64,000 nt of DNA, taken from Flavobacteriales bacterium (lineage in GTDB: Bacteria > Bacteroidota > Bacteroidia > Flavobacteriales > Flavobacteriaceae). Location of the stretch: the NCBI GenBank assembly GCA_011526365.1, contig WTIO01000051.1:1-64000 (forward strand), read 5' to 3'. The translations under genes were made by a program, and so were the position numbers. Under the pieces are notes generated by a model. That model ran no database searches, had not been told where the DNA came from, and was given only the letters and a program-made list of their open reading frames with translations. Shown piece after piece: positions 1 to 64,000 of the stretch. How positions within the stretch are numbered: the first letter of the stretch is position 1; each line of letters opens with the position of its first letter.

Positions 1-46
1 ATTAGAATATATGATAGATGGACTGGTGTTTATCTTGACTGGTAAA

Positions 47-102
47 CTAATCCCCATCTATTATATCCTTTACTAATTCTTCAGTTTCCTTGCGACTAAT
101 TT
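47..102 (-). pseudogene. C-terminal fragment of a paralogue of the 94-aa protein at 2085-2369
   Basis: On the minus strand this piece encodes the last 17 residues of a protein, ISRKETEELVKDIIDGD, followed by a TAG stop. These residues are identical to the C-terminus of the gene at 2085-2369. At DNA level 53 of 55 bases match positions 2086-2140. The two differences inside the repeat (ATT to ATA, AAA to AAG) are both silent, and the stop differs (TAG against TAA). Similarity ends abruptly at 102, so the rest of this second copy is gone and unrelated sequence leading to the DUF1330-like gene follows. The silent-only divergence suggests the copy was an expressed protein before truncation (inference). 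Confidence 0.8.
48..102. repeat. Direct repeat, left copy (partner 2086-2140)
   Basis: A 55-bp direct repeat of 2086-2140 with two mismatches (positions 12 and 21 of the repeat). The two copies bracket about 2 kb of AT-rich sequence carrying four small genes. The repeat is coding (gene 3' end), so it marks a duplicated gene rather than a dedicated recombination site. Confidence 0.9.
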
Positions 103-137
103 GTATATTGTTATATGTTAATCATAAATTAATTAAA

Positions 138-455
138 ATGAAAAAAGGATATTGGACCGGACACGTATTTGAAATAAAAGACGAGGAGAAATGGGGTAAT
201 TATCTAGCAAAATACACTCAGATTGAGAAAAATCACATAAAAAATAAAACAGGGAATTATTTACCAGTGTTTTTAGGTCAGCCAAAAGCTAAAATCCAAG
301 GTTCTAATTTAATGTTTGGTGCTGTCGTAGAATTTAATAGCCTACAAGATGCTATAGATTGTTATAACAGTGAAGAATATCAAAATGCGCTTTCTGAGCT
401 TGGGAAAAATCCTGAAGAAACTGTGGTCAGAAATCTGTCAATTTTTGAGGGCTGA
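138..455 (+). CDS. DUF1330-like small protein (105 aa)
   Basis: A 105-residue soluble protein starting MKKGYWTGHVFEIKDEEKW. The opening YW and the following pattern (a W/Y-rich strand, a helix around residues 20-32, then FLGQPKAKIQGS and VVEFNSLQDAIDCYNSEEYQ) are those of the DUF1330 family of dimeric alpha-beta barrel proteins. The family function is not established. I start it at 138 because the upstream in-frame codons run back into the remnant of another gene and the family begins near K-Y-W. Its 3' end overlaps the convergent gene at 438-1175 by 18 bp. Base composition is AT-rich compared with the core genome to the right. Confidence 0.75.
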   Translation: MKKGYWTGHVFEIKDEEKWGNYLAKYTQIEKNHIKNKTGNYLPVFLGQPKAKIQGSNLMFGAVVEFNSLQDAIDCYNSEEYQNALSELGKNPEETVVRNLSIFEG

Positions 456-1175
456 TTTTGAGTCTGGATATTTATTATATATATAATTTAAAATTTGTTT
501 AGCTCTTTTTTGATGTTCTCTAAATAGACCTAATTGTCCAAGGTTAACAGTCTTAATGTAATGTAAATTACTCATTAGTTCTTTGATGGCTTTTTCGCTA
601 TTTGAATTAATCTTAGGATTTCCGGAGGGATAAACAAATTCGATATCATAAACATTCATTTCATCAAATACTTTGGGGTCAAATATTTCATTTATTTGGT
701 CAAATAATCTCCTTACAAGATACTCTTCTCTTTGTCTTATATAATTTATAAAAACATAATTGTCGTTATAATCTAAAAGATTGTCAATTAATTTTTGGTT
801 TTTTATTAAAATAAAATTGCCCGAATACTTTAATTGCTCGACTGTGGTATTGTTTGCCCAAAAAACAAAAGGGCGAGATAAATATCTAGCATAATAGTAT
901 AAGTCCTTTCCATATTTGTTTTCTAGGCCATTATTAAATATGTACATCACAGAGTCAACCCTTATTTCTCTTATTTCTCTTCTATTTATAGCAACTTCCA
1001 ATTCTTTTATATCTGTATTTAAATCAGTTATAAATGATTTGATTATCTCGCTTTCCTTTTCTCTATCTGCCAATCCCTCTCTGTAATTTTCCACAAAGAA
1101 CCCTAGTGTTATTGCAATAAAAAGCATTAAAAATTCCCAAAATCGATTTGAGATTTTTTGACCTATTGAACTCAT
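438..1175 (-). CDS. Membrane-anchored protein of unknown function, DUF6090-like (245 aa)
   Basis: Not assigned to a characterised family. The protein starts MSSIGQKISNRFWEFLMLF and has one N-terminal hydrophobic segment (about residues 12-28, FWEFLMLFIAITLGFFVEN). A long charged, helix-rich region follows, beginning ENYREGLADREKE. This architecture, a short basic leader, one membrane helix ending in a polar N/E motif and then coiled-coil-like sequence, resembles the DUF6090-type proteins common in Bacteroidota. I chose the start at 1175 because sequence upstream of that Met is cysteine- and lysine-rich and not protein-like. It is divergent from the lipoprotein gene at 1271. Function unknown. 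Confidence 0.65.
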   Translation of the reverse strand: MSSIGQKISNRFWEFLMLFIAITLGFFVENYREGLADREKESEIIKSFITDLNTDIKELEVAINRREIREIRVDSVMYIFNNGLENKYGKDLYYYARYLSRPFVFWANNTTVEQLKYSGNFILIKNQKLIDNLLDYNDNYVFINYIRQREEYLVRRLFDQINEIFDPKVFDEMNVYDIEFVYPSGNPKINSNSEKAIKELMSNLHYIKTVNLGQLGLFREHQKRAKQILNYIYNKYPDSKSALKN

Positions 1176-1270
1176 ACGATAGAATTGATGTTTCTTAAAT
1201 ATACAAATAGTATTAGTTATGGTAGAATTGGGGCAAATTGTATCTTTATGGAAACCATATATCAAACAAA

Positions 1271-1735
1271 ATGAAAAAAATATTAGTTTTTTTTGCAATG
1301 ATTTGCATTTTAGGTTGTTCAACTACTTCAGAAAAACCACAAAGTATGCAACCAAATAAATCTTTAAATCAAGACAATAAACAAGTGACAGTAATCGTAA
1401 ATGTTTTTTATGATGAAGAAGTTACCAAAGTCAAAGAATTTATTCAAAAAGAACAAGCTCCGCTACTATTCAATATAGAATATTCGGGAATTGTAAGATT
1501 TGAATGGTACTTGAATGAAGATGAAAATACGGGTACATTAATTGAAGTTTTTGAAAATGCAAATGCTTTTCAGTCGCTTGGAAGTAAAATTATTGGTTCA
1601 CCCATTAACATAAAGTTTAATGAATTATTCGCCATTGAAAGTCTAACGGTTTTAGGTGAAGTTAGCGATGATTTTAAGTCTAAACTTCAGCCAATGAATC
1701 CAAAATTTAGATTTTATTCAGGCGGTATAAATTAG
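1271..1735 (+). CDS. Putative lipoprotein with ABM-like fold (154 aa)
   Basis: The start MKKILVFFAMICILGCSTT gives a lipoprotein signal peptide with lipobox ILGC, lipidated at Cys16, so the product is expected in the cell envelope. After a polar linker, residues from about 40 (VTVIVNVFYDEEVTKVKEFI) read like a small dimeric alpha-beta barrel of the antibiotic-biosynthesis-monooxygenase type: a strand, a helix, then a strand pair around FEWYLNEDENTGTLIEVFE. That fold call is inference from pattern only. The start at 1271 is preferred over one 33 bases upstream because it begins directly at the signal peptide. The stop overlaps the convergent gene at 1732 by 4 bp. Confidence 0.65.
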   Translation: MKKILVFFAMICILGCSTTSEKPQSMQPNKSLNQDNKQVTVIVNVFYDEEVTKVKEFIQKEQAPLLFNIEYSGIVRFEWYLNEDENTGTLIEVFENANAFQSLGSKIIGSPINIKFNELFAIESLTVLGEVSDDFKSKLQPMNPKFRFYSGGIN

Positions 1736-1941
1736 CGCTTAAAAAATATAAAAGTATTAGGTTTATACTGCTTCAGCTTTAGTTCCATTCCTTGTTTTTT
1801 CGCCCAAGTAGCGCTAATCCAGTCTACTGAAATACTTTCGTATTCGTCGAAATGCTCCGCTATGACTTCGCCTTTAGCGTTAATTACACGGGTTCTACCC
1901 TCTCCCATTTGGTGATTTTTGACAAATTTTTCTAAATCCAT
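1732..1941 (-). CDS. Hypothetical protein (69 aa)
   Basis: Not recognised. A 69-residue, mostly polar protein, MDLEKFVKNHQMGEGRTRV onward, with a central segment VINAKGEVIAEHFDEYE and a basic C-terminus ending FIFFKR. No signal peptide or membrane helix. The composition and clean start make it plausible as a real small gene, but no motif assigns a role. It overlaps the convergent lipoprotein gene by 4 bp and lies in the AT-rich accessory patch. Confidence 0.45.
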   Translation of the reverse strand: MDLEKFVKNHQMGEGRTRVINAKGEVIAEHFDEYESISVDWISATWAKKQGMELKLKQYKPNTFIFFKR

Positions 1942-2059
1942 ATTCAGTATTTATATATGTTTTTTTCAGTATAAATATGTTTAAAAAAATTCCTTATTTT
2001 AAAACTGGGCTTATAACCTACAAAGCTAAAGCCCTTTGATTTATGATTGTTAGGATTTT

Positions 2060-2089
2060 CAGGGGGCTTTTATAGTCCCCTTTTTTAAT
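2060..2089. repeat. Left half of an inverted repeat pair enclosing the 94-aa gene
   Basis: The plus strand reads CAGGGGGC, 8 bases, then TCCCCTTTTTTAAT. The reverse complement of 2381-2411 reads CAGGGGGC, 10 bases, then TCCCCTTTTTAAT. The two are therefore imperfect inverted repeats at the two ends of a 352-bp unit containing one gene. The TTA inside this left copy is the stop codon of that gene. Confidence 0.8.
2062..2086 (+). terminator. Terminator-like hairpin pointing into the 94-aa gene
   Basis: On the plus strand GGGGGCT pairs with AGTCCCC (7 bp, one G-U), with loop TTTAT, followed by six T. It would stop transcripts arriving from the left before they run antisense through the gene at 2085-2369. 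Confidence 0.65.
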
Positions 2090-2369
2090 CCCCATCAATT
2101 ATATCTTTTACTAATTCTTCAGTTTCCTTGCGACTAATTTCGCTTACATCGAACTGCTGTAGGTGTCGCATTGCTATGATATAAGGCACCAGCTTCATAT
2201 ATACGTTTATGAAATCGCGGGGGGATAATTCGCCTAACATATATGTAAATTTTTCTTTGTTTTCATTTAGCAACTCAAACAAGAATTGGCGCATGGTAGT
2301 AGATATTTTTGCTTTTCCTCTTTTGGATATTTTCCCAGCAATACTAGCTGTTTTACTTGTAAATGGCAT
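2085..2369 (-). CDS. Small protein of unknown function, phage-terminase-small-subunit-like pattern (94 aa)
   Basis: A 94-residue protein with a basic N-terminus (MPFTSKTASIAGKISKRGKA) followed by helices around RQFLFELLNENKEKFTYML and LSPRDFINVYMKLVPYIIA. A charged tail ends ISRKETEELVKDIIDGD. The order of a basic leader, a short helix and a helix with L-x-P-R-D-F resembles DUF5681 or small-terminase-like proteins of Bacteroidota, but no diagnostic motif proves this. The gene fills almost all of a 352-bp unit bounded by inverted repeats, and a truncated paralogue of its 3' end lies at 47-102, so the gene has been duplicated. No integrase or transposase gene is adjacent. Confidence 0.6.
   Translation of the reverse strand: MPFTSKTASIAGKISKRGKAKISTTMRQFLFELLNENKEKFTYMLGELSPRDFINVYMKLVPYIIAMRHLQQFDVSEISRKETEELVKDIIDGD
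2086..2140. repeat. Direct repeat, right copy (partner 48-102)
   Basis: A 55-bp match (53 identities) to 48-102. It is the 3' end of the 94-aa gene, so it is the intact source or sibling of the truncated copy at the left edge. Confidence 0.9.
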
Positions 2370-2380
2370 AAGGTTATCTA

Positions 2381-2411
2381 ATTAAAAAGGGGACACTACT
2401 TGTGCCCCCTG
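2381..2411 (-). terminator. Right half of the inverted repeat pair; terminator-like hairpin pointing into the 94-aa gene
   Basis: On the minus strand GGGGGCAC pairs with GTGTCCCC (8 bp, one G-U at the same position as in the left copy), with loop AAGTA, followed by five T. It would stop minus-strand transcripts coming from the right before they enter the gene at 2369. Together with 2062-2086 it insulates the small gene on both sides. Confidence 0.65.
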
Positions 2412-2455
2412 TGTTGAACGAAAATTAAAAAACCAAACTATTAGCTTGGAGTTAT

Positions 2456-2680
2456 TTATTCTTTGTCGAATAGTTTATTTATTCTATCAATTTCTTTTTG
2501 GTCAGTTTCTTCTTCAAATTTAATTTCACCAGATTGTCTCTTTCTTAAATACTCCAATGCATCAAGATTGCTTGAGGGCTTGGCAACTGGCTTTGGGTTT
2601 AAAAATCTATGGATTTCATCAACATGATTAAATTTCTTGAGAACGTCGAAGCCAAAATCTTTTCCAGAAAATTTAATTAT
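2456..2680 (-). pseudogene. Gene fragment without a start codon (74 codons, unrecognised)
   Basis: On the minus strand an open frame runs from an in-frame TAA (2681-2683) to a TAA at 2456 with no ATG, GTG or TTG suitable as a start near its beginning. The translation is protein-like and acidic toward the end: FSGKDFGFDVLKKFNHVDE, then FLNPKPVAKPSSNLDALEYL, then KLFDKE. This looks like the C-terminal end of a larger gene whose 5' part has been lost. The family is not recognised. Its neighbour is the boxed 94-aa gene. Confidence 0.5.
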
Positions 2681-2861
2681 TTAAAGGAACTATAAAGCAA
2701 TTATAATAAAACAAAAAGCCTCTGAACGCATAATGGTAATTGCATGTTTTATTGGGAATTTTAGTGGTGTTATACCAAGAAGGGATGCTGCTCTAGCGTA
2801 ATCCGTGTGCTTTTTATTTTGTGCTAAAGTTTTGGTAATTTAGAAGTAAATTATTGGAGTA

Positions 2862-2960
2862 ATGGCATATTTTTTAAGGAATATTCTTGTGTATGGAGTG
2901 CTTATTTTACTGGGATTAGTACTCTATGAAGCCTTTCGAAGAATGTCTAACAAGAAATAG
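2862..2960 (+). CDS. Small single-pass membrane peptide (32 aa)
   Basis: ATG at 2862 opens a 32-residue frame, MAYFLRNILVYGVLILLGLV, ending LYEAFRRMSNKK. One hydrophobic helix (about residues 4-21) is flanked by a basic C-terminus, as in a small inner-membrane peptide with its tail in the cytoplasm. A GGAG lies 6 bases before the ATG, and a TAATTTAG element resembling the Bacteroidota -7 box lies about 25 bases upstream. It ends one base before the stop of convergent murF. Its composition and lack of random stops support a real sORF, but there is no homology evidence here. The interval 2684-2861 shows nothing else. Confidence 0.5.
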   Translation: MAYFLRNILVYGVLILLGLVLYEAFRRMSNKK

Positions 2961-2961
2961 T

Positions 2962-4245
2962 TTAAAGCACACTTTGTAGTGTTTCTAAGGTCATACTGCG
3001 TGACCCTTTTAATAAGATAAATTTTTGTTGGAGTTGTTGGGTTTTTAACCATGCCTTGCAACTTGCTGTATTGGCAAACAGCTTCGTGTTTTTGGGATGA
3101 TTACGTGTCTTTGCAAACGCTTCACCCACAATTAGGACCATTTCAAATGAATAATTTCCTAGTAGGTTTATCAGCTCTTGATGTGCATTAACACTATATG
3201 TTCCCAGCTCCATCATATCCCCTAAAACCACTATTTTATGTTTACCCTCCTGTGTAGCAAAAGCTGTTATGGCTGCTTGCATACTGTTAGGGTTGGCGTT
3301 GTAGGCATCCATTAATAAGGTATTGTGAGAAGTTTTCACTATTTGTGACCTGTTGGCTATTGGATGATAGTTTTCTAAGCCTTGCTGGAGTTGTGCTGGA
3401 GGAATTTGCTGCTGTAGTCCAAAGGCTAGGGCAGCAGCAATATTTGGGGTATTATAGGAACCATACATCCCACTTTTATACACGGTGTTGTTGTGTTGTA
3501 TGCTAATGGAATCTGAATCAGCGGTGTAATCAAATGTAAATGTTGCCGCCTTTGTTCCAAAGGAAATACTGTGGGGATAGGATCCTATATGCGCTTTTTG
3601 TACCGTATCGTCGGCATTAAAAAGAATATTTTTTTTGTTTGCTATTAAGTGACGGTACAGTTCTGTTTTTCCTTGAATGATACCTTCTTTACTTCCAAAG
3701 CCTTCCAAATGGGCACTTCCAAAGTTGGTGATATAGCCCCAATCTGGGGTAGCAATATCACAAAGCGCAGCAATTTCTCCTTTGTGGTTCGCTCCCATTT
3801 CAACGATATAGTAGTCTCCATCAGTGGGCATTTCCAAGAGCGTTAGTGGCACTCCAATATGGTTATTGTAATTTCCTTGGGTAGCGTAGGTACTTCCATG
3901 TGAACTGAGAATGGTTTTAAAGAGCTCTTTAGTGGTTGTTTTCCCGTTACTTCCTGTAATGGCTATCAGAATGCCTTTGAAATAGGAGCGATGCAGTTGT
4001 GCAAGGGCTTGAAGGCTGGTAAGCGTGTTCTCTTGGAAGATACAGTTTGGGTGATTGGCCCACTTAGGATCACTAACAACTGCTGCAGTTGCTCCTTTTT
4101 TAAAGGCTTCTTCTACATAGGCATTTCCATCAAAATTGGGGCCTGTTAAGGCAAAAAACAAACCTCCTTTTTTTGGGGTTCTTGTATCTGTGAAAACCCC
4201 CTCACTAGTTCGGTAGCAGTCGTATATTTTTTGCAATTGGTCCAT
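2962..4245 (-). CDS. murF: UDP-N-acetylmuramoyl-tripeptide--D-alanyl-D-alanine ligase MurF (427 aa)
   Basis: Catalyses the last cytoplasmic step of peptidoglycan precursor synthesis, adding D-Ala-D-Ala to the UDP-MurNAc-tripeptide with ATP. The N-terminal domain shows TDTRTPKKGGLFFAL (residues 19-33). The ATP-binding loop TGSNGKTTTKEL is at 98-108, the Mur ligase motif GANHKGEIAAL follows, and the C-terminal domain has DAYNANPNSM. Length is normal. I start at 4245 (MDQLQKIYDCY) because the two ATGs 15 bases upstream lie inside a terminator hairpin. It is placed after gldJ rather than in the division cluster, as in other flavobacteria. Its T-run-to-start spacing is unusual (see terminator). 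Confidence 0.95.
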   Translation of the reverse strand: MDQLQKIYDCYRTSEGVFTDTRTPKKGGLFFALTGPNFDGNAYVEEAFKKGATAAVVSDPKWANHPNCIFQENTLTSLQALAQLHRSYFKGILIAITGSNGKTTTKELFKTILSSHGSTYATQGNYNNHIGVPLTLLEMPTDGDYYIVEMGANHKGEIAALCDIATPDWGYITNFGSAHLEGFGSKEGIIQGKTELYRHLIANKKNILFNADDTVQKAHIGSYPHSISFGTKAATFTFDYTADSDSISIQHNNTVYKSGMYGSYNTPNIAAALAFGLQQQIPPAQLQQGLENYHPIANRSQIVKTSHNTLLMDAYNANPNSMQAAITAFATQEGKHKIVVLGDMMELGTYSVNAHQELINLLGNYSFEMVLIVGEAFAKTRNHPKNTKLFANTASCKAWLKTQQLQQKFILLKGSRSMTLETLQSVL

Positions 4246-4271
4246 AAAAAAAGGCATCATAAAGATGCCTT
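4246..4271 (-). terminator. Intrinsic terminator between gldJ and murF
   Basis: On the minus strand AAGGCATC, loop TTTAT, GATGCCTT, then a T run: a perfect 8-bp stem followed by T7. The T run ends directly at the murF start codon (4243-4245), leaving no room for a murF promoter. MurF is therefore either read through from gldJ or depends on a promoter further upstream. Confidence 0.8.
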
Positions 4272-4279
4272 AGATTAGT

Positions 4280-5989
4280 TTAACGGGCGCGTTTGTGTCG
4301 CGCTGTTTTTTTGATTTTACTCTTAGAGCCCAAACGGGACATGGCACATCGGAAGCCAATGTAATCCGTGGCAACGTATTGTGGTAAATACCGCCGTTGG
4401 GCTGGGTCTAACCAATAGGCACGATCTTTCCATGAACCTCCTTTATAGACTCGGACTTCATCCGTGATAAGTGTAGTTCGTTGTTTTTCATCTACAAAGC
4501 GTTGTTTGTTACCCTCTGTATCAACAGTTACTTTTGCAGTTAAAGGAGCGTCATACATTAATGAGGTTTCAGGTTTTTTTGAAGCTTCATCCCCTTCTTC
4601 AGGCACGCTGGTGTAAGCTCTTGAGGATTCGCGGTCACCATCGCGGAAGTTCCGGTTGTCACTTTCAAAAAAGTTTTGTCTTAAAAAGGTTTCTTCCTCG
4701 TCAATTGCTTGTTGTGCCAATTCTCCTGGGAGGCTTTTTAGAATTATTTTTCCATTGGGAAGAGTGTCGTACACCAGCTCGTCTGGAGAGGTTAATTGTG
4801 CTTTCCCATCTTCGCCGATAGCAGTTTTGTAGTACACATTACCTCTGTAGTAGTTAAAGTCATTGTATTCATCATCTATTATAGGACGATAAACATCGGA
4901 AACCCATTCGGATACATTCCCAGCCATATCATACAAACCAAAGTCGTTAGGAGGGTAAGACTTTACTTGGATGGTTATATCTGCACCATCATCAGACCAT
5001 CCAGCAATTCCGCCATAGTCTCCTTTACCAAACTTGAAGTTGGCCAATTGATCACCTTCTGTTCGGCGTTCACTTGAACGGGTATATTCTCCAGACCAGG
5101 GGTATTTCTTTTTTCCACGGTAGGTGTTGTATTCGCGATCTCCAACAAGTGCCAGAGCGGCGTACTCCCATTCAGTTTCGGTAGGTAGACGGTAGGAGGG
5201 AAGTAGTAGTCCTTTTTCGCGTCCAGCATATACGTTTACAGTAGAAGTATCACGTTCAACAGTACCGCGTTTCCCAGAATTAATTAGGGGGACACTGTTG
5301 CCGTCAAGACTGTCAATTTTTCCACCATAAGTGCTTTCTGGTCTTTTGTAGTAGGCGGAGGTGCTAAATGTACTGTTCGGGTCAACAGCTTCATAACGCA
5401 CACCTTCACGGACATAGTCTTCACGTTCCAACAAGTATTCATTGACTCTGTTGGTACGCCATTCTGCATATTGAACAGCTTGAATCCAATTGACTCCAAC
5501 AACTGGGTATTCGGCATAGGCAGGATGACGAAGATAGTTGGTGGTTAATTCCTCCACATATCCAAGAGTATTTCGCCATACTAAGGTGTCTGGCAGTGCC
5601 CCTTCGTACAATTGACGGTATTGGGGTTCGTTTTGTGGGAAAACAGTTTTTAACCAATCCAGGTATTCTAAATACATCAGGTTGGTAACTTCTGTTTCGT
5701 CCATGTAGAAGGACATTACGTGTTGTTGAGTAGGGGTGTTGTTCCAGTCGTGCATAACGTCGTCTTGCACTTGCCCCTTGGTATAGGTTCCTCCTTCAAT
5801 AAAGACTAACCCAGGACCAGTTTCTTGTTCCTCAAAATCAACGTTGTATTGAAATCCACCTTCTTTAGCGTTTATAGACCATCCGGTTGCTCGTGATACG
5901 TTATTTCGTCCACAGCTACTTAGGAGTAGGGCGACAGTACATATTCCGAGCCAAGTCTGTAATCTGTTTGTTTTCATAGAGTGTTTCAT
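4280..5989 (-). CDS. gldJ: Gliding motility lipoprotein GldJ (569 aa)
   Basis: GldJ is an outer-membrane-associated lipoprotein needed for gliding and for stability of GldK in the type IX secretion machinery. The signal peptide ends in lipobox LLSSC with Cys26. The mature protein has the formylglycine-generating-enzyme/sulfatase-modifying-factor fold: FIEGGTYTKGQ near residue 65, FYMDETEVTN near 95, VGVNWIQAVQYAEWR near 165, YDMAGNVSEWVSDVY near 350 and a C-terminal YIGFRCAMSR. Start could also be the Met four codons later. It diverges from porV. In Flavobacterium the porU sortase gene lies between gldJ and porV, but here it does not. Confidence 0.93.
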   Translation of the reverse strand: MKHSMKTNRLQTWLGICTVALLLSSCGRNNVSRATGWSINAKEGGFQYNVDFEEQETGPGLVFIEGGTYTKGQVQDDVMHDWNNTPTQQHVMSFYMDETEVTNLMYLEYLDWLKTVFPQNEPQYRQLYEGALPDTLVWRNTLGYVEELTTNYLRHPAYAEYPVVGVNWIQAVQYAEWRTNRVNEYLLEREDYVREGVRYEAVDPNSTFSTSAYYKRPESTYGGKIDSLDGNSVPLINSGKRGTVERDTSTVNVYAGREKGLLLPSYRLPTETEWEYAALALVGDREYNTYRGKKKYPWSGEYTRSSERRTEGDQLANFKFGKGDYGGIAGWSDDGADITIQVKSYPPNDFGLYDMAGNVSEWVSDVYRPIIDDEYNDFNYYRGNVYYKTAIGEDGKAQLTSPDELVYDTLPNGKIILKSLPGELAQQAIDEEETFLRQNFFESDNRNFRDGDRESSRAYTSVPEEGDEASKKPETSLMYDAPLTAKVTVDTEGNKQRFVDEKQRTTLITDEVRVYKGGSWKDRAYWLDPAQRRYLPQYVATDYIGFRCAMSRLGSKSKIKKTARHKRAR

Positions 5990-6159
5990 ACACTATAAAA
6001 TATGATGCAATATACTAAATTTTGTAGCGTGTAACCTTACAGCCATAATGCATTAATTCAATAGTATTAACGTAGTGAATTGCTAAATCGTATGTGAATG
6101 CTGTTATTTTTTACACTTTTTTGTGCATAAGAAAATTGAAAATCAAACGTTTAATTTAT

Positions 6160-7314
6160 ATGCAATGGTATCTGCCAAAACAACTGTGTTTGATTTTGTT
6201 GGTTCTAGGGGGGTGTATAGCTCACGCACAAGAGCAAAATAGAGTAATTACCACAGGTGTTCCCTTTTTAATGATTACCCCTGATGCGCGAGCAGCTGGA
6301 ATGGGAGATCAGGGTGTGGCAACTCCTGCCGATGCCTTTGCGCAACAATGGAACCCCGCAAAGCACGTTTTTCTTTCGCAGGACGGAGGGGTTGGAATAA
6401 GTTATACGCCCTATTTGAGTAAACTAGTGAATGATATTTTTTTAGGGAACCTGAATTATTATCGCAAGCTAAACGACCGGAGTGTGTGGGCAACAAGTCT
6501 TAAATATTTTAGTTTAGGGGATATACAGTTTAACGAACTTATTGGCGGCAGTATTGTTGATCAAGGGACAGAACGCCCAAATGAATTAACCCTAGACCTC
6601 TCTTATGCCCTAAAGTTGAGTGAAACCTTTAGTATGGCGGTAGCTGGGAGGTTTATTCGGTCCGATTTAAAAATTAACTCCAATACAGATACCCGTTCGG
6701 CGAATAGCTTGGGCGTAGATTTGTCGGGCTATTTTCAAAGTAATCCCTTTAAACTTAGCGAAAATACGGCTGTTTTTCGCTCAGGATTTAATATTTCCAA
6801 TGTTGGCCCCCGATTAAAATACGATGTGGGAGGAGTAAAAAACTACATTCCTACTAACCTTAAGCTGGGGATGGGACTGGAACTCTTTTATTCCTCAAAC
6901 AATCGTTTGGGTGTGTATACAGAATTTAACAAGCTGTTGGTCCCTGGGCCCGTGGCTACCTATGACGAAAACAACAACTTTACCGGGTACACCCAGCCCG
7001 ATATTAACTTTTTAAAAGGAATAAGCACCTCATTTTCCGATGCTCCCGATGGTTTTAAAGAAGAATTAAAAGAAATTACATGGGCCCTTGGATTAGAATA
7101 TGTGCTACAGGAAAGTTTTGCACTACGTACGGGCTATTTTAACGAAAGCCCCGAAAAGGGATCGCGAAGATACATAACCTTTGGAGCAGGTTTTGGGCTG
7201 CCACAAATGGATATTGATATCTCTTATTTATTTTCTACCTCAAGGGTGCGCAGTCCTCTAGAAAATACCCTGCGATTTTCGGTAAATTTTAAATGGGGCA
7301 ATCCAAGTCCCTAA
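6160..7314 (+). CDS. porV: Type IX secretion outer-membrane protein PorV (384 aa)
   Basis: PorV is a FadL-like beta-barrel that shuttles T9SS cargo from the Sov/SprA translocon to the PorU sortase at the cell surface. The start MQWYLPKQLCLILLVLGG leads a signal peptide ending AHAQ. The mature N-terminus carries the family signature GVPFLMITPDARAAGMGDQG and a DAFAQQWNPAK segment, and the C-terminus RFSVNFKWG is a barrel-closing strand. I start at 6160 because earlier in-frame codons would put a second hydrophobic stretch before the signal peptide. It is followed by pdhA. The cytidine deaminase gene often found after porV is absent, as is porU before it. Confidence 0.9.
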   Translation: MQWYLPKQLCLILLVLGGCIAHAQEQNRVITTGVPFLMITPDARAAGMGDQGVATPADAFAQQWNPAKHVFLSQDGGVGISYTPYLSKLVNDIFLGNLNYYRKLNDRSVWATSLKYFSLGDIQFNELIGGSIVDQGTERPNELTLDLSYALKLSETFSMAVAGRFIRSDLKINSNTDTRSANSLGVDLSGYFQSNPFKLSENTAVFRSGFNISNVGPRLKYDVGGVKNYIPTNLKLGMGLELFYSSNNRLGVYTEFNKLLVPGPVATYDENNNFTGYTQPDINFLKGISTSFSDAPDGFKEELKEITWALGLEYVLQESFALRTGYFNESPEKGSRRYITFGAGFGLPQMDIDISYLFSTSRVRSPLENTLRFSVNFKWGNPSP

Positions 7315-7374
7315 ATTCCGTCTGACGTGCTTTAAATCTTTAGAAACAAATTTCACCCATTGCGAATTATTGAC

Positions 7375-7382
7375 TAATTTTG
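7375..7382 (+). promoter_or_regulatory. Candidate -7 element for pdhA
   Basis: TAATTTTG matches the Bacteroidota TAnnTTTG box, 35 bases before the pdhA ATG. A TTTC lies about 21 bases upstream as a weak -33 element. Confidence 0.5.
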
Positions 7383-7416
7383 TAGGGCAAATTGAAGGAC
7401 AACGTACACGTATTTT

Positions 7417-8415
7417 ATGAAAAAAATCACCAAGCAAACCTATCTCAAATGGTATGAAGACATGCTGTTTTGGAGAAAATTTGAGGATAAACTCGCTTCG
7501 GTTTATATACAACAAAAAGTTCGCGGATTTCTGCACCTCTACAATGGTCAAGAGGCGGTACTAGCAGGCTCTTTACACGCCATTGAAATAGGAAAAGACC
7601 GGATGATTACGGCCTACAGAAACCACGTACAGCCTATTGGTTTGGGTGTAGACCCTAAAAGAGTAATGGCCGAATTGTACGGTAAAGCCTCCGGAACCTC
7701 AATGGGATTAGGAGGGTCAATGCACATTTTCTCTAAAGAACACAATTTCTTTGGAGGCCATGGGATTGTTGGTGGTCAAATCCCTTTAGGGGCAGGAATG
7801 GCCTTTGGCGATAAATATTTCAAGCGCGATAATGTTACCCTATGTTATATGGGTGACGGTGCCGTACGCCAAGGATCGCTGCACGAAACCCTCAATTTAG
7901 CCACCTTATGGCAACTTCCTGTTGTGTTTATTGTAGAAAACAATGGTTATGCTATGGGTACCTCAGTAGCACGGACTGCCAGTCACCAAGAAATTTGGAA
8001 ACTCGGTTTGGGTTACGAAATGCCCTGCGAGCCTGTAGATGGAATGGATCCAGTGGCGGTTGCAAAAGCTGTAGACAAGGCTGTAACACACGCACGCAAA
8101 GGCAATGGCCCATCCTTCTTAGAAATGAAAACCTATCGCTACAGGGGGCACTCCATGTCTGATGCACAACATTACCGCACCAAAGATGAGGTGGAAGAAT
8201 ACAAGAAAATTGATCCCATCACTCAAGTGAAGGAGATTATTTTAGAAAAGAAGTACGCCACAGCAGAAGCGCTTAAAAAAATCGACGAAAGCATTAAAGC
8301 ACGCGTTGCAGAATGTGAAAAGTTCGCTGAAGAAGCGCCCTATCCTGAAAAAAATGTGATGTACGACGCAGTGTACGAACAAGTCGATTATCCCTTTATC
8401 AAGCATAAATTATAG
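7417..8415 (+). CDS. pdhA: Pyruvate dehydrogenase E1 component subunit alpha (332 aa)
   Basis: The thiamine-diphosphate-dependent E1 alpha subunit decarboxylates pyruvate and passes the acetyl group to the E2 lipoyl arm. The ThDP-binding motif runs from GDG (146-148) to ENN (174-176). The phosphorylation-loop-like segment YRGHSMSDAQHYR is conserved. Length is normal for the short bacterial alpha subunit. Its start is 35 bases after a TAnnTTTG promoter, and the E2 gene starts 5 bases after its stop, so the two are co-transcribed. The E1 beta gene is not in this window, so it must be encoded elsewhere for the complex to work, as is usual in flavobacteria. Confidence 0.95.
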   Translation: MKKITKQTYLKWYEDMLFWRKFEDKLASVYIQQKVRGFLHLYNGQEAVLAGSLHAIEIGKDRMITAYRNHVQPIGLGVDPKRVMAELYGKASGTSMGLGGSMHIFSKEHNFFGGHGIVGGQIPLGAGMAFGDKYFKRDNVTLCYMGDGAVRQGSLHETLNLATLWQLPVVFIVENNGYAMGTSVARTASHQEIWKLGLGYEMPCEPVDGMDPVAVAKAVDKAVTHARKGNGPSFLEMKTYRYRGHSMSDAQHYRTKDEVEEYKKIDPITQVKEIILEKKYATAEALKKIDESIKARVAECEKFAEEAPYPEKNVMYDAVYEQVDYPFIKHKL

Positions 8416-8420
8416 AAAGT

Positions 8421-10019
8421 ATGGCTGAAGTAGTAAACATGCCCCGTTTGAGTGATACAATGGAAGAAGGTACCGTGGCAAAATGGTACAAAAAAGTTGG
8501 GGATACCGTTCAAGAAGGCGACATACTCGCAGAGATAGAAACAGACAAAGCCACCATGGAATTTGAATCCTTTAACGAAGGAACGCTATTACACATTGGT
8601 ATTTCAGAGGGAGAAACGGCTCCGGTGGACACACTTTTGGCAATAATTGGCGAAAAAGATGAGGACATTAGCGCCCATTTAGGTGCTGTTGAAGCCCCTG
8701 CTACTTCTGCTGAAACAACAGAAAAACCCGCTGCCGAAGCCCCCGCACAGGCTATGCCCGAAGGTGTGGAGGTAATTACCATGCCGCGATTAAGCGATAC
8801 CATGGAGGAAGGCACAGTTGCCCAATGGCTAAAAAAAGAAGGCGATTCGCTTGAAGAAGGCGATATACTTGCTGAAATCGAAACAGATAAAGCCACGATG
8901 GAGTTTGAGTCTTTTTATTCGGGAACACTACTGCACATTGGCATAGGAACTGGTGAAAGTGCACCTGTAGATAGCGTATTGGCCCTTATTGGCCCTAAGG
9001 GGGCCGACGTTCAAGCCGCCTTAAGTGCTGCTACTGCTGCCGCACCAGCTACAACCACCAAAGAAGCAGTAACTCCCGCTGCACCCCCCGCACCAGCTCC
9101 CGAAGCTGTTGCACCACCGGTAGCAGCTCCTTCCCCAGCGCCCACCCCGCAACCCCCGCAACCCACAGCCACAAACGGACGCGTTATAGCCTCTCCATTG
9201 GCAAAAAAGATTGCTGCTGAAAAAGGCATCAATCTGCAAATGGTGCAAGGCACAGGAGAAGCGGGGCGAATCATCAAGCGTGATGTAGAAAACTTTACGG
9301 GCGCTCCAGGCGGGGTCCAAAATGCTGCTCCAGCTGTGGAGCGTATTACCGAACTGGCCAACAGTCAAATGCGTAAAACCATTGCAAAGCGACTTGCTGC
9401 CTCCAAGTTTTCTGCACCTCATTACTATTTGGGGGTAGAATTCAATATGGATAACGCCATTGCCTTTAGAAATCAGTACAACAGCTTGCCCGATACTAAA
9501 ATTTCTTTCAATGATATCGTCGTAAAGGCAACAGCTATGGCCTTGCGTCAGCATCCTGAAGTCAATGCCCGTTGGTATGACGATAAAATTGTGCAACACC
9601 ATCATATGCACATAGGTGTGGCAGTAGCCGTAACCGACGGTTTGGTGGTACCCGTAGTAAAATTTGCTGATACCTTATCCTTACCACAAATTGGGGTTAC
9701 AGTAAAAACGTTTGCCCAAAAGGCAAAAGACAAAAAGCTTACGCCAGACGAGATGGAAGGAAGTACCTTTACCATTTCTAACTTAGGAATGTTTGGTATA
9801 CAGGAGTTTACTTCAATTATCAATCAGCCTAATGCCGCCATTCTGTCGGTAGGAGGAATTGAGCAGAAGCCCATTGTTAAAGAGGGCCAAATTGATGTGG
9901 GGCACACCATGAAGTTAACACTAGCCTGTGACCACAGAACTGTAGATGGTGCTACTGGAGCACAGTTTTTGCAAACCCTTCGCGGCTATATCGAAAACCC
10001 GGTAACTCTTTTGGTATAA
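8421..10019 (+). CDS. pdhC: Pyruvate dehydrogenase E2, dihydrolipoyllysine acetyltransferase with two lipoyl domains (532 aa)
   Basis: The core acetyltransferase of the pyruvate dehydrogenase complex. Two lipoyl domains carry ETDKATMEFES with the lipoylated lysines at about 43 and 157. Each is followed by an Ala/Pro linker (the second, about 205-250, is long and repetitive). The peripheral-subunit-binding domain is at about 256-290 (ASPLAKKIAAEKGI, GRIIKRDVE). The catalytic domain ends in DHRTVDGATGAQFL, with the active-site His of the DHRxxDG motif. It shares an operon with pdhA and the following SDR gene (10-base gap). The two near-identical lipoyl domains are normal for the family. Confidence 0.95.
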   Translation: MAEVVNMPRLSDTMEEGTVAKWYKKVGDTVQEGDILAEIETDKATMEFESFNEGTLLHIGISEGETAPVDTLLAIIGEKDEDISAHLGAVEAPATSAETTEKPAAEAPAQAMPEGVEVITMPRLSDTMEEGTVAQWLKKEGDSLEEGDILAEIETDKATMEFESFYSGTLLHIGIGTGESAPVDSVLALIGPKGADVQAALSAATAAAPATTTKEAVTPAAPPAPAPEAVAPPVAAPSPAPTPQPPQPTATNGRVIASPLAKKIAAEKGINLQMVQGTGEAGRIIKRDVENFTGAPGGVQNAAPAVERITELANSQMRKTIAKRLAASKFSAPHYYLGVEFNMDNAIAFRNQYNSLPDTKISFNDIVVKATAMALRQHPEVNARWYDDKIVQHHHMHIGVAVAVTDGLVVPVVKFADTLSLPQIGVTVKTFAQKAKDKKLTPDEMEGSTFTISNLGMFGIQEFTSIINQPNAAILSVGGIEQKPIVKEGQIDVGHTMKLTLACDHRTVDGATGAQFLQTLRGYIENPVTLLV

Positions 10020-10029
10020 AAACATTCTT

Positions 10030-10707
10030 ATGCCAAAAACTATAGTTGTTACGGGAGCCAGTAGGGGAATTGGATTTCAAATTGCCGAGCAAGCTGTCGC
10101 TGCTGGACATCAAGTAATTGCATTATCTCGCAATTGTAGTGCTTTGGAAAACATAGAAGGCATTTTTTCCATACCCGTAGACCTTAGTCAGGAAGCACAG
10201 GTGAAGGCAGCAGGCGAAACCATTCAAAAGCAATTCCCTAAAATTGATGCCCTTATTAATAATGCGGGTACCCTCGAAGTGGTGCCTTTTGCTGAAAGCA
10301 GTTTTTCAGTATTCGAAAAAACCTATGCTGTAAATGTTTTTGGTGTTGCAGAATTAACCCGTGTGCTTCTTCCCCTTCTTACCTCCAAAGGTCATGTGGT
10401 GAATATTAGCAGTATGGGAGGGGTGCAGGGAAGTGCAAAATTTCCTGGTTTGGCAGCTTACAGCAGTAGTAAAGGAGCCTTAATTACGTTAACAGAGCTT
10501 TTAGCAGAAGAATACAAAGAAACGGGTCCAGCGTTTAATGTACTGGCACTCGGCGCAGTACAAACCGAAATGCTGGCTACTGCTTTTCCAGGATTTGAAG
10601 CGCCAGTTCAAGCTGATGAAATGGCCGCTTACATTTTAGAGTTTAGCCTCACTGGCCAACGTTTTTACAATGGGAAATTACTCCCAGTAGCAGTTGGAAC
10701 TCCTTAA
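10030..10707 (+). CDS. Short-chain dehydrogenase/reductase (225 aa)
   Basis: An NAD(P)-dependent oxidoreductase of the classical SDR family, with substrate unknown. It has the cofactor motif TGASRGIGF (residues 8-16), the NNAG motif near 76, and catalytic S with YSSSK (Tyr-x-x-x-Lys) near 143-147. At 225 residues it is short for the family. It follows pdhC by 10 bases and precedes the SprT-like gene by 12, so it belongs to the same transcript. The neighbours give no clue to its substrate. Confidence 0.85.
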   Translation: MPKTIVVTGASRGIGFQIAEQAVAAGHQVIALSRNCSALENIEGIFSIPVDLSQEAQVKAAGETIQKQFPKIDALINNAGTLEVVPFAESSFSVFEKTYAVNVFGVAELTRVLLPLLTSKGHVVNISSMGGVQGSAKFPGLAAYSSSKGALITLTELLAEEYKETGPAFNVLALGAVQTEMLATAFPGFEAPVQADEMAAYILEFSLTGQRFYNGKLLPVAVGTP

Positions 10708-10719
10708 TTCCTTGTTTTT

Positions 10720-11310
10720 ATGGTGTTAGAAGCTATTCCACCAGCGGCAATACCCTACGTTCAAGGTTTATTGCAGCAACACGAACTTCAACTGAAACTT
10801 ACCCCCAAACGCCACACCAAACACGGCGATTACAGAAAACTCCCCAAAGGAGGGCACCTTATTACCCTCAATCAAGAAGCTAACCCCCACCGGTTTTTAA
10901 TTACCCTAATCCACGAGTTAGCACATTATTTTGCCTTTTCAAAGTTTGGCTACCGCATTAAACCCCATGGAAAGGAATGGAAAAGCACCTATAAAAAATT
11001 AATGCTCCCCCTGTTGCATCCTACAATTTTCCCTCCTACTGTACTGCAATTACTTGCACGTCATATGAAAAACCCAAAAGCAAGTACCGATACCGACTTT
11101 GATTTGGTGATGGCCCTTGCAGCAACAGAATCCAACGCGGCAACAACATATGTTTTTCAATTGGAAGAAGGCGCCGTTTTTAAAATTTATAACGGGAAGG
11201 TATTTCTAAAAGGAAAAAAAAGAAGAAAACGTTTCGAATGTGTGGAACGCGATACCAAAAAAATCTACCTCATTAGTCCTCATGCCGAGGTAGTGCCACT
11301 GGAGGGATAA
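10720..11310 (+). CDS. SprT-like zinc metalloprotease domain protein (196 aa)
   Basis: The zinc-binding helix is HELAHYFAF (HExxH at residues 65-69), and a downstream KPHGKEW supplies a likely third His ligand, the pattern of the SprT/Spartan family. The family member in eukaryotes degrades DNA-protein crosslinks, while bacterial roles are poorly defined. The C-terminal half lacks the zinc-ribbon cysteines except one Cys near 175 (RFECVERD), so the ribbon seems reduced. It is the last gene of the pdh transcript and ends 2 bases before the convergent ABC transporter ATPase gene. Confidence 0.85.
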   Translation: MVLEAIPPAAIPYVQGLLQQHELQLKLTPKRHTKHGDYRKLPKGGHLITLNQEANPHRFLITLIHELAHYFAFSKFGYRIKPHGKEWKSTYKKLMLPLLHPTIFPPTVLQLLARHMKNPKASTDTDFDLVMALAATESNAATTYVFQLEEGAVFKIYNGKVFLKGKKRRKRFECVERDTKKIYLISPHAEVVPLEG

Positions 11311-11312
11311 AC

Positions 11313-12077
11313 TTATTTTTTGGTCAGGTAAAGTTGACGGACTTTTTTCATCAAATTAGAGGAGTACACAAAATTACTCACTGCTTCATTTTCTGTTTTA
11401 AAGATATCCTTATTACTCCCCTCCCAGGCCTTAGTCCCCTTATCCAAAAAAAGGATGCGCTCCCCAATTTCCATCACCGAATTCATATCATGGGTGTTGA
11501 TTACCGTAGTAATATTGTACTCCTGAGTAATTTCACTAATGAGTTGGTCAATGATAATAGCAGTTTTTGGGTCTAAGCCCGAGTTGGGCTCGTCACAAAA
11601 CAGGTATTTGGGGTTCATTACGATTGCGCGAGCAATGGCCACCCGTTTTTGCATCCCCCCCGAAATTTCTGCGGGGAGTTTGGAATGTGCATTTCCCAAG
11701 TTAACACGCTTGATAACCTCGTTGGCCCGTTCTCGCATTTCTTCCGTAGTTTTTTTAGTGAACATTTGCATGGGGAACATAATGTTTTCCTCTACGGTCA
11801 GCGAATCAAAAAGTGCGCTGCCCTGAAACACCATTCCCATTTCTTGACGCAAATTTCTACGTTCTTTTCTACCCATAGATTTAAGCGGCTTGCCTTCAAA
11901 AGCTATGGTGCCCGAATTGTGTTCAAAAAGCCCTAAAAGGCACTTTAGAAAAACGGTTTTCCCCGAGCCACTACTTCCAATTATTAAGTTGGTAATGCCC
12001 TTGTCAAATTGGGTGCTGATGTCTTTTAATACCGTAGTATCCCCAAATGATTTAGAAAGGTTTTGAACTTCTATCAT
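11313..12077 (-). CDS. ABC transporter ATPase, MlaF-type (254 aa)
   Basis: The ATP-hydrolysing subunit of an Mla/MCE-type lipid transporter. It has Walker A GSSGSGKT (about 34-41), the Q-loop GMVFQGSALF, the signature ISGGMQKRVAIARA, Walker B KYLFCDEPNSGLDP and the switch His NTHDM. The sequence is closest to MlaF/YrbF, whose partner permease is MlaE. That permease is encoded directly upstream with a 1-base gap. The MCE substrate-binding protein (MlaD) is not adjacent. Likely role: phospholipid trafficking between the membranes (family knowledge). Confidence 0.9.
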   Translation of the reverse strand: MIEVQNLSKSFGDTTVLKDISTQFDKGITNLIIGSSGSGKTVFLKCLLGLFEHNSGTIAFEGKPLKSMGRKERRNLRQEMGMVFQGSALFDSLTVEENIMFPMQMFTKKTTEEMRERANEVIKRVNLGNAHSKLPAEISGGMQKRVAIARAIVMNPKYLFCDEPNSGLDPKTAIIIDQLISEITQEYNITTVINTHDMNSVMEIGERILFLDKGTKAWEGSNKDIFKTENEAVSNFVYSSNLMKKVRQLYLTKK

Positions 12078-12078
12078 C

Positions 12079-12816
12079 TTACGTTAAAAGCAATTGGGTT
12101 ACTAAATAATTGACAATAATGATGACTACACTGGTCCACACAAACGAAGCCGTACTGGATTTTCCTACTTGCAGTGCCCCACCTTTGAGGTAATAGCCGT
12201 GGTAGGAAGGAATGGTAGCTAGCACAAAGGCAAACAAAAAAGTCTTTATAAAAGCATAGCTTACATGAAAGGGATTAAAATCCATTTGTATCCCCTCAAT
12301 ATACTCAGCGCTTGTAGAAAAGCCTCCGTAAACACAGGCTACGTATCCTCCTAATACCCCTAGAAACATCGAAAAGGTGATTACAAAAGGATAAAACATT
12401 AGCGCTACAATTTTCGGAAAAATGAGGTAATTGTAAGTATTAATTCCCATTACTTCTAAAGCGTCAATTTGTTCGGTTACACGCATGGTACCAATACTAG
12501 AGGTGATGTAGGACCCCACTTTTCCTGCCATAATTACAGAGATAAAGGTGGGGGCAAATTCTAAAATCACAGATTGCCGTGTGGCAAATCCAATTAGATT
12601 TGCAGGGAGTAGGGGGTTTTCTAAATTTAATGCCGTTTGAATGGCGACTACACCACCAACGAAAAAGGAGATAAACGAAACAATACCCAAGGAGCTGATG
12701 ATTAAAGAATCAATTTCGTGGAATATAAGGCGTTTGAGTACATCCCATTTGGTGAATTTCCCAAAGACTTTTGGGAGCATTTGAAAATAATTGCCAATGT
12801 GAAACAATGGATTCAT
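12079..12816 (-). CDS. ABC transporter permease, MlaE family (245 aa)
   Basis: An integral membrane permease with five or so hydrophobic segments and the MlaE motif region GMRVTEQIDALEVMGINTYNY... seen here as TMRVTEQIDALEVMGINTYN. It pairs with the ATPase encoded next to it (1-base gap) as an Mla-type lipid transporter of the inner membrane. Length is normal. A TAnnTTTG element lies 8 bases upstream of the ATG, giving a very short leader. Confidence 0.9.
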   Translation of the reverse strand: MNPLFHIGNYFQMLPKVFGKFTKWDVLKRLIFHEIDSLIISSLGIVSFISFFVGGVVAIQTALNLENPLLPANLIGFATRQSVILEFAPTFISVIMAGKVGSYITSSIGTMRVTEQIDALEVMGINTYNYLIFPKIVALMFYPFVITFSMFLGVLGGYVACVYGGFSTSAEYIEGIQMDFNPFHVSYAFIKTFLFAFVLATIPSYHGYYLKGGALQVGKSSTASFVWTSVVIIIVNYLVTQLLLT

Positions 12817-12823
12817 CGCCTGT

Positions 12824-12831
12824 CAAAGTTA
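12824..12831 (-). promoter_or_regulatory. Candidate -7 element for the mlaE-mlaF operon
   Basis: The minus strand reads TAACTTTG, a perfect TAnnTTTG match, 8 bases before the mlaE-like start codon. Confidence 0.45.
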
Positions 12832-12864
12832 CTAAATATAATACAGTAGTTTGGACTTGAAAAC

Positions 12865-13923
12865 CTAAACGCGGTAGGTGATGGCGTTAATGTGCATTCC
12901 TGCACCCACACTAGCAAACATAATAACGTCTCCTGTGTGGAGCTTGTGCCCTTCGTAGTTGGCTTTAGCAACCAAGTTGTAGAGGGTAGGAACGGTAGCT
13001 ACAGAACTGTTTCCAAACTTTTGAATATTCATGGGCAAAATATTGTCAGGGGTTTTTTCTTTATACAAACGGTAAAACCGATTTACAATAGCCTCATCCA
13101 TTTTTAGGTTGGCTTGGTGTAAAAAGATTTTTTTCAATTTATCAATTGGAACATTCGCTTGGTCCAAACACGCTTTCATGGCTTGGGGAACATGTGTTAA
13201 AGCAAATTCATAGACCTTTCGTCCGTGCATCTTAATGTATTTGGTCGTAGAAGTGGTGGGCTTATAGGCTGTACCGTAAAATATAAAATCGGCCTCCCCA
13301 TCAGCGGTATAGGTAGCAGAGACATGAGAAAGCACCCCCGATTCTTCTGAACTAGCGGTAACAACTGTAGCCCCAGCACCATCTGCATAAATCATAGAAT
13401 CCCGGTCGGTAGGATCAATAAGTCGTGAAAGGGTTTCTGACCCAATGACCAAGCAATATTTTGCCATACCCGATTTTATGAACGCTTTAGCCTGAATCAT
13501 TCCTTCTACCCATCCTGGGCAACCAAAAATGATATCATAGGCAACACAACTTGGGTTTTTGATGTTGAGGTTGGCCTTCACTCGTGCTGCTACACAGGGC
13601 AGGGTGTCCACCTGGTCTGAATTGGCACTAATATTTCCTGCATTGTGTGCCACAATGATATAATCAATTTGCTCCCGATCTATGCCTGCATCGGCAATTG
13701 CTTTTTCAGCGGCGTCGGCAGCAATGTCTGCAGAGCTCATTTCTTTCGGTGCATAGCGGCGCTCTTCAATCCCTGTGATGGCCTTAAACTTCTCAATTAT
13801 TTCAGGGTTAGAACTAGGAATTTTCACTCCTGCATCATCATAAAATTCGTTGTTTAAGAAAGAAGCATTGTTTTCAACTTCTTCTGGGATATATGCGCCG
13901 GTACCAATAATTTGTATACTCAT
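12865..13923 (-). CDS. 3-oxoacyl-ACP synthase III family protein (352 aa)
   Basis: A FabH-like condensing enzyme of fatty acid or related lipid synthesis. The catalytic Cys is in IIFGCPGWVEG (about Cys135), His in KIFLHQANLKMDEA and Asn in QKFGNSSVATVP, so the full Cys-His-Asn triad is present. At 352 residues it is longer than typical FabH (about 320), with an insertion in the first 60 residues, as in the paralogous KAS III proteins common in flavobacteria. Whether it starts bulk fatty acid synthesis or makes a special acyl chain cannot be told here. It is transcribed alone. Confidence 0.85.
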   Translation of the reverse strand: MSIQIIGTGAYIPEEVENNASFLNNEFYDDAGVKIPSSNPEIIEKFKAITGIEERRYAPKEMSSADIAADAAEKAIADAGIDREQIDYIIVAHNAGNISANSDQVDTLPCVAARVKANLNIKNPSCVAYDIIFGCPGWVEGMIQAKAFIKSGMAKYCLVIGSETLSRLIDPTDRDSMIYADGAGATVVTASSEESGVLSHVSATYTADGEADFIFYGTAYKPTTSTTKYIKMHGRKVYEFALTHVPQAMKACLDQANVPIDKLKKIFLHQANLKMDEAIVNRFYRLYKEKTPDNILPMNIQKFGNSSVATVPTLYNLVAKANYEGHKLHTGDVIMFASVGAGMHINAITYRV

Positions 13924-14046
13924 ACTTATTACTGCAAGTTCTTAGATCGAGGGGAATCTATGGCCCAATTAAAAAAAGTCATACGAAGTTCAGGGGATGC
14001 ATGATTATAGATCAGAAGCCTTTAGTATTTATTAAATCGTTAGTAA

Positions 14047-16896
14047 TCAGTCGTTAGCATAAGCAGCAATAGGGGTGCAGCTGCATATCAAATTACGATC
14101 GCCAAAGGCTTCATCCACGCGACGTGTACTGGGCCAAAATTTATTATCACGCACATAAGGGAGTGGAAACGCTGCCTTTTGGCGGCTATAGCTGTAGGGC
14201 CATTCCTCTTGTGTTAGCATTGCCAAAGTGTGGGGTGCATTTTTAAGCAATTCCAGTTCCTCTTTGGTTTCTGCGGCAATCTCCATACGAATGGAAATTA
14301 AAGCATCGCAAAAACGATCTAATTCAGCCTTGTTTTCACTCTCAGTGGGTTCTATCATCATAGTACCAGGCACTGGGAATGATACAGTAGGAGCGTGAAA
14401 GCCATAGTCCATCAAGCGTTTGGCGATGTCTGTAACTTCTATGCCTTTCGACTTAAATTCTCTACAGTCAATAATAAGTTCATGGGCACTTCGGCCATTT
14501 TCTCCTGTATACAAAATTGAAAATGCCCCTTTGATGCGATGCTGTATATAATTTGCATTCAATATGGCAATTTCAGTGGCATGTCGCAGGCCTTCCCCTC
14601 CCAACAGTTTAATGTATGCATAGGAAATAAGGGCCACTAGGGCTGATCCCCACGGAGCGGCAGAAATTGCCGTAATTGCTGCGTTACCTCCTGTAGGTAC
14701 TACAGGGTTTGTGGGCAAGAAAGGTTGTAAATGTGCTGCCACACAAATAGGTCCTACGCCTGGACCACCGCCGCCATGTGGGATGGCAAAGGTTTTATGT
14801 AGGTTGAGGTGGCAAACATCTGCTCCAATTATAGCTGGGCTGGTAACGCCCACTTGGGCATTCATATTAGCGCCATCCATGTACACCTGACCTCCGCATT
14901 CGTGAATAAGAGCGGTGATTTTTTGAATATGACTTTCAAATACCCCATGTGTGGATGGATAGGTGATCATTAAGGCAGCCAAATTGTCTTTATGGGCCAT
15001 GGCCTTTTCTGAAATATCCTCCCAGTCAATGTTTCCTTGTTCGTCCGTTTTAGTGACAACCACTTTCATTCCTGCCATCACTGCCGAAGCAGGATTTGTA
15101 CCGTGGGCCGAAGCAGGAATTATGCAAATGTTGCGGTGTGCTTCATTTCGCGATTGGTGATAGGCTCTAATCACCATAAGCCCAGCGTACTCGCCTTGTG
15201 CCCCAGAGTTGGGTTGCAGGGAGGTGGCCGCAAAGCCAGTGATTTCATTCAGTTGCGTTTCCAATTCTTGAAGTACTTCTTGATAACCTGCTGCTTGGGC
15301 TACGGGAACAAAAGGGTGAATATTTCCCCATTGTGGCCAACTTAAGGGCAGCATTTCAACGGCAGCATTCAGCTTCATCGTACACGAACCTAAGGAGATC
15401 ATGGAGTGGTTGAGAGCTAAATCCTTGCGCTCCAGTGATTTGATATAACGCATCAGCGCTGTTTCAGAATGGTACTGTTGGAAGGTTTGATGGTTTAAAT
15501 AACTTGTTTTTCGAGCCTGATCTGAAGGAAGTGCCGATGCAGTAGCTTCAATCGCAATGGCAGGAACTTGTTGTTGTACCTGCGATGCAAAAATTGATAT
15601 GAGGTGTTCTAGCGTGGCTGGAGTAGTAGTTTCATTGAGTGAAATACCTACATGATTGTCGTCAATTTGAAGGAAATTAACACGTTCTTTTTCTGCAGCT
15701 GCTATTGTTGCCGCACTGTCACAGGATACACAAAGGGTATCAAAAAACTGATTGTACTTTAATTTAAATCCTAATTTTTCAAGGCCTTTTGCGAGGGCTA
15801 CCGCTTGAGTATGAATTTGTGTTGCTATCGCACGAAGTCCTTTTGGCCCATGATACACTGCATACATTCCTGCCATTACCGCTAAAAGTACCTGCGCGGT
15901 ACAAATGTTTGAAGTAGCACGGTCACGCTTAATGTGTTGCTCACGTGTTTGGAGTGCCATACGCAGGGCGGGGGCTTCGTCTACATCGCGAGTTTGCCCA
16001 ATAATGCGGCCGGGGATGTTTCTTTTATAGGTTTCTAAAGTGGCAAAAAATGCAGCATGAGGGCCACCGTAGCCAAGGGGAATTCCAAAGCGTTGGGACG
16101 TACCCACCACCACATCAACACCATAATGTCCTGGGGCTTCAAGGATACACAAGCTCATTAGATCTGCTGCAACCACAGTTTTCACACCATGGGCTTTTGC
16201 TGTATCGACAAATGATTTGAGTTCAGGAATATTTCCATGCTTGCCCGGGTATTGTATAAGTGCTCCGTAAAATTCAGGAGAAAATGCAGCACTAGCAACA
16301 TCGCCTACCACCAATTCTATCCCCAAGGGTTGGGAGCGAGTTTGCAATAATGAAAGTGTTTGTGGCAATACATTTTCGTCCACAAAAAATTGCATGGCCT
16401 GGGCTGCCTTTTGTTCTCGTGTTCGAGCACTAAAAAGCATTGTCATGGCCTCTGCTGCGGCAGTACTTTCATCCAGTAACGATGCATTGGCTAAGGGCAT
16501 GCCTGTAAGGTCGCAAACCACCGATTGGAAGTTGAAAATAGCCTCTAAACGGCCTTGAGCAATTTCTGCTTGATAGGGCGTGTAGGCTGTGTACCAACCA
16601 GGGTTTTCCAAAATATTGCGTTGGATAACAGGGGGCGTCACCGTTGGGTGGTAGCCCAAACCAATGTAAGTGTCAAAAAGTTGGTTTTTTTCTGACAGGG
16701 CTTTAATATGATTTAGAAAAGCGTGTTCGCTTATGCCTTCGGGAAGGTCGATGGGAGCTGTAGCACGAATGGCTTTGGGTACAGTTTCCTCAATTAGTGC
16801 TGCTACGCTGTTGAGGCCAATAGCGTCAAGCATTTGTTGTTTTTCCTCTTCATTAGGCCCAATGTGGCGTTGTGCAAAACCGGGATATGCCATCAT
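14047..16896 (-). CDS. gcvP: Glycine dehydrogenase (decarboxylating), P-protein (949 aa)
   Basis: The PLP-dependent P-protein of the glycine cleavage system decarboxylates glycine and transfers the aminomethyl group to lipoyl-GcvH. It is the full-length single-chain form (949 residues), with N-terminal RHIGPNEEEK, PLP-lysine motif HLNLHKTFAIPHGGGGPG in the second half and conserved MIEPTESENKAELDRFCDA near the end. The other glycine cleavage genes (gcvT, gcvH) are not in the window. It diverges from the membrane protein gene at 17025, and the minus-strand element TATTTTAG about 15 bases before the start is a weak promoter candidate. No glycine riboswitch fold was seen in the 130-bp leader. 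Confidence 0.97.
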   Translation of the reverse strand: MMAYPGFAQRHIGPNEEEKQQMLDAIGLNSVAALIEETVPKAIRATAPIDLPEGISEHAFLNHIKALSEKNQLFDTYIGLGYHPTVTPPVIQRNILENPGWYTAYTPYQAEIAQGRLEAIFNFQSVVCDLTGMPLANASLLDESTAAAEAMTMLFSARTREQKAAQAMQFFVDENVLPQTLSLLQTRSQPLGIELVVGDVASAAFSPEFYGALIQYPGKHGNIPELKSFVDTAKAHGVKTVVAADLMSLCILEAPGHYGVDVVVGTSQRFGIPLGYGGPHAAFFATLETYKRNIPGRIIGQTRDVDEAPALRMALQTREQHIKRDRATSNICTAQVLLAVMAGMYAVYHGPKGLRAIATQIHTQAVALAKGLEKLGFKLKYNQFFDTLCVSCDSAATIAAAEKERVNFLQIDDNHVGISLNETTTPATLEHLISIFASQVQQQVPAIAIEATASALPSDQARKTSYLNHQTFQQYHSETALMRYIKSLERKDLALNHSMISLGSCTMKLNAAVEMLPLSWPQWGNIHPFVPVAQAAGYQEVLQELETQLNEITGFAATSLQPNSGAQGEYAGLMVIRAYHQSRNEAHRNICIIPASAHGTNPASAVMAGMKVVVTKTDEQGNIDWEDISEKAMAHKDNLAALMITYPSTHGVFESHIQKITALIHECGGQVYMDGANMNAQVGVTSPAIIGADVCHLNLHKTFAIPHGGGGPGVGPICVAAHLQPFLPTNPVVPTGGNAAITAISAAPWGSALVALISYAYIKLLGGEGLRHATEIAILNANYIQHRIKGAFSILYTGENGRSAHELIIDCREFKSKGIEVTDIAKRLMDYGFHAPTVSFPVPGTMMIEPTESENKAELDRFCDALISIRMEIAAETKEELELLKNAPHTLAMLTQEEWPYSYSRQKAAFPLPYVRDNKFWPSTRRVDEAFGDRNLICSCTPIAAYAND

Positions 16897-17006
16897 TCAT
16901 TTTTTTTGCTAAAATAGCAGAATTCAACATTTTACGGTCAATATTTTAAACGGAATGCACACATTTTTTTTCACCAATTTTTGATTATTTATAAACACAA
17001 TTGCGC

Positions 17007-17014
17007 TACATTTA
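17007..17014 (+). promoter_or_regulatory. Candidate -7 element for the UbiA-like gene
   Basis: TACATTTA is close to TAnnTTTG, with TTG at 16981-16983 exactly 23 bases upstream. It lies 11 bases before the ATG. Confidence 0.35.
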
Positions 17015-17024
17015 GTTTCTAGCA

Positions 17025-17834
17025 ATGAAGGCCTTATTCCGTTTCTACATACTGTCGAGTATTCATGTTGGGGGTGCTGTTCTTGCACTGGCAAAAGCGA
17101 CAGCTCTGGTGCTAAAAATTCCAATGTCAATTCAATTTCAAGGCGCTTTGTTTGGAATGACCGTTACGGGATATAACTGTATTAAGTACGGCTATGCCCA
17201 CCAATTGTTAAAAACTAAAAATGCATTGGGCATCAAATTAGTGTCGGGACTGGGGGTATTGTTAACCTTAAACGGAATTTTTCCCTTAAATACAGAGCGG
17301 GTAGTATTGCTGTTATCGATGGGACTGTTAACCGTTTCTTATGGCATCCCAAAGTTGGTAGTGCCAATCAATTTACGCAGTAGTAAAGGCTTAAAAATAT
17401 TTTTAGTGGCTTTGGTGTGGGTAGGGAGTACTGTTTTTTTACCCGTGGCATACGCAACATCAATGCCCAATAGTCTTTCACCTGCCCTAGTGGTTAGTCA
17501 TTTTATCTTTGTGTTGGTTGCCACACTCCCATTTGAGATCCGCGATCTCCAACAGGATCCTTCTTCTTTAGGCACCTGGCCGCAACTTCTTGGAGTAGGT
17601 GGTACTAAAGTGCGCGGTTATGGGTTGCTCGTAGTTTTTGTGCTTTTAGAAAGCCACCATTTAAAAGACACAGGACAACTGATTATTTCAGGGGTTATTG
17701 CTATACTACTCGGAGTATTTTTGGCTTTCAGCCGAAAAAATCAAAGTACTTATTACAGTAGTTTTTGGGTAGAAAGTATCCCCATTGTTTGGTGGGTACT
17801 ATTAGTGCTCTACGAGTCCAGCACGACGCAGTAA
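17025..17834 (+). CDS. Degenerate UbiA-like membrane protein (269 aa)
   Basis: A polytopic membrane protein with about eight hydrophobic segments. The region FEIRDLQQDPSSLGTWPQLLG (about residues 172-192) fits the second aspartate-rich motif of UbiA-superfamily prenyltransferases. The first motif, normally NDxxDxxxD after the second helix, would fall at YNCIKYGYAHQL and has kept only the Asn. With one catalytic motif missing, prenyltransferase activity is doubtful. Similar degenerate proteins occur in flavobacteria (recollection, not checked). The last 33 bases overlap the convergent M3 peptidase gene. Confidence 0.6.
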   Translation: MKALFRFYILSSIHVGGAVLALAKATALVLKIPMSIQFQGALFGMTVTGYNCIKYGYAHQLLKTKNALGIKLVSGLGVLLTLNGIFPLNTERVVLLLSMGLLTVSYGIPKLVVPINLRSSKGLKIFLVALVWVGSTVFLPVAYATSMPNSLSPALVVSHFIFVLVATLPFEIRDLQQDPSSLGTWPQLLGVGGTKVRGYGLLVVFVLLESHHLKDTGQLIISGVIAILLGVFLAFSRKNQSTYYSSFWVESIPIVWWVLLVLYESSTTQ

Positions 17835-19823
17835 GGCATCGGAATCAGGGGGTTGCTTTCTGAATTTTAAATACAAATCCATGGGATGAGCAGTACCTCC
17901 TTTGGAAAGTATATGCTTCTCAAAAGCTTGGGCTGTAGCACGATCGAAGATGCCGTTTTGTAAAAATAATTCAAAAGCGTCAGCGTCTAAAACTTCGGCC
18001 CATTTGTAGCTGTAGTACCCTGCAGCATAGCCACCTTGGAAGATGTGTGCAAAGGAAGTACTCATACAATTTTCGGCTACATCGGGGGTGAAGCTCAGCG
18101 GATCAAAAATAGCTTTCTCATGGGCCTTGATATCCGTTACGGCTTCATTTTTAGTACTGTGGTAGGACATGTCCAAATAGCTAAAACTCAGTTGTCTTGA
18201 AGTTTGAAGTCCTTGTTGAAATTGGGCCTTTTTTTGAAGTTTGTCAATGACGTCTTGGGAGAGTGTAGCGTCAGTTTCAAAATGCCTTGCAAACAGGTCG
18301 AGCGCTTCTTTTTGAAAGCACCAATTTTCCATAATTTGACTGGGTAGTTCAACAAAATCCCAGTACACATTGGTGCCACTTAATGCAGCGTAAGTGGTGT
18401 TGGCCAGCATGCCGTGTAGGGCGTGTCCAAATTCGTGAAAAAGGGTTTGCACCTCATTGAAGGTTAAAAGGGAAGGAGCAGTTGCAGTGGGTTTTGTAAA
18501 ATTACAAACAATGGACACATGGGGGCGTTGTCCTTTTTTTTGTCCTCGGTAGGAGGTCATCCAAGCCCCGCTTCGTTTGTTGGCTCGAGGGAAAAAATCC
18601 AAATAGAGAATGGCGTGCAGGGTTTTGTTTTTAAATACACGGTAGGCCGTTACTTCTTTTGCATAGGTGCTAATGTCAGTAGCAGGTTTAAAGTCGAGTT
18701 GAAATAGTTTTCCTGCGATATCAAAAATCCCGTTAACCACATTTTTCAAGGGGAAGTAGGGCCGAAGCGCTTCTTCGTCTAGGGCCAAGTCCCGAAGTTT
18801 TATTTTCTCCGAGATAAATGCAGTATCCCACTTTTCAACTGTTGGTATTTGTAGCTCTTCTTCAGCAAAACGGCTTACTTGCTCCCATTCTTTTTGTGCA
18901 GCGGGTACCGCCTTTTCTTTGAGTGTGTCTAAAAATGCAAATACACTTTCTTCATCGCGTGCCATTCGCTCTTCTAAAACAAAGGCAGCATGCGAAGCAT
19001 AGCCCAACAGCTTAGCGCGTTGATTGCGAAGTGCAACAATTTTCTTAATGATTTCGGTAGTATTGTTTTCGTTATCCTGGAACCCCACCTTCCCAAACGC
19101 GATACTCATTTCTTTTCGGAGGTTGCGGTCTTCCACATAGGTCATAAAAGGTACATAGCTGGGGTAGTCAAGTGTAAAAACATAGCCCTCTTTTTTGTGC
19201 TCTTTTGCTGTAGCAGCTGCGGTGGCAATGGCATTTTCTGGTAAGCCCTTTAGAGCAGTGACTGAAGGGACATGAAGGGTATAGGCATTTTTATCGGCCA
19301 ATACTTTGGATCCAAATTCTACGCTAAGGGTAGCGAGGGAGGCGTCGATATTTCGCAGGGTCTCCTTGTCTTTTTCGTTAAGTTGGGCACCGTTGCGTAC
19401 AAAACTTTTAAATTCCTTGGTAAGCAGCATTTTCTGCTCCTCGGTGAGCGTATCAAAATCAGTAGTGTCATAAACTGTTTTTATACGTTCATAAAGTCCA
19501 GTATTGAGTCGGACATTATTTTGAAAATGGGCCAATAAAGGAGCTGCTTGTTGTGCCACTTGTTGAAGCTCTGGGCTTGTGGCAGCATTGTTTAAATTAA
19601 AGAGTAAGCTGCTGTTGCGTTCTACCAAATCCCCACAGGTTGTTAGGGCCTCAATGGTGTTTTCAAAAGTTGGGGGTGCGGTTTGGGCCACAATTTTGTC
19701 AATAGCCTCAAGCGTAGCAGCTATTTGCTCTTCCAATGCTGGAATAAAATGTTCGGGGCTAATAATGTCAAAGGGAGTGGTGCCTTCAGCTGTGCTGTAG
19801 GCTTGAAGTAACGGGTTGTTCAC
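17802..19823 (-). CDS. prlC: M3 family oligopeptidase (673 aa)
   Basis: A zinc metallopeptidase of the oligopeptidase A / dipeptidyl carboxypeptidase group, cleaving short peptides in the cytoplasm or, if exported, the periplasm. The zinc site HEFGHALHGML (about residue 465), with a downstream Glu near ELPSQIMENW, is intact. No signal peptide is visible, so it is probably cytoplasmic. Length matches PrlC/Dcp. It is transcribed downstream of purE with a 12-base gap, and its stop overlaps the convergent UbiA-like gene by 33 bases. Confidence 0.92.
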   Translation of the reverse strand: MNNPLLQAYSTAEGTTPFDIISPEHFIPALEEQIAATLEAIDKIVAQTAPPTFENTIEALTTCGDLVERNSSLLFNLNNAATSPELQQVAQQAAPLLAHFQNNVRLNTGLYERIKTVYDTTDFDTLTEEQKMLLTKEFKSFVRNGAQLNEKDKETLRNIDASLATLSVEFGSKVLADKNAYTLHVPSVTALKGLPENAIATAAATAKEHKKEGYVFTLDYPSYVPFMTYVEDRNLRKEMSIAFGKVGFQDNENNTTEIIKKIVALRNQRAKLLGYASHAAFVLEERMARDEESVFAFLDTLKEKAVPAAQKEWEQVSRFAEEELQIPTVEKWDTAFISEKIKLRDLALDEEALRPYFPLKNVVNGIFDIAGKLFQLDFKPATDISTYAKEVTAYRVFKNKTLHAILYLDFFPRANKRSGAWMTSYRGQKKGQRPHVSIVCNFTKPTATAPSLLTFNEVQTLFHEFGHALHGMLANTTYAALSGTNVYWDFVELPSQIMENWCFQKEALDLFARHFETDATLSQDVIDKLQKKAQFQQGLQTSRQLSFSYLDMSYHSTKNEAVTDIKAHEKAIFDPLSFTPDVAENCMSTSFAHIFQGGYAAGYYSYKWAEVLDADAFELFLQNGIFDRATAQAFEKHILSKGGTAHPMDLYLKFRKQPPDSDALLRRAGLVEH

Positions 19824-19835
19824 GGATTTAAAATT

Positions 19836-20336
19836 TTAGGGTTTTTGAATGTTTTTTGCGCTTTGATGCACTTTGTCTTCTAGTGCTTTTTTGTAGGCGA
19901 TTACTTTTCCTTGCACGTCACTGTCGTGGGCACCTAATATTTGTGCTGCTAGAATTCCTGCGTTCTTGGCACCATTGAGTGCTACTGTTGCTACAGGAAC
20001 ACCTCCGGGCATTTGAAGTATAGAAAGAACAGAATCCCAACCGTCAATAGAGTTTGATGATTTTACGGGAACACCAATAACCGGCAATGGGCTTAGTGCG
20101 GCAATCATTCCCGGGAGGTGCGCAGCGCCTCCAGCTCCGGCAATAATTACTTTTACCCCTTTTTTGTGTGCTTCTTTTCCATAGTCCATTAATTTATCAG
20201 GAGTGCGATGGGCAGAAACAATATCTACAGCTGCGGAAATACCAAATTCTTCTAGGATGTCAATGGCTTCTTGCATTACCGACATATCCGACTGGCTTCC
20301 CATTATTATACCTATTTGTGCCATGTTATTTTGCAA
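19836..20336 (-). CDS. purE: N5-carboxyaminoimidazole ribonucleotide mutase PurE (166 aa)
   Basis: Converts N5-CAIR to CAIR in purine synthesis. It has GSQSDMSVM at the N-terminus, SAHRTPDKLMDY near 42, GAGGAAHLPGM near 70 and GVPV near 90. Length is normal for the bacterial mutase. The start may be the Met at codon 5 (20324), which avoids the 11-base overlap with purK. The partner enzyme is encoded immediately upstream. Confidence 0.95.
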   Translation of the reverse strand: MQNNMAQIGIIMGSQSDMSVMQEAIDILEEFGISAAVDIVSAHRTPDKLMDYGKEAHKKGVKVIIAGAGGAAHLPGMIAALSPLPVIGVPVKSSNSIDGWDSVLSILQMPGGVPVATVALNGAKNAGILAAQILGAHDSDVQGKVIAYKKALEDKVHQSAKNIQKP

Positions 20337-21480
20337 TTACTTCTACAATTTCTTTCACTTCTTCGGCCTTTTTTCGTGCCATTTCAATTTCGGGAGCAAC
20401 AACAGTAATGTGCCCCATTTTTCTAAAGGGGCGCGTGTCTTTCTTCCCGTAAATATGGGGATTAACTCCCTCTAAAGCTAAAATTTGATCAATATTTTTA
20501 TAATATACGGGCCCTTTGTAAGGAGATTTACCAACTAAATTCACCATCACGGCACTGGCCATGCTAGCGGTGCCCCCCAGCGGGAGGTCCAACAGGCAGC
20601 GCAGGTGTTGCTCAAATTGGGAGGTGTAGGCGGCTTCTATAGAATAGTGCCCACTGTTGTGCGGGCGTGGGGCTACCTCATTAACAAGAATATCTCCTTC
20701 GGCGGTAAGAAACATTTCAACTGCAAGTAAGCCTACATGCCCAAAGGCTTCGGCCACTTGAAGTGCAATTTGCTTTGCTTTTGCTGCTGCCTGCGGTGCA
20801 ATGCGTGCTGGGCACAACACATACTCCACTTGGTTGGCGGTAGGATGAAATTCCATTTCAACTACGGGATACGTTGTGCATTCGCCTTGAGGACGTTGGG
20901 CTACAATAACCGCAATTTCTGTCTTAAAGGGGATAAGATCTTCTGCAATGCATTCGCCTTCCTGCAGTTGTTCTAAATCCTTATTGGTACGTACCACCTG
21001 TACGCCGTAGCCATCATATCCCATGGTGGTAGCCTTCCAAACAAAAGGAAAAGATACTGCCCCTTTGCCAATGGCCTCTTTAAGTGCCACCAATGAAGCA
21101 AAACAATCAAAGGGTGCTGTGGGGATATTGTGGGTGGCATAAAATTGTTTCTGTATTCCCTTGTTTTGAATTTTCTCCAAAACCTCAGGTTGTGGATACA
21201 CTTGAACCCCTTCTTTTTTGAGTTGTTTTAGTGCTTCGGTATTCACATTTTCAATTTCAATAGTTAAAATATCCACCGCTTTCCCAAAATTATATACAGC
21301 ATCATAATCCATAAGATTGCCCACCGTAAAATGATTGCACGCTAATTTTGAAGGTGCTTCGGGATTGGAATCCATAACATGGGTGGTGATATCCCAACGC
21401 CTTGTGGTGTAGAGGAGCATTTTACCCAGTTGTCCACCGCCTAAGATTCCCAGTGTTTTTGAGGTTGAAAAAAAATTCAT
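20326..21480 (-). CDS. purK: N5-carboxyaminoimidazole ribonucleotide synthase PurK (384 aa)
   Basis: An ATP-grasp enzyme making N5-CAIR from AIR and bicarbonate, the substrate of PurE encoded next. The N-terminus TLGILGGGQLGKMLLYTT is the family signature, NEVAPRPHNSGHYSIEA lies near residue 265, and FVWKATTMGYDGYG is in the ATP-binding region. I use the ATG at 21480 (MNFFSTSKT) because an upstream ATG at 21498 lies inside a TAnnTTTG promoter element. The leader is about 16 bases. It is divergent from adk. Confidence 0.95.
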   Translation of the reverse strand: MNFFSTSKTLGILGGGQLGKMLLYTTRRWDITTHVMDSNPEAPSKLACNHFTVGNLMDYDAVYNFGKAVDILTIEIENVNTEALKQLKKEGVQVYPQPEVLEKIQNKGIQKQFYATHNIPTAPFDCFASLVALKEAIGKGAVSFPFVWKATTMGYDGYGVQVVRTNKDLEQLQEGECIAEDLIPFKTEIAVIVAQRPQGECTTYPVVEMEFHPTANQVEYVLCPARIAPQAAAKAKQIALQVAEAFGHVGLLAVEMFLTAEGDILVNEVAPRPHNSGHYSIEAAYTSQFEQHLRCLLDLPLGGTASMASAVMVNLVGKSPYKGPVYYKNIDQILALEGVNPHIYGKKDTRPFRKMGHITVVAPEIEMARKKAEEVKEIVEVIAK

Positions 21481-21495
21481 ACCATTGATTTCCTG

Positions 21496-21503
21496 CAAAA
21501 ATA
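21496..21503 (-). promoter_or_regulatory. Candidate -7 element for purK-purE-prlC
   Basis: The minus strand reads TATTTTTG, a perfect TAnnTTTG match, about 16 bases before the purK ATG. It sits back to back with the adk promoter at 21546. Confidence 0.55.
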
Positions 21504-21545
21504 CGGATAACTTTTTGGGAAGAGAAAAATGCGGGTCAATTTGGA

Positions 21546-21553
21546 TATCTTTG
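21546..21553 (+). promoter_or_regulatory. Candidate -7 element for adk-obg-mpl
   Basis: TATCTTTG, a perfect TAnnTTTG match, 18 bases before the adk ATG. It lies inside the upstream in-frame extension of adk, which argues for the start at 21571. Confidence 0.6.
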
Positions 21554-21570
21554 CAAGCAGAATTACAACT

Positions 21571-22146
21571 ATGATAAATTTAGTACTATTTGGAAAGCCA
21601 GGAGCTGGAAAGGGAACGCAAGCTGCTTTTTTAAAAGAGCACTTTGGGTTGTTCCATATTTCAACAGGTGATTTATTTCGCCACCATATTAAAAATGGAA
21701 CACCCTTGGGGAAAATGGCACAATCTTATATGGATAAGGGCGACCTTGTACCCGACCAGGTAACCATTGATATGTTGGAAAATGCAGTGGATGAAAATCC
21801 TGAGGCGAAAGGATTTATCTTCGATGGGTTTCCTAGAACAACAGCCCAAGCTGAGGCTTTGGATACTTTTTTGGCCACCAAGGAGATGACTATTACAGGC
21901 ACCATTGCTTTGGAAGCTCCAGACGAAATGCTTATTGAACGCCTTTTGGAACGGGGAAAAGACAGTGGTCGTGCCGACGATCAGGATACCGAAAAAATCA
22001 AAAATCGCTTTGAAGAATACAGCACCAAAACGGCACCCTTACGCGCCTATTATCAGGGACAAAATAAGTTTTATCAAATTGATGGTGTAGGAGACATCAC
22101 TGCTATCACCCAGCGTTTGATAACTTGTATACAAGGACTTCTTTAG
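21571..22146 (+). CDS. adk: Adenylate kinase (191 aa)
   Basis: Interconverts ATP+AMP and 2 ADP. The P-loop is GKPGAGKGTQ at residues 8-17. AMP-binding segments STGDLFRHH and GFPRTTAQAEAL follow. The lid is the short form without zinc cysteines (LLERGKDSGRADDQ), giving the short-type length of 191 residues usual in Bacteroidota. The start at 21571 (MINLVLFGKPG) is set by the family N-terminus and by a promoter element lying upstream of it. A 3-base gap to obg shows co-transcription. Confidence 0.96.
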   Translation: MINLVLFGKPGAGKGTQAAFLKEHFGLFHISTGDLFRHHIKNGTPLGKMAQSYMDKGDLVPDQVTIDMLENAVDENPEAKGFIFDGFPRTTAQAEALDTFLATKEMTITGTIALEAPDEMLIERLLERGKDSGRADDQDTEKIKNRFEEYSTKTAPLRAYYQGQNKFYQIDGVGDITAITQRLITCIQGLL

Positions 22147-22149
22147 CAC

Positions 22150-23154
22150 ATGACAGAAGGGAACTTTGTAGATTATGTAAAACTTCAAGTGGCTTCTGGA
22201 AACGGAGGAAAGGGTTCTGTACACCTACACCGTGAAAAATACATCACAAAAGGAGGGCCCGACGGAGGTGATGGAGGCCGGGGAGGACATGTACTCCTCC
22301 GTGCCAACAAAAATTTGTGGACGCTCTACGGTTTTAAATTTCAAAAGCACTTTAAAGCAGGCCACGGGGGCGATGGAAGTAAAAACAGAAGTTCTGGGGC
22401 TCAAGGGGAAGATATTATAATTGAAGTTCCTCTGGGTACGGTAGTCCGCCATGGAGAAACCGAAGAGGTTATCATTGAAATTACCGAAGAACAGCAGGAG
22501 TACGTGGTCTTGGAAGGTGGCCTTGGGGGCCGTGGCAACTGGCATTTTAAATCGTCTACCAACCAAACGCCTCGTTATGCCCAACCCGGACGTCCTGGAC
22601 AAGAGTTGCCCCTAATTTTAGAGTTAAAAGTATTGGCTGATGTCGGTTTGGTAGGTTTTCCCAATGCGGGGAAATCTACACTCTTGGCAGCACTTACAGC
22701 TGCAAAACCCAAAATTGCCGATTATGAGTTTACCACCCTAAAGCCCAATTTGGGAATCGTATCCTACCGAGATTTTCGCTCTTTTGTGATGGCCGACATC
22801 CCTGGTATTATTGAAGGTGCTGCCGAAGGCAAAGGGTTGGGACATTATTTCTTACGTCATATTGAGCGTAATTCGGTTTTACTGTTTATGATTCCAGCCG
22901 ATACAGCCGACGTTAAAGCTGCTTTCGACGTGTTGCGCTCGGAGCTCCAACGTTACAACCCCGAATTGATAGACAAAGATTTTGTTGTTGGAATAACAAA
23001 ATGCGATTTATTGGATGATGAATTGTATCGGGAGTACAAAGAAGAAATGGCTACCTCATTTAAAGGGACTCCCTACTTTATGATTTCTTCAGTAGCCCAA
23101 ACAGGATTGCAAGAGCTTAAAGATGGGCTTTGGAAAATACTTAACCCCACATGA
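22150..23154 (+). CDS. obg: GTPase Obg/CgtA (334 aa)
   Basis: An essential GTPase tied to 50S ribosome assembly and the stringent response. The glycine-rich Obg fold occupies about 1-158 ([28 protein letters not shown]). The G domain shows P-loop GFPNAGKST (about 167-175), switch region [17 protein letters not shown] and TKCD. The variable C-terminal domain of some Obg proteins is absent. Its stop overlaps the mpl start by 4 bases. Confidence 0.96.
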
Positions 23155-24545
23155 AAAACATACATTTTATTGCTATCGGAGGCAGTGCCATGCACAGCCT
23201 AGCTATTGCCTTACACCAAAAAGGAAGTATTGTAACAGGGAGTGATGATGCTATTTTTGAGCCTTCCAGGTCTAAGCTAGAAGCGGTAGGTTTACTGCCC
23301 GAGGTAATGGGGTGGCATCCTGAAAAAATCACAACCCAGCTAGACGCTGTGGTGTTGGGAATGCATGCCAAAAAAGATAATCCCGAACTGTTGGCCGCCC
23401 AGAAATTAGGGTTAACCATTTATTCATACCCCGAATTGTTGTATGCCCTAACCAAAGATAAAACCCGAGTTGTAATAGCCGGAAGTCACGGGAAAACCAC
23501 CACCACTGCTATAATACTTCATGTAATGAACTACTGTGATAAGGAAGTGGACTTTATGATTGGCGCCCCTTTAGAAGGTTACGACAATGCGGTGCACCTT
23601 AGTGATACCAATGATTTTGTAGTGTTAGAAGGGGATGAATACCTTTCTTCTCCGCTAGATGACCGTTCAAAGTTCTTGTGGTATCAACCTCAAATTGCGC
23701 TTATCACTGGAATTGCATGGGACCATATCAATGTGTTTCCAACGTATGAAGCCTATGAGACGCCGTTTAAAGAATTTATAGAAACAATTAGTCCTGGTGG
23801 GGTCTTGGTGTACAATGCCGAAGACATGCGAGTAACCGCTTTGGCAGCTGCAAGTACTAACCGGATTAAGAAACAGCCCTACAGCACCCCTGAGTACACC
23901 ATTGAAAATGGCAATACCCGCTTGCTCACGGATGAAGGTCCTTTGCCCTTGAAAATTTTTGGACGCCATAATTTGTCTAATCTTGCTGGAGCCCAGTGGA
24001 TTTGTCAATTGATGGGGGTTGACCTCAGTTTGTTTGTGGAGGCTATTGCAAGTTTTAAAGGGGCTTCAAGGCGTTTAGAAGTGCTTTACGATGGTTCTTC
24101 AAGCAAACTCTACAAGGATTTTGCCCATGCTCCCAGTAAGGTAAAAGCTACTGCGCAAGCAGTAAAAAAGCAATACCCACAATTACAGCTTACTGCCTGT
24201 TTAGAACTGCATACGTATAGCAGCCTTGACCCAAAATTTATCGCTCATTACCGCAACACATTGGAAGCTGCCGATTTGGCTTTGGTGTTTTACGATCCCG
24301 AAGCACTACGAATTAAAAATCGTGAAGTCCTCCCTCCAGAAGCCATAATAGAGGCTTTTAATCATCCGAATTTAAAAGTATTTACACAGCCTCAAGCCTT
24401 GCACCAATTTTTATTTGAGCAACAGTACCACCAAACTTTTTTGCTGATGATGAGTTCTGGAAATTACGGGAAGCTCAATTGGGAAACCCTTCAAGCTAAA
24501 GTGGCTAGCGCTTCGTCTGATGGTTCGCATACAGTGACCCAATAA
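23151..24545 (+). CDS. mpl: UDP-N-acetylmuramate:L-alanyl-gamma-D-glutamyl-meso-diaminopimelate ligase Mpl-like (464 aa)
   Basis: A Mur ligase family enzyme that reattaches recycled murein tripeptide to UDP-MurNAc. The N-terminus [20 protein letters not shown] and the following [15 protein letters not shown] are typical of Mpl rather than MurC. ATP-binding [10 protein letters not shown] is near residue 110, [16 protein letters not shown] near 160, and [13 protein letters not shown] in the C-terminal part. Four-base overlap with obg. The last 41 bases overlap the convergent PaiB-like gene. The true murC (49018) is a separate gene, which supports the recycling role. Confidence 0.9.
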
Positions 24546-25128
24546 GCGCTTTTTGACCCGGGAAGTTCCCTTCCATCGCTTGTTTTGCAAGCTGTTGATC
24601 TTTTGGGTGTTTGTCTTGCGATAGTTTAAATTTCCCCTCCCAATCTTGAATGGTTATTTTAAAGCCAATAATGTAATCTAGGAGCGACGCCATCCGTGGA
24701 TTATCTGCCGCCAGTTGATACTTGCCATTGGGCCCTTCTAATTTTGTAGTCATAACAACCAAACTGTCGGTTAGACGCTGGTGGTCAGTATAGGCTTCAA
24801 CACTACCGTCAAAATGGGCTTTAAAGTAATTCCAAGTGGGCAGTTGGGTACTTTGGTAAACCGAGGGGGAAATATAGGTTTCGGGGCCGTGAAAAAGTAC
24901 AGTAATGGGGCCTCCTTCCAAGAGGTGTTCCACCTGTGGATTAAATTTATCAATATGCCCTATAAAATATCCCAAATGGGCGTCTTTATGATATACCAAG
25001 GGAGTGTGTGTGGTATGCACGCTGCTGTTTTTTGCAGTAATTACTGTAGCCAGCGGTGCTGCTTCAACCAGTCGAATACAATTGGCAAAATCAGCTTCTT
25101 GATGGTGTGGAGGAGGGTATTTTGTCAT
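24505..25128 (-). CDS. FMN-binding negative regulator, PaiB family (207 aa)
   Basis: Resembles Bacillus PaiB and related split-barrel flavin-binding proteins: N-terminus YPPPHHQEADFANCIRLVE, then ATVITAKNSSVHTTHTPLV, HIDKFNPQVE, VLFHGPETYISPSVY and a C-terminal KFKLSQDKHPKDQQ. The family is annotated as negative transcriptional regulators, but direct DNA binding is unproven, so the name says little about its job. Length is normal. It is convergent with mpl, overlapping it by 41 bases. A weak TACCTTTA element lies just upstream on the minus strand. Confidence 0.85.
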   Translation of the reverse strand: MTKYPPPHHQEADFANCIRLVEAAPLATVITAKNSSVHTTHTPLVYHKDAHLGYFIGHIDKFNPQVEHLLEGGPITVLFHGPETYISPSVYQSTQLPTWNYFKAHFDGSVEAYTDHQRLTDSLVVMTTKLEGPNGKYQLAADNPRMASLLDYIIGFKITIQDWEGKFKLSQDKHPKDQQLAKQAMEGNFPGQKALIGSLYANHQTKR

Positions 25129-25184
25129 AGCCTAAAGGTAATGATATCACATAAAAAATAGTAACTTAGAATAAAACTTACCCC

Positions 25185-25882
25185 ATGCCCCAACAACCAC
25201 ATTCTTTTACCATCAAAGATTGGGCAGAAGAGGATCGCCCAAGAGAAAAACTACTTCACTTTGGCCCCGCCATTTAACCAATGCCGAACTTTTAGCCATA
25301 CTCATAGGCAGTGGTTGTAAAGGGCAAAGTGCAGTGGCAATAATGCAACAATTGCTTGCACAAAACCAACACCAGCTAAGTCGCCTCAATAAAATGCCCC
25401 TTAGTGCCATGTTAAGAATTAATGGTATAGGCCGCACTAAAGCGGTAAAAATTAAAGCTGCCTTAGCCTTGGCAGCTCGATTGGCCCATACGCCCAATGA
25501 AAAGCGTGTGCAACTCAGCAGCAGTCAAGCGGTGTATGAAGTACTAAACCCCTTATTTATGAACTTGGCAAACTAAGAATTTTGGGTAGTTTACCTCAAT
25601 ACCGCCAATAGGGTGCTCGCCAAAAAAAGATTGAGCAGTGGCGGGATAACCCAAACTGTAGTAGATGTGCGTTTAGCGTTTAAGTTGGCCTTAGAAGTTG
25701 GTGCTACTGCGCTCATTCTTGCACACAACCATCCATCGGGGAATTTGGAACCTAGTGGCGCAGATCGAAAAATTACCCAACAATTTCAACAGGCGGCGGC
25801 CCATTTTGAGCTACGTGTGCTCGATCATTTAATTTTTTCTGAAAAAGGGTATTTTAGCTTCGCAGATGAAAAGCTCCTTTAA
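25185..25882 (+). pseudogene. radC: radC, broken by a frameshift and an in-frame stop
   Basis: RadC is a JAB-domain protein once linked to DNA repair, though its real role is unclear. ATG at 25185 opens MPQQPHSFTIKDWAEEDRPR and continues to a TAA at 25275. The family sequence then continues in another frame as RHLTNAELLAILIGSG, so one base is missing near 25265-25269 in a GGCCCCG run. That frame passes the helix-hairpin motif (INGIGRTKAVKIKAALAL) and reaches a second lesion, TAA at 25574-25576, between NLAN and EFWVVYLNTANRVLAKK. The C-terminal metal motif HNHPSGNLEPSGAD and ending YFSFADEKLL remain intact. Two separate lesions make it a recent pseudogene. The downstream gene starts directly after its stop. 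Confidence 0.9.
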
Positions 25883-27193
25883 ATGATTCTTGTTTACACT
25901 TCCCAGCAAACATCGCGATTAACCTATGTTTTTAAACAGCTGTTTGAAGAAATCCTGGGGATAGATGTAGGCTTTACAAACACTGTAGATGCTTTTGTGG
26001 CGCATGAAGGCCCAAAATTTAATTATGCTGCATCACCATTTGGAGAGAGCTTTTTTGTGGAAGCACACCCCTTATTGTTTGAGCACGGTATCAATCCACA
26101 GGAAATTACTTTTTCCAAATGGAATGGCTTGCCAACGTTTTTTCAAACCTCTAAGAAGTCAAAACTCCCGTTTGATATTTTTGCAGCCAGTTTTTACTTG
26201 CTCACGCGCTACGAAGAACATTTGCCTTATGTGAAAAATGACCAAGGGCAGTTTGACTCCCAACAGAGTAGTGCCGTCCAAGGCGGGTTTTTATCCTTAC
26301 CTCTGGTCGATTTTTGGGCCGAAGCACTCTATGTGATATTGCAGGAAGCATTTCCCAGTATGCCGCCACTAAAAAAACATAAAATCCCCATGACTCCTCT
26401 GTTCCAAGTAAATAACCCATTTCGGTTTAAACACAAATCCATTTTGGGTACCCTTATTGAAAGTGCTTGCTTGCTGTGGAACTTAAACCTAAAAAGCTTG
26501 CTCCAGCAATTGTTGGTGGTAACTAGAGTACGAAAAGACCCGCATGAGGAATTTCCAGGGCTTTTAAAAGACTTTAGTGACGGCAGTGCCGCGCCAGTAT
26601 TCTTCTTTTCTTACAGTCACAGTAGTGATGACCCCTTTGGGATATCACCTTTCAACAAACGCTATCAGTCCTTTGTAAAACACGTGGCCGATTATGCAAA
26701 AACCTTTTTACTCATTCAGGCCCCTTCCTATCCGTTGACGGCTGATGTGTCAGAACAAAAGGAGGGACTGGTTCAATTGATCCACAGAACTATAAATGCG
26801 GTGCGAATTAAAAACGGCTTACGGCATCACAGCACCGATTATGAAGCCTTAGTGGAGCAAAAATTTACCCTTGACTACTCTATGGGGTACGCTACAGAAG
26901 TGGGGTTTCGTGCGAGTACTGCAGTGCCTTTTTATTATTTTAATTTAAAAGAAGAGTACCAAACTCCATTACAAATTGTTCCCGTGGTCGCTTCCACCAC
27001 TGCCTTACAAAAGCACACTACCACTGCGTTTTCGAAACAATTAAGCAGCATTGAGGAACAGGAGTATTTAACCGCTGCCCAACTATTTTGCGCGTGTACT
27101 TTAGAAGATTTAAATTTTAATAACATCAAAAAACAATCAGATCAGGGGATTTTGAATTACTTTAGTGGCAATGCTACAATTGAATCGCGTTGA
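25883..27193 (+). CDS. Polysaccharide-deacetylase-like protein with DUF7033 N-terminus (436 aa)
   Basis: Matches my memory of the flavobacterial family annotated as polysaccharide deacetylase with an N-terminal DUF7033. The N-terminal part reads MILVYTSQQTSRLTYVFKQL with FASFYLLTRYEEHLPY near residue 110, and PLVDFWAEALYVILQ follows. The deacetylase-like barrel in the C-terminal half is weak (APVFFFSYSHSSDDPFGISP, GYATEVGFRASTAVPFYYFN), and I cannot identify a clean NodB metal triad, so activity is uncertain. It starts directly at the stop of the broken radC and overlaps yjjG by 23 bases, so it sits mid-operon. Confidence 0.6.
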   Translation: MILVYTSQQTSRLTYVFKQLFEEILGIDVGFTNTVDAFVAHEGPKFNYAASPFGESFFVEAHPLLFEHGINPQEITFSKWNGLPTFFQTSKKSKLPFDIFAASFYLLTRYEEHLPYVKNDQGQFDSQQSSAVQGGFLSLPLVDFWAEALYVILQEAFPSMPPLKKHKIPMTPLFQVNNPFRFKHKSILGTLIESACLLWNLNLKSLLQQLLVVTRVRKDPHEEFPGLLKDFSDGSAAPVFFFSYSHSSDDPFGISPFNKRYQSFVKHVADYAKTFLLIQAPSYPLTADVSEQKEGLVQLIHRTINAVRIKNGLRHHSTDYEALVEQKFTLDYSMGYATEVGFRASTAVPFYYFNLKEEYQTPLQIVPVVASTTALQKHTTTAFSKQLSSIEEQEYLTAAQLFCACTLEDLNFNNIKKQSDQGILNYFSGNATIESR

Positions 27194-27866
27194 CACTATT
27201 TTTTTTGATTTAGATCACACCCTTTGGGATTTTGATAAAAATTCTGCACTTACTTTTGAGCGGATTTTTAAAGAAGAAAATCTTCAACTTTCCCTGGAGG
27301 AGTTTTTAGCGTATTATGTTCCCATCAATCATTATTATTGGAAACTCTACCGGGAGAATACCATCACACAGGAGCAACTTCGACTTTTACGACTAGAAAA
27401 GACCTTTGAAAAAATGGATCTTTCCTTTTCAGCACAACAACTGCATCGTATTTCCGAACAGTATATCAATCACCTTTCTACGTTTCCCCATCTTTTTGAC
27501 GGTACAATTCCCTTGCTAAATCACCTGCAACAGCAATACGAATTGCATCTAATTACCAATGGGTTTGAAAAAGTACAGCACTACAAGGTGCAAAATTCTG
27601 GTTTGGCTCCCTACTTTAAAAAAGTATTTACAGCAGATCAGGTAGGCTACAAAAAACCCCATACTAAAATTTTTGAAGTTGCACTGGAAAAAACCGCTAC
27701 CCAAGCAGAAAATGCCCTAATGATTGGCGATAGCCTAGAAGCAGATATTTTGGGTGCCAAAGCAATGGGGATGCAAGTTTTGCATTTTAATTCACATGCA
27801 GAGCCCGAGCACAGCCATTGCCCCATAGTGTATTCATTAAAAGAAATGAAAGCCCTTTTTCATTAG
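27171..27866 (+). CDS. YjjG-family noncanonical pyrimidine nucleotidase, HAD superfamily (231 aa)
   Basis: A HAD phosphatase. It has motif I FFDLDHTLWDFDKNS near residue 11 (nucleophile and acid Asp), motif II LITNGFEKVQHYK near 125, a conserved Lys in VGYKKPHTKIFE and motif IV MIGDSLEADILGAKAMGM. The WDFDKN after motif I identifies the YjjG group, which removes phosphate from damaged or noncanonical pyrimidine nucleotides. I start at 27171 (MLQLNRVDT); a GTG two codons earlier is possible. It overlaps the preceding gene by 23 bases. Confidence 0.9.
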   Translation: MLQLNRVDTIFFDLDHTLWDFDKNSALTFERIFKEENLQLSLEEFLAYYVPINHYYWKLYRENTITQEQLRLLRLEKTFEKMDLSFSAQQLHRISEQYINHLSTFPHLFDGTIPLLNHLQQQYELHLITNGFEKVQHYKVQNSGLAPYFKKVFTADQVGYKKPHTKIFEVALEKTATQAENALMIGDSLEADILGAKAMGMQVLHFNSHAEPEHSHCPIVYSLKEMKALFH

Positions 27867-27882
27867 CCGACAAAAGAGTAGT

Positions 27883-27890
27883 ATTTTTGT
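27883..27890 (+). promoter_or_regulatory. Candidate -7 element for the MazG-like gene and aroA
   Basis: TATTTTTG, a perfect TAnnTTTG match, 26 bases before the GTG start of the MazG-like gene. Confidence 0.5.
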
Positions 27891-27915
27891 TTGCCAGCAC
27901 TAAAACATCAATATT

Positions 27916-28242
27916 GTGGAACTCACAAAAGCACAAGAACGCGTAGACCAATGGATACAAGAACACGGGGTACGCTATTTTAACGAACTTACCAATATGG
28001 CGCAGCTTACCGAAGAAGTAGGTGAGGTAGCCAGAATTATTGCGCGTCGCTATGGTGAGCAAAGCGAAAAGGAAAGCGATAAACACAAAGATTTAGGAGA
28101 AGAATTGGCCGATGTGCTGTTTGTAGTTTTGTGTTTGGCCAATCAAACGGGAGTTGATTTACAACAGGCATTTGATGCAAAACTGCAGGCGAAAACCCAA
28201 CGTGATCACCAACGCCATCACAACAATCCCAAATTAAAGTAA
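27916..28242 (+). CDS. MazG-like nucleotide pyrophosphohydrolase (108 aa)
   Basis: A small all-alpha NTP pyrophosphatase that hydrolyses noncanonical nucleotides to monophosphates. The metal-binding helices are TEEVGEVARII (E-E-x-x-E) and LGEELADVLFVVLCLA (E-x-x-D), the MazG signature. It starts with GTG at 27916 (MELTKAQERVDQWI), and no in-frame ATG lies nearby. Length fits the single-domain type. aroA begins 8 bases after its stop. The nucleotide-cleaning YjjG gene just upstream is a plausible functional neighbour. Confidence 0.88.
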   Translation: MELTKAQERVDQWIQEHGVRYFNELTNMAQLTEEVGEVARIIARRYGEQSEKESDKHKDLGEELADVLFVVLCLANQTGVDLQQAFDAKLQAKTQRDHQRHHNNPKLK

Positions 28243-28250
28243 TCTTTTCC

Positions 28251-29480
28251 ATGCAAGTTCAGCTGAGTCACGACACAAAAAACTGTACCGGTACCCTAGA
28301 AATTACGGGCTCAAAAAGTGAATCCAATCGATTGTTGGTGCTACAGGCGCAGTACCCCAACCTATCCATTAGCAACCTATCGAATTCCGATGACACCAAA
28401 GCGCTGCAACAGGCGCTTACAACTGTCCCTGCAACCGTGGACATCCACCATGCAGGAACTGCAATGCGTTTTTTAACCGCTTATTACGCCAGTACCCCTG
28501 GGCGGGAATGCTTGCTCACAGGATCTTCCCGCATGCAGGAACGTCCCATTGGAATTCTTGTGGAGGCATTGCGCAGTATGGGGGCTAACATAGAATATGC
28601 TAAAAACGAAGGCTTTCCACCGCTGCAAATTATCGGTACTGCTTTAGAAGCGTCAACAGTACGTTTGCCAGCGTCCATAAGCAGTCAATTTATTACAGCA
28701 TTGTTGCTTACTGCTCCAAAATTAAAACACGGTTTAAAAATTATTTTAGAAGGAGCAATCACTTCACGACCCTACATTGAAATGACCTGTGCTTTAATGC
28801 GCCAATTGGGAATTGATGTTGCATTTACGGGCAATACGCTAGAGGTGGCTCCCACATCACATATTCCCACAGCCGAAATAGCAGTAGAGTCGGATTGGAG
28901 TTCGTCATCGTACGCCTACAGTATTCTCGCTCTTGCGGAGGAAGGCGCCCTAACGTTAACAACCTACCGAAAGGAAAGTTTACAAGGAGACGCTTGTTTG
29001 CAATCCATCTACACCCAGTTGGGCGTTGAAAGTAGTTTTCAACACAACCAACTCCAGCTGCGTAAAATTCCAAATTTTAAATGTCCCGAAAAACTATTGC
29101 TCGATTTGGCTCACGCCCCTGACATTGCACAAACCATTGCAGTCAGTTGTGCAGCCTTAGGTGTGGCCTGCTCCCTAACGGGCTTGCACACCCTAAAAAT
29201 AAAAGAAACCGATCGTTTGGTAGCCTTGCAACGCGAACTCGAAAAATTTGGTGCCAAGGTGCACATTACCGCCGATAGTCTCCACTTGCAGCCCCCAACA
29301 ACACTAACAGCTGATGTAGCGGTAGCCACTTACAACGACCATCGTATGGCCCTGGCTTTTGCACCCTTAGCCCTTAAAACTACTTTGCAAATTAATGATG
29401 CATTGGTGGTGAACAAATCCTATCCTTCCTATTGGGAGGATCTAAAAAAACTGGGCTTTAGCGTAAATTCTATAAAATAA
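28251..29480 (+). CDS. aroA: 3-phosphoshikimate 1-carboxyvinyltransferase AroA (409 aa)
   Basis: EPSP synthase of the shikimate pathway, joining shikimate-3-phosphate and phosphoenolpyruvate. It shows ITGSKSESNRLLVLQAQ near residue 19, HAGTAMRFLTAYYA near 65, LTGSSRMQERPI near 85, the KIKETDRLVAL motif near 320 and NDHRMALAFAPLAL near 362. GTAMR at the glyphosate-contact region reads as the sensitive class I-like pattern. It follows the MazG-like gene by 8 bases. Confidence 0.96.
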   Translation: MQVQLSHDTKNCTGTLEITGSKSESNRLLVLQAQYPNLSISNLSNSDDTKALQQALTTVPATVDIHHAGTAMRFLTAYYASTPGRECLLTGSSRMQERPIGILVEALRSMGANIEYAKNEGFPPLQIIGTALEASTVRLPASISSQFITALLLTAPKLKHGLKIILEGAITSRPYIEMTCALMRQLGIDVAFTGNTLEVAPTSHIPTAEIAVESDWSSSSYAYSILALAEEGALTLTTYRKESLQGDACLQSIYTQLGVESSFQHNQLQLRKIPNFKCPEKLLLDLAHAPDIAQTIAVSCAALGVACSLTGLHTLKIKETDRLVALQRELEKFGAKVHITADSLHLQPPTTLTADVAVATYNDHRMALAFAPLALKTTLQINDALVVNKSYPSYWEDLKKLGFSVNSIK

Positions 29481-29481
29481 G

Positions 29482-29498
29482 TGTCAAATCACTTGACA
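29482..29498. promoter_or_regulatory. Inverted repeat TGTCAA-N5-TTGACA over the queA -33 element
   Basis: A perfect 6-bp inverted repeat with a 5-bp centre directly after aroA. Its right arm contains the TTG (29493-29495) of the queA promoter. Its symmetry and position fit a repressor operator. It could also act as a weak hairpin after aroA, but no T run follows. Confidence 0.4.
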
Positions 29499-29524
29499 AC
29501 CCCCCTTCCCACAGCCTATATTTG
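29493..29524 (+). promoter_or_regulatory. Promoter of queA-rlmN
   Basis: TTG, 21 bases, then TATATTTG: both elements of the flavobacterial consensus, ending 17 bases before the queA ATG. Confidence 0.65.
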
Positions 29525-29541
29525 CACATTCAAAAACCGAT

Positions 29542-30591
29542 ATGAAACTATCCGACTTTAATTTTGACCTCCCCAACTCCTTATTAGCACAACATCCTGC
29601 CCCCGGGCGCGACGAATCGCGACTGATGGTCCTCAATAGAGAAAAGCAAACTATTGAGCACCACATTTTTAAGGACGTTATCAATTTCTTTGATGAAGGG
29701 GATGTTATGGTACTCAATAACACCAAAGTATTTCCTGCCCGATTGTTTGGGAATAAAGAAAAAACAGGCGCGCGTATAGAAGTATTTCTGCTTCGCGAAT
29801 TAAACGAAGAACAACGCCTTTGGGATGTGCTTGTGGATCCTGCCCGTAAAATTCGAATTGGGAATAAACTCTATTTCGGTGAGGACGAAAGTTTAGTGGC
29901 TGAGGTGATTGATAATACGACTTCCAGAGGGAGAACCTTGCGGTTTCTTTTTGACGGTTCTTATGCAGAATTTCGCTCGAAACTAAAAACCCTCGGACAA
30001 ACCCCACTTCCAAAATACATCAAACGCGATGTGGAAGCACAAGATAAAGACCGTTACCAAACCATTTACGCCAAGCATGAAGGTGCAGTAGCTGCACCCA
30101 CTGCAGGCCTCCACTTTTCGAAGCATTTGTTGAAGCGCTTAGAAATTAAAGGAGTGGATTTAGCAGAAATTACGCTTCATGTAGGTCTTGGAACATTTAG
30201 CCCTGTTGAGGTGGAAGATTTGTCGAAACACAAAATGGATTCTGAGGAGCTCATTATTGAAAAAGCTGCTGCTAACCGAGTGAATGAAGCTCTAAAAAAC
30301 AAAAAACGCATTTGTGCCGTAGGGACTACTGTGATGCGTGGTTTAGAAAGTTCAGTATCTTCCATGCAAACGCTAAATACCTACAATGGGTGGACGCATA
30401 AGTTTATTTTTCCTCCTTATGAGTTTTCTATTGCCAACGCTATGATTACGAACTTTCATACGCCAAAATCTACCTTGCTGATGATGGTTTCTGCCTTTGC
30501 AGATGCTGATTATATTAAGGAAGCCTACGACGAAGCCATTAAAGAGAAATACAATTTCTATTCTTATGGTGACGCCATGCTGATCCTCTAG
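29542..30591 (+). CDS. queA: S-adenosylmethionine:tRNA ribosyltransferase-isomerase QueA (349 aa)
   Basis: Transfers the ribosyl part of SAM to preQ1 in tRNA, forming epoxyqueuosine at wobble position 34. The N-terminus [33 protein letters not shown] near residue 58, [15 protein letters not shown] near 182, [11 protein letters not shown] near 213 and [19 protein letters not shown] near 297 are all family motifs. Length is normal. The rlmN gene starts 8 bases after its stop, so both tRNA/rRNA modification genes share a promoter with a clear TTG-N21-TATATTTG. Confidence 0.96.
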
Positions 30592-30599
30592 ATCCAGCT

Positions 30600-31658
30600 A
30601 TGGAAGCACTAAAGCAAGATATCCGAGCGCTGAGTAAGCAAGAATTGCGTGACTTTTTTACCGCCGCTGGAGATCGCGCTTTTAGAGGAGATCAAGTGTA
30701 CCAATGGCTGTGGCAAAAAGGGGTCCACAACTTTGAGGGAATGTCTAATTTATCCAAACACACCCGCGCCCTTTTAGAAGAAAAATTTTGCATCAACCAC
30801 ATTGCTATCGACCAGCAACAACGAAGTACCGATGGCACCATTAAAAACGCCATTCGACTGCATGACGGTAAAATTGTGGAATCGGTGCTTATTCCAACAA
30901 AAACTCGAACCACTGCCTGTGTATCTTCCCAAGTCGGTTGCAGTTTAGATTGTACCTTTTGTGCTACTGCGCGTTTAAAGCGTATGCGCAATCTTAATCC
31001 CGATGAAATTTTCGATCAGGTATATACCATCGATCAGCAAAGCCGTTTGTACTACCAACGCCCTCTGTCTAATATTGTTTTTATGGGGATGGGAGAACCC
31101 TTAATGAACTACTCTAATGTGCTGGCAGCCGTAGATAAGATTACCCACAAAGAGGGCCTGGGTATGTCCCCAAAACGAATTACGCTTTCTACTTCTGGAA
31201 TCCCAAAAATGATCAAAAAATTAGCTGCTGATGAGGTAAAGATCAATTTGGCCCTTTCCCTGCACACAGCACGTCAGGAAGTGCGCGAGCAAATTATGCC
31301 TTTTGCTAAAAGCTTCCCCCTGCAGGATATTCAGGAGGCATTACAGCATTGGTACGATTATACCCGCTCTAGAGTTACCTTAGAATATATTGTGTGGAAA
31401 AACATCAACGACCAACAAAAAGATATCAATGCACTGATTGATTTTGCACAGATTGTTCCAACCAAAGTCAATTTAATTCAATACAATGCCATAGATGACG
31501 ATCGGTTTGAGCAAGCCGATAAAAGTGTCATTAAGGCCTATACCTCCCAATTGGAAGCAGCGCATATTACCGTTACCGTGCGTCAATCTCGGGGGCAAGA
31601 TATTGATGCTGCCTGTGGCCAGCTGGCCAATAAAAATACCGCCAAAATAGAGGGTTGA
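30600..31658 (+). CDS. rlmN: 23S rRNA/tRNA adenine-C2 methyltransferase RlmN (352 aa)
   Basis: A radical-SAM enzyme that methylates A2503 of 23S rRNA and A37 of some tRNAs. The [4Fe-4S] site CSLDCTFCAT has Cys114, Cys118 and Cys121. MGMGEPLMNY binds SAM, and the catalytic Cys in DIDAACGQL near the C-terminus is present. Length is normal. Co-transcribed with queA. Confidence 0.96.
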   Translation: MEALKQDIRALSKQELRDFFTAAGDRAFRGDQVYQWLWQKGVHNFEGMSNLSKHTRALLEEKFCINHIAIDQQQRSTDGTIKNAIRLHDGKIVESVLIPTKTRTTACVSSQVGCSLDCTFCATARLKRMRNLNPDEIFDQVYTIDQQSRLYYQRPLSNIVFMGMGEPLMNYSNVLAAVDKITHKEGLGMSPKRITLSTSGIPKMIKKLAADEVKINLALSLHTARQEVREQIMPFAKSFPLQDIQEALQHWYDYTRSRVTLEYIVWKNINDQQKDINALIDFAQIVPTKVNLIQYNAIDDDRFEQADKSVIKAYTSQLEAAHITVTVRQSRGQDIDAACGQLANKNTAKIEG

Positions 31659-31683
31659 TACGTTTACAGAAGTACTATATTTG
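31655..31683 (+). promoter_or_regulatory. Promoter of ispB-like gene
   Basis: TTG at 31655-31657, 18 bases, then TATATTTG at 31676-31683. The ATG lies only 7 bases after the -7 box, so the mRNA leader is close to zero. Confidence 0.6.
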
Positions 31684-31690
31684 TGAGTAG

Positions 31691-32668
31691 ATGAAAGTTG
31701 TTGAAAGGATAAAGGCCCCTATCTATGAAGAAATGGAACTTTTTGAAAAAAAGTTCACAGATGCCATGTCTTCTAATGTTGCCCTAATCAATCGGATCAC
31801 TCATTTTATTGTCAATCGCAAAGGGAAGCAAATGCGTCCCATGTTTGTTTTTTTGGTGGCAAAATTATTGGGAAAAGGAAAAGTTACCGAACGGGTATAT
31901 CGTGGTGCAGCTGTCATAGAGTTAATTCATACCGCTACACTCGTCCATGATGATGTGATTGACGACAGCAATCAACGCCGTGGATTTTTTTCTGTAAATG
32001 CACTGTGGAAAAATAAAATCGCCGTATTGGTTGGGGATTTCCTTCTTTCCAAGGGACAATTACTTACTGTGGAAAATGACGACTTCGATTTGTTAAAAAT
32101 CATTTCCATAGCTGTTCGGGAGATGAGTCAAGGTGAATTATTGCAAATTGAAAAATCACGACAATTAGACATCACCGAGGAGGTGTATTACCAAATTATA
32201 CGTCAAAAAACAGCCACCCTTTTAGCCACCTGTTGTGAGATGGGGGCGCAAGCTGTAAATGCGCCGCAGGAGGACGTAGAAAAAATGCATCAGTTTGGCA
32301 CTGCCATTGGGATGGCGTTTCAGATTAAAGACGATTTATTTGATTATGGTGAAGCTAAAATTGGAAAGCCGTTGGGCATTGATATTAAGGAGCAAAAAAT
32401 GACACTTCCACTAATACATGCTTTAAATGTTGCTACCCCTTCTGAGCGTAAAAAAATGATCCATATTGTCAAAAACAAAAATACCGATAAGGCTGCGGTA
32501 AAACAGTTGATTGCTCAGGTGAAGTCGCTTGGGGGGCTAACATTTGCCGTTGAAAAAATGAAAGCTTATCAGGTAGAAGCCTTAGAACTTCTTCATACGT
32601 TTCCTCAAAACACCTACCGCGATGCCTTGGAGTTAATGGTAAACTATGTTATTGACAGGAAACATTAG
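31691..32668 (+). CDS. ispB: Polyprenyl diphosphate synthase (325 aa)
   Basis: A trans-prenyltransferase making the long isoprenoid chain, probably of menaquinone. The first aspartate-rich motif LVHDDVIDDSNQRRG is near residue 85-98 and the second FQIKDDLFDYGEAKIGKPLG near 210-228. The residues before the first motif (IHTATL) are small, as in long-chain synthases, so product length is likely C30-C40 (inference). The separate promoter has an almost leaderless start. Confidence 0.9.
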   Translation: MKVVERIKAPIYEEMELFEKKFTDAMSSNVALINRITHFIVNRKGKQMRPMFVFLVAKLLGKGKVTERVYRGAAVIELIHTATLVHDDVIDDSNQRRGFFSVNALWKNKIAVLVGDFLLSKGQLLTVENDDFDLLKIISIAVREMSQGELLQIEKSRQLDITEEVYYQIIRQKTATLLATCCEMGAQAVNAPQEDVEKMHQFGTAIGMAFQIKDDLFDYGEAKIGKPLGIDIKEQKMTLPLIHALNVATPSERKKMIHIVKNKNTDKAAVKQLIAQVKSLGGLTFAVEKMKAYQVEALELLHTFPQNTYRDALELMVNYVIDRKH

Positions 32669-32713
32669 TGCGCGTTCTGTTGTAAAAATTTTATTTTTAT
32701 AAAAAATCCCACG

Positions 32714-34672
32714 TTGATTAGTAAAAGCACCATAGATCAGGTTTATGAAATTGCCCGTGTAGAGGAGGTTATTGGCGATTTCGTAAAACTCAAAAAATCT
32801 GGGGCCAACTACAAAGGCCTGAGTCCGTTTTCTCAAGAGCGGACCCCCAGTTTTATGGTTTCACCGGTAAAGCAAATTTGGAAAGATTTTAGTAGTGGGA
32901 AGGGGGGCAATGTAGTAGCTTTTTTAATGGAGCACGAGCAATTTAGCTACCCCGAAGCCATTCGGTACTTAGCCCAGAAGTATAATATTGAGATAGAAGA
33001 AACTCAACAAACCGATGCAGAAAAAGCCTTGCGCAGCCAGCAAGAAAGTATGTACATGGTGGCCCAATATGCTGCAGAATTCTTTCAGCAACAACTTGTG
33101 GATACCGAGGAGGGTAAGGCCATAGGGTTAAGTTATTTTAAAGAACGTGGTTTTACCGAGGCAAGTATTCAACACTTTGGCTTAGGCTATTCCCCCAATC
33201 AAAAAGATGCATTAACTGCAGCCGCCCAAAAGCAAGGTTATAAATTGGATTTTCTTGCGCAAACGGGCCTATCACTGGTTAACCCCGAGCGCGGGACACC
33301 TATAGACCGTTTTCGGGGACGGGTGATGTTCCCCATTCGATCGCTATCGGGCCGCATTCAGGGATTTGGCGGACGAATCCTCGGTGCTAATAGCAAGGCT
33401 GCCAAATACCTAAATTCTCCTGAGAGCCCTATTTACCACAAAAGTAAAGTGTTGTACGGGCTTTTTGAATCAAAAAAAAGCATTGCCACAACCGACTGTT
33501 GTTACATTGTTGAAGGGTACACCGATGTGATTCAAATGCATCAATCGGGGGTTACCAATGTAGTGTCGGCTTCCGGTACGGCCCTCACGGTAGAACAAAT
33601 TCGAATGATCCGCCGCTTGACGTCTAACGTAGTAGTGCTTTTTGATGGTGATGCCGCGGGCCTAAGGGCCTCCCTACGCGGAATTGATTTGATTTTGGAA
33701 GCAGGGATGAATGTGAAGGTTTGTGTGTTTCCCGAAGGGGAGGACCCCGACAGTTTTTGCAAGGCCCGCCCCATAGAAGAAATTGAAACCTACCTAAAGG
33801 AGCAAGCAAAAGACTTTATTCAGTTTAAGGCGGCCTTGCTATTAGAAGATACCGTACAAGACCCCAGTGCTAAAGCCGCTGTGGTGCGTGAAATTGTGGC
33901 CAGTATTGCTAAAATTCCCGATGCCATTGCACGAGAATTGTATGTGCAACGCTGTGCATCACTTTTGGAAGTGTCTGAAAATGTCCTCTTTAGCACCCTG
34001 GCCCAGCTGCGTGCACAAGGGGCTCCAAAGTCCGTAAAAAGAGAAGACACACCTCCACCAATGGAAGTGGTAGCCCCAAAGTCAAAAGAACAGCTAAGCC
34101 TCAACCGTTCCTATGAACTCGAGCGTCAAATCATTAGTTTGTTGTTGCAGTTTGGGAATAAGCAGGTAGATTTTGAGGAAGTCATCCTAGTAAAAAACAA
34201 AGCTGGGGCACTGGAAGAAAAACCCAGGACCATTAGTGCCAAGGTGTATGAAAAAATTTTCCTTGACCTACAGCAGGATGAAATTGAATTTACCAATGAG
34301 AATTTCCGTTCCCTTTATGGGGCATTAATACAAATGTTTCAAAAAGAAGGTGTTCTGCAAACCGATCGGTTATTTGCAGAAAATGACGAGGCGTTTAATG
34401 CCGTGATTTCCGATTTGTTGATGGCTGATGAGCGGTATCAACTGCATGATTGGGAACGCAAAAATATCTATGTAAAATCTTCTGATAGCGACGTGGCCCG
34501 GCAAGTGAATGAAACAATCCTTTCCTTACGGCGCTACCTTATTGATCAAAAAATTAAAGAACTTCAAGAACGTACTACCGAAGAAGCCGCAGCTCAGGAA
34601 TATTTAGAGGATATTAAAAGTTATTTGACACTGCGCAGTTTGGTCACCAAAAGGCTCGATCGGGTGTTTTAA
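32714..34672 (+). CDS. dnaG: DNA primase DnaG lacking zinc ligands (652 aa)
   Basis: Synthesises RNA primers for replication. TTG start at 32714, MISKSTIDQVYEIARVEEVI. The TOPRIM core shows IVEGYTDVIQMHQ and VVLFDGDAAG. The N-terminal zinc-ribbon, usually CPFH...CFGC, here reads SPFS (37-40) and DFSS (58-61), so all four ligands are replaced while the surrounding fold sequence (NYKGLSPFSQERTPSFMV) is conserved. I recall the same change in other flavobacterial DnaG, so it is probably a lineage trait. The C-terminal helicase-binding domain is long and divergent. Its stop overlaps the convergent response regulator by 4 bases. Confidence 0.93.
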   Translation: MISKSTIDQVYEIARVEEVIGDFVKLKKSGANYKGLSPFSQERTPSFMVSPVKQIWKDFSSGKGGNVVAFLMEHEQFSYPEAIRYLAQKYNIEIEETQQTDAEKALRSQQESMYMVAQYAAEFFQQQLVDTEEGKAIGLSYFKERGFTEASIQHFGLGYSPNQKDALTAAAQKQGYKLDFLAQTGLSLVNPERGTPIDRFRGRVMFPIRSLSGRIQGFGGRILGANSKAAKYLNSPESPIYHKSKVLYGLFESKKSIATTDCCYIVEGYTDVIQMHQSGVTNVVSASGTALTVEQIRMIRRLTSNVVVLFDGDAAGLRASLRGIDLILEAGMNVKVCVFPEGEDPDSFCKARPIEEIETYLKEQAKDFIQFKAALLLEDTVQDPSAKAAVVREIVASIAKIPDAIARELYVQRCASLLEVSENVLFSTLAQLRAQGAPKSVKREDTPPPMEVVAPKSKEQLSLNRSYELERQIISLLLQFGNKQVDFEEVILVKNKAGALEEKPRTISAKVYEKIFLDLQQDEIEFTNENFRSLYGALIQMFQKEGVLQTDRLFAENDEAFNAVISDLLMADERYQLHDWERKNIYVKSSDSDVARQVNETILSLRRYLIDQKIKELQERTTEEAAAQEYLEDIKSYLTLRSLVTKRLDRVF

Positions 34673-35298
34673 AACAAATTCAGCACCTTAGCTTGAATGT
34701 AAAGTTCCATTATATTCTTAACTTCTAGTTTCGAAAACAAACGCGATTTGAAGGTGTTAATGGTTTTAGGGCTTAGGTTCATGGCTTCGGCTATCGCCAC
34801 ATTTTTTTTCCCATCAATTAAAAATTTTAATACTTCAATTTCTCGTGGTGACAGGCGATCATAAGAGCTCCGGGGATGCTTTAAGTCCACATTGATATTA
34901 ATGTTGTTGGTGATGTCTGAGGTAATAAGAAATCCGGTATGATAGACCTGTTCAACTGCCGCTACAAATACCGCTTCCGCCACCGATTTTGATAAGTAGC
35001 CAATGGCTCCAGCCTTCAATAGAGACAGCGCATACATATTTACAGGATGATTACTGAAAATAAGCACCTTAACCTCAGGGTACTGTTTTTTTAAACGTTT
35101 TATAAAATTAACAGGGCTGGAATTGGGGAGTTCAAGATCCATTACTAAAATATCAGCCACAGTGGCTTTCATAAGCTGAAAAATTTCTTCTTCATTTTGG
35201 GAGTAGCCTAGGAATTTAATGACTGCATTTTTTTTTACAAATGCTTTTAAACCTTTATAAACAACAGGATTAGGATCTAAAGAAAGGAGCTTTATCAT
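34669..35298 (-). CDS. NarL/LuxR-type response regulator (209 aa)
   Basis: A two-component transcriptional regulator. The receiver domain (1-120) has phospho-acceptor Asp54 in VADILVMDLELP, Thr/Ser at FSNH (82) and Lys104 in YLSKS. Of the acidic pair at the first strand only Asp8 is visible. The LuxR helix-turn-helix follows at about 145-205 (LSPREIEVLKFLIDGKKN, AEAMNLSPKTINTFKSRLF). No sensor kinase is next to it. A perfect 8-bp inverted repeat overlaps its start codon and may block translation or bind the regulator. Confidence 0.9.
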   Translation of the reverse strand: MIKLLSLDPNPVVYKGLKAFVKKNAVIKFLGYSQNEEEIFQLMKATVADILVMDLELPNSSPVNFIKRLKKQYPEVKVLIFSNHPVNMYALSLLKAGAIGYLSKSVAEAVFVAAVEQVYHTGFLITSDITNNININVDLKHPRSSYDRLSPREIEVLKFLIDGKKNVAIAEAMNLSPKTINTFKSRLFSKLEVKNIMELYIQAKVLNLF

Positions 35299-35314
35299 AA
35301 GTAAACTACTTATG
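35296..35314 (-). promoter_or_regulatory. Perfect inverted repeat over the response regulator start codon
   Basis: CATAAGTA, AAC, TACTTATG: 8-bp arms, 3-bp centre. In the mRNA (minus strand) the AUG is the last part of the 3' arm, so the start codon would be paired in a hairpin. As DNA it could be an operator. Confidence 0.5.
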
Positions 35315-35340
35315 AAAATAGTAAAAAAATAGATGTAATC

Positions 35341-36138
35341 CTACAAAAATTCTTTTGGGATTTGGCACACTGGAATGGGTTGCATCTTGTGTTGGTTGGC
35401 CTTGTGAAAGCGCATGTAAATGGAATACACGCGTTGTTCTTCTGGGCTCATTGTTGCGGGGTCTTGGTTTTTTTCTTGTGCTTCCATAGCCCATTCGAGT
35501 GCGGCATAGGATGCGCCAATTTGGTCCTCATCGGAGCGATTATCACTCCACAAGCCGTCAGTAGGAGGGGCATTCAGGATGTTTTCATTCACTCCTAAAT
35601 AGTCTCCTAAAGCAAACACCTGTGTTTTCATAAGGTCAGCAATTGGGCTAAGGTCCACGCCACCATCGCCATATTTGGTGTAAAAACCTACCCCAAAATC
35701 TTCCACTTTATTTCCTGTCCCTGCTACCAAGTAGCGGTGAAGTGCTGCAAAATAATAAAGCGTTGACATTCTGAAGCGCGCTCTGGTGTTTGCCAGGCTT
35801 AGCAGGTGTTGGTCAGCAGTAGCTTCATCTACTTTAGGCAGACTGTGCTGAAAGGAATCAAAAAGAGGTGTTAAGTCAATGCGTACTGCCTTTACATTGG
35901 GAAACGTACTTTCGAGCCACGCAAGGTGTTCCTGAGCTCTACTAACTTGATCCTGGGCTTGGTGTATGGGCATTTCAAGACAAAGTACCGGTTTGTTGGT
36001 GTGGGCGCAAAGGGTAGACGTTACAGCAGAATCAATTCCACCGGAAACCCCTACTACAAACCCTTCCATTTGGGCGGATTCAATATAGTTGTTCAGCCAG
36101 TTCACAATGTGAGCTTTTATTTTTCCTGGAGATTTCAT
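35341..36138 (-). CDS. nadE: NH3-dependent NAD+ synthetase NadE (265 aa)
   Basis: Makes NAD+ from deamido-NAD+ with ATP and ammonia. The PP-loop VSGGIDSAVTSTL is near residues 31-43, GTGNKVEDFGVGFYTKYGDG near 158 and DLSPIADLMKTQVF follows. There is no glutaminase domain, so it uses ammonia directly. It is divergent from gldB, an arrangement also known from Flavobacterium johnsoniae. Confidence 0.95.
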   Translation of the reverse strand: MKSPGKIKAHIVNWLNNYIESAQMEGFVVGVSGGIDSAVTSTLCAHTNKPVLCLEMPIHQAQDQVSRAQEHLAWLESTFPNVKAVRIDLTPLFDSFQHSLPKVDEATADQHLLSLANTRARFRMSTLYYFAALHRYLVAGTGNKVEDFGVGFYTKYGDGGVDLSPIADLMKTQVFALGDYLGVNENILNAPPTDGLWSDNRSDEDQIGASYAALEWAMEAQEKNQDPATMSPEEQRVYSIYMRFHKANQHKMQPIPVCQIPKEFL

Positions 36139-36159
36139 AACAATTGACCGAAGTCATTT

Positions 36160-36167
36160 TAACTTTG
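36160..36167 (+). promoter_or_regulatory. Candidate -7 element for gldB-gldC
   Basis: TAACTTTG, a perfect TAnnTTTG match, 32 bases before the gldB ATG. TTG at 36144 is only 13 bases upstream, shorter than usual. Confidence 0.5.
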
Positions 36168-36199
36168 CTCAAAATTATGGTATTTTCACCGGACTTAAA

Positions 36200-37195
36200 A
36201 TGAAAACAAAAAACTTTACCATATCCTTAAAGAAGCTCCATTTCATTTGCGGTATTGTTGTTTTAGCAGCTTTTTTTTGGAGTTGTGATAACACGGGAGC
36301 CATTGAAAATGAAGTAAATGCCATTCCCGTAAACTTAGAACTGGATCGCTTCGATATTAAATTTTATGAAGGGAGTACAAAAGATATTCCTGCCTTAAAA
36401 ACGCAATACCCCTATTTGTTCCCCGCTCAATTCAGCGATAGCGTTTGGGTACGCCGTCAAACAGACAGTTTACAGCTATTACTTAAGTCCGCAGTTGATA
36501 AAACCTTCCCTTCGGTAACCGAATTGGAAAAAGAGCTGTCTCACTTGTTTCAGCACGTACAATATCATTTTCCCGAGCAGCAACCGCCACATGCCATCAG
36601 CATCATTAATAACGTAGACTACCAAAGTAAAAGTATTTATGCGGACAGTCTCTTACTCATTTCATTAGACACCTACTTGGGAGTCAACCACCCTCTCTAT
36701 GAGGGAATACCTACCTACATTCGGCAGGAAATGGACAAACTTTATATGTTACCTCATATCGCAGAAAAAATAGCACTACAACTGCTGCCAACGCCTGCGT
36801 CCCGAAGTTTTTTGGCCCAAATGGTGTATTACGGTAAAATTGAACTTTTAAAGCAGTACTTTCTTCCCCATTTAACCCCTGCACAACGCCTAGGGTATAC
36901 AGAGGCACAATACCAATGGGCAGAAGAAAATGAACGCTATATGTGGCAATATTTAATTGAAAAACAACTGCTGTTTGACACCGACCCCGATTTGCAACGG
37001 CGCTTTATTGCACCTGCTCCATTTTCCAAATTCTATCTTGAGATTGACAATGAGTCCCCTGGAAAAATAGGGCGCTGGATTGGAGCCCAAATTGTAAGCT
37101 CCTATTGGGAGCAAAACAACGCCTCGCTGGAAACAGTACTCAACACTCCTGCACAACAACTATTTAACCGTTCAAACTATAAACCCAAAAGGTGA
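36200..37195 (+). CDS. gldB: Gliding motility lipoprotein GldB (331 aa)
   Basis: GldB is an envelope lipoprotein required for gliding and type IX secretion function. The N-terminus is a lipoprotein signal ending AAFFWSC, with Cys29 the lipidation site. The family pattern ELDRFDIKFYEG and YPYLFPAQFSDSVWV near residue 70 and YLGVNHPLYEGIPTYI near 158 support the call. It overlaps gldC by one base and sits with nadE and gldC as in other gliding flavobacteria. Confidence 0.93.
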   Translation: MKTKNFTISLKKLHFICGIVVLAAFFWSCDNTGAIENEVNAIPVNLELDRFDIKFYEGSTKDIPALKTQYPYLFPAQFSDSVWVRRQTDSLQLLLKSAVDKTFPSVTELEKELSHLFQHVQYHFPEQQPPHAISIINNVDYQSKSIYADSLLLISLDTYLGVNHPLYEGIPTYIRQEMDKLYMLPHIAEKIALQLLPTPASRSFLAQMVYYGKIELLKQYFLPHLTPAQRLGYTEAQYQWAEENERYMWQYLIEKQLLFDTDPDLQRRFIAPAPFSKFYLEIDNESPGKIGRWIGAQIVSSYWEQNNASLETVLNTPAQQLFNRSNYKPKR

Positions 37196-37533
37196 TGGCA
37201 ACAACTAAAGAAAGTCCTATTTCAATTCGTGTACAACTCGATGAAAATAAAATTCCCGAAAGCATTCGTTGGTCTGCTCCCGACGGTGGTGTCACCGACG
37301 AGGAAGCCAAAGCCATGCTGTTGTCCTTTTGGGATGGGGCACAGCAGGAAACACTACGGATGGACCTTTGGGTGAAGGAAATGCCACTGGATCAGATGCA
37401 GCATTTTTTCCATCAAAGTTTATTGACCTTGTGCGACACCTATCAACGGGCTACGGCTGACAAGCCCATGGCCAATGCATTGCGAGATTTTTGTGCCTTT
37501 TATGCCAAAGAACGCAAGCTTAAAACGTCTTAA
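37195..37533 (+). CDS. gldC: Gliding motility protein GldC (112 aa)
   Basis: A small soluble gliding protein encoded after gldB, which supports but is not strictly essential for gliding in F. johnsoniae (established knowledge). It has family text ISIRVQLDENKIPESIRWSA and EAKAMLLSFWDG in the first 50 residues and no signal peptide. I start at ATG 37195, overlapping the gldB stop (TGATG), though a GTG one codon earlier is possible. It overlaps the convergent engB by 14 bases. Confidence 0.92.
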   Translation: MATTKESPISIRVQLDENKIPESIRWSAPDGGVTDEEAKAMLLSFWDGAQQETLRMDLWVKEMPLDQMQHFFHQSLLTLCDTYQRATADKPMANALRDFCAFYAKERKLKTS

Positions 37534-38134
37534 TTGTTGAAATTTCGTCCAGGGTACTTCCGATAAAGCCTTGTAAGGCTTCCATTCCTTGCAGTTTGGC
37601 GGCAGAAGTTACAAAGTGTTGTGGTAACGCATCCCACTCTTCTTCTAAAGTGGTAAGATAATTGGAAACTTGTGCTTCGGCTTTTTTAGCGCTCAGCTTA
37701 TCAGCCTTTGTGAATACGAGTACAAAAGGGATTTGTGCTTCTCCCATCCAACGAATAAACTCCTTGTCAATGGGTTGGGGGTCGTGTCGGATATCAAGTA
37801 ATATGAAGGCACAGCAGAGTTGTTTTCGTTCCTTAAAATACTTGGTGATGTATTGTTGAAATTGCTTTTTACTTTTTTTGGAGACCCGCGCATAACCATA
37901 GCCCGGCAAATCCACCAAATACCAACGTTCATTGATTAAAAAATGATTAATCAATTGTGTTTTTCCTGGACGTGAAGACGTTTTCGCAAGATTTTTGCGT
38001 TGGCATAAGGCGTTGATCAATGAGGATTTCCCCACATTAGATCGCCCAATGAAGGCAAAATCGGGGCGGTTGTCCTTAGGACATTGCTCCACCGAGGTGT
38101 TGCTAATGACAAAAGATGCAGTAGTAATCTGCAT
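37520..38134 (-). CDS. engB: Ribosome biogenesis GTPase YihA/YsxC/EngB (204 aa)
   Basis: A GTPase for 50S assembly. P-loop GRSNVGKSSLINAL near residues 28-41, G2/G3 SSRPGKTQLINHF and DLPGYGYARVSKK, G4 TKADKL near 142 and G5 TSAAK. Length is normal. Transcribed downstream of the alpha/beta hydrolase gene with a 9-base gap. Confidence 0.96.
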   Translation of the reverse strand: MQITTASFVISNTSVEQCPKDNRPDFAFIGRSNVGKSSLINALCQRKNLAKTSSRPGKTQLINHFLINERWYLVDLPGYGYARVSKKSKKQFQQYITKYFKERKQLCCAFILLDIRHDPQPIDKEFIRWMGEAQIPFVLVFTKADKLSAKKAEAQVSNYLTTLEEEWDALPQHFVTSAAKLQGMEALQGFIGSTLDEISTIKTF

Positions 38135-38143
38135 GGGAGGCGA

Positions 38144-38908
38144 TTAAAAGTTATGTTGCGTCAGCCAGGTATCCATCAAGGTATTAAAGCTGTCCGGATG
38201 CTCCATCATGGGGGCGTGTCCGCACTTGTCAATCCAATACAGGGTCGAATTGGGCAATAAGCGGTTGAATTCTTCGGCAACGTTTGGTGGAGTTACACAG
38301 TCTTGTGCTCCCCAAATGATTGCAGTAGGAATTTCCATTTTAGGCAAATCCTTAGCCATGTTGTGGCGGATGGCACTTTTTGCAATGGCCAAAGTTTTTA
38401 TCAGTTTATTCCTGTCGTTAACCGTTTCATAGACCTCATCTACAATTTCTTTGGTAGCCACTTTAGGATCGTAGAATACTTCTTCGCTTTTGGTTTTAAT
38501 GTAGTTGTAATCACCCCGCTTCGGATAACTTTCACCCATGGCGTTTTCATAGAGCCCAGAACTGCCCGTGATCACCAAACCGCGAACCTTTTGCGGATAC
38601 AGTTTTGTGTATAAAAGGGCAATGTGTCCGCCCAGAGAATTCCCAAGTAAAATAGCATCTTCCAGGTGGTTGGAAGTGAAAAATTTATCAAGGTGAACTG
38701 CAAGGTCTTTAACAGTGGTTTTAAGTAACGGGAGGTCATACACTGGAAGTTCAGGAATGATCACACGATAGCCTTTTTCAGGGAAAAAATCGTAGACCCC
38801 TCTAAAGTTACTTAGTCCCCCCATTAGGCCGTGAAGTATAACTATCGGCTGGCCTTCTCCGCGTTCCACGTAGCGGAAGTCTTTTGTTTCAATTAGGTTT
38901 TCTTTCAT
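38144..38908 (-). CDS. Alpha/beta hydrolase (254 aa)
   Basis: A hydrolase with nucleophile elbow GNSLGGH (Ser near residue 91), oxyanion region ILHGLMGGLSNF and catalytic His in CGHAPMMEHP near the C-terminus; the acid is likely Asp in GAQDCVTP. The substrate is unknown. It lies between the division cluster and engB, a common place for it in flavobacteria, but that gives no function. Confidence 0.85.
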   Translation of the reverse strand: MKENLIETKDFRYVERGEGQPIVILHGLMGGLSNFRGVYDFFPEKGYRVIIPELPVYDLPLLKTTVKDLAVHLDKFFTSNHLEDAILLGNSLGGHIALLYTKLYPQKVRGLVITGSSGLYENAMGESYPKRGDYNYIKTKSEEVFYDPKVATKEIVDEVYETVNDRNKLIKTLAIAKSAIRHNMAKDLPKMEIPTAIIWGAQDCVTPPNVAEEFNRLLPNSTLYWIDKCGHAPMMEHPDSFNTLMDTWLTQHNF

Positions 38909-38926
38909 CTATGGGAACTCTAGCTG

Positions 38927-38934
38927 CAAATATA
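38927..38934 (-). promoter_or_regulatory. Candidate -7 element for the hydrolase-engB operon
   Basis: The minus strand reads TATATTTG, a perfect match, 18 bases before the hydrolase start. Confidence 0.5.
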
Positions 38935-39010
38935 GGTAATTCAGTTTAACGCCCTAATATATCAATTTAATCCAGCAGTACCTCAAAAAAATGAGGTGGA
39001 AAACTTATTA

Positions 39011-39040
39011 ACAAAGTGGTATAATGTGGTAAAAAGTGGT
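39011..39040 (+). promoter_or_regulatory. Three tandem MraZ boxes upstream of the division cluster
   Basis: Three adjacent 10-bp units, CAAAGTGGTA, TAATGTGGTA and AAAAGTGGTA, repeat GTGGTA at exact 10-bp spacing, one helical turn apart. MraZ of other bacteria binds direct repeats of a short G-rich box upstream of its own gene (TGGGN in E. coli, AAAGTG-type in Mycoplasma; established knowledge). The boxes end 9 bases before the mraZ -7 element and cover its -33 region, as expected for autorepression. A fourth weak GAGGTGG occurs at 38994. Confidence 0.75.
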
Positions 39041-39049
39041 AAATATATT

Positions 39050-39057
39050 TTATATTT
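39050..39057 (+). promoter_or_regulatory. -7 element of the mraZ-division operon promoter
   Basis: TATATTTG, a perfect TAnnTTTG match, 16 bases before the mraZ ATG and directly after the MraZ boxes. Confidence 0.6.
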
Positions 39058-39073
39058 GATTGAATTAATTAAG

Positions 39074-39541
39074 ATGCAGCACTTTATAGGAACATATGAA
39101 TGCAAGGCCGACGCAAAAGGGCGCATTATGGTTCCTATGCCTTTTAAGAAACAGCTTGCTGCAATGATGCAAGAGGGTTTTGTTCTCAAACGAGCGGTAT
39201 TTAACTCCTGTTTAGAGTTATATCCCTTGAAAGAATGGGATGCGTTGATGGGACGTATCAACAAGCTGAACCGATTTAACAAAAAGAACAACGATTTTAT
39301 TCGCCGCTTCACTGCGGGAGTAAAGTTGGTAGATATTGACGCTTCTGGACGATTGCTTATTCCTAAAGACCTAATCGTTCATGCTGGGATTGAAAAAGAG
39401 GTTGTTTTATCCGCTGCGGTAAACATCATAGAGGTGTGGGACAAGCAATCCTACGAAGCAGCTATAGATGCTGCCAAAGTAGATTTTGGCGCATTGGCAG
39501 AAGAAGTAATGGGAGATCAAGATGAAGTTGACTTATCATAA
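39074..39541 (+). CDS. mraZ: Division/cell wall cluster regulator MraZ (155 aa)
   Basis: A ring-shaped DNA-binding repressor of the dcw operon, built from two AbrB-like swapped-hairpin domains. The DxxxR motifs are DAKGR (13-17) and DASGR (near 97). The start at 39074 (MQHFIGTYECKADAKGR) is set by the family N-terminus; in-frame codons upstream run through the promoter and boxes. It overlaps rsmH by 20 bases. The GTGGTA boxes upstream make autoregulation likely. Confidence 0.95.
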   Translation: MQHFIGTYECKADAKGRIMVPMPFKKQLAAMMQEGFVLKRAVFNSCLELYPLKEWDALMGRINKLNRFNKKNNDFIRRFTAGVKLVDIDASGRLLIPKDLIVHAGIEKEVVLSAAVNIIEVWDKQSYEAAIDAAKVDFGALAEEVMGDQDEVDLS

Positions 39542-40424
39542 ACCGGTGTTGTGTGAAGCCGCTATTGCTGCTCTGGCAATTCGACCCAACGGTGTTTATG
39601 TGGATGCAACTTTTGGCGGCGGAGGTCATGCCCGATCCATTGTGGAGGCTTTGGGTCTAGAAGGGAAACTTTTGGCCTTTGATCAAGATACCGACGCACA
39701 ACAAAACCTGATTGACGACCCTCGATTTACATTTATTCCTGCAAATTTTGAGCACCTTAAGCGATTTATACGTTTGCACAAGATCGCCAAAGTGGATGGC
39801 ATTTTGGCCGACTTTGGGGTGTCTTCCCATCAATTTGATACCCCTGAACGCGGTTTTTCTACACGGTTTTCTGGCCCTCTTGATATGCGTATGAACAGCG
39901 GTCAAGAGCTGGATGCAGCAAAAATCATCAATACCTACACAGCCGCCGCCTTGGCCGATGTATTTTATCAGTTTGGAGAACTGCGAAACAGTAGGGCAAT
40001 AGCTTCGGCAGTGGTTGCTGCACGCGCTTCGCAATCCATTGCTACTACTACCGCCTTAAAGGAAATTTTGCAACCCCTTTTTCCGGAGCGGTTTTTTAAT
40101 AAGCGTTTGGCGCAGGTGTTTCAAGCCCTAAGGATTGAAGTAAATCAGGAGTTAGAGGTTATAAAAGCATTTTTAACCCAAGCAGCTGAGGTATTGGCTC
40201 CCAATGGCCGACTGGTGTGTATTGCCTATCATTCCTTGGAGGACCGATTGGTAAAAACCTTTATTCGCGACGGTGGTTTTTCGGGGCCACCAGAGGCTGA
40301 TTTGTATGGCCGGCGGAACCTACCATTTAAGCGGGTGCAAAAAATGCAAGTACCCACAGAAGAAGAAATTAGTGATAACCCACGGGCACGAAGTGCTAAA
40401 ATGCGAGTAGCAGAACGATTATGA
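39522..40424 (+). CDS. rsmH: 16S rRNA m4C1402 methyltransferase RsmH (300 aa)
   Basis: Methylates C1402 of 16S rRNA. SAM-binding motif DATFGGGGHARSI near residue 28, DFGVSSHQFDTPERGFS near 97, RIEVNQELEVIKAFL near 205 and CIAYHSLEDRLVKTF near 232. Second gene of the division operon. It overlaps mraZ by 20 and ftsL by 4 bases. Confidence 0.96.
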   Translation: MKLTYHKPVLCEAAIAALAIRPNGVYVDATFGGGGHARSIVEALGLEGKLLAFDQDTDAQQNLIDDPRFTFIPANFEHLKRFIRLHKIAKVDGILADFGVSSHQFDTPERGFSTRFSGPLDMRMNSGQELDAAKIINTYTAAALADVFYQFGELRNSRAIASAVVAARASQSIATTTALKEILQPLFPERFFNKRLAQVFQALRIEVNQELEVIKAFLTQAAEVLAPNGRLVCIAYHSLEDRLVKTFIRDGGFSGPPEADLYGRRNLPFKRVQKMQVPTEEEISDNPRARSAKMRVAERL

Positions 40425-40726
40425 AAAAGATTCTTGCCTTTGTAAATATGGAATTTTTAGTGCAGGAAGGGGCATTAAAAAACTGGCGTATGATTCTTTT
40501 TCTTTCCCTTTTGGCTTTAATCATGATTGGTAGTGGGCACAGTGCCGATAATAAAGTGTTTGAAATTGCACAGTTGCACAACGATATAAAACGGCTTAAG
40601 AGTCAGTTTGTAGAAGGGCGCTCACAGTTGATGGAGCAAAAAATGGAAACAAAAATTAGTACCCAGTTAGCTGAGCGTGGCGTAAAACCCGCTACCACGC
40701 CACCCATTAAAATTATTGTAGAATGA
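40421..40726 (+). CDS. ftsL: FtsL-like cell division protein (101 aa)
   Basis: A small bitopic membrane protein of the divisome, partner of FtsQ. One transmembrane helix (WRMILFLSLLALIMIGS, about residues 21-37) is followed by a periplasmic coiled-coil segment (HNDIKRLKSQFVEGRSQLME). Sequence is poorly conserved as always for FtsL, so the call rests on size, topology and position between rsmH and ftsI. ATGA overlaps with both neighbours. Confidence 0.8.
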   Translation: MKKILAFVNMEFLVQEGALKNWRMILFLSLLALIMIGSGHSADNKVFEIAQLHNDIKRLKSQFVEGRSQLMEQKMETKISTQLAERGVKPATTPPIKIIVE

Positions 40727-42714
40727 GTATGGACAAGCTACATAAAACCATTATGAACCGCACCTACTTTGTTGGGGTGGTGTTGGGTTTATTTGCTTTT
40801 GTGCTTATTGGAAAACTGGTGTACATACAAATTGTTCAGGGGGAGTATTATACCGAGTTAGCGGATCAACGTACCATTAAGAATGTTGTTCTTGAGCCTA
40901 GTAGAGGCAATATTTACGCTGCTGATGGAAGTATTTTGGCTACCTCAGTACCACGTTACGAATTACGATGGGATGCAAAAGTGCCCACCAATACTACTTA
41001 TGGAGAAAATAGGGAAGCATTGGCCAAAGGTTTAGCCAACTATTTTAATGAGGATGCTGCTGGTTGGCTGCAAAAGTTAGATCGTGCCCGAAAGCAAAAC
41101 AACCGCTATTTTTTGGTGGCAAAAGACTTGCCCTACAGTGCTTATTTAGAAATTAAAGCACTTCCGCTTTTCCGGCTTTCACCCTATCGCGGAGGGTTAA
41201 TTGTGGAGCAGCAAATTGTTCGGGAACATCCCCTTGGAAAAATTGCCGAACGCACTGTAGGCTATGAGCAGCAAGATGTTGACGGCACCTATTTCCGTGT
41301 GGGCTTAGAGGGTGCTTACAGTCAGTATTTGCGTGGAGAAGAAGGCCGCCGACTAAAACAAAAAATTGCCAATGGCCAATGGAAGCCCATCAATACTACA
41401 AATGAAAAAGAGCCTACCGAAGGTTACGATATCTATACCACCATTGATGTTAATATTCAAGACATAGCGCATAATGCCTTGTTGGCACAGTTGGAGCAGT
41501 TTGAAGCCGAACACGGAACTGTGGTGGTTATGGAAACTAAAACTGGAGCTGTGAAGGCTATTGCAAATTTGGGAAGAACTACAAAAGGAACGTATTACGA
41601 AAAATTAAATTACGCCATAGGCGAAGCCCATGAACCGGGTTCTACCTTTAAGTTAATCGGAATGATGGCTGCCCTGGAGGACAAAGTGATTACCGAAGAA
41701 GATATAATTGATACAGGTAATGGCGTACTGACTTTTTATGGCAAGTACAAAGTGCGCGACTCCAAACGTGGGGGATATGGAAAATTAAGCGCCGCCAAGG
41801 TGTTTGAGGTGTCTTCCAACACAGGTATGGTGAAGATTATCACAGACCACTACGGGAAGCAACCTAAAAAATTCATTGATCGCTTGTACAATATTGGATT
41901 AAATAAGCCTTTGGGTGTTGAAATCAAGGGGGAAGCACAACCTAAAATTCCCTATCCCACTGACAGTGATTGGGACGGGTTGGATTTGCCTTGGATGGCC
42001 TTTGGATACGGAGTTAGCGTCACACCTTTGCAAACCTTAAGTGTGTACAATGCTATTGCAAATAACGGGGTAATGGTGAAACCACAATTTATTCAGGCGG
42101 TTGGTAACCTTGGTGCTGCACCCCTTCGGGTGGTGCGCCCACAAGTATTAAATCCCTCTGTTTGCTCGCAGGCTACTGTTAAAAAGCTTCAGGGGATGAT
42201 GTTTAATGTGGTAGACAAAAAATGGGGAACAGCCAATAGGATTAAGGACCCCCACCTTACAATGGCCGGAAAAACTGGTACCTGCCAGGTGGAATATACC
42301 TCAGATGAAGTGCAGTATATCTCCAGTTTTGTAGGCTATTTCCCTGCGGAGCAACCCAAATATTCCTGTATTGTAGTTATTCATAAACCCAATAAAAAGA
42401 AGGGGTACTATGGTGCTACAGTGGCAGCGCCAGTATTTAAAAAAATCGCTAAAAAAATATTCAATGTTACGCCAGTAGAAGTTCCTGTGGCCAAAGAAAC
42501 ACTAGATGCTTTGGTGGATACCACTCCAAAAACTGTACAAATTCCTGAACAGCTTCCTGATTTTCGCGGCATGAATCTTAGAGATGCGCTTTTACTTCTT
42601 GAAAAGATGGGAATTGCGGTAAAGCTCCAGGGAACAGGAAAAATTACACGCCAATCGGTGCGCCCAGGCACAGCACTAAAAACTGTAGCAACCTTAACCT
42701 TAGAATTATCGTGA
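40723..42714 (+). CDS. ftsI: Penicillin-binding protein FtsI with C-terminal PASTA domain (663 aa)
   Basis: The septal transpeptidase. One N-terminal membrane helix (about 15-33), a pedestal dimerisation domain (LEPSRGNIYAADGSILATS), and the transpeptidase domain with EPGSTFKL (SxxK), SSNTGM (SxN) and AGKTGTCQ (KTG) all present. A single PASTA-like domain ends the protein (LPDFRGMNLRDALLLLEK). It overlaps murE by 4 bases. Confidence 0.95.
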   Translation: MSMDKLHKTIMNRTYFVGVVLGLFAFVLIGKLVYIQIVQGEYYTELADQRTIKNVVLEPSRGNIYAADGSILATSVPRYELRWDAKVPTNTTYGENREALAKGLANYFNEDAAGWLQKLDRARKQNNRYFLVAKDLPYSAYLEIKALPLFRLSPYRGGLIVEQQIVREHPLGKIAERTVGYEQQDVDGTYFRVGLEGAYSQYLRGEEGRRLKQKIANGQWKPINTTNEKEPTEGYDIYTTIDVNIQDIAHNALLAQLEQFEAEHGTVVVMETKTGAVKAIANLGRTTKGTYYEKLNYAIGEAHEPGSTFKLIGMMAALEDKVITEEDIIDTGNGVLTFYGKYKVRDSKRGGYGKLSAAKVFEVSSNTGMVKIITDHYGKQPKKFIDRLYNIGLNKPLGVEIKGEAQPKIPYPTDSDWDGLDLPWMAFGYGVSVTPLQTLSVYNAIANNGVMVKPQFIQAVGNLGAAPLRVVRPQVLNPSVCSQATVKKLQGMMFNVVDKKWGTANRIKDPHLTMAGKTGTCQVEYTSDEVQYISSFVGYFPAEQPKYSCIVVIHKPNKKKGYYGATVAAPVFKKIAKKIFNVTPVEVPVAKETLDALVDTTPKTVQIPEQLPDFRGMNLRDALLLLEKMGIAVKLQGTGKITRQSVRPGTALKTVATLTLELS

Positions 42715-44171
42715 AGTTATTGCAAGACCTCCTTTATCGTGTTCCGTTAGAAGCCACTGTTGGGTCGCTCAAAATTCCGGTCAATGCACTGGCGTTTGAT
42801 TCTAGAAAGGTGGAACAAGGCGGTGTGTTTATTGCGCTAAAGGGCACCTTGGTCAACGGCCATGATTTTCTTGATGCCGCCATCGCTAAAGGTGCTGTTG
42901 CTCTAGTTGTAGAGCAGCTTCCTACAACCCCAAATCCTAATGTAGTATGGGTGCAAACGTCTGATACCCACCAAGCATTGGGTTTAATGGCTGCAAATTA
43001 TTACGACAATCCAGCAGCACAATTACAGCTGGTGGGGGTAACAGGGACCAACGGAAAAACCAGTGTTGCAAGTTTGTTGTTTGCCCTTCTGAAAAAATGT
43101 GGTTATACAACAGGACTTATTTCCACCATTGCTATAGAATATGGAACGGTTCGGGAAACAAGTAGCCACACCACGCCGGACCCTCTAAGTTTAAACAAGC
43201 ATTTAAAAGCAATGCTGGCGGCAGGAGTAACCCATTGTTTTATGGAAGTGTCCTCCCACGGTATTGCTCAAGGGCGCATAGCAGGACTTCAATTTGCAGG
43301 GGGTATTTTCACCAACCTCACCCACGATCATTTGGATTACCACGGAAGTTTTTCCAACTATCGGGATGTGAAAAAGCAATTTTTTGATGCTTTGCCTAAA
43401 GCGAGTTTTGCCCTCACCAATAAGGATGATAAAAATGGACTTTTTATGCTGCAAAATACCGCAGCTAAAAAGCACACTTATGCTTTAAAAAACTATGCCG
43501 ATTTCAGCACCCAGATTTTGGAAAGTCAGTTTCAAGGCATGCTGCTTAAAATTCAAGATGCCGAAGTGTGGACGCCCTTGGTGGGAGGCTTTAATGCCTA
43601 CAATCTTTTGGCAGTGTATGCCTGCACCCAACTGTTAGGGCTCGAACATTTGGAAACCCTACAACAGCTCAGCACATTGACAACTATTGACGGTCGTTTT
43701 CAAACCTTTGAATCGCCCGAAAAGGTAATTGTAATTGTGGACTACGCGCATACGCCAGACGCACTTAAAAATGTATTGCAAACCATAAATGCCATTCGTA
43801 CCAAAAATGAAAACCTGATTACAGTAATTGGTTGTGGTGGGAATAGGGATGTGGAAAAACGCCCTTTGATGGGCAATATTGCAGTGCAGCTCAGTGATAA
43901 GGTAATTTTTACTTCTGACAACCCTAGGGACGAAAACCCCAGGGCGATAATTAAAGCTATGTTAGCGGGAGTGGCTCCGGAGGATCATAAAAAAACCTTA
44001 AAGGTCACCGACCGTAAGGAAGCCATTACTGTAGCGCATCATATGTCGAAACCACAAGATGTTATTTTGATTGCAGGAAAAGGCCACGAGGCCTATCAAT
44101 TAATAAAAGGGGAACGCATTCCTTTTGATGATTTTCAAATTGCTAAAACTATTTTTTCAAACAAGGCCTAG
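42711..44171 (+). CDS. murE: UDP-MurNAc-tripeptide synthetase MurE, DAP-adding type (486 aa)
   Basis: Adds the third residue of the stem peptide. GTG start in a GTGA overlap with ftsI. ATP loop [15 protein letters not shown] near 108, HTTPDPLSL near 150, and the specificity motif DNPRDENPR (near 403) matches the meso-diaminopimelate form. C-terminal GKGHEAYQ is present. The peptidoglycan is therefore expected to carry DAP. Confidence 0.96.
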
Positions 44172-44173
44172 TT

Positions 44174-45397
44174 ATGTTATTTTCCATTGTTAAATATCTC
44201 AATACACTTTATGATTTTCCCGGGGCAGGCCTTGTGGAGTTCTTGAGTTTTAGAGCCATGTTTGCAGTAATTGTAGCCCTGTTATTTACTCTTGTTGTAG
44301 GTAAAAAAATTATCAATTACCTCCATCGAAAGCAAGTGGGAGAAACGGTTCGGGATTTAGGTTTAGACGGTCAAAAACAAAAAGAAGGGACGCCAACAAT
44401 GGGGGGGATAATCATCATCCTAGGCACCCTGTTGCCTGTTTTGCTGATTGCTAAACTAGACAACATTTATATCCTCATACTTCTGTTTACTACCCTGTGG
44501 ATGGGAGCCATTGGATTGCTAGATGACTACATTAAAATTTTTAGAAAAAACAAAGCCGGTTTACAGGGAAAATTTAAAATCATTGGACAGGTAATTTTAG
44601 GTGTTGTAGTTGGTGGTGCATTGTACTTGCACCCAAAGGTTACCGTTCGCAAAGAGCTCCCCGCTTCTGAAAAAGTAATTGAAGCCACCACAACACAGCG
44701 TTTTGGTCCGCAGGAAAAGGATTTAATAACCACCATACCTCTTTTAAAAGACAACACATTTAATTACAGTGATCTGCTCCCTCTAGAAGCTACTAAAGCC
44801 TTCAAGTGGGCATGGCTAATTTTTATTCCTGTGGTTATTTTTATAATCACTGCGGTGTCTAACGCAGCAAACCTTACCGATGGCATCGATGGTTTGGCAG
44901 CAGGAAGTTCGGCCATTATGGTGTTTGTTTTGGGGATTTTTGCATGGGTGTCGGGCAATGTCATTTTTGCCGACTACCTCAATATTATGTACATCCCAAA
45001 TGCTGGAGAAATTAGTGTTTTTATTGCCGCTTTTCTCGGGGCATTAATAGGCTTTTTATGGTACAACACCTATCCAGCATCGGTATTTATGGGCGATACA
45101 GGAAGCTTAACCATCGGGGCTTTAATTTCAGTTATCGCCCTAATGATTCGCAAAGAATTATTAATCCCTGTTTTATGTGGTATTTTCGTGTTGGAAAACC
45201 TATCGGTAGCCATACAGGTGGGGTATTTTAAGTTAACGCGAAAAAAATACGGGGAAGGCCGCCGTATTTTCCTGATGGCACCCATCCATCACCACTACCA
45301 AAAGAAAGGCTTTCACGAAAGTAAAATTGTTGCTCGTTTTTGGATTATAGGAATCCTATTGGCGGTCTTAAGTATTGTAACCCTTAAAATCAGATAA
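44174..45397 (+). CDS. mraY: Phospho-MurNAc-pentapeptide transferase MraY (407 aa)
   Basis: Membrane enzyme forming lipid I on undecaprenyl phosphate. About ten transmembrane segments. It has [11 protein letters not shown] near residue 73, the aspartate pair LLDDYIK near 115, [12 protein letters not shown] near 234, [13 protein letters not shown] near 306 and [12 protein letters not shown] near 370. At 407 residues it is longer than E. coli MraY because of an insert near 155-205, usual in Bacteroidota. Confidence 0.96.
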
Positions 45398-46737
45398 TGC
45401 AAGAACAAGGTGTCATTTTGGGTGCAGGAATAAGCGGTATAGGGGCTGCCCTATTAGCCAAGCAGCAGGGGGTTTCGGTTTTTGTATCCGACGCATCACC
45501 TATTGCGTCCACCACAAAGGCCTTGTTAGATTCTCATCAAATTCATTGGGAAGAAGCGCAACACAGTTTTGAAAAAATGCGCCATGCCCACTGGGTGATG
45601 AAAAGTCCTGGAATTCCTAATAATGCGACTATAGTTAAGGCCTTTGAAGCCATCAACTGTCCAGTGATTTCTGAAATTGAATTGGCCACACGCTATACCA
45701 ATGCTACGATTATTGGAATAACCGGAAGCAACGGAAAAACGACCACCACCTTACTAACGCACCACATCCTTAAAAATGCTGGGCTAAATGTTGGAATAGC
45801 AGGAAATATTGGGACAAGCTTTGCCCAACAAGTAGCCGAAGAAAATCATGACATCTATGTGTTGGAAATCAGCAGTTTTCAGCTGGATCATATCCAACGT
45901 TTTGCTCCAGATATAGCCGTGATAACCAATATTACCCCCGATCATTTGGACCGTTACAATAATGATTTTTCTGCCTATGTAAAAGCAAAGCTAAAAATCA
46001 CCGAAAACCAACAACAAAACAATCTTCTGCTTTTTAACAGTGACGATCCTGTTTTAGAGCAAGCCATTCAAACCTGTTCTTCACGTGCTCAAAAGCATCC
46101 ATTTGGGATGGAATTGCAGAGCGCAGCGACCACAACAACAGTAGAAAACGATCAAATTAAAATAACGCGTAAAAACAACACTACGATGATACCAACTACT
46201 TCTTTCCCTTTAATGGGAAGACACAATTTACTGAACGCCCTGGCTGCAGCCACTATAGCTGATGTGCTAAACGTTCGTAAGGAGGTAATCCGTGAAAGTT
46301 TACAAACCTTTAAAGGAGTGCCACACCGCCTTGAAAAGGTGCTTACCATAGGCGGTGTGAATTACATCAACGACTCTAAGGCTACCAATGTAAATGCCAC
46401 CTACTATGCGTTGGAGTGCATGGAAGCCCGCACCGTTTGGATTGCAGGAGGGGTAGATAAGGGCAACCACTATGCCGATTTACTTCCACTAGTTCACGAA
46501 AAGGTAAAAGCCATAGTGTGCCTAGGAGTGGCCAACCAAAAGCTACTCGAGGAGTTTTCCAATGTAGTGGATATTATGATAGAAACAACCTCCATGGAAG
46601 AGGCTGTAAAAATTGCCAAAAAAATTGCCGACAGAAAAGAAAACGTACTGCTCTCACCAGCTTGTGCCAGCTTTGATTTATTTGACAATTATGAAGATCG
46701 TGGCAACCAATTTAAACAAGCAGTTAGAAACTTATAA
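45397..46737 (+). CDS. murD: UDP-N-acetylmuramoyl-L-alanine--D-glutamate ligase MurD (446 aa)
   Basis: Adds D-Glu to UDP-MurNAc-Ala. N-terminal GAGISGIGAALLAK, ATP loop GITGSNGKTTTTLL near 108, EISSFQLDHI near 152 and TPDHLDRY near 182, and NDSKATNVNAT near 325. Overlaps mraY by one base (TAATG) and abuts ftsW. Confidence 0.96.
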   Translation: MQEQGVILGAGISGIGAALLAKQQGVSVFVSDASPIASTTKALLDSHQIHWEEAQHSFEKMRHAHWVMKSPGIPNNATIVKAFEAINCPVISEIELATRYTNATIIGITGSNGKTTTTLLTHHILKNAGLNVGIAGNIGTSFAQQVAEENHDIYVLEISSFQLDHIQRFAPDIAVITNITPDHLDRYNNDFSAYVKAKLKITENQQQNNLLLFNSDDPVLEQAIQTCSSRAQKHPFGMELQSAATTTTVENDQIKITRKNNTTMIPTTSFPLMGRHNLLNALAAATIADVLNVRKEVIRESLQTFKGVPHRLEKVLTIGGVNYINDSKATNVNATYYALECMEARTVWIAGGVDKGNHYADLLPLVHEKVKAIVCLGVANQKLLEEFSNVVDIMIETTSMEEAVKIAKKIADRKENVLLSPACASFDLFDNYEDRGNQFKQAVRNL

Positions 46738-47943
46738 ATGAAAACAGTTTTAGCACTTTTTCGGGGGGACCGCGTGTTGTGGGGCATAATTGCCTTATTG
46801 GCTATTTTTTCCTTTTTGCCCGTGTATAGTTCAAGTACCAACTTGGCCTATGTTATTGGAAAGGGAACCCCCACGGGTTATTTGCTAAAGCATTTGTTCA
46901 TTATGATTTTTGGATTTGGCCTGTTGATAGCCATCCACAGGATTCCCTACCATTACTTTAAGGGGATTTCCATACTCATGCTTCCAGTAGCGGTACTACT
47001 GCTGCTCTACACCATCGCTCAAGGGACTACTATTGACGGTGCCAACGCCAGTAGGTGGATTAGAATTCCCTTTATTGGACTCAGTTTTCAAAGTTCCACA
47101 CTCGCATCATTAACCTTATTAACCTATATGGCCACCTTCCTTTCTAAGGGAAAAATTCAGGAGCTTTCCTTTGGGAAATCCTTTGTACAGTTATGGTTGC
47201 CAATTTTAACTGTAGTGCTTTTAATTTTCCCATCTAACCTATCAACTGCAGCACTTTTGTTTTTTATGTGTTGTACACTGATATACGTTAGCGGCTATCC
47301 CTTAAAATATTTATTTGGTATTATTGGTACAGGCCTGGTGCTGGCCACCTTGTTTATTTTATTTGCGAAGGCTTTTCCCGATGCGGTACCCAACAGAGTA
47401 GATACCTGGGTAAGTAGAATTGAAAATTTTTCCAAAGCCGATGCATCCGATGGGAATTATCAAATTGAACGCGCAAAAATTGCTGTAGCCACAGGCGGAC
47501 TGGTGGGTGTAGGAGCAGGAAAGAGTCGCATGAAAAATTTTCTACCACAAAGTTCTTCCGATTTCATTTATGCTATAATTGTTGAGGAATGGGGCGCAGT
47601 AGGTGGGGTAGCGTTAATCCTGCTGTACCTTATAATGTGGTTCCGTATAGTGGTGATAACACACAAAACCTCAAACCCCTTTGGAAAACTTTTGGTGATG
47701 GGTATTGGCACTCCTATAATTCTTCAAGCCTTTGTAAATATTGCTGTTGCCCTTCAAGTATTTCCAGTTACAGGGCAAACCTTACCGCTAATTAGTAGTG
47801 GAGGAACTTCGGCTTGGATGACCTGTATTGCACTGGGGATGATTTTGAGCGTCAGTAGAGCATTGGAAGAAAAAGACACAACAGCTAGTCCCACAGCAGT
47901 AGATCACAATAACCCTTTATCCGTATTAAGTGAAACCTTGTAA
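46738..47943 (+). CDS. ftsW: Septal peptidoglycan polymerase FtsW (401 aa)
   Basis: SEDS-family glycosyltransferase working with FtsI. About ten membrane segments. Family motifs GANASRWIRIPFIGLSFQSS near residue 100, WGAVGGVALILLYL near 285 and the C-terminal PVTGQTLPLISSGGTSAW. It overlaps murG by 14 bases. Confidence 0.95.
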   Translation: MKTVLALFRGDRVLWGIIALLAIFSFLPVYSSSTNLAYVIGKGTPTGYLLKHLFIMIFGFGLLIAIHRIPYHYFKGISILMLPVAVLLLLYTIAQGTTIDGANASRWIRIPFIGLSFQSSTLASLTLLTYMATFLSKGKIQELSFGKSFVQLWLPILTVVLLIFPSNLSTAALLFFMCCTLIYVSGYPLKYLFGIIGTGLVLATLFILFAKAFPDAVPNRVDTWVSRIENFSKADASDGNYQIERAKIAVATGGLVGVGAGKSRMKNFLPQSSSDFIYAIIVEEWGAVGGVALILLYLIMWFRIVVITHKTSNPFGKLLVMGIGTPIILQAFVNIAVALQVFPVTGQTLPLISSGGTSAWMTCIALGMILSVSRALEEKDTTASPTAVDHNNPLSVLSETL

Positions 47944-49021
47944 AATCATCATATCGGGAGGAGGAACCGGCGGGCACATATACCCTGCCTTAGCCATAGC
48001 TGAAGAGTTACAGCAGCACCACTGGGTAGGGGAGTTGTTGTTTGTAGGTGCTTTAGGACGGATGGAAATGGAATTAATTCCCAAAGCAGGTTTCCCCATT
48101 CGTGGGCTTTGGATAGACGGTATTCAACGCAAATTATCCCTACGCAATTTGGCGTTCCCATTTAAGTTGGTTTGGAGCTTACTGCAAGCCACATGGTTGC
48201 TGTTGCGTTTTCAGCCCAAAGTGGTGGTGGGTACAGGTGGCTTTGCGAGTGGCCCCTTAGTTTTTATTGCGAGTCTATTTAATATACCAACGCTTATACA
48301 AGAACAAAATTCTTATCCTGGAATTACCAACAAGCTACTTGGCAAGCGTGCAAAAAAAGTTGCTGTGGCTTATGACAATATGGACCGGTTTTTTCCAAAA
48401 GAAACAATTGTACGCACAGGGAACCCCATTAGAAATACCATCAACAGTAACGCGATTTCCTCTGCTAAGGCCAAGGCCTTTTTCAATCTCAATACAGAAC
48501 AAAAAACCCTAGTGGTATTGGGTGGAAGTCTGGGTGCTCAAACCATTAATGCTTTAATCGCTACACACTGCACCTATTTTCAGCAGCAAAATATACAGTT
48601 GCTATGGCAGTGTGGACGCCAATACTATGAACAGTATAAGTCATTAGAACATCCGCAGCGTAAAATTCTTCCCTATGTAGAAGCAATGGATCAGTTGTAT
48701 GCTGCGGCAGACCTCATCATTTCAAGAGCAGGGGCAGGAACCCTAGCCGAATTATGCATCGCTGCAAAGCCTTGTATATTAATTCCCTCGCCAAACGTGG
48801 CAGAAAATCATCAATGGCACAATGCCCAAGCCCTTGAACAACAAAACGCCGCCCTTTGTTTGGAAGAAAAAAATGCTGAAGCGCAGTTTAAAAGCATATT
48901 TGAGGGGCTATGGAACAACACGGAACAGCAACGCCTTATGCAACAGCAATTACAACAATTGGCTCGGCCTCAGGCAGCAAAAGCCGTTGTAGCAGAAATT
49001 AAAAGTATAGCAGGAGTATGA
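47930..49021 (+). CDS. murG: UDP-GlcNAc:lipid I GlcNAc transferase MurG (363 aa)
   Basis: Forms lipid II at the inner face of the membrane. GTG start within the end of ftsW (MKPCKIIISGGGTGGHIYPA). Glycine-rich GGGTGGH loop near 10, VVVGTGGFASGP near 99, VLGGSLGAQTIN near 193 and SRAGAGTLAEL near 264. Overlaps murC by 4 bases. Confidence 0.96.
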   Translation: MKPCKIIISGGGTGGHIYPALAIAEELQQHHWVGELLFVGALGRMEMELIPKAGFPIRGLWIDGIQRKLSLRNLAFPFKLVWSLLQATWLLLRFQPKVVVGTGGFASGPLVFIASLFNIPTLIQEQNSYPGITNKLLGKRAKKVAVAYDNMDRFFPKETIVRTGNPIRNTINSNAISSAKAKAFFNLNTEQKTLVVLGGSLGAQTINALIATHCTYFQQQNIQLLWQCGRQYYEQYKSLEHPQRKILPYVEAMDQLYAAADLIISRAGAGTLAELCIAAKPCILIPSPNVAENHQWHNAQALEQQNAALCLEEKNAEAQFKSIFEGLWNNTEQQRLMQQQLQQLARPQAAKAVVAEIKSIAGV

Positions 49022-50334
49022 AACACAAGCGGTACTACTTTATTGGCATTGGAGGTATCGGGATGTCGGCCCTAGCACAGCATCTTCACGCTGCAGGTTG
49101 TGACGTGTACGGTTATGATAAAACCCCTTCTCGTGTTACCGCCGATTTAGAAGACTTAGGTGTATCAATTGTCTTTGACCAAGCGGTAACAGCCATACCC
49201 ACAGCTTGCCTTAATACGGATACTCAGATCATCTATACTCCAGCAATTCCCGACAAACATCTTCAGCTGCACTACTTTAAAACCCACAATTTTAAACTGC
49301 AAAAACGCGCTGCCTTACTTGGCGATCTTACCAAAGCGTCAATAACCCTTGCCGTAGCGGGAACCCACGGGAAAACAACCACGTCAGCCATTTTAGCACA
49401 CCTTATGCATACTGCTGATTGCGCGTTTACCGCCTTCATCGGAGGGGTGATGAAAAAGCATCAGTCCAATTATCTCAACTTTGGTACCGACTACTGTGTG
49501 GTAGAGGCCGATGAATACGATCGTTCATTTTTACACCTATTTCCAAAATATGCCTGTGTAACCTCTATGGATGCCGATCATTTAGATATATATGAAACTA
49601 CTGAAAACATTCAGGATACGTATGCTCAATTTATAGCACAAGTTTCAGAAGCTGTAATAGCTCCAAAAGAATTAGGACTCGGCACTGTACATTATGCCGT
49701 ACAAGAGCAGGCCCATTTTAGTGCACACAATATTATTTGTACACCTACGGGATATAAGTTTACCCTTAAAACGCCCAAAGCCAGTTATTCTGATGTGCAT
49801 TTTCCAATGCTGGGCGCTCACAACATTAATAACGCCCTGGCAGCAGTGGCTTTAGCGTCACAAATTGGTATTCCAACCACTACTTTAGTGGCAGGACTAG
49901 CTTCCTTTAAGGGTATAGATAGACGCATGAATATTCATCATGTAGACGATAAAATCCTGGTGGATGATTACGCCCATCATCCCACCGAAATACAGGCGGT
50001 GTATTCTAGTTTAAAAACTCATTTTCCCAAGGCAAAATTAGGGGTGGTGTTCCAACCCCATTTATTTAGCAGAACGCGTGATTTTTGGAAGGATTTTACC
50101 ACCACCTTAGCCCAGTTTGACACTGTGGCCCTAATGGATATTTATCCTGCTCGTGAACTTCCACTTCCAGGAATTACTTCAGCTGCACTGCTTGACGCCC
50201 TGCCCCATGGGAACAAGCAAGTAATAACAGACAAAGCACTGAAAACGTACATTAAAAACTCAAGTACGGATGTAATTGCCCTCTTGGGTGCCGGAGACAT
50301 TGGCGTAACCATTAAAACTCTAATGAAATCATGA
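49018..50334 (+). CDS. murC: UDP-N-acetylmuramate--L-alanine ligase MurC (438 aa)
   Basis: Adds L-Ala to UDP-MurNAc, the first stem-peptide step. N-terminal IGIGGIGMSALAQHLH, ATP loop AVAGTHGKTTTSAIL near 115, VEADEYDRSFLHLFP near 162 and DDYAHHPTEIQAV near 320. ATGA overlaps on both sides. Distinct from mpl at 23151. Confidence 0.96.
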   Translation: MKHKRYYFIGIGGIGMSALAQHLHAAGCDVYGYDKTPSRVTADLEDLGVSIVFDQAVTAIPTACLNTDTQIIYTPAIPDKHLQLHYFKTHNFKLQKRAALLGDLTKASITLAVAGTHGKTTTSAILAHLMHTADCAFTAFIGGVMKKHQSNYLNFGTDYCVVEADEYDRSFLHLFPKYACVTSMDADHLDIYETTENIQDTYAQFIAQVSEAVIAPKELGLGTVHYAVQEQAHFSAHNIICTPTGYKFTLKTPKASYSDVHFPMLGAHNINNALAAVALASQIGIPTTTLVAGLASFKGIDRRMNIHHVDDKILVDDYAHHPTEIQAVYSSLKTHFPKAKLGVVFQPHLFSRTRDFWKDFTTTLAQFDTVALMDIYPARELPLPGITSAALLDALPHGNKQVITDKALKTYIKNSSTDVIALLGAGDIGVTIKTLMKS

Positions 50335-51047
50335 ACGGAAAAGGGTCTATAGTATTTTTTGGAGTAATGGCAGTAGTGCTAACAAGCCTTTTGGTTTTTA
50401 CCCAATGGCGCAGTCAAAACCAGCACTACAGCGCTTTTGAGTTGGAATTTTCTCCTGTTACTCCATTATTTCACAGTTCAGAAGAGGTTGAAAACTTGTT
50501 AAAACAAAATTGGGTGGCATTTCCACATGCGGTAAAAGATACCTTAGATTTGAATCGTGTGGAAGCGCGTATTGAAGCGTTGCCGGCCGTGGCCAATGCT
50601 GAGGTTTACGGTACACCAAAAGGATTTTTAGGAGTATACATTGAAGAACGAAAGCCTTACATACGAGTTCAAGGTTCCACTGCATTTTATGTGGATCGAA
50701 GCGGAACGCCCTTTCCTCTATCAAAAACACATACTGTTGATGTCCTCCTTTACATTGGCGACTTGCCTCCTACAGAAGCTCCCGAAGTGGTTGCGTTTGT
50801 GCAGCAACTTCAGCAACATGATTTTTGGAAAAAAGAACTTACAAGTTTTGAGAAAAACAATCAAAACTATACCCTTCAACTGCGGTCTTTCCCCTTTGAA
50901 GTGGAATTTGGAACAACCAACCAATGGCGTCAAAAAACAAAAAAATTAATTGCTTTTTGTGCATACTACAAACAACATAACCCGCAGCAACCCGTGGCAA
51001 AAATTAACCTTAGCTACGCCAACCGTGTTGTTGCATCAGCATTTTAA
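50331..51047 (+). CDS. ftsQ: Cell division protein FtsQ (238 aa)
   Basis: A bitopic membrane divisome protein. One N-terminal membrane helix (IVFFGVMAVVLTSLLVFT, residues 6-23), then a periplasmic region including LDLNRVEARIEALPAVANAE typical of the FtsQ POTRA-to-beta transition and VYIEERKPYIRVQ-like text (GVYIEERKPYIRVQG). Sequence conservation is low, so position between murC and ftsA supports the call. Confidence 0.88.
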   Translation: MNGKGSIVFFGVMAVVLTSLLVFTQWRSQNQHYSAFELEFSPVTPLFHSSEEVENLLKQNWVAFPHAVKDTLDLNRVEARIEALPAVANAEVYGTPKGFLGVYIEERKPYIRVQGSTAFYVDRSGTPFPLSKTHTVDVLLYIGDLPPTEAPEVVAFVQQLQQHDFWKKELTSFEKNNQNYTLQLRSFPFEVEFGTTNQWRQKTKKLIAFCAYYKQHNPQQPVAKINLSYANRVVASAF

Positions 51048-51050
51048 ACT

Positions 51051-52370
51051 ATGGAAAACGAAAACATTTCAGTAGGCCTTGATATCGGAACCACAAAAAT
51101 TGTGGCCATGGTAGGAAGAAAAAATGAATTTGATAAAGTAGAAATTCTAGGTATTGGAAAATCAAAAAGCCTGGGCGTTCACCGTGGTGTGGTAAACAAC
51201 ATCACTCAAACCATTCAGTCCATACAACAGGCGGTGGAAGAAGCCAAAATAAATTCGGGCCACAAGGTTGAAAAGGTAGTGGTGGGTATTGCTGGGCAAC
51301 ACATTCGCAGTTTACAACACAGCGACTATATCACACGCCCAAACCCTGAAGAAGTTATTGATGAAAAGGATATTGAAGCCCTGATTCAACAAGTTTACAA
51401 GCTTGTGATGTTACCGGGTGAGGAAATTATTCACGTACTTCCTCAGGAATACAAAGTAGATGGTCAAGCAGAAATAAAAGAGCCCATTGGGATGTATGGA
51501 GGACGTTTGGAAGCCAATTTTCATGTGGTAGTAGGGCAGGTTTCATCCATTCGCAACATAGGGCGTTGTATTAAAAGTGCTGCCCTTGATTTAAGTAATA
51601 TAACCCTTGAACCTCTTGCTTCTGCAGACGCTGTTCTTAGCCAGGAAGAAAAAGAAGCTGGAGTGGCACTTATTGATATTGGGGGCGGAACTACGGATTT
51701 GGCCATATTTAAGGATGGCATTATTCGCCATACTGCGGTTATCCCCTTTGGAGGTAATGTAATTACCGAAGACATTAAGGAGGGGTGTTCCATTATAGAA
51801 AAACAGGCAGAACTCCTTAAAGTAAAATTTGGTTCGGCATGGCCTGGTGAAAATCGCGACACTGAAATTGTGGCTATCCCAGGTTTGCAAGGACGGGATC
51901 CAAAAGAAATATCACTTAAAACTTTATCTAAAATAATCAATGCCCGAGTGGTAGAAATCATTGAGCAGGTATTTTTAGAGATTAAAAATTACGGCCATAA
52001 CGAGCAAAAGAAAAAATTAATTGCAGGTATAGTGCTAACAGGAGGCGGTAGTCAATTGAAGCATTTAAAGCAATTGGTAGAATACATTACTGGGATGGAT
52101 ACTCGTATTGGTTATCCGGGAGAACATTTGGCAGGAGAAACCCCATCAGACCAAACCAGTCCTGTTTTTGCAACTGCTGTAGGTTTATTAATGAACGCCC
52201 TTGAAACAGACACAAAAACAGAAGAACAACAAGCAGAAGATACGCTGCCCGCATCCGTCGAGGAAGCTTCAGGGGAAGAATTACCCCCCTTGGAAAAACT
52301 TCCTAAGCATCGTAAATCTATTTTAGAACGTTGGGTAGATAAGTTTAAAGAATTTTTAGATAACGCATAA
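51051..52370 (+). CDS. ftsA: Cell division protein FtsA (439 aa)
   Basis: Actin-like membrane tether for FtsZ. SVGLDIGTTKIVAMVGR (7-23), DIGGGTTDLAIFKDG near 205 and GIVLTGGGSQLKHL near 325 form the nucleotide site. The C-terminus has an acidic linker (about 385-415) and a basic amphipathic end, RKSILERWVDKFKEFLDNA, the expected membrane-targeting helix. Confidence 0.96.
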   Translation: MENENISVGLDIGTTKIVAMVGRKNEFDKVEILGIGKSKSLGVHRGVVNNITQTIQSIQQAVEEAKINSGHKVEKVVVGIAGQHIRSLQHSDYITRPNPEEVIDEKDIEALIQQVYKLVMLPGEEIIHVLPQEYKVDGQAEIKEPIGMYGGRLEANFHVVVGQVSSIRNIGRCIKSAALDLSNITLEPLASADAVLSQEEKEAGVALIDIGGGTTDLAIFKDGIIRHTAVIPFGGNVITEDIKEGCSIIEKQAELLKVKFGSAWPGENRDTEIVAIPGLQGRDPKEISLKTLSKIINARVVEIIEQVFLEIKNYGHNEQKKKLIAGIVLTGGGSQLKHLKQLVEYITGMDTRIGYPGEHLAGETPSDQTSPVFATAVGLLMNALETDTKTEEQQAEDTLPASVEEASGEELPPLEKLPKHRKSILERWVDKFKEFLDNA

Positions 52371-52380
52371 TCCTCATACT

Positions 52381-54534
52381 ATGGAAGAATTGAACAATAC
52401 AAACATCAATTTTGATTTACCAAAAAACAGAAGTAATGTCATCAAGGTCGTTGGCGTTGGTGGGGGAGGTAGTAATGCCATCAATTATATGTTTCAGCAG
52501 GGCATAGTAGGGGTAGATTTCGTGGTGTGCAACACCGATGCGCAGGCTCTGGAGGAAAGTCCAGTGCCAACAAAAATACAGTTGGGGGCCGCCTTAACGG
52601 AAGGCCTAGGTGCAGGTGCTAATCCAGAAATTGGCGCTCGTGCAGCAGAAGAAAGCATAGAAGCTCTAAAAAGTTTATTGGCCACACAAACCAAAATGGT
52701 GTTCATCACAGCAGGTATGGGCGGTGGAACCGGTACGGGAGCAGCACCCATTTTGGCTAAAATGGCCAAAGAAATGGATATCCTAACTGTTGGGATTGTT
52801 ACCATGCCTTTTCAATTTGAAGGAAAGTTGCGCTTAGAACAGGCCCAAAAAGGCTTGGACAATATCAAAGCAGAGGTAGATTCATTAATTGTTATCAATA
52901 ACAATAAACTTCGGGAAGTCTATGGCAACCTTGGGTTTAAAGCCGGGTTCTCTAAAGCCGATGAAGTATTGGCTACAGCTGCTCGTGGAATAGCTGAAGT
53001 AATCACCCACCACTACACCCAAAACATTGACTTGAAAGATGCCAAAACAGTACTCACCAATAGTGGTACTGCAATAATGGGGTCTGCTCAGGCCACAGGA
53101 GAAAACCGTGCGCAGGAAGCCATAGTTGCTGCTTTGGATTCGCCCTTGTTGAATGACAATAAAATTGCAGGATGTAAAAATGTACTATTACTTATTGTCT
53201 CTGGCACCGAAGAAATCACCATAGATGAAATTGGTGAAATCAATGACTTTATTCAGGAAGAAGCAGGCCATAATGCGAACATTATTATGGGGGTAGGTGA
53301 CGACCCCACCTTGGGGACGTCCATTGCAGTTACGGTAATTGCTACTGGATTTGCGGCAGATCAGCAACATGAAATTGTAAATACCGAAGCCAAGAAGATT
53401 ATTCACAATTTAGAGGAAGATCAAACCATGGAGCACGAATTAATGTCTCCTAAAGCTGCTACGACTCCCACTGCAATAGTTGATGACCCTATGGAAGCAC
53501 CATTGCAAACACCTGAAATAACACCAACGGCCACACTACTTTTCGATGAAGAAGAGGTAGCCCCTACGCCAAAAGTACAGCAGGAAAATCCAGTGGAAGC
53601 AGTGCAAGTACCGGCAGAAGAAGCCCCAGCTGTAAATACCTCTTCCGAAATTGAGACCTCACAAGAAGTTGAAAATCCTTTGATGGAACAAGCCGAACCG
53701 CTGGAACCAGCCATGGATGAATCAGCCATCAATAACTTAGAGGTAGCTTATGAAATCATTGCACCCACAGAAACTTTGGAAACACCAGAGCAAGCTTTGG
53801 ACTTTGATATTGACGCCATAGAAACCGTTTTTCCAGATACACCTGTAGAAGCAGAAAATACTACTGAAGACACCTTAGCTGAGGCACCAAAAGCAGAAGC
53901 CCCTGCAACTTCTCCCCAAGAAGTTGCTGAAGCCTCCCCACAGTTCATTATAAACGATTTAGATGAACAAGTGCTAGATATGGAAGTGATTGATCCTGAA
54001 ACTGTGGCCACCGAAGAAGAGCAGCAAATTGCATTTGAATTTGATATGCCTATTGCGTCGGTAACGGAAGCTGCTCCAGAAAACGTGGTAGAGGTAACTC
54101 AGGACAACCCTATTACCCACCACCTGGAAGAGGCATTGGAGGCAGAAGCAGAGCACACCTTTACGGTAAAATTAGCTCCTAAGGCTGACGCAACGCCTCA
54201 AGAAGAAGAAACTCCTGCAGCAAAGGGCGCACCCGATACAGCAGTACCCAATGAAGCCGTAGCCCAAGGGAACCCTTTTGACCATGCCATCCGAGAAACT
54301 GCGCGTTCTGAAAATCACAAACGAATGGAGCAGTTAAAAAAGTTTAATTATGTATTTAAATCCAACCTGCAGAAGATAGAAGAATTAGAACGCCAACCCG
54401 CCTACAAGCGCCAAGGAATTGATTTGGACTCCGCTACTGGAGTAGACAGCTCACGTGTGTCAGTAGATCGTGATGCAAATAATGATATCCAATTGCGTTC
54501 CAATAACTCTTTTTTACACGATAATGTAGACTAA
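52381..54534 (+). CDS. ftsZ: Cell division protein FtsZ with very long tail (717 aa)
   Basis: Tubulin-like GTPase forming the Z ring. GTP-binding GVGGGGSNAINYM (26-38) and the tubulin signature AGMGGGTGTGAAPI near 118-131; the globular part ends near residue 330. The rest, about 390 residues, is an acidic Pro/Ala/Thr/Glu-rich tail of low complexity. It ends in a conserved block with basic helix RMEQLKKFNYVFKSNL, PAYKRQGIDL and terminal SNNSFLHDNVD. E. coli-type C-terminal peptide DIPxFLR is absent. Ten bases separate it from ftsA, two from yqeY. Confidence 0.96.
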   Translation: MEELNNTNINFDLPKNRSNVIKVVGVGGGGSNAINYMFQQGIVGVDFVVCNTDAQALEESPVPTKIQLGAALTEGLGAGANPEIGARAAEESIEALKSLLATQTKMVFITAGMGGGTGTGAAPILAKMAKEMDILTVGIVTMPFQFEGKLRLEQAQKGLDNIKAEVDSLIVINNNKLREVYGNLGFKAGFSKADEVLATAARGIAEVITHHYTQNIDLKDAKTVLTNSGTAIMGSAQATGENRAQEAIVAALDSPLLNDNKIAGCKNVLLLIVSGTEEITIDEIGEINDFIQEEAGHNANIIMGVGDDPTLGTSIAVTVIATGFAADQQHEIVNTEAKKIIHNLEEDQTMEHELMSPKAATTPTAIVDDPMEAPLQTPEITPTATLLFDEEEVAPTPKVQQENPVEAVQVPAEEAPAVNTSSEIETSQEVENPLMEQAEPLEPAMDESAINNLEVAYEIIAPTETLETPEQALDFDIDAIETVFPDTPVEAENTTEDTLAEAPKAEAPATSPQEVAEASPQFIINDLDEQVLDMEVIDPETVATEEEQQIAFEFDMPIASVTEAAPENVVEVTQDNPITHHLEEALEAEAEHTFTVKLAPKADATPQEEETPAAKGAPDTAVPNEAVAQGNPFDHAIRETARSENHKRMEQLKKFNYVFKSNLQKIEELERQPAYKRQGIDLDSATGVDSSRVSVDRDANNDIQLRSNNSFLHDNVD

Positions 54535-54536
54535 TT

Positions 54537-54986
54537 ATGACACTAGAACAACAACTAACTCCCGCCCTAAAAGAGGCCATGCGTGCCAAAGACAGTTTAA
54601 AACTAGAAGCCCTACGAGCCATAAAATCGGCCTTGCTTTTAGCAAAAACAGAAGCAGGTGGTGGAGCGGCACTAAGCGCAACAGATGAAATTAAACTGCT
54701 TCAAAAATTGGTAAAACAGCGTAAGGATAGTGCGGCTATATACCGCGAGCAAAACCGAACAGATTTGGCCGAGCCCGAAGAAGCTCAAGCCGAAGTGATT
54801 GCAGCTTTTTTACCGCAACAGCTTTCAGATGAAGAAATTCAAGCTAAGGTAAAAGCTGTTATTGCCGAACTTGGTGCTTCGAGTATGAAGGATATGGGCA
54901 AGGTAATGGGAAAAGCCAATGCCGCTATGGCAGGACAAGCTGATGGTAGCCGTATCGCAGCAGCTGTTAAGTCCTTATTGTCTTAA
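54537..54986 (+). CDS. GatB/YqeY domain protein (149 aa)
   Basis: A small helical protein similar to the C-terminal domain of the GatB amidotransferase subunit. It has LKEAMRAKDSLKLEALRAIK near 10-30, RKDSAAIYREQNRTDLAEPE near 63, FLPQQLSDEEI near 92 and MGKVMGKANAAMAGQADGS near 121. It may act in tRNA-dependent amidation or quality control, but the role is unproven. It ends the division operon, as is usual in Bacteroidota. Confidence 0.9.
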   Translation: MTLEQQLTPALKEAMRAKDSLKLEALRAIKSALLLAKTEAGGGAALSATDEIKLLQKLVKQRKDSAAIYREQNRTDLAEPEEAQAEVIAAFLPQQLSDEEIQAKVKAVIAELGASSMKDMGKVMGKANAAMAGQADGSRIAAAVKSLLS

Positions 54987-55025
54987 AATCCTTCCTGTAA
55001 GCACGAGTACTTCAGCAAATAATTT

Positions 55026-55033
55026 TATTTTTG
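55026..55033 (+). promoter_or_regulatory. Candidate -7 element for tRNA-Arg
   Basis: TATTTTTG, a perfect TAnnTTTG match, 10 bases before the tRNA 5' end. Confidence 0.55.
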
Positions 55034-55043
55034 TAGCCACATT

Positions 55044-55117
55044 GGCCCAGTAGTTCAACTGGATAGAATATCAGATTTCGGCTCTGAGGGTTGGGGGTTC
55101 GAATCCTCCCTGGGTCA
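55044..55117 (+). tRNA. tRNA-Arg (anticodon UCG)
   Basis: A complete 74-nt cloverleaf. The acceptor stem is GGCCCAG with CTGGGTC (one G-U) and discriminator A. The D stem is GTTC with GAAT. The anticodon stem is TCAGA with TCTGA enclosing loop TTTCGGC, so the anticodon is TCG (decodes CGA and other CGN). The T stem is GGGGG with CCTCC around TTCGAAT. The CCA end is not encoded. It lies after yqeY, and no integrated element follows it. Confidence 0.93.
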
Positions 55118-55191
55118 CAAACAATGTAAGGCCAACACCTACTGCTCCTAACTTGTTTTGGGCTGTTGCTAATGATGAAGGAAAAAAGATT

Positions 55192-55701
55192 ATGAACGCT
55201 ACAGGAAATCAACGTGTCCGTAATATTCACCGCTATTTAGGATTCTACCTCGTTGGGATTATGGCTGTATATGCCATAAGCGGTATAGTATTGATCTTCA
55301 GAAAAGGGGATACCTTTAAGGTGACAAAAACCATCACCACCACTTTAGAACCTAATCTTTCTCCCACTGCTATAGGTGAAAAAATAAAGCTAAAAGGACT
55401 GCGATTTACAAGTCAGCAAAGGGATATCGCCTATTTTGAACAAGGCAATTACAATGTAGCTACAGGAGAAGTAACATACCAAAAAAAGCAGTTGCCCTAT
55501 GTGCTTGAAAGGATGACAAAATTGCACAAGGCTACCACAAAAAGCCCTGCTTATTGGTTGAATATCCTTTTTGGGGTATCATTGTTGTTTTTTGTAGTTT
55601 CTTCTTTTTGGATGTTCCTACCACAAACTACCATATTTAAGAAGGGATTGATGTTTTCATTGGCAGGCCTGCTTATGGCCCTCTTGCTGGTGTTTTTATA
55701 A
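55192..55701 (+). CDS. PepSY-domain membrane protein (169 aa)
   Basis: Starts MNATGNQRVRNIHRYLGFYL. The first membrane helix with the RxxHRYLG motif (about 9-35) is typical of PepSY-associated membrane proteins. A soluble PepSY-like domain (about 45-110, ending GEVTYQKKQLPYVLERM) and two membrane helices near 125-165 follow. Related proteins occur in iron uptake and reductase systems, but the neighbours here (porin, OmpA) do not settle its job. I start at 55192 because upstream in-frame codons are not protein-like. Confidence 0.7.
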   Translation: MNATGNQRVRNIHRYLGFYLVGIMAVYAISGIVLIFRKGDTFKVTKTITTTLEPNLSPTAIGEKIKLKGLRFTSQQRDIAYFEQGNYNVATGEVTYQKKQLPYVLERMTKLHKATTKSPAYWLNILFGVSLLFFVVSSFWMFLPQTTIFKKGLMFSLAGLLMALLLVFL

Positions 55702-55725
55702 AACCTACCTTTGGGCAACTTTATT

Positions 55726-56856
55726 ATGAAAAAATTTAGCCCTTTCATGGACAACAAAAAGTTGTTACGTCTTATTGCAGTTATTTTTTCGTGTTGTGTT
55801 AGCGCACAACAACAACAAAAAATCGAGATGGAGCTGGTTTTCACCCACGATGTAGCTGCAAATATGGCAGGGGGAATTCGTCAAGAAAGCTTCCATTTGG
55901 GAAATATAGATTTTATTGCTAGTGCCGACTTGTGGGAGGGTGGAACCTGGTTTTTTTATGTATTGTCCAATTATGGGGGAATGCTATCTGCTGCTGTTGG
56001 CGACCTTCAAGTTTCCAACAATATAGAGGCGACACCACACACCCGTTTGTATGAATTTGGCTACCGCCACCGGTGGGATAAATTTACACTCACTCTTGGG
56101 CAAAACAATTTAAATGCAACGTTTGCAATTTCAGACCATGGACTGCATTTTATCAACAGCTCTTTTGGTATCCAGCCCGAATTATCTACCAACGTAGCCA
56201 TCCCTATTTTTCCGGTTGCGGCATTGGGTATTGTAGCGGATTGGCAGTACAGTACTAACGCCAGTTTCCTGGTAGGAGTATATGATGGGGATCCCGGAAC
56301 TCCAGAGGGAAATCCACATTCCTTGCGTTTTCAGCTTGGACAAGAAGATGGTATTTTAGGGATTGCAGAATGGCAAAGAACCTTAAGTATAGCAAATCAG
56401 ACGGGAAAATTCCGCGCCGGGTATTGGTATAGTGGTAGAAGTTCAACTCGGGATGATTTAGGTGGGTTTTATGCTATTTTGGACCAAAAAATTTTTTCTT
56501 TCGAGAACAACCCCAATTTGGGCTTGGCACTGTTTGGGCAATGGGGAATTGTACAACCTAAGGCTTCAGTGTTTAAAAGTTATTTTGGAGCAGGGGCGGT
56601 GTATTACGGTGTATTCAATAGGACTCGTCCCGATGAATTAGGAATTGCCTTTGCACGAGCCACTATGAGTGATTCCTTTAGGGCCTCTTCATATACAACA
56701 CCCTACGAGGGGGTAGTTGAGCTATCATATGCAGCAGCGTTAAGCAAAATATGGAAATTGCAGCCAAATTTACAGTGGATACTCCATCCAGGAGCAAATA
56801 GCACGATCCAAAATGCTTTAGTTGGGGTACTACGCTTTGAATACAGTATTTTTTAA
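55726..56856 (+). CDS. Outer-membrane porin, OprB/carbohydrate-porin-like (376 aa)
   Basis: A secreted beta-barrel. The signal peptide reads [20 protein letters not shown] and ends near SAQQ; a Met at codon 9 could be the start instead. The mature protein is rich in alternating aromatic strands and ends in RFEYSIF, a barrel-closing strand with terminal Phe. Segments [34 protein letters not shown] and [18 protein letters not shown] match the OprB-type carbohydrate porins. Substrate unknown. It follows the PepSY gene by 24 bases, so they are probably one transcript. Confidence 0.75.
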
Positions 56857-56935
56857 GCAGCTTATATTTTTGTCCATTAAGACAATAATTTTTGATTTTT
56901 TTAGTTTTATATCGAAAGAAGCAAAACCAATAAGG

Positions 56936-58333
56936 ATGCATACTAAATTTATATATACCCTAATGGGCCTTTTCCTAGGTATAGGAATAACAACTGCCCA
57001 AACTGCTGATAACCCTTGGCGACTCCAAATAAGCGCTAACGCGGTGGATATTTATCCCACAAATCAAGATGCTAGCACACCATTTGCAGCGACTCAGGGT
57101 GCTTTTTTTGAAGACTTTTTAAATGTAGGTGACCATTGGAATATTGGTGGTCCTACGGTGTCCTTATCCCGCTATGTATTTGGTGGATTTTCAATAGGGG
57201 CCCAACTGTCATTAAATTCAATTACCAAAATTGCTGGTGAAAACAATGTTGATTATCCATACTACAGCGCAGACGGAATAGTATCCTACCGACCTTTTGG
57301 CGGAAAGTTTACCCCTTTTTTACAAGCTGGTTTTGGGTTGACATCTTTTGACCTCTCAGGGGGTAGTGCCGATAGTCCTTTTTTACTATCGCGTAACGCT
57401 TCAAAAACATTTTTATACGGTTTGGGATTTGATATTGGTTTAAGTGGCCAGTGGGGGCTTACCATCCAGAGTACCTTCAGAAATGCCTATGAATTATACG
57501 GGATAAAGAATTTTCAACACCAACTTGGGGTGTCGTATAATTTTGGCGCAGGAGATAGAGACAAGGATGGTGTTTCAGATAAAAAAGACAAATGCCCTGA
57601 TGTTCCTGGGCTAAAAGAATTTGAAGGCTGTCCCGATACCGACGAAGACGGCATTCCTGATAATGAAGACCGTTGTCCCGAAGAGCCTGGTACAGCAGAA
57701 AACAAAGGCTGTCCCGATACTGATGGTGACGGTGTAGTTGATATTGACGATGTTTGCCCTGAAGCTGCAGGAACTGCAGAGATGAGTGGTTGTCCTGATA
57801 CTGACGGTGATGGTGTTCATGACGGTGAAGACAAATGTGTTGAAGAAGCTGGAGACCCCGAAAATGAAGGTTGTCCTTGGCCGGATACTGATGGCGATGG
57901 CGTGGTGGATAAAGACGATGTATGTCCTGAAATAAAAGGGCCTGAATCCTCCAAAGGCTGTCCTATAGTAGCTGACGCAATAATGCAAACCCTAAATGAT
58001 TACGGTGCCATGATTAACTTTATGGCAGAAAGTGATAAAATCCTTGGAGCTAAAACCATGGAAGTCCTTGAAAAAATCAAAGAGTTGCTGATTAAATATC
58101 CTGAAGGTGTGATTGTTATCGAAGGCTATGCCTCAGAAGATGGAGATTTAGCTGCTAATGATGCGCTAAGTAAAGCCCGTGCAGAATCAGTGAAAAAGTA
58201 TTTAATGGGATTGGGCATTGAAGCCGAACGCCTTGAAACTATTGGTATGGGTGTTAATAACCCCATAGAGGATAACAATACAGTGGAAGGAAGAGCTAAA
58301 AATAGACGTGTACAGTTTAAGACCAAATTTTAA
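56936..58333 (+). CDS. OmpA family protein with thrombospondin type 3 repeats (465 aa)
   Basis: A signal peptide ([20 protein letters not shown], cleaved near AQT) is followed by an N-terminal beta-barrel (to about 205). Five calcium-binding-type TSP3 repeats (DxDxDGxxDxxDxCP) cover about 207-343, and the C-terminal OmpA domain (about 350-465) carries [20 protein letters not shown] and [10 protein letters not shown] for peptidoglycan contact. The product should link the outer membrane to the cell wall. I start at 56936 because the in-frame region upstream overlaps the porin gene and has no signal peptide. It ends before a strong bidirectional terminator. Confidence 0.9.
57554..57964 (+). repeat. 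Thrombospondin type 3 coding repeats in the OmpA gene
   Basis: Five imperfect units, each ending near GCP or GCPW and containing DTDGDGVVD-like text; the DNA repeats tgtcccgatactgatgg-like blocks. A protein-level repeat, not a mobile or CRISPR structure. Confidence 0.85.
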
Positions 58334-58353
58334 ACCTGTGCTTATATGGAGTA

Positions 58354-58386
58354 TAAAAAAAGAGGAGCATTTGCTCCTCTTTTTTA
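58354..58386. terminator. Bidirectional terminator between the OmpA gene and rpe
   Basis: AGAGGAGCA, TT, TGCTCCTCT: perfect 9-bp stem flanked by an A run on the left and a T run on the right, so it can end transcripts from both convergent genes. It overlaps the rpe stop codon. Confidence 0.9.
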
Positions 58387-59031
58387 TTGCTTGAGTTCTT
58401 GAATGGTTTTTTTAGGATCTGGCGATTTGAACACCGCACTTCCTGCTACTAAAATATTTGCCCCAGCACGAACTAAATCTGCTGCGTTTTCGGGGGTTAC
58501 CCCACCATCAATTTCAATTTGGGTAGTAGCACCTTTTTTTTCAATTAGTGCGCTAAGGGCTTTTATTTTTTCAAATGTATTGGGAATAAAATGCTGTCCA
58601 CCAAAGCCTGGGTTCACACTCATCAAGCACACCAAATCAAGGTCCTGAATAATATCTTCTAATACATGAACAGGGGTATGTGGATTTAGGGCCACTCCAG
58701 CCTTCATTTTATGAGACTTAATACTTTGAATACTTCGGTGCAAATGGGTGCACGCTTCATAATGAACGGTAAGTACAGCGGCATTAAGTGCTGCAAAGGT
58801 GGAAATGTATCTATCGGGGTCTACTATCATTAAATGTACGTCTAAGGGTTTTTTAGCGTGCTCGCCTATGGCTTTAAGCACAGGCATCCCAAAGGAGATG
58901 TTTGGCACAAATACACCGTCCATAATATCAATATGGAACCAATCTGCAGCACTATCATTAACCAGCTCACAATCACGTTGTAGGTTGGAAAAATCTGCAG
59001 CTAAAATAGAAGGTGCAATAAGGGTGCTCAT
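58384..59031 (-). CDS. rpe: Ribulose-phosphate 3-epimerase Rpe (215 aa)
   Basis: Pentose phosphate pathway enzyme interconverting ribulose-5-P and xylulose-5-P. LIAPSILAADFSNLQRDCE at the N-terminus, HIDIMDGVFVPNISFG near 34, LDVHLMIVDPD near 63, MSVNPGFGGQHFIP near 137 and IDGGVTPENAADLVRAGAN near 173. All metal ligands are present. It starts 12 bases after the terminator that follows rpoD, with no room for its own promoter in between. Confidence 0.96.
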   Translation of the reverse strand: MSTLIAPSILAADFSNLQRDCELVNDSAADWFHIDIMDGVFVPNISFGMPVLKAIGEHAKKPLDVHLMIVDPDRYISTFAALNAAVLTVHYEACTHLHRSIQSIKSHKMKAGVALNPHTPVHVLEDIIQDLDLVCLMSVNPGFGGQHFIPNTFEKIKALSALIEKKGATTQIEIDGGVTPENAADLVRAGANILVAGSAVFKSPDPKKTIQELKQ

Positions 59032-59042
59032 AGTAGTGAATT

Positions 59043-59066
59043 AAAAAGGCAGCTCAAGGCTGCCTT
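59043..59066 (-). terminator. Intrinsic terminator after rpoD
   Basis: On the minus strand AAGGCAGC, CTTGA, GCTGCCTT, then TTT: perfect 8-bp stem. It starts 5 bases after the rpoD stop and ends 12 bases before the rpe start, so rpe seems to depend on read-through or an upstream promoter. Confidence 0.75.
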
Positions 59067-59070
59067 ATGT

Positions 59071-59934
59071 TTATCCCAAATAGGTTTTAAGAATTTTACT
59101 TCTAGAGGTATGCTTTAAGCGGCGAATGGCTTTTTCCTTAATCTGACGTACCCGCTCGCGCGTGAGGTCAAAGGTTTCTCCAATTTCCTCAAGGGTCATG
59201 GCGTGTTGGTTTCCTAAACCAAAATACAAGCGTACTACATCGGCCTCACGTGGGGTGAGGGTTTCTAAAGCGCGCTCAATTTCTGTACGCAATGACTCGT
59301 GTAAGAGGGTTTTGTCTGGATTGGGCGATTCCCCACTATTTAACACATCGTATAAGTTAGAATCTTCTCCTTCCACTAGGGGGGCGTCCATAGAGACATG
59401 GCGCCCTGAGTTTTTTAAAGATTCCTTTACATCGTTTATCGTCATGTCCAATTCCTTTGCAATTTCTTCAGCAGAGGGCGCACGTTCGTGGGCCTGCTCT
59501 AGGAAAGCATAGGTTTTGTTGATTTTATTAATAGAACCAATTTTATTGAGTGGTAAACGCACAATTCGAGACTGCTCTGCCAGGGCCTGCAAAATGGATT
59601 GACGAATCCACCAAACGGCATAGGAAATAAATTTAAATCCACGGGTTTCGTCAAAGCGCTGTGCTGCTTTAATTAAACCAAGGTTCCCTTCATTGATTAA
59701 ATCAGGAAGGGTTAAGCCTTGATTTTGGTATTGTTTGGCTACAGAAACCACAAAACGAAGGTTGGCTTTAGTAAGTTTTTCTAAGGCGATTTGATCCCCG
59801 GCTTTGATGCGTTGGGCCAATTCTACCTCTTGTTCGGCAGTAATTAAGTCTACTTTACCGATTTCTTGAAGGTACTTATCTAAAGAGGCGGTTTCCCTAT
59901 TGGTAACCTGTTTTGTGATTTTTAGCTGTCTCAT
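59071..59934 (-). CDS. rpoD: Primary sigma factor RpoD (287 aa)
   Basis: Housekeeping sigma-70 factor. It lacks region 1.1, as in Bacteroidota, and starts [20 protein letters not shown]. Region 1.2 is [14 protein letters not shown]; region 2 is [20 protein letters not shown] through [16 protein letters not shown]; region 3 is about 130-195; and region 4 ends with [20 protein letters not shown]. It is the factor expected to read the TAnnTTTG promoters of this window (family knowledge). The gene lies after pnp with a 63-base gap and has its own terminator. Confidence 0.96.
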
Positions 59935-59997
59935 AAATATGTGTTGTATCTATTATACGTTCAAAATCAAAAAATGTTTCACGAAGTGTAAAATTTT

Positions 59998-62127
59998 TTA
60001 ATTTTTTTTGTGCTCCTTGCGTGGAGGACGTTCTAATAGGGCCTTACGCGAAACTTTTTGTTTTCGTGTTTTTGGATCAATTCCAAAATATTTCACGTCT
60101 AAGGTATCTCCTACTTTAAGTACATCACTAACCTGTTCAATGCGTTCCCAGGCAATTTCTGAAATGTGTAGTAACACATCTTTACCAGGGAAAAACTCTA
60201 CCACAGCACCAAAGTCTAATAATTTGGATACAGTTACGGAGTAGGTTTCACCTACTTCGGGTTCAAAAGTGATGTTTTTAATTTTTTGGATGGCTCTATC
60301 AATTTTTTCTTGATTCACCCCTAAAATTTCAATCACTCCGAACTCACCTTCTTCTTCAATAACAATAGTGGTATCAGTTTCTTTTTGCATTTCCTGAATG
60401 ACTTTTCCTCCAGGTCCAATGACAGCTCCAATATAATCGTTGGAGATGGTCATTTTCACCATTTTTGGTGCATGGGCCTTCACCGATTCTCTTGGAGTTT
60501 CAATAGTTTCCACAAGCTTTTCAAGTATGTGTAAACGCCCGTCACGAGCTTGCTCTAATGCCTTACCAAGGATTTCATAGCTGAGTCCCTTGATTTTGAT
60601 ATCCATTTGACAGGCGGTAATCCCATCTTGTGTTCCGGTTACTTTAAAGTCCATATCTCCTAAATGGTCTTCATCACCGAGAATGTCAGAGAGTACGGCA
60701 TAGTTGTCGCCTTCACTAATAAGTCCCATGGCGATACCTGAAACAGGTTTTTTGATCTTAATACCAGCGTCCATAAGTGCCATGGTTCCCGAACAAACGG
60801 TTGCCATAGAGGAAGAACCATTAGATTCTAGTACTTCTGACACCACACGTACAGTGTAGGGACAATCATCGGGCATTACTTTTTTAAGCGCTCTTTGTGC
60901 CAAGTTACCGTGCCCAACTTCGCGACGGCTGGTCCCGCGCAAGGGACGTGCCTCTCCAGTTGAAAACGGAGGGAAGTTGTAGTGCAGGTAGAAGTTTTCT
61001 TCTCCCTGTTCGGTTGGCAAGTCAATAATATTGGCTTCACGCGAAGTTCCGAGTGTAACCGTGGCAAGCGCTTGTGTTTCTCCACGTGTAAAGATAGAAG
61101 ATCCATGCGTTGAAGGAAGGTAGTCCACTTCGCACCAAATGGGACGAATGTCGGTTGTTTTTCTACCGTCCAAACGAATGCCTTCTTGGAGTAATAAATC
61201 ACGAACGGCTTTCTTTTGTGCTTCACCAAAATAACGAGAAATTAAGGCTCCTTTTTCTTCTAACTCCTCTTCAGAGTAGGCGGCCTTAATTTCGTCTTTT
61301 AGGATGCTAAAGCTTTCTGAACGCTCGTTTTTAGTGCCACCGTTTTTAGCAATGTCGTAGCACGCTTTGTAGGCCTTTTCATGAATGGTTGCCTGAAGGG
61401 CTTCGTCGTGCTCTTCTTCCTCGTATTCGCGAGTTTCTTTTTTTCCAACTGCTGCAGCGAGTGCATTTTGTGCTTCAATTTGTGCCTTGATAGCCTCGTG
61501 ACCAAATGCGATGGCATCAATCATTTCTTGTTCTGAAATTTCATCGAATTCACCTTCTACCATAGCCACAGAATCAGCACTAGCACCAATCATAATATCT
61601 ACATCGGACTGGGCCAGTTGTTCTTTACTTGGGTTAATAATCCATTCCCCATCTACTCTTCCTACACGGGCTTCTGAAATGGCTGTTTCAAAAGGGATGT
61701 CAGAAAGTTGAAGAGCAGTAGAGGCCGCTAAACCTGCAAGTGCATCGGGCATAACGTTCTCATCGTGAGACATCAATTGGATCATAATTTGAGTTTCTGC
61801 GTGATAGTCTTTGGGAAACAAAGGACGCAGTACGCGGTCTACCAATCTCATGGTTAGGATTTCCTCGTTGCTTGGCCGTGCCTCACGCTTAAAAAAGCCT
61901 CCTGGGAAACGCCCAGCAGCAGCAAATTTTTCGCGGTAGTCTACCGTTAGGGGTAAAAAGTCAACAGGACTGGCCTGACGAGCAGAAACGGCCGTGGCAA
62001 GGAGCATGCAGTCGCCCATACGGACAACTACAGATCCGTCGGCTTGTTTGGCTAGTTTTCCGGTTTCAAGAATAATCTCTCTACCGTCTGTCAAGGTAAT
62101 GGTTTGTGAAAATGTTTTTGGAATCAT
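59998..62127 (-). CDS. pnp: Polynucleotide phosphorylase Pnp (709 aa)
   Basis: 3'-5' exoribonuclease of the RNA decay machinery. Two RNase PH domains ([20 protein letters not shown] near 75; [17 protein letters not shown] near 400), a KH domain ([18 protein letters not shown] near 570) and an S1 domain ([19 protein letters not shown] near 645). Length is normal. It follows rpsO, as in many bacteria, with an 89-base gap that contains a perfect hairpin and no clear promoter. Confidence 0.97.
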
Positions 62128-62151
62128 GTGTTCATTTTAGGTTTAATGCGA

Positions 62152-62205
62152 GTTGTTGTGTATTGCAGCAACCAATGAAACGCAATGATTCGGCATTAAA
62201 ATGCC
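62152..62205 (-). promoter_or_regulatory. Two stem-loops in the rpsO-pnp leader
   Basis: Nearest rpsO, GGCATT-TT-AATGCC (62192-62205) is a perfect 6-bp hairpin. Nearer pnp, GTTGCTG...CAACAAC (62152-62172) forms a 7-bp stem with one A-C mismatch. Neither has a T run. In other bacteria the pnp leader hairpin is the site of RNase III and Pnp autoregulation, so these are candidates (inference). Confidence 0.4.
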
Positions 62206-62216
62206 AATTCAGGGAT

Positions 62217-62486
62217 TTATTTACGAAGTTTGAGCGTTTTCACAATCGCACGGTAACGCTCAATATCTTTATCTTTAAGATAATCAAGAATGTTACGACG
62301 CTTTCCTACCATACGTACCAATGCACGTTCGGTGTTAAAGTCCTTAGGGTTTTTCTTAAGGTGGTCAGAAAGGTGGTTGATACGATGTGTAAACAGGGCA
62401 ACTTGCCCTTCGGCAGTACCGGTGTCCTTTTCGGATTTCCCGTGCGTTTTAAAAATCTTAGCTTTTTCTTCTTTAGTTAGATACAT
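62217..62486 (-). CDS. rpsO: 30S ribosomal protein S15 (89 aa)
   Basis: Binds the central domain of 16S rRNA and forms a bridge to the 50S subunit. MYLTKEEKAKIFKTHGKSEK, then DTGTAEGQVALFTHRINHL (near 22-40), then the conserved RALVRMVGKRRNILDYLK. The start at 62486 is the family start. In-frame codons upstream cross a TAnnTTTG promoter element. Exactly the usual 89 residues. Confidence 0.97.
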   Translation of the reverse strand: MYLTKEEKAKIFKTHGKSEKDTGTAEGQVALFTHRINHLSDHLKKNPKDFNTERALVRMVGKRRNILDYLKDKDIERYRAIVKTLKLRK

Positions 62487-62531
62487 TCCAATATTGTTTA
62501 AATGATTATTATGTATTGCTCGAAAGCGTCG

Positions 62532-62539
62532 CAAAGATA
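62532..62539 (-). promoter_or_regulatory. -7 element of the rpsO-pnp promoter
   Basis: The minus strand reads TATCTTTG, a perfect match, 45 bases before the rpsO ATG. Confidence 0.55.
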
Positions 62540-62609
62540 CACTTAATTGTTAATATACACTACTTTAACCGAAGGATTTCCTAGTAGTATTGAAAAGGAA
62601 AGCTGCTGT

Positions 62610-62975
62610 TTATAGCACAATTTCATTAATGCTCCAATAATTTAAGTTTCGTGCAATGTTTTGTACGTAATCATGATACTTTAAGGGTTTTACGATGTAA
62701 CTAGAAGCCCCTCTAAAGTAGCAGGACTCTTTTTCTTTTTCACTGTTTGAAGTAGACAAGATTACTTTTGGAATACAGCGAATCGCAGGATATTTGGTTG
62801 TGGCTTCAACCAAATGCTTCAATAACTGAAGCATTTCTTGAAAACCATAAGTTCCAACGGCTGTGTAGATCCCTCCTGAGGTAAAGTTGGACTTTTCGAT
62901 GATGCTGTCCACCATAGCAAGTCCGTAGTTACTTTCTACAAAAGCTAGAAATTTACTAAAAAAAATTCCTTTCAA
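62610..62975 (-). pseudogene. Chimeric remnant: N-terminus of a heme-NO-binding (H-NOX) protein joined to the end of a receiver domain
   Basis: Residues 1 to about 56 (KGIFFSKFLAFVESNYGLAM, then SGGIYTAVGTYGFQEMLQLL) match the N-terminal part of HNOB/H-NOX domain proteins. Residues about 66-121 (CIPKVILSTSNSEKEKES, then ASSYIVKPLKYHDYVQNIA and NYWS) match the last half of an RcpA-type response regulator receiver domain, with the conserved TS and KP. The join near 62777-62801 is in frame. The H-NOX heme-ligand His region and the receiver phospho-Asp are both missing, and the usual ATG is TTG. So neither function can remain. Most simply, an internal deletion fused two neighbouring signalling genes (inference). 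Confidence 0.7.
62812..62836. repeat. Perfect 10-bp inverted repeat next to the chimera junction
   Basis: AAATGCTTCA, ATAAC, TGAAGCATTT inside the remnant gene, about 11-35 bases from the inferred join. A second short inverted repeat, GGTTG-N6-CAACC, follows it at about 62794-62809. Such hairpins can promote deletion by replication slippage. Confidence 0.6.
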
Positions 62976-63256
62976 AACACTAAAGATTAAGGTGTGTCTC
63001 GAGCTAGTACGTTCCTATTTGATCCGTAATGCTTAGTATAATTCCAAGCAAGAATGCAAAAGGAGCGTACCAGGAAAATTTGATAAAACAGGAAGGAGGG
63101 TAAAGTGTAGGTTGTTCATATAAGTGGGTTTTATATTCACCTACAATTAAACATTTTGCCCTAAAAAAAATACGCTTTAACAAAAAAAAGTAGGGTATAG
63201 GTGTTCAGCACACCAATTGGAGTTGTCGCAGCGCTGTCTCTAAAAAGGGAAAGCAA
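62976..63256. other. 281-bp gap without a supported gene
   Basis: Between the chimeric remnant and accD. A minus-strand frame open from about 63204 to a TAG at 63004 has a hydrophobic stretch (SWYAPFAFLLGIILSIT), but no convincing start and runs of T in the DNA that give Phe tracts. A 14-bp palindrome, AGCAACTAGTTGCT (63252-63265), covers the accD stop and is followed on the minus strand by a T-rich run, so it may be a weak accD terminator. Nothing else recognised. Confidence 0.4.
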
Positions 63257-64000
63257 CTAGTTGCTGCGCAGCGGACGATTTAAAATTAAATCGATGTATT
63301 GGTTGATTTGTGATTTGAGTTGACTTCTGTGTACTATAAAATCCAAAAACCCTTTTTCTTTAAGGAATTCACTGGTTTGAAAGCCTTCCGGTAAATCTTG
63401 TCCAGTGGTATCCTTAACCACGCGTGGTCCTGCAAAACCTATCAAGGCGCGGGGTTCGGCAATATTAATATCGCCTAACATCGCAAAAGAAGCTGTAGTT
63501 CCCCCAGTAGTAGGATCGGTACAAAGTGAAATATAAGGTACTTTGGCTTCGGACAATTCTGCTAGCATGGCAGAGGTTTTTGCCATTTGCATTAAAGAAG
63601 TTGCAGATTCCATCATTCGGGCCCCACCAGATTTTGAGATGACCACTAAAGGAATATTTTTCTCTAAGGCATGTTTGGCAGCTCGGGTAATTTTTTCTCC
63701 AACCACAGAGCCCATGGATCCTCCAATAAAGGCAAAGTCCATGCAGGCAACCACCAAGGCTTCCCCCATAGACTTTCCTACTGCAACGCGTATTGCGTCG
63801 TTAAGGTTGGTTTTTTTATGGGCTGCTTTTAGGCGGTCTTTGTATTTTTTGGTGTCCTCGAACTTTAAAAAGTCCTTAGAGCGAAGATCAGCATCCAGTT
63901 CTTCAAATTCATTGTCGTCAAAAAGTATTTGAAAATATTCTTTGCTTCCAATGTGCACGTGATAGTCATCTTCCGGGCTTATGTAGAAGTTTTCAGCTAA
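63257..64000 (-). CDS. accD: Acetyl-CoA carboxylase carboxyltransferase subunit beta AccD, 5' end outside the window
   Basis: Transfers the carboxyl group from biotin carrier to acetyl-CoA, the first step of fatty acid synthesis. The visible 247 residues run to the window edge as [20 protein letters not shown] in the same frame, so the gene is cut by the window, not truncated in nature. Crotonase-fold motifs [54 protein letters not shown] and [17 protein letters not shown] are intact. The N-terminal zinc ribbon lies beyond the edge. Confidence 0.95.

Follow-up and report, generated by a model that had tools for sequence, protein, structure and literature searches.

The minus-strand open reading frame at 62610..62975 of the window (the whole 64,000-nucleotide stretch of contig that was analysed) joins the N-terminal part of an H-NOX heme-NO sensor to the C-terminal part of a response regulator (RR). 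Judged by comparison with relatives, it is a real fusion of two genes from one operon type. The frame is probably a scrambled, non-functional remnant of a flavobacterial NO-sensing operon (RR, H-NOX, PAS histidine kinase and further genes), the rest of which was not found in this genome (~84% complete assembly).

Composition of the fusion frame

The frame runs from 62975 to 62610, and its 121 codons are open from a TTG start to a TAA stop without interruption. It was initially annotated as an in-frame chimera of an H-NOX N-terminus and a receiver C-terminus; Pfam HNOB, the RRs of relatives and DNA profiles agree with this description. Residues 2-61 match profile positions 1-59 of the 163 in HNOB (PF07700; E 2.7e-8, above the curated cut-off), a fraction of the full H-NOX heme domain of ~160-180 aa. 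The C-terminal half scores only 13.3 bits against Response_reg (PF00072), under the threshold. Compared with the stand-alone RRs that adjoin H-NOX in relatives, it aligns over residues ~60-120 with 36-53% identity (E to ~4e-16) and shares the YWSINE signature at their C-terminus. When profiles were made from the DNA of 35 Flavobacteriaceae RR/H-NOX operons, H-NOX matched over nt 2-177 of the frame (107.6 bits) and the RR over nt 197-359 (54.1 bits), both far above chance.

The H-NOX portion comprises codons 1-59 of ~180 (62799..62975, minus strand; up to 63% identity). The RR portion, of the H-NOX-linked receiver-only type, comprises the C-terminal ~56 residues, ~66-121 of the frame (62613..62779, minus strand). 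The first estimate had been 56 and 55 residues, with both identities correct. Between the two profile matches, from nt 177 to nt 197 of the frame, lies a junction of ~19 nt that resembles neither gene (62780..62798, minus strand). The RR portion begins at about RR codon 81 and runs to the RR stop, and the ends of the fusion are those of a natural H-NOX start and a natural RR stop. The start codon is TTG, versus ATG in the H-NOX genes of the dissected relatives, and an in-frame ATG does not occur before codon 21.

Both catalytic centres are absent, as had been proposed. In relatives the proximal His and the YxSxR region of H-NOX lie C-terminal of residue 60, and the acidic pocket and phospho-accepting Asp (LLDLNMP) of the RR lie in the ~80 N-terminal codons; both regions fall outside the retained parts. 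The receiver β4/β5 Thr/Ser and Lys are kept, in LSTS (the second Thr of TTS) and in KPLK (the conserved receiver Lys). The fusion is shorter than every homologue, as a gene remnant would be.

Two adjacent perfect hairpins are found at the junction. One, with 10-bp arms and a 5-nt loop, lies just ahead of it (62812..62836, minus strand); the other, with 9-bp arms and a 6-nt loop, has its second arm inside it (62792..62815, minus strand). When the frame was shuffled with its dinucleotides preserved, a hairpin of at least 9 bp overlapped the junction in 0.2% of cases; across the whole 64-kb window the hairpin scan gave only 12 hits of this kind.

Gene order in the family and the accD-rpsO locus

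In Flavobacteriaceae the operon runs from the RR (~136 aa) through H-NOX (~180 aa) to the PAS histidine kinase. The RR precedes H-NOX in all 35 dissected loci, and likewise among the matches listed from a search of 397 genomes of the family. The two genes usually abut or overlap: 34 loci have -4 to 115 nt between them, and the remaining one has 378 nt. From this native order a single deletion would yield an RR N-terminus followed by an H-NOX C-terminus, the opposite of the observed fusion, and simple deletion within the family gene order is thereby ruled out. The initial annotation, which invoked a deletion between adjacent NO-signalling genes, was therefore right about the adjacency but not about the order. 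Like the operon, the fusion draws on its first two genes, on the same strand. Unlike the operon, it holds the halves in reverse, with 59 H-NOX and ~56 RR residues left and neither a kinase nor an intact sensor. Literature searches turned up no description of the flavobacterial RR/H-NOX gene order, nor of an H-NOX-N/RR-C fusion.

Variants of the operon were also observed. In several genomes (L219-L226) it extends past the kinase into a FIST-like gene, a second kinase, an Hpt gene and a LytTR-type regulator, the later gene names being our own reading of the sequence. At another locus (L011, genome G007) the kinase comes immediately after the RR; here an operon of this type has lost its H-NOX gene in a separate event.

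The fusion lies between accD (63257..64000, minus strand), the upstream neighbour, which runs beyond the window and whose end carries a weak hairpin resembling a terminator, and rpsO (62217..62487, minus strand) downstream; pnp is also among the neighbouring genes. These neighbours, together with the named genomes that accD retrieved, assign the window to Flavobacteriaceae. In both congeners the accD-rpsO gap measures ~90 nt and is empty. Homology between the window and the congeners resumes at ~62544, so ~680 bp carrying the fusion are inserted relative to them (62545..63256). An intact H-NOX gene followed by an RR had been expected here in sister genomes. Neither gene was found in the gap of the congeners or in any of the other accD-rpsO gaps examined, and an intact ancestral pair at this locus was rejected on these grounds.

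The accD-rpsO gap is an insertion-tolerant, recurrent spot, holding unrelated genes in many other Flavobacteriaceae. In several loci (L042, L046, L050, L055, L059, L060 and others) it contains an antisense gene for a ~280-aa lipoprotein-like product, and in L048 a PAS histidine kinase. Near both ends of the present insertion is an imperfect 11-bp direct repeat (10/11; 62593-62603 and 63244-63254), which could be an insertion footprint or chance in AT-rich DNA. Upstream of the fusion, the insertion encodes a small hydrophobic peptide (63007-63108, minus strand) for which no relatives were found. It is probably chance or another scrap; its origin from a PAP2 phosphatase found no support. The stretch at ~63117-63178 (minus strand) resembles, small indels aside, the opening ~60 nt of H-NOX (p ~0.015-0.1, pairwise alignment versus shuffles; marginal) and is possibly a decayed second H-NOX copy. 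As an RR-end remnant or a second H-NOX start it was missed by the DNA profile and was not counted.

A full-length match to the fusion occurred in 1 of the 397 Flavobacteriaceae genomes, its own, so the product that was to be checked for conservation has no counterpart in the family search. No fusion came up when GTDB and viral contigs were scanned by peptide pattern, nor was one found in phages, and plasmids gave half matches only; carriage by a phage or plasmid is thus not supported. The same assembly contains no second H-NOX above the cut-off and no cognate RR, generic receivers only, and a search for the cognate kinase, run without a positive control, gave no match. The assembly is in 82 contigs and is only ~84% complete, so it might lack an operon that the organism has intact.

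Constraint, expression signals and predicted fold

Near-invariant columns were defined as those constant among relatives with at most one exception. The fusion is altered at 4 of 30 such columns in H-NOX and at 5 of 21 in the RR, several of the changes being conservative. With each relative held out in turn, the mean number of changes was 0.29 (H-NOX) and 0.40 (RR), with maxima of 3 and 2. In the codon tree the tip leading to the fusion measures 4.8 substitutions per codon, more than two-fold the next longest (2.2).

Synonymous sites are saturated, so that dN/dS of the terminal branch cannot be estimated directly; constraint was therefore assessed by fits with fixed omega and by two-phase fits. 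For the whole branch, lnL was -6428.3 at the background omega (0.045) and -6435.3 at an omega of 1, and neutrality was rejected. The advantage of the background omega was 7 log units overall, 5.8 for the H-NOX half alone and 1.2 for the RR half alone. The best two-phase fit had no neutral phase, but a late one was still not rejected: up to ~0.4-0.6 substitutions per codon of neutral evolution were tolerated within about 2 log units, falling to ~0.2-0.3 when the chance of a stop codon was included. Together these fits point to a mostly constrained history, presumably within genes that functioned; the fusion sequence may have been drifting since. The open frame had been taken as a sign either of a recent loss or of a retained new protein. 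The fusion is indeed recent or weakly constrained; the second option gained no support.

No TAnnTTTG box, which we take to be the Bacteroidetes -7 element, is present between accD and the frame, and rpsO keeps one at 62532-62539. AlphaFold2 gave a mean pLDDT of 48.7 on a thin alignment, with most of the receiver half below 45. In this model, which is weak evidence given so thin an alignment, the helices of H-NOX are weakly formed and those of the RR half are not.

Origin and fate of the fusion

For the reading as an operon remnant, we infer that the halves were joined back to front. The fusion point would be the new inner junction created by a ~350-bp tandem duplication that spans the boundary of RR and H-NOX; alternatively it would stem from a backward template switch at a hairpin. 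Flanking operon sequence would subsequently have been lost, or would never have been carried along. A plain tandem duplication should leave outer RR and H-NOX sequence; neither pairwise alignment nor DNA profiles convincingly showed the N-half of the RR or the C-half of H-NOX beside the frame, and their absence counts against this route. The intact 121 codons, the conservative nature of several changes at near-invariant sites, the rejection of neutrality over the whole branch and the incompleteness of the assembly also stand against the remnant reading. With no canonical Bacteroidetes promoter box found, ATG replaced by TTG, a broken receiver core and no heme site, the fusion would now be little used or unused, and its frame would still be open as the event was fairly recent on the time scale of gene decay. 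Bacterial gene remnants and pseudogenes, to the extent that PMC522871 and PMC9336565 outline them, provide a comparison class. The fusion is likewise truncated, confined to a single genome, partnerless and possibly under relaxed constraint; it differs in being one open frame still and in joining two different genes.

A single in-frame deletion would produce the observed order of the halves in one step and account for homology ending exactly where H-NOX starts and the RR terminates, provided that the ancestor had H-NOX upstream of the RR, either directly or in the order H-NOX, kinase, RR. The latter arrangement occurs in a single genome (G038), which belongs to a different family of Flavobacteriales. 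However, the required order was seen in none of the 35 dissected family loci nor among the matches listed from the 397-genome search, and the RR half is much closer to the RRs of the family (up to 53% identity) than to that of G038 (29%). Neither gene occupies the accD-rpsO position in any sister examined, and such a deletion is unlikely. Still less probable is an assembly or amplification artefact of this draft environmental genome. Hairpins such as those at the junction can give rise to amplification chimeras, and the draft is in 82 contigs; yet the locus is interior to an 82.7-kb contig with normal flanks, at least three false joins would be needed (on the accD side, at the junction and on the rpsO side), and the source genes are absent from the assembly.

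The fusion might instead be a retained and expressed small protein, for instance a putative decoy for binding partners of H-NOX or the RR. The open frame, the rejected neutrality with a best fit free of any neutral phase, the ends that match the natural start and stop of both genes, and the unrecognisable sequence beyond the frame would all be in keeping with this. We nevertheless regard it as improbable, and give equally little weight to the related proposal of a newly born 121-aa protein, its NO-sensor and RR halves permuted, that was putatively selected after the parent operon was lost. The cognate kinase, H-NOX and RR were not found in the genome and would thus offer no known target for interference; near-invariant sites are broken, the start is TTG with no TAnnTTTG box upstream, the predicted fold is of low confidence and a late neutral phase is tolerated. 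The presence in only one of the genomes searched likewise speaks against the new protein that the initial annotation had considered.

The fusion is thus very probably a leftover, without function, of an NO-sensing operon that was lost, and rearrangement explains it better than simple deletion. It is a caution, since a neat in-frame fusion of signalling genes mimicked a new protein until comparison showed that its halves are reversed and that the genome lacks the other parts of the pathway. On a small scale it also illustrates that decaying operons can leave reading frames open. Should the fusion prove to be under selection, it would count among the rare cases of a new bacterial protein that originated where a rearrangement joined two genes.
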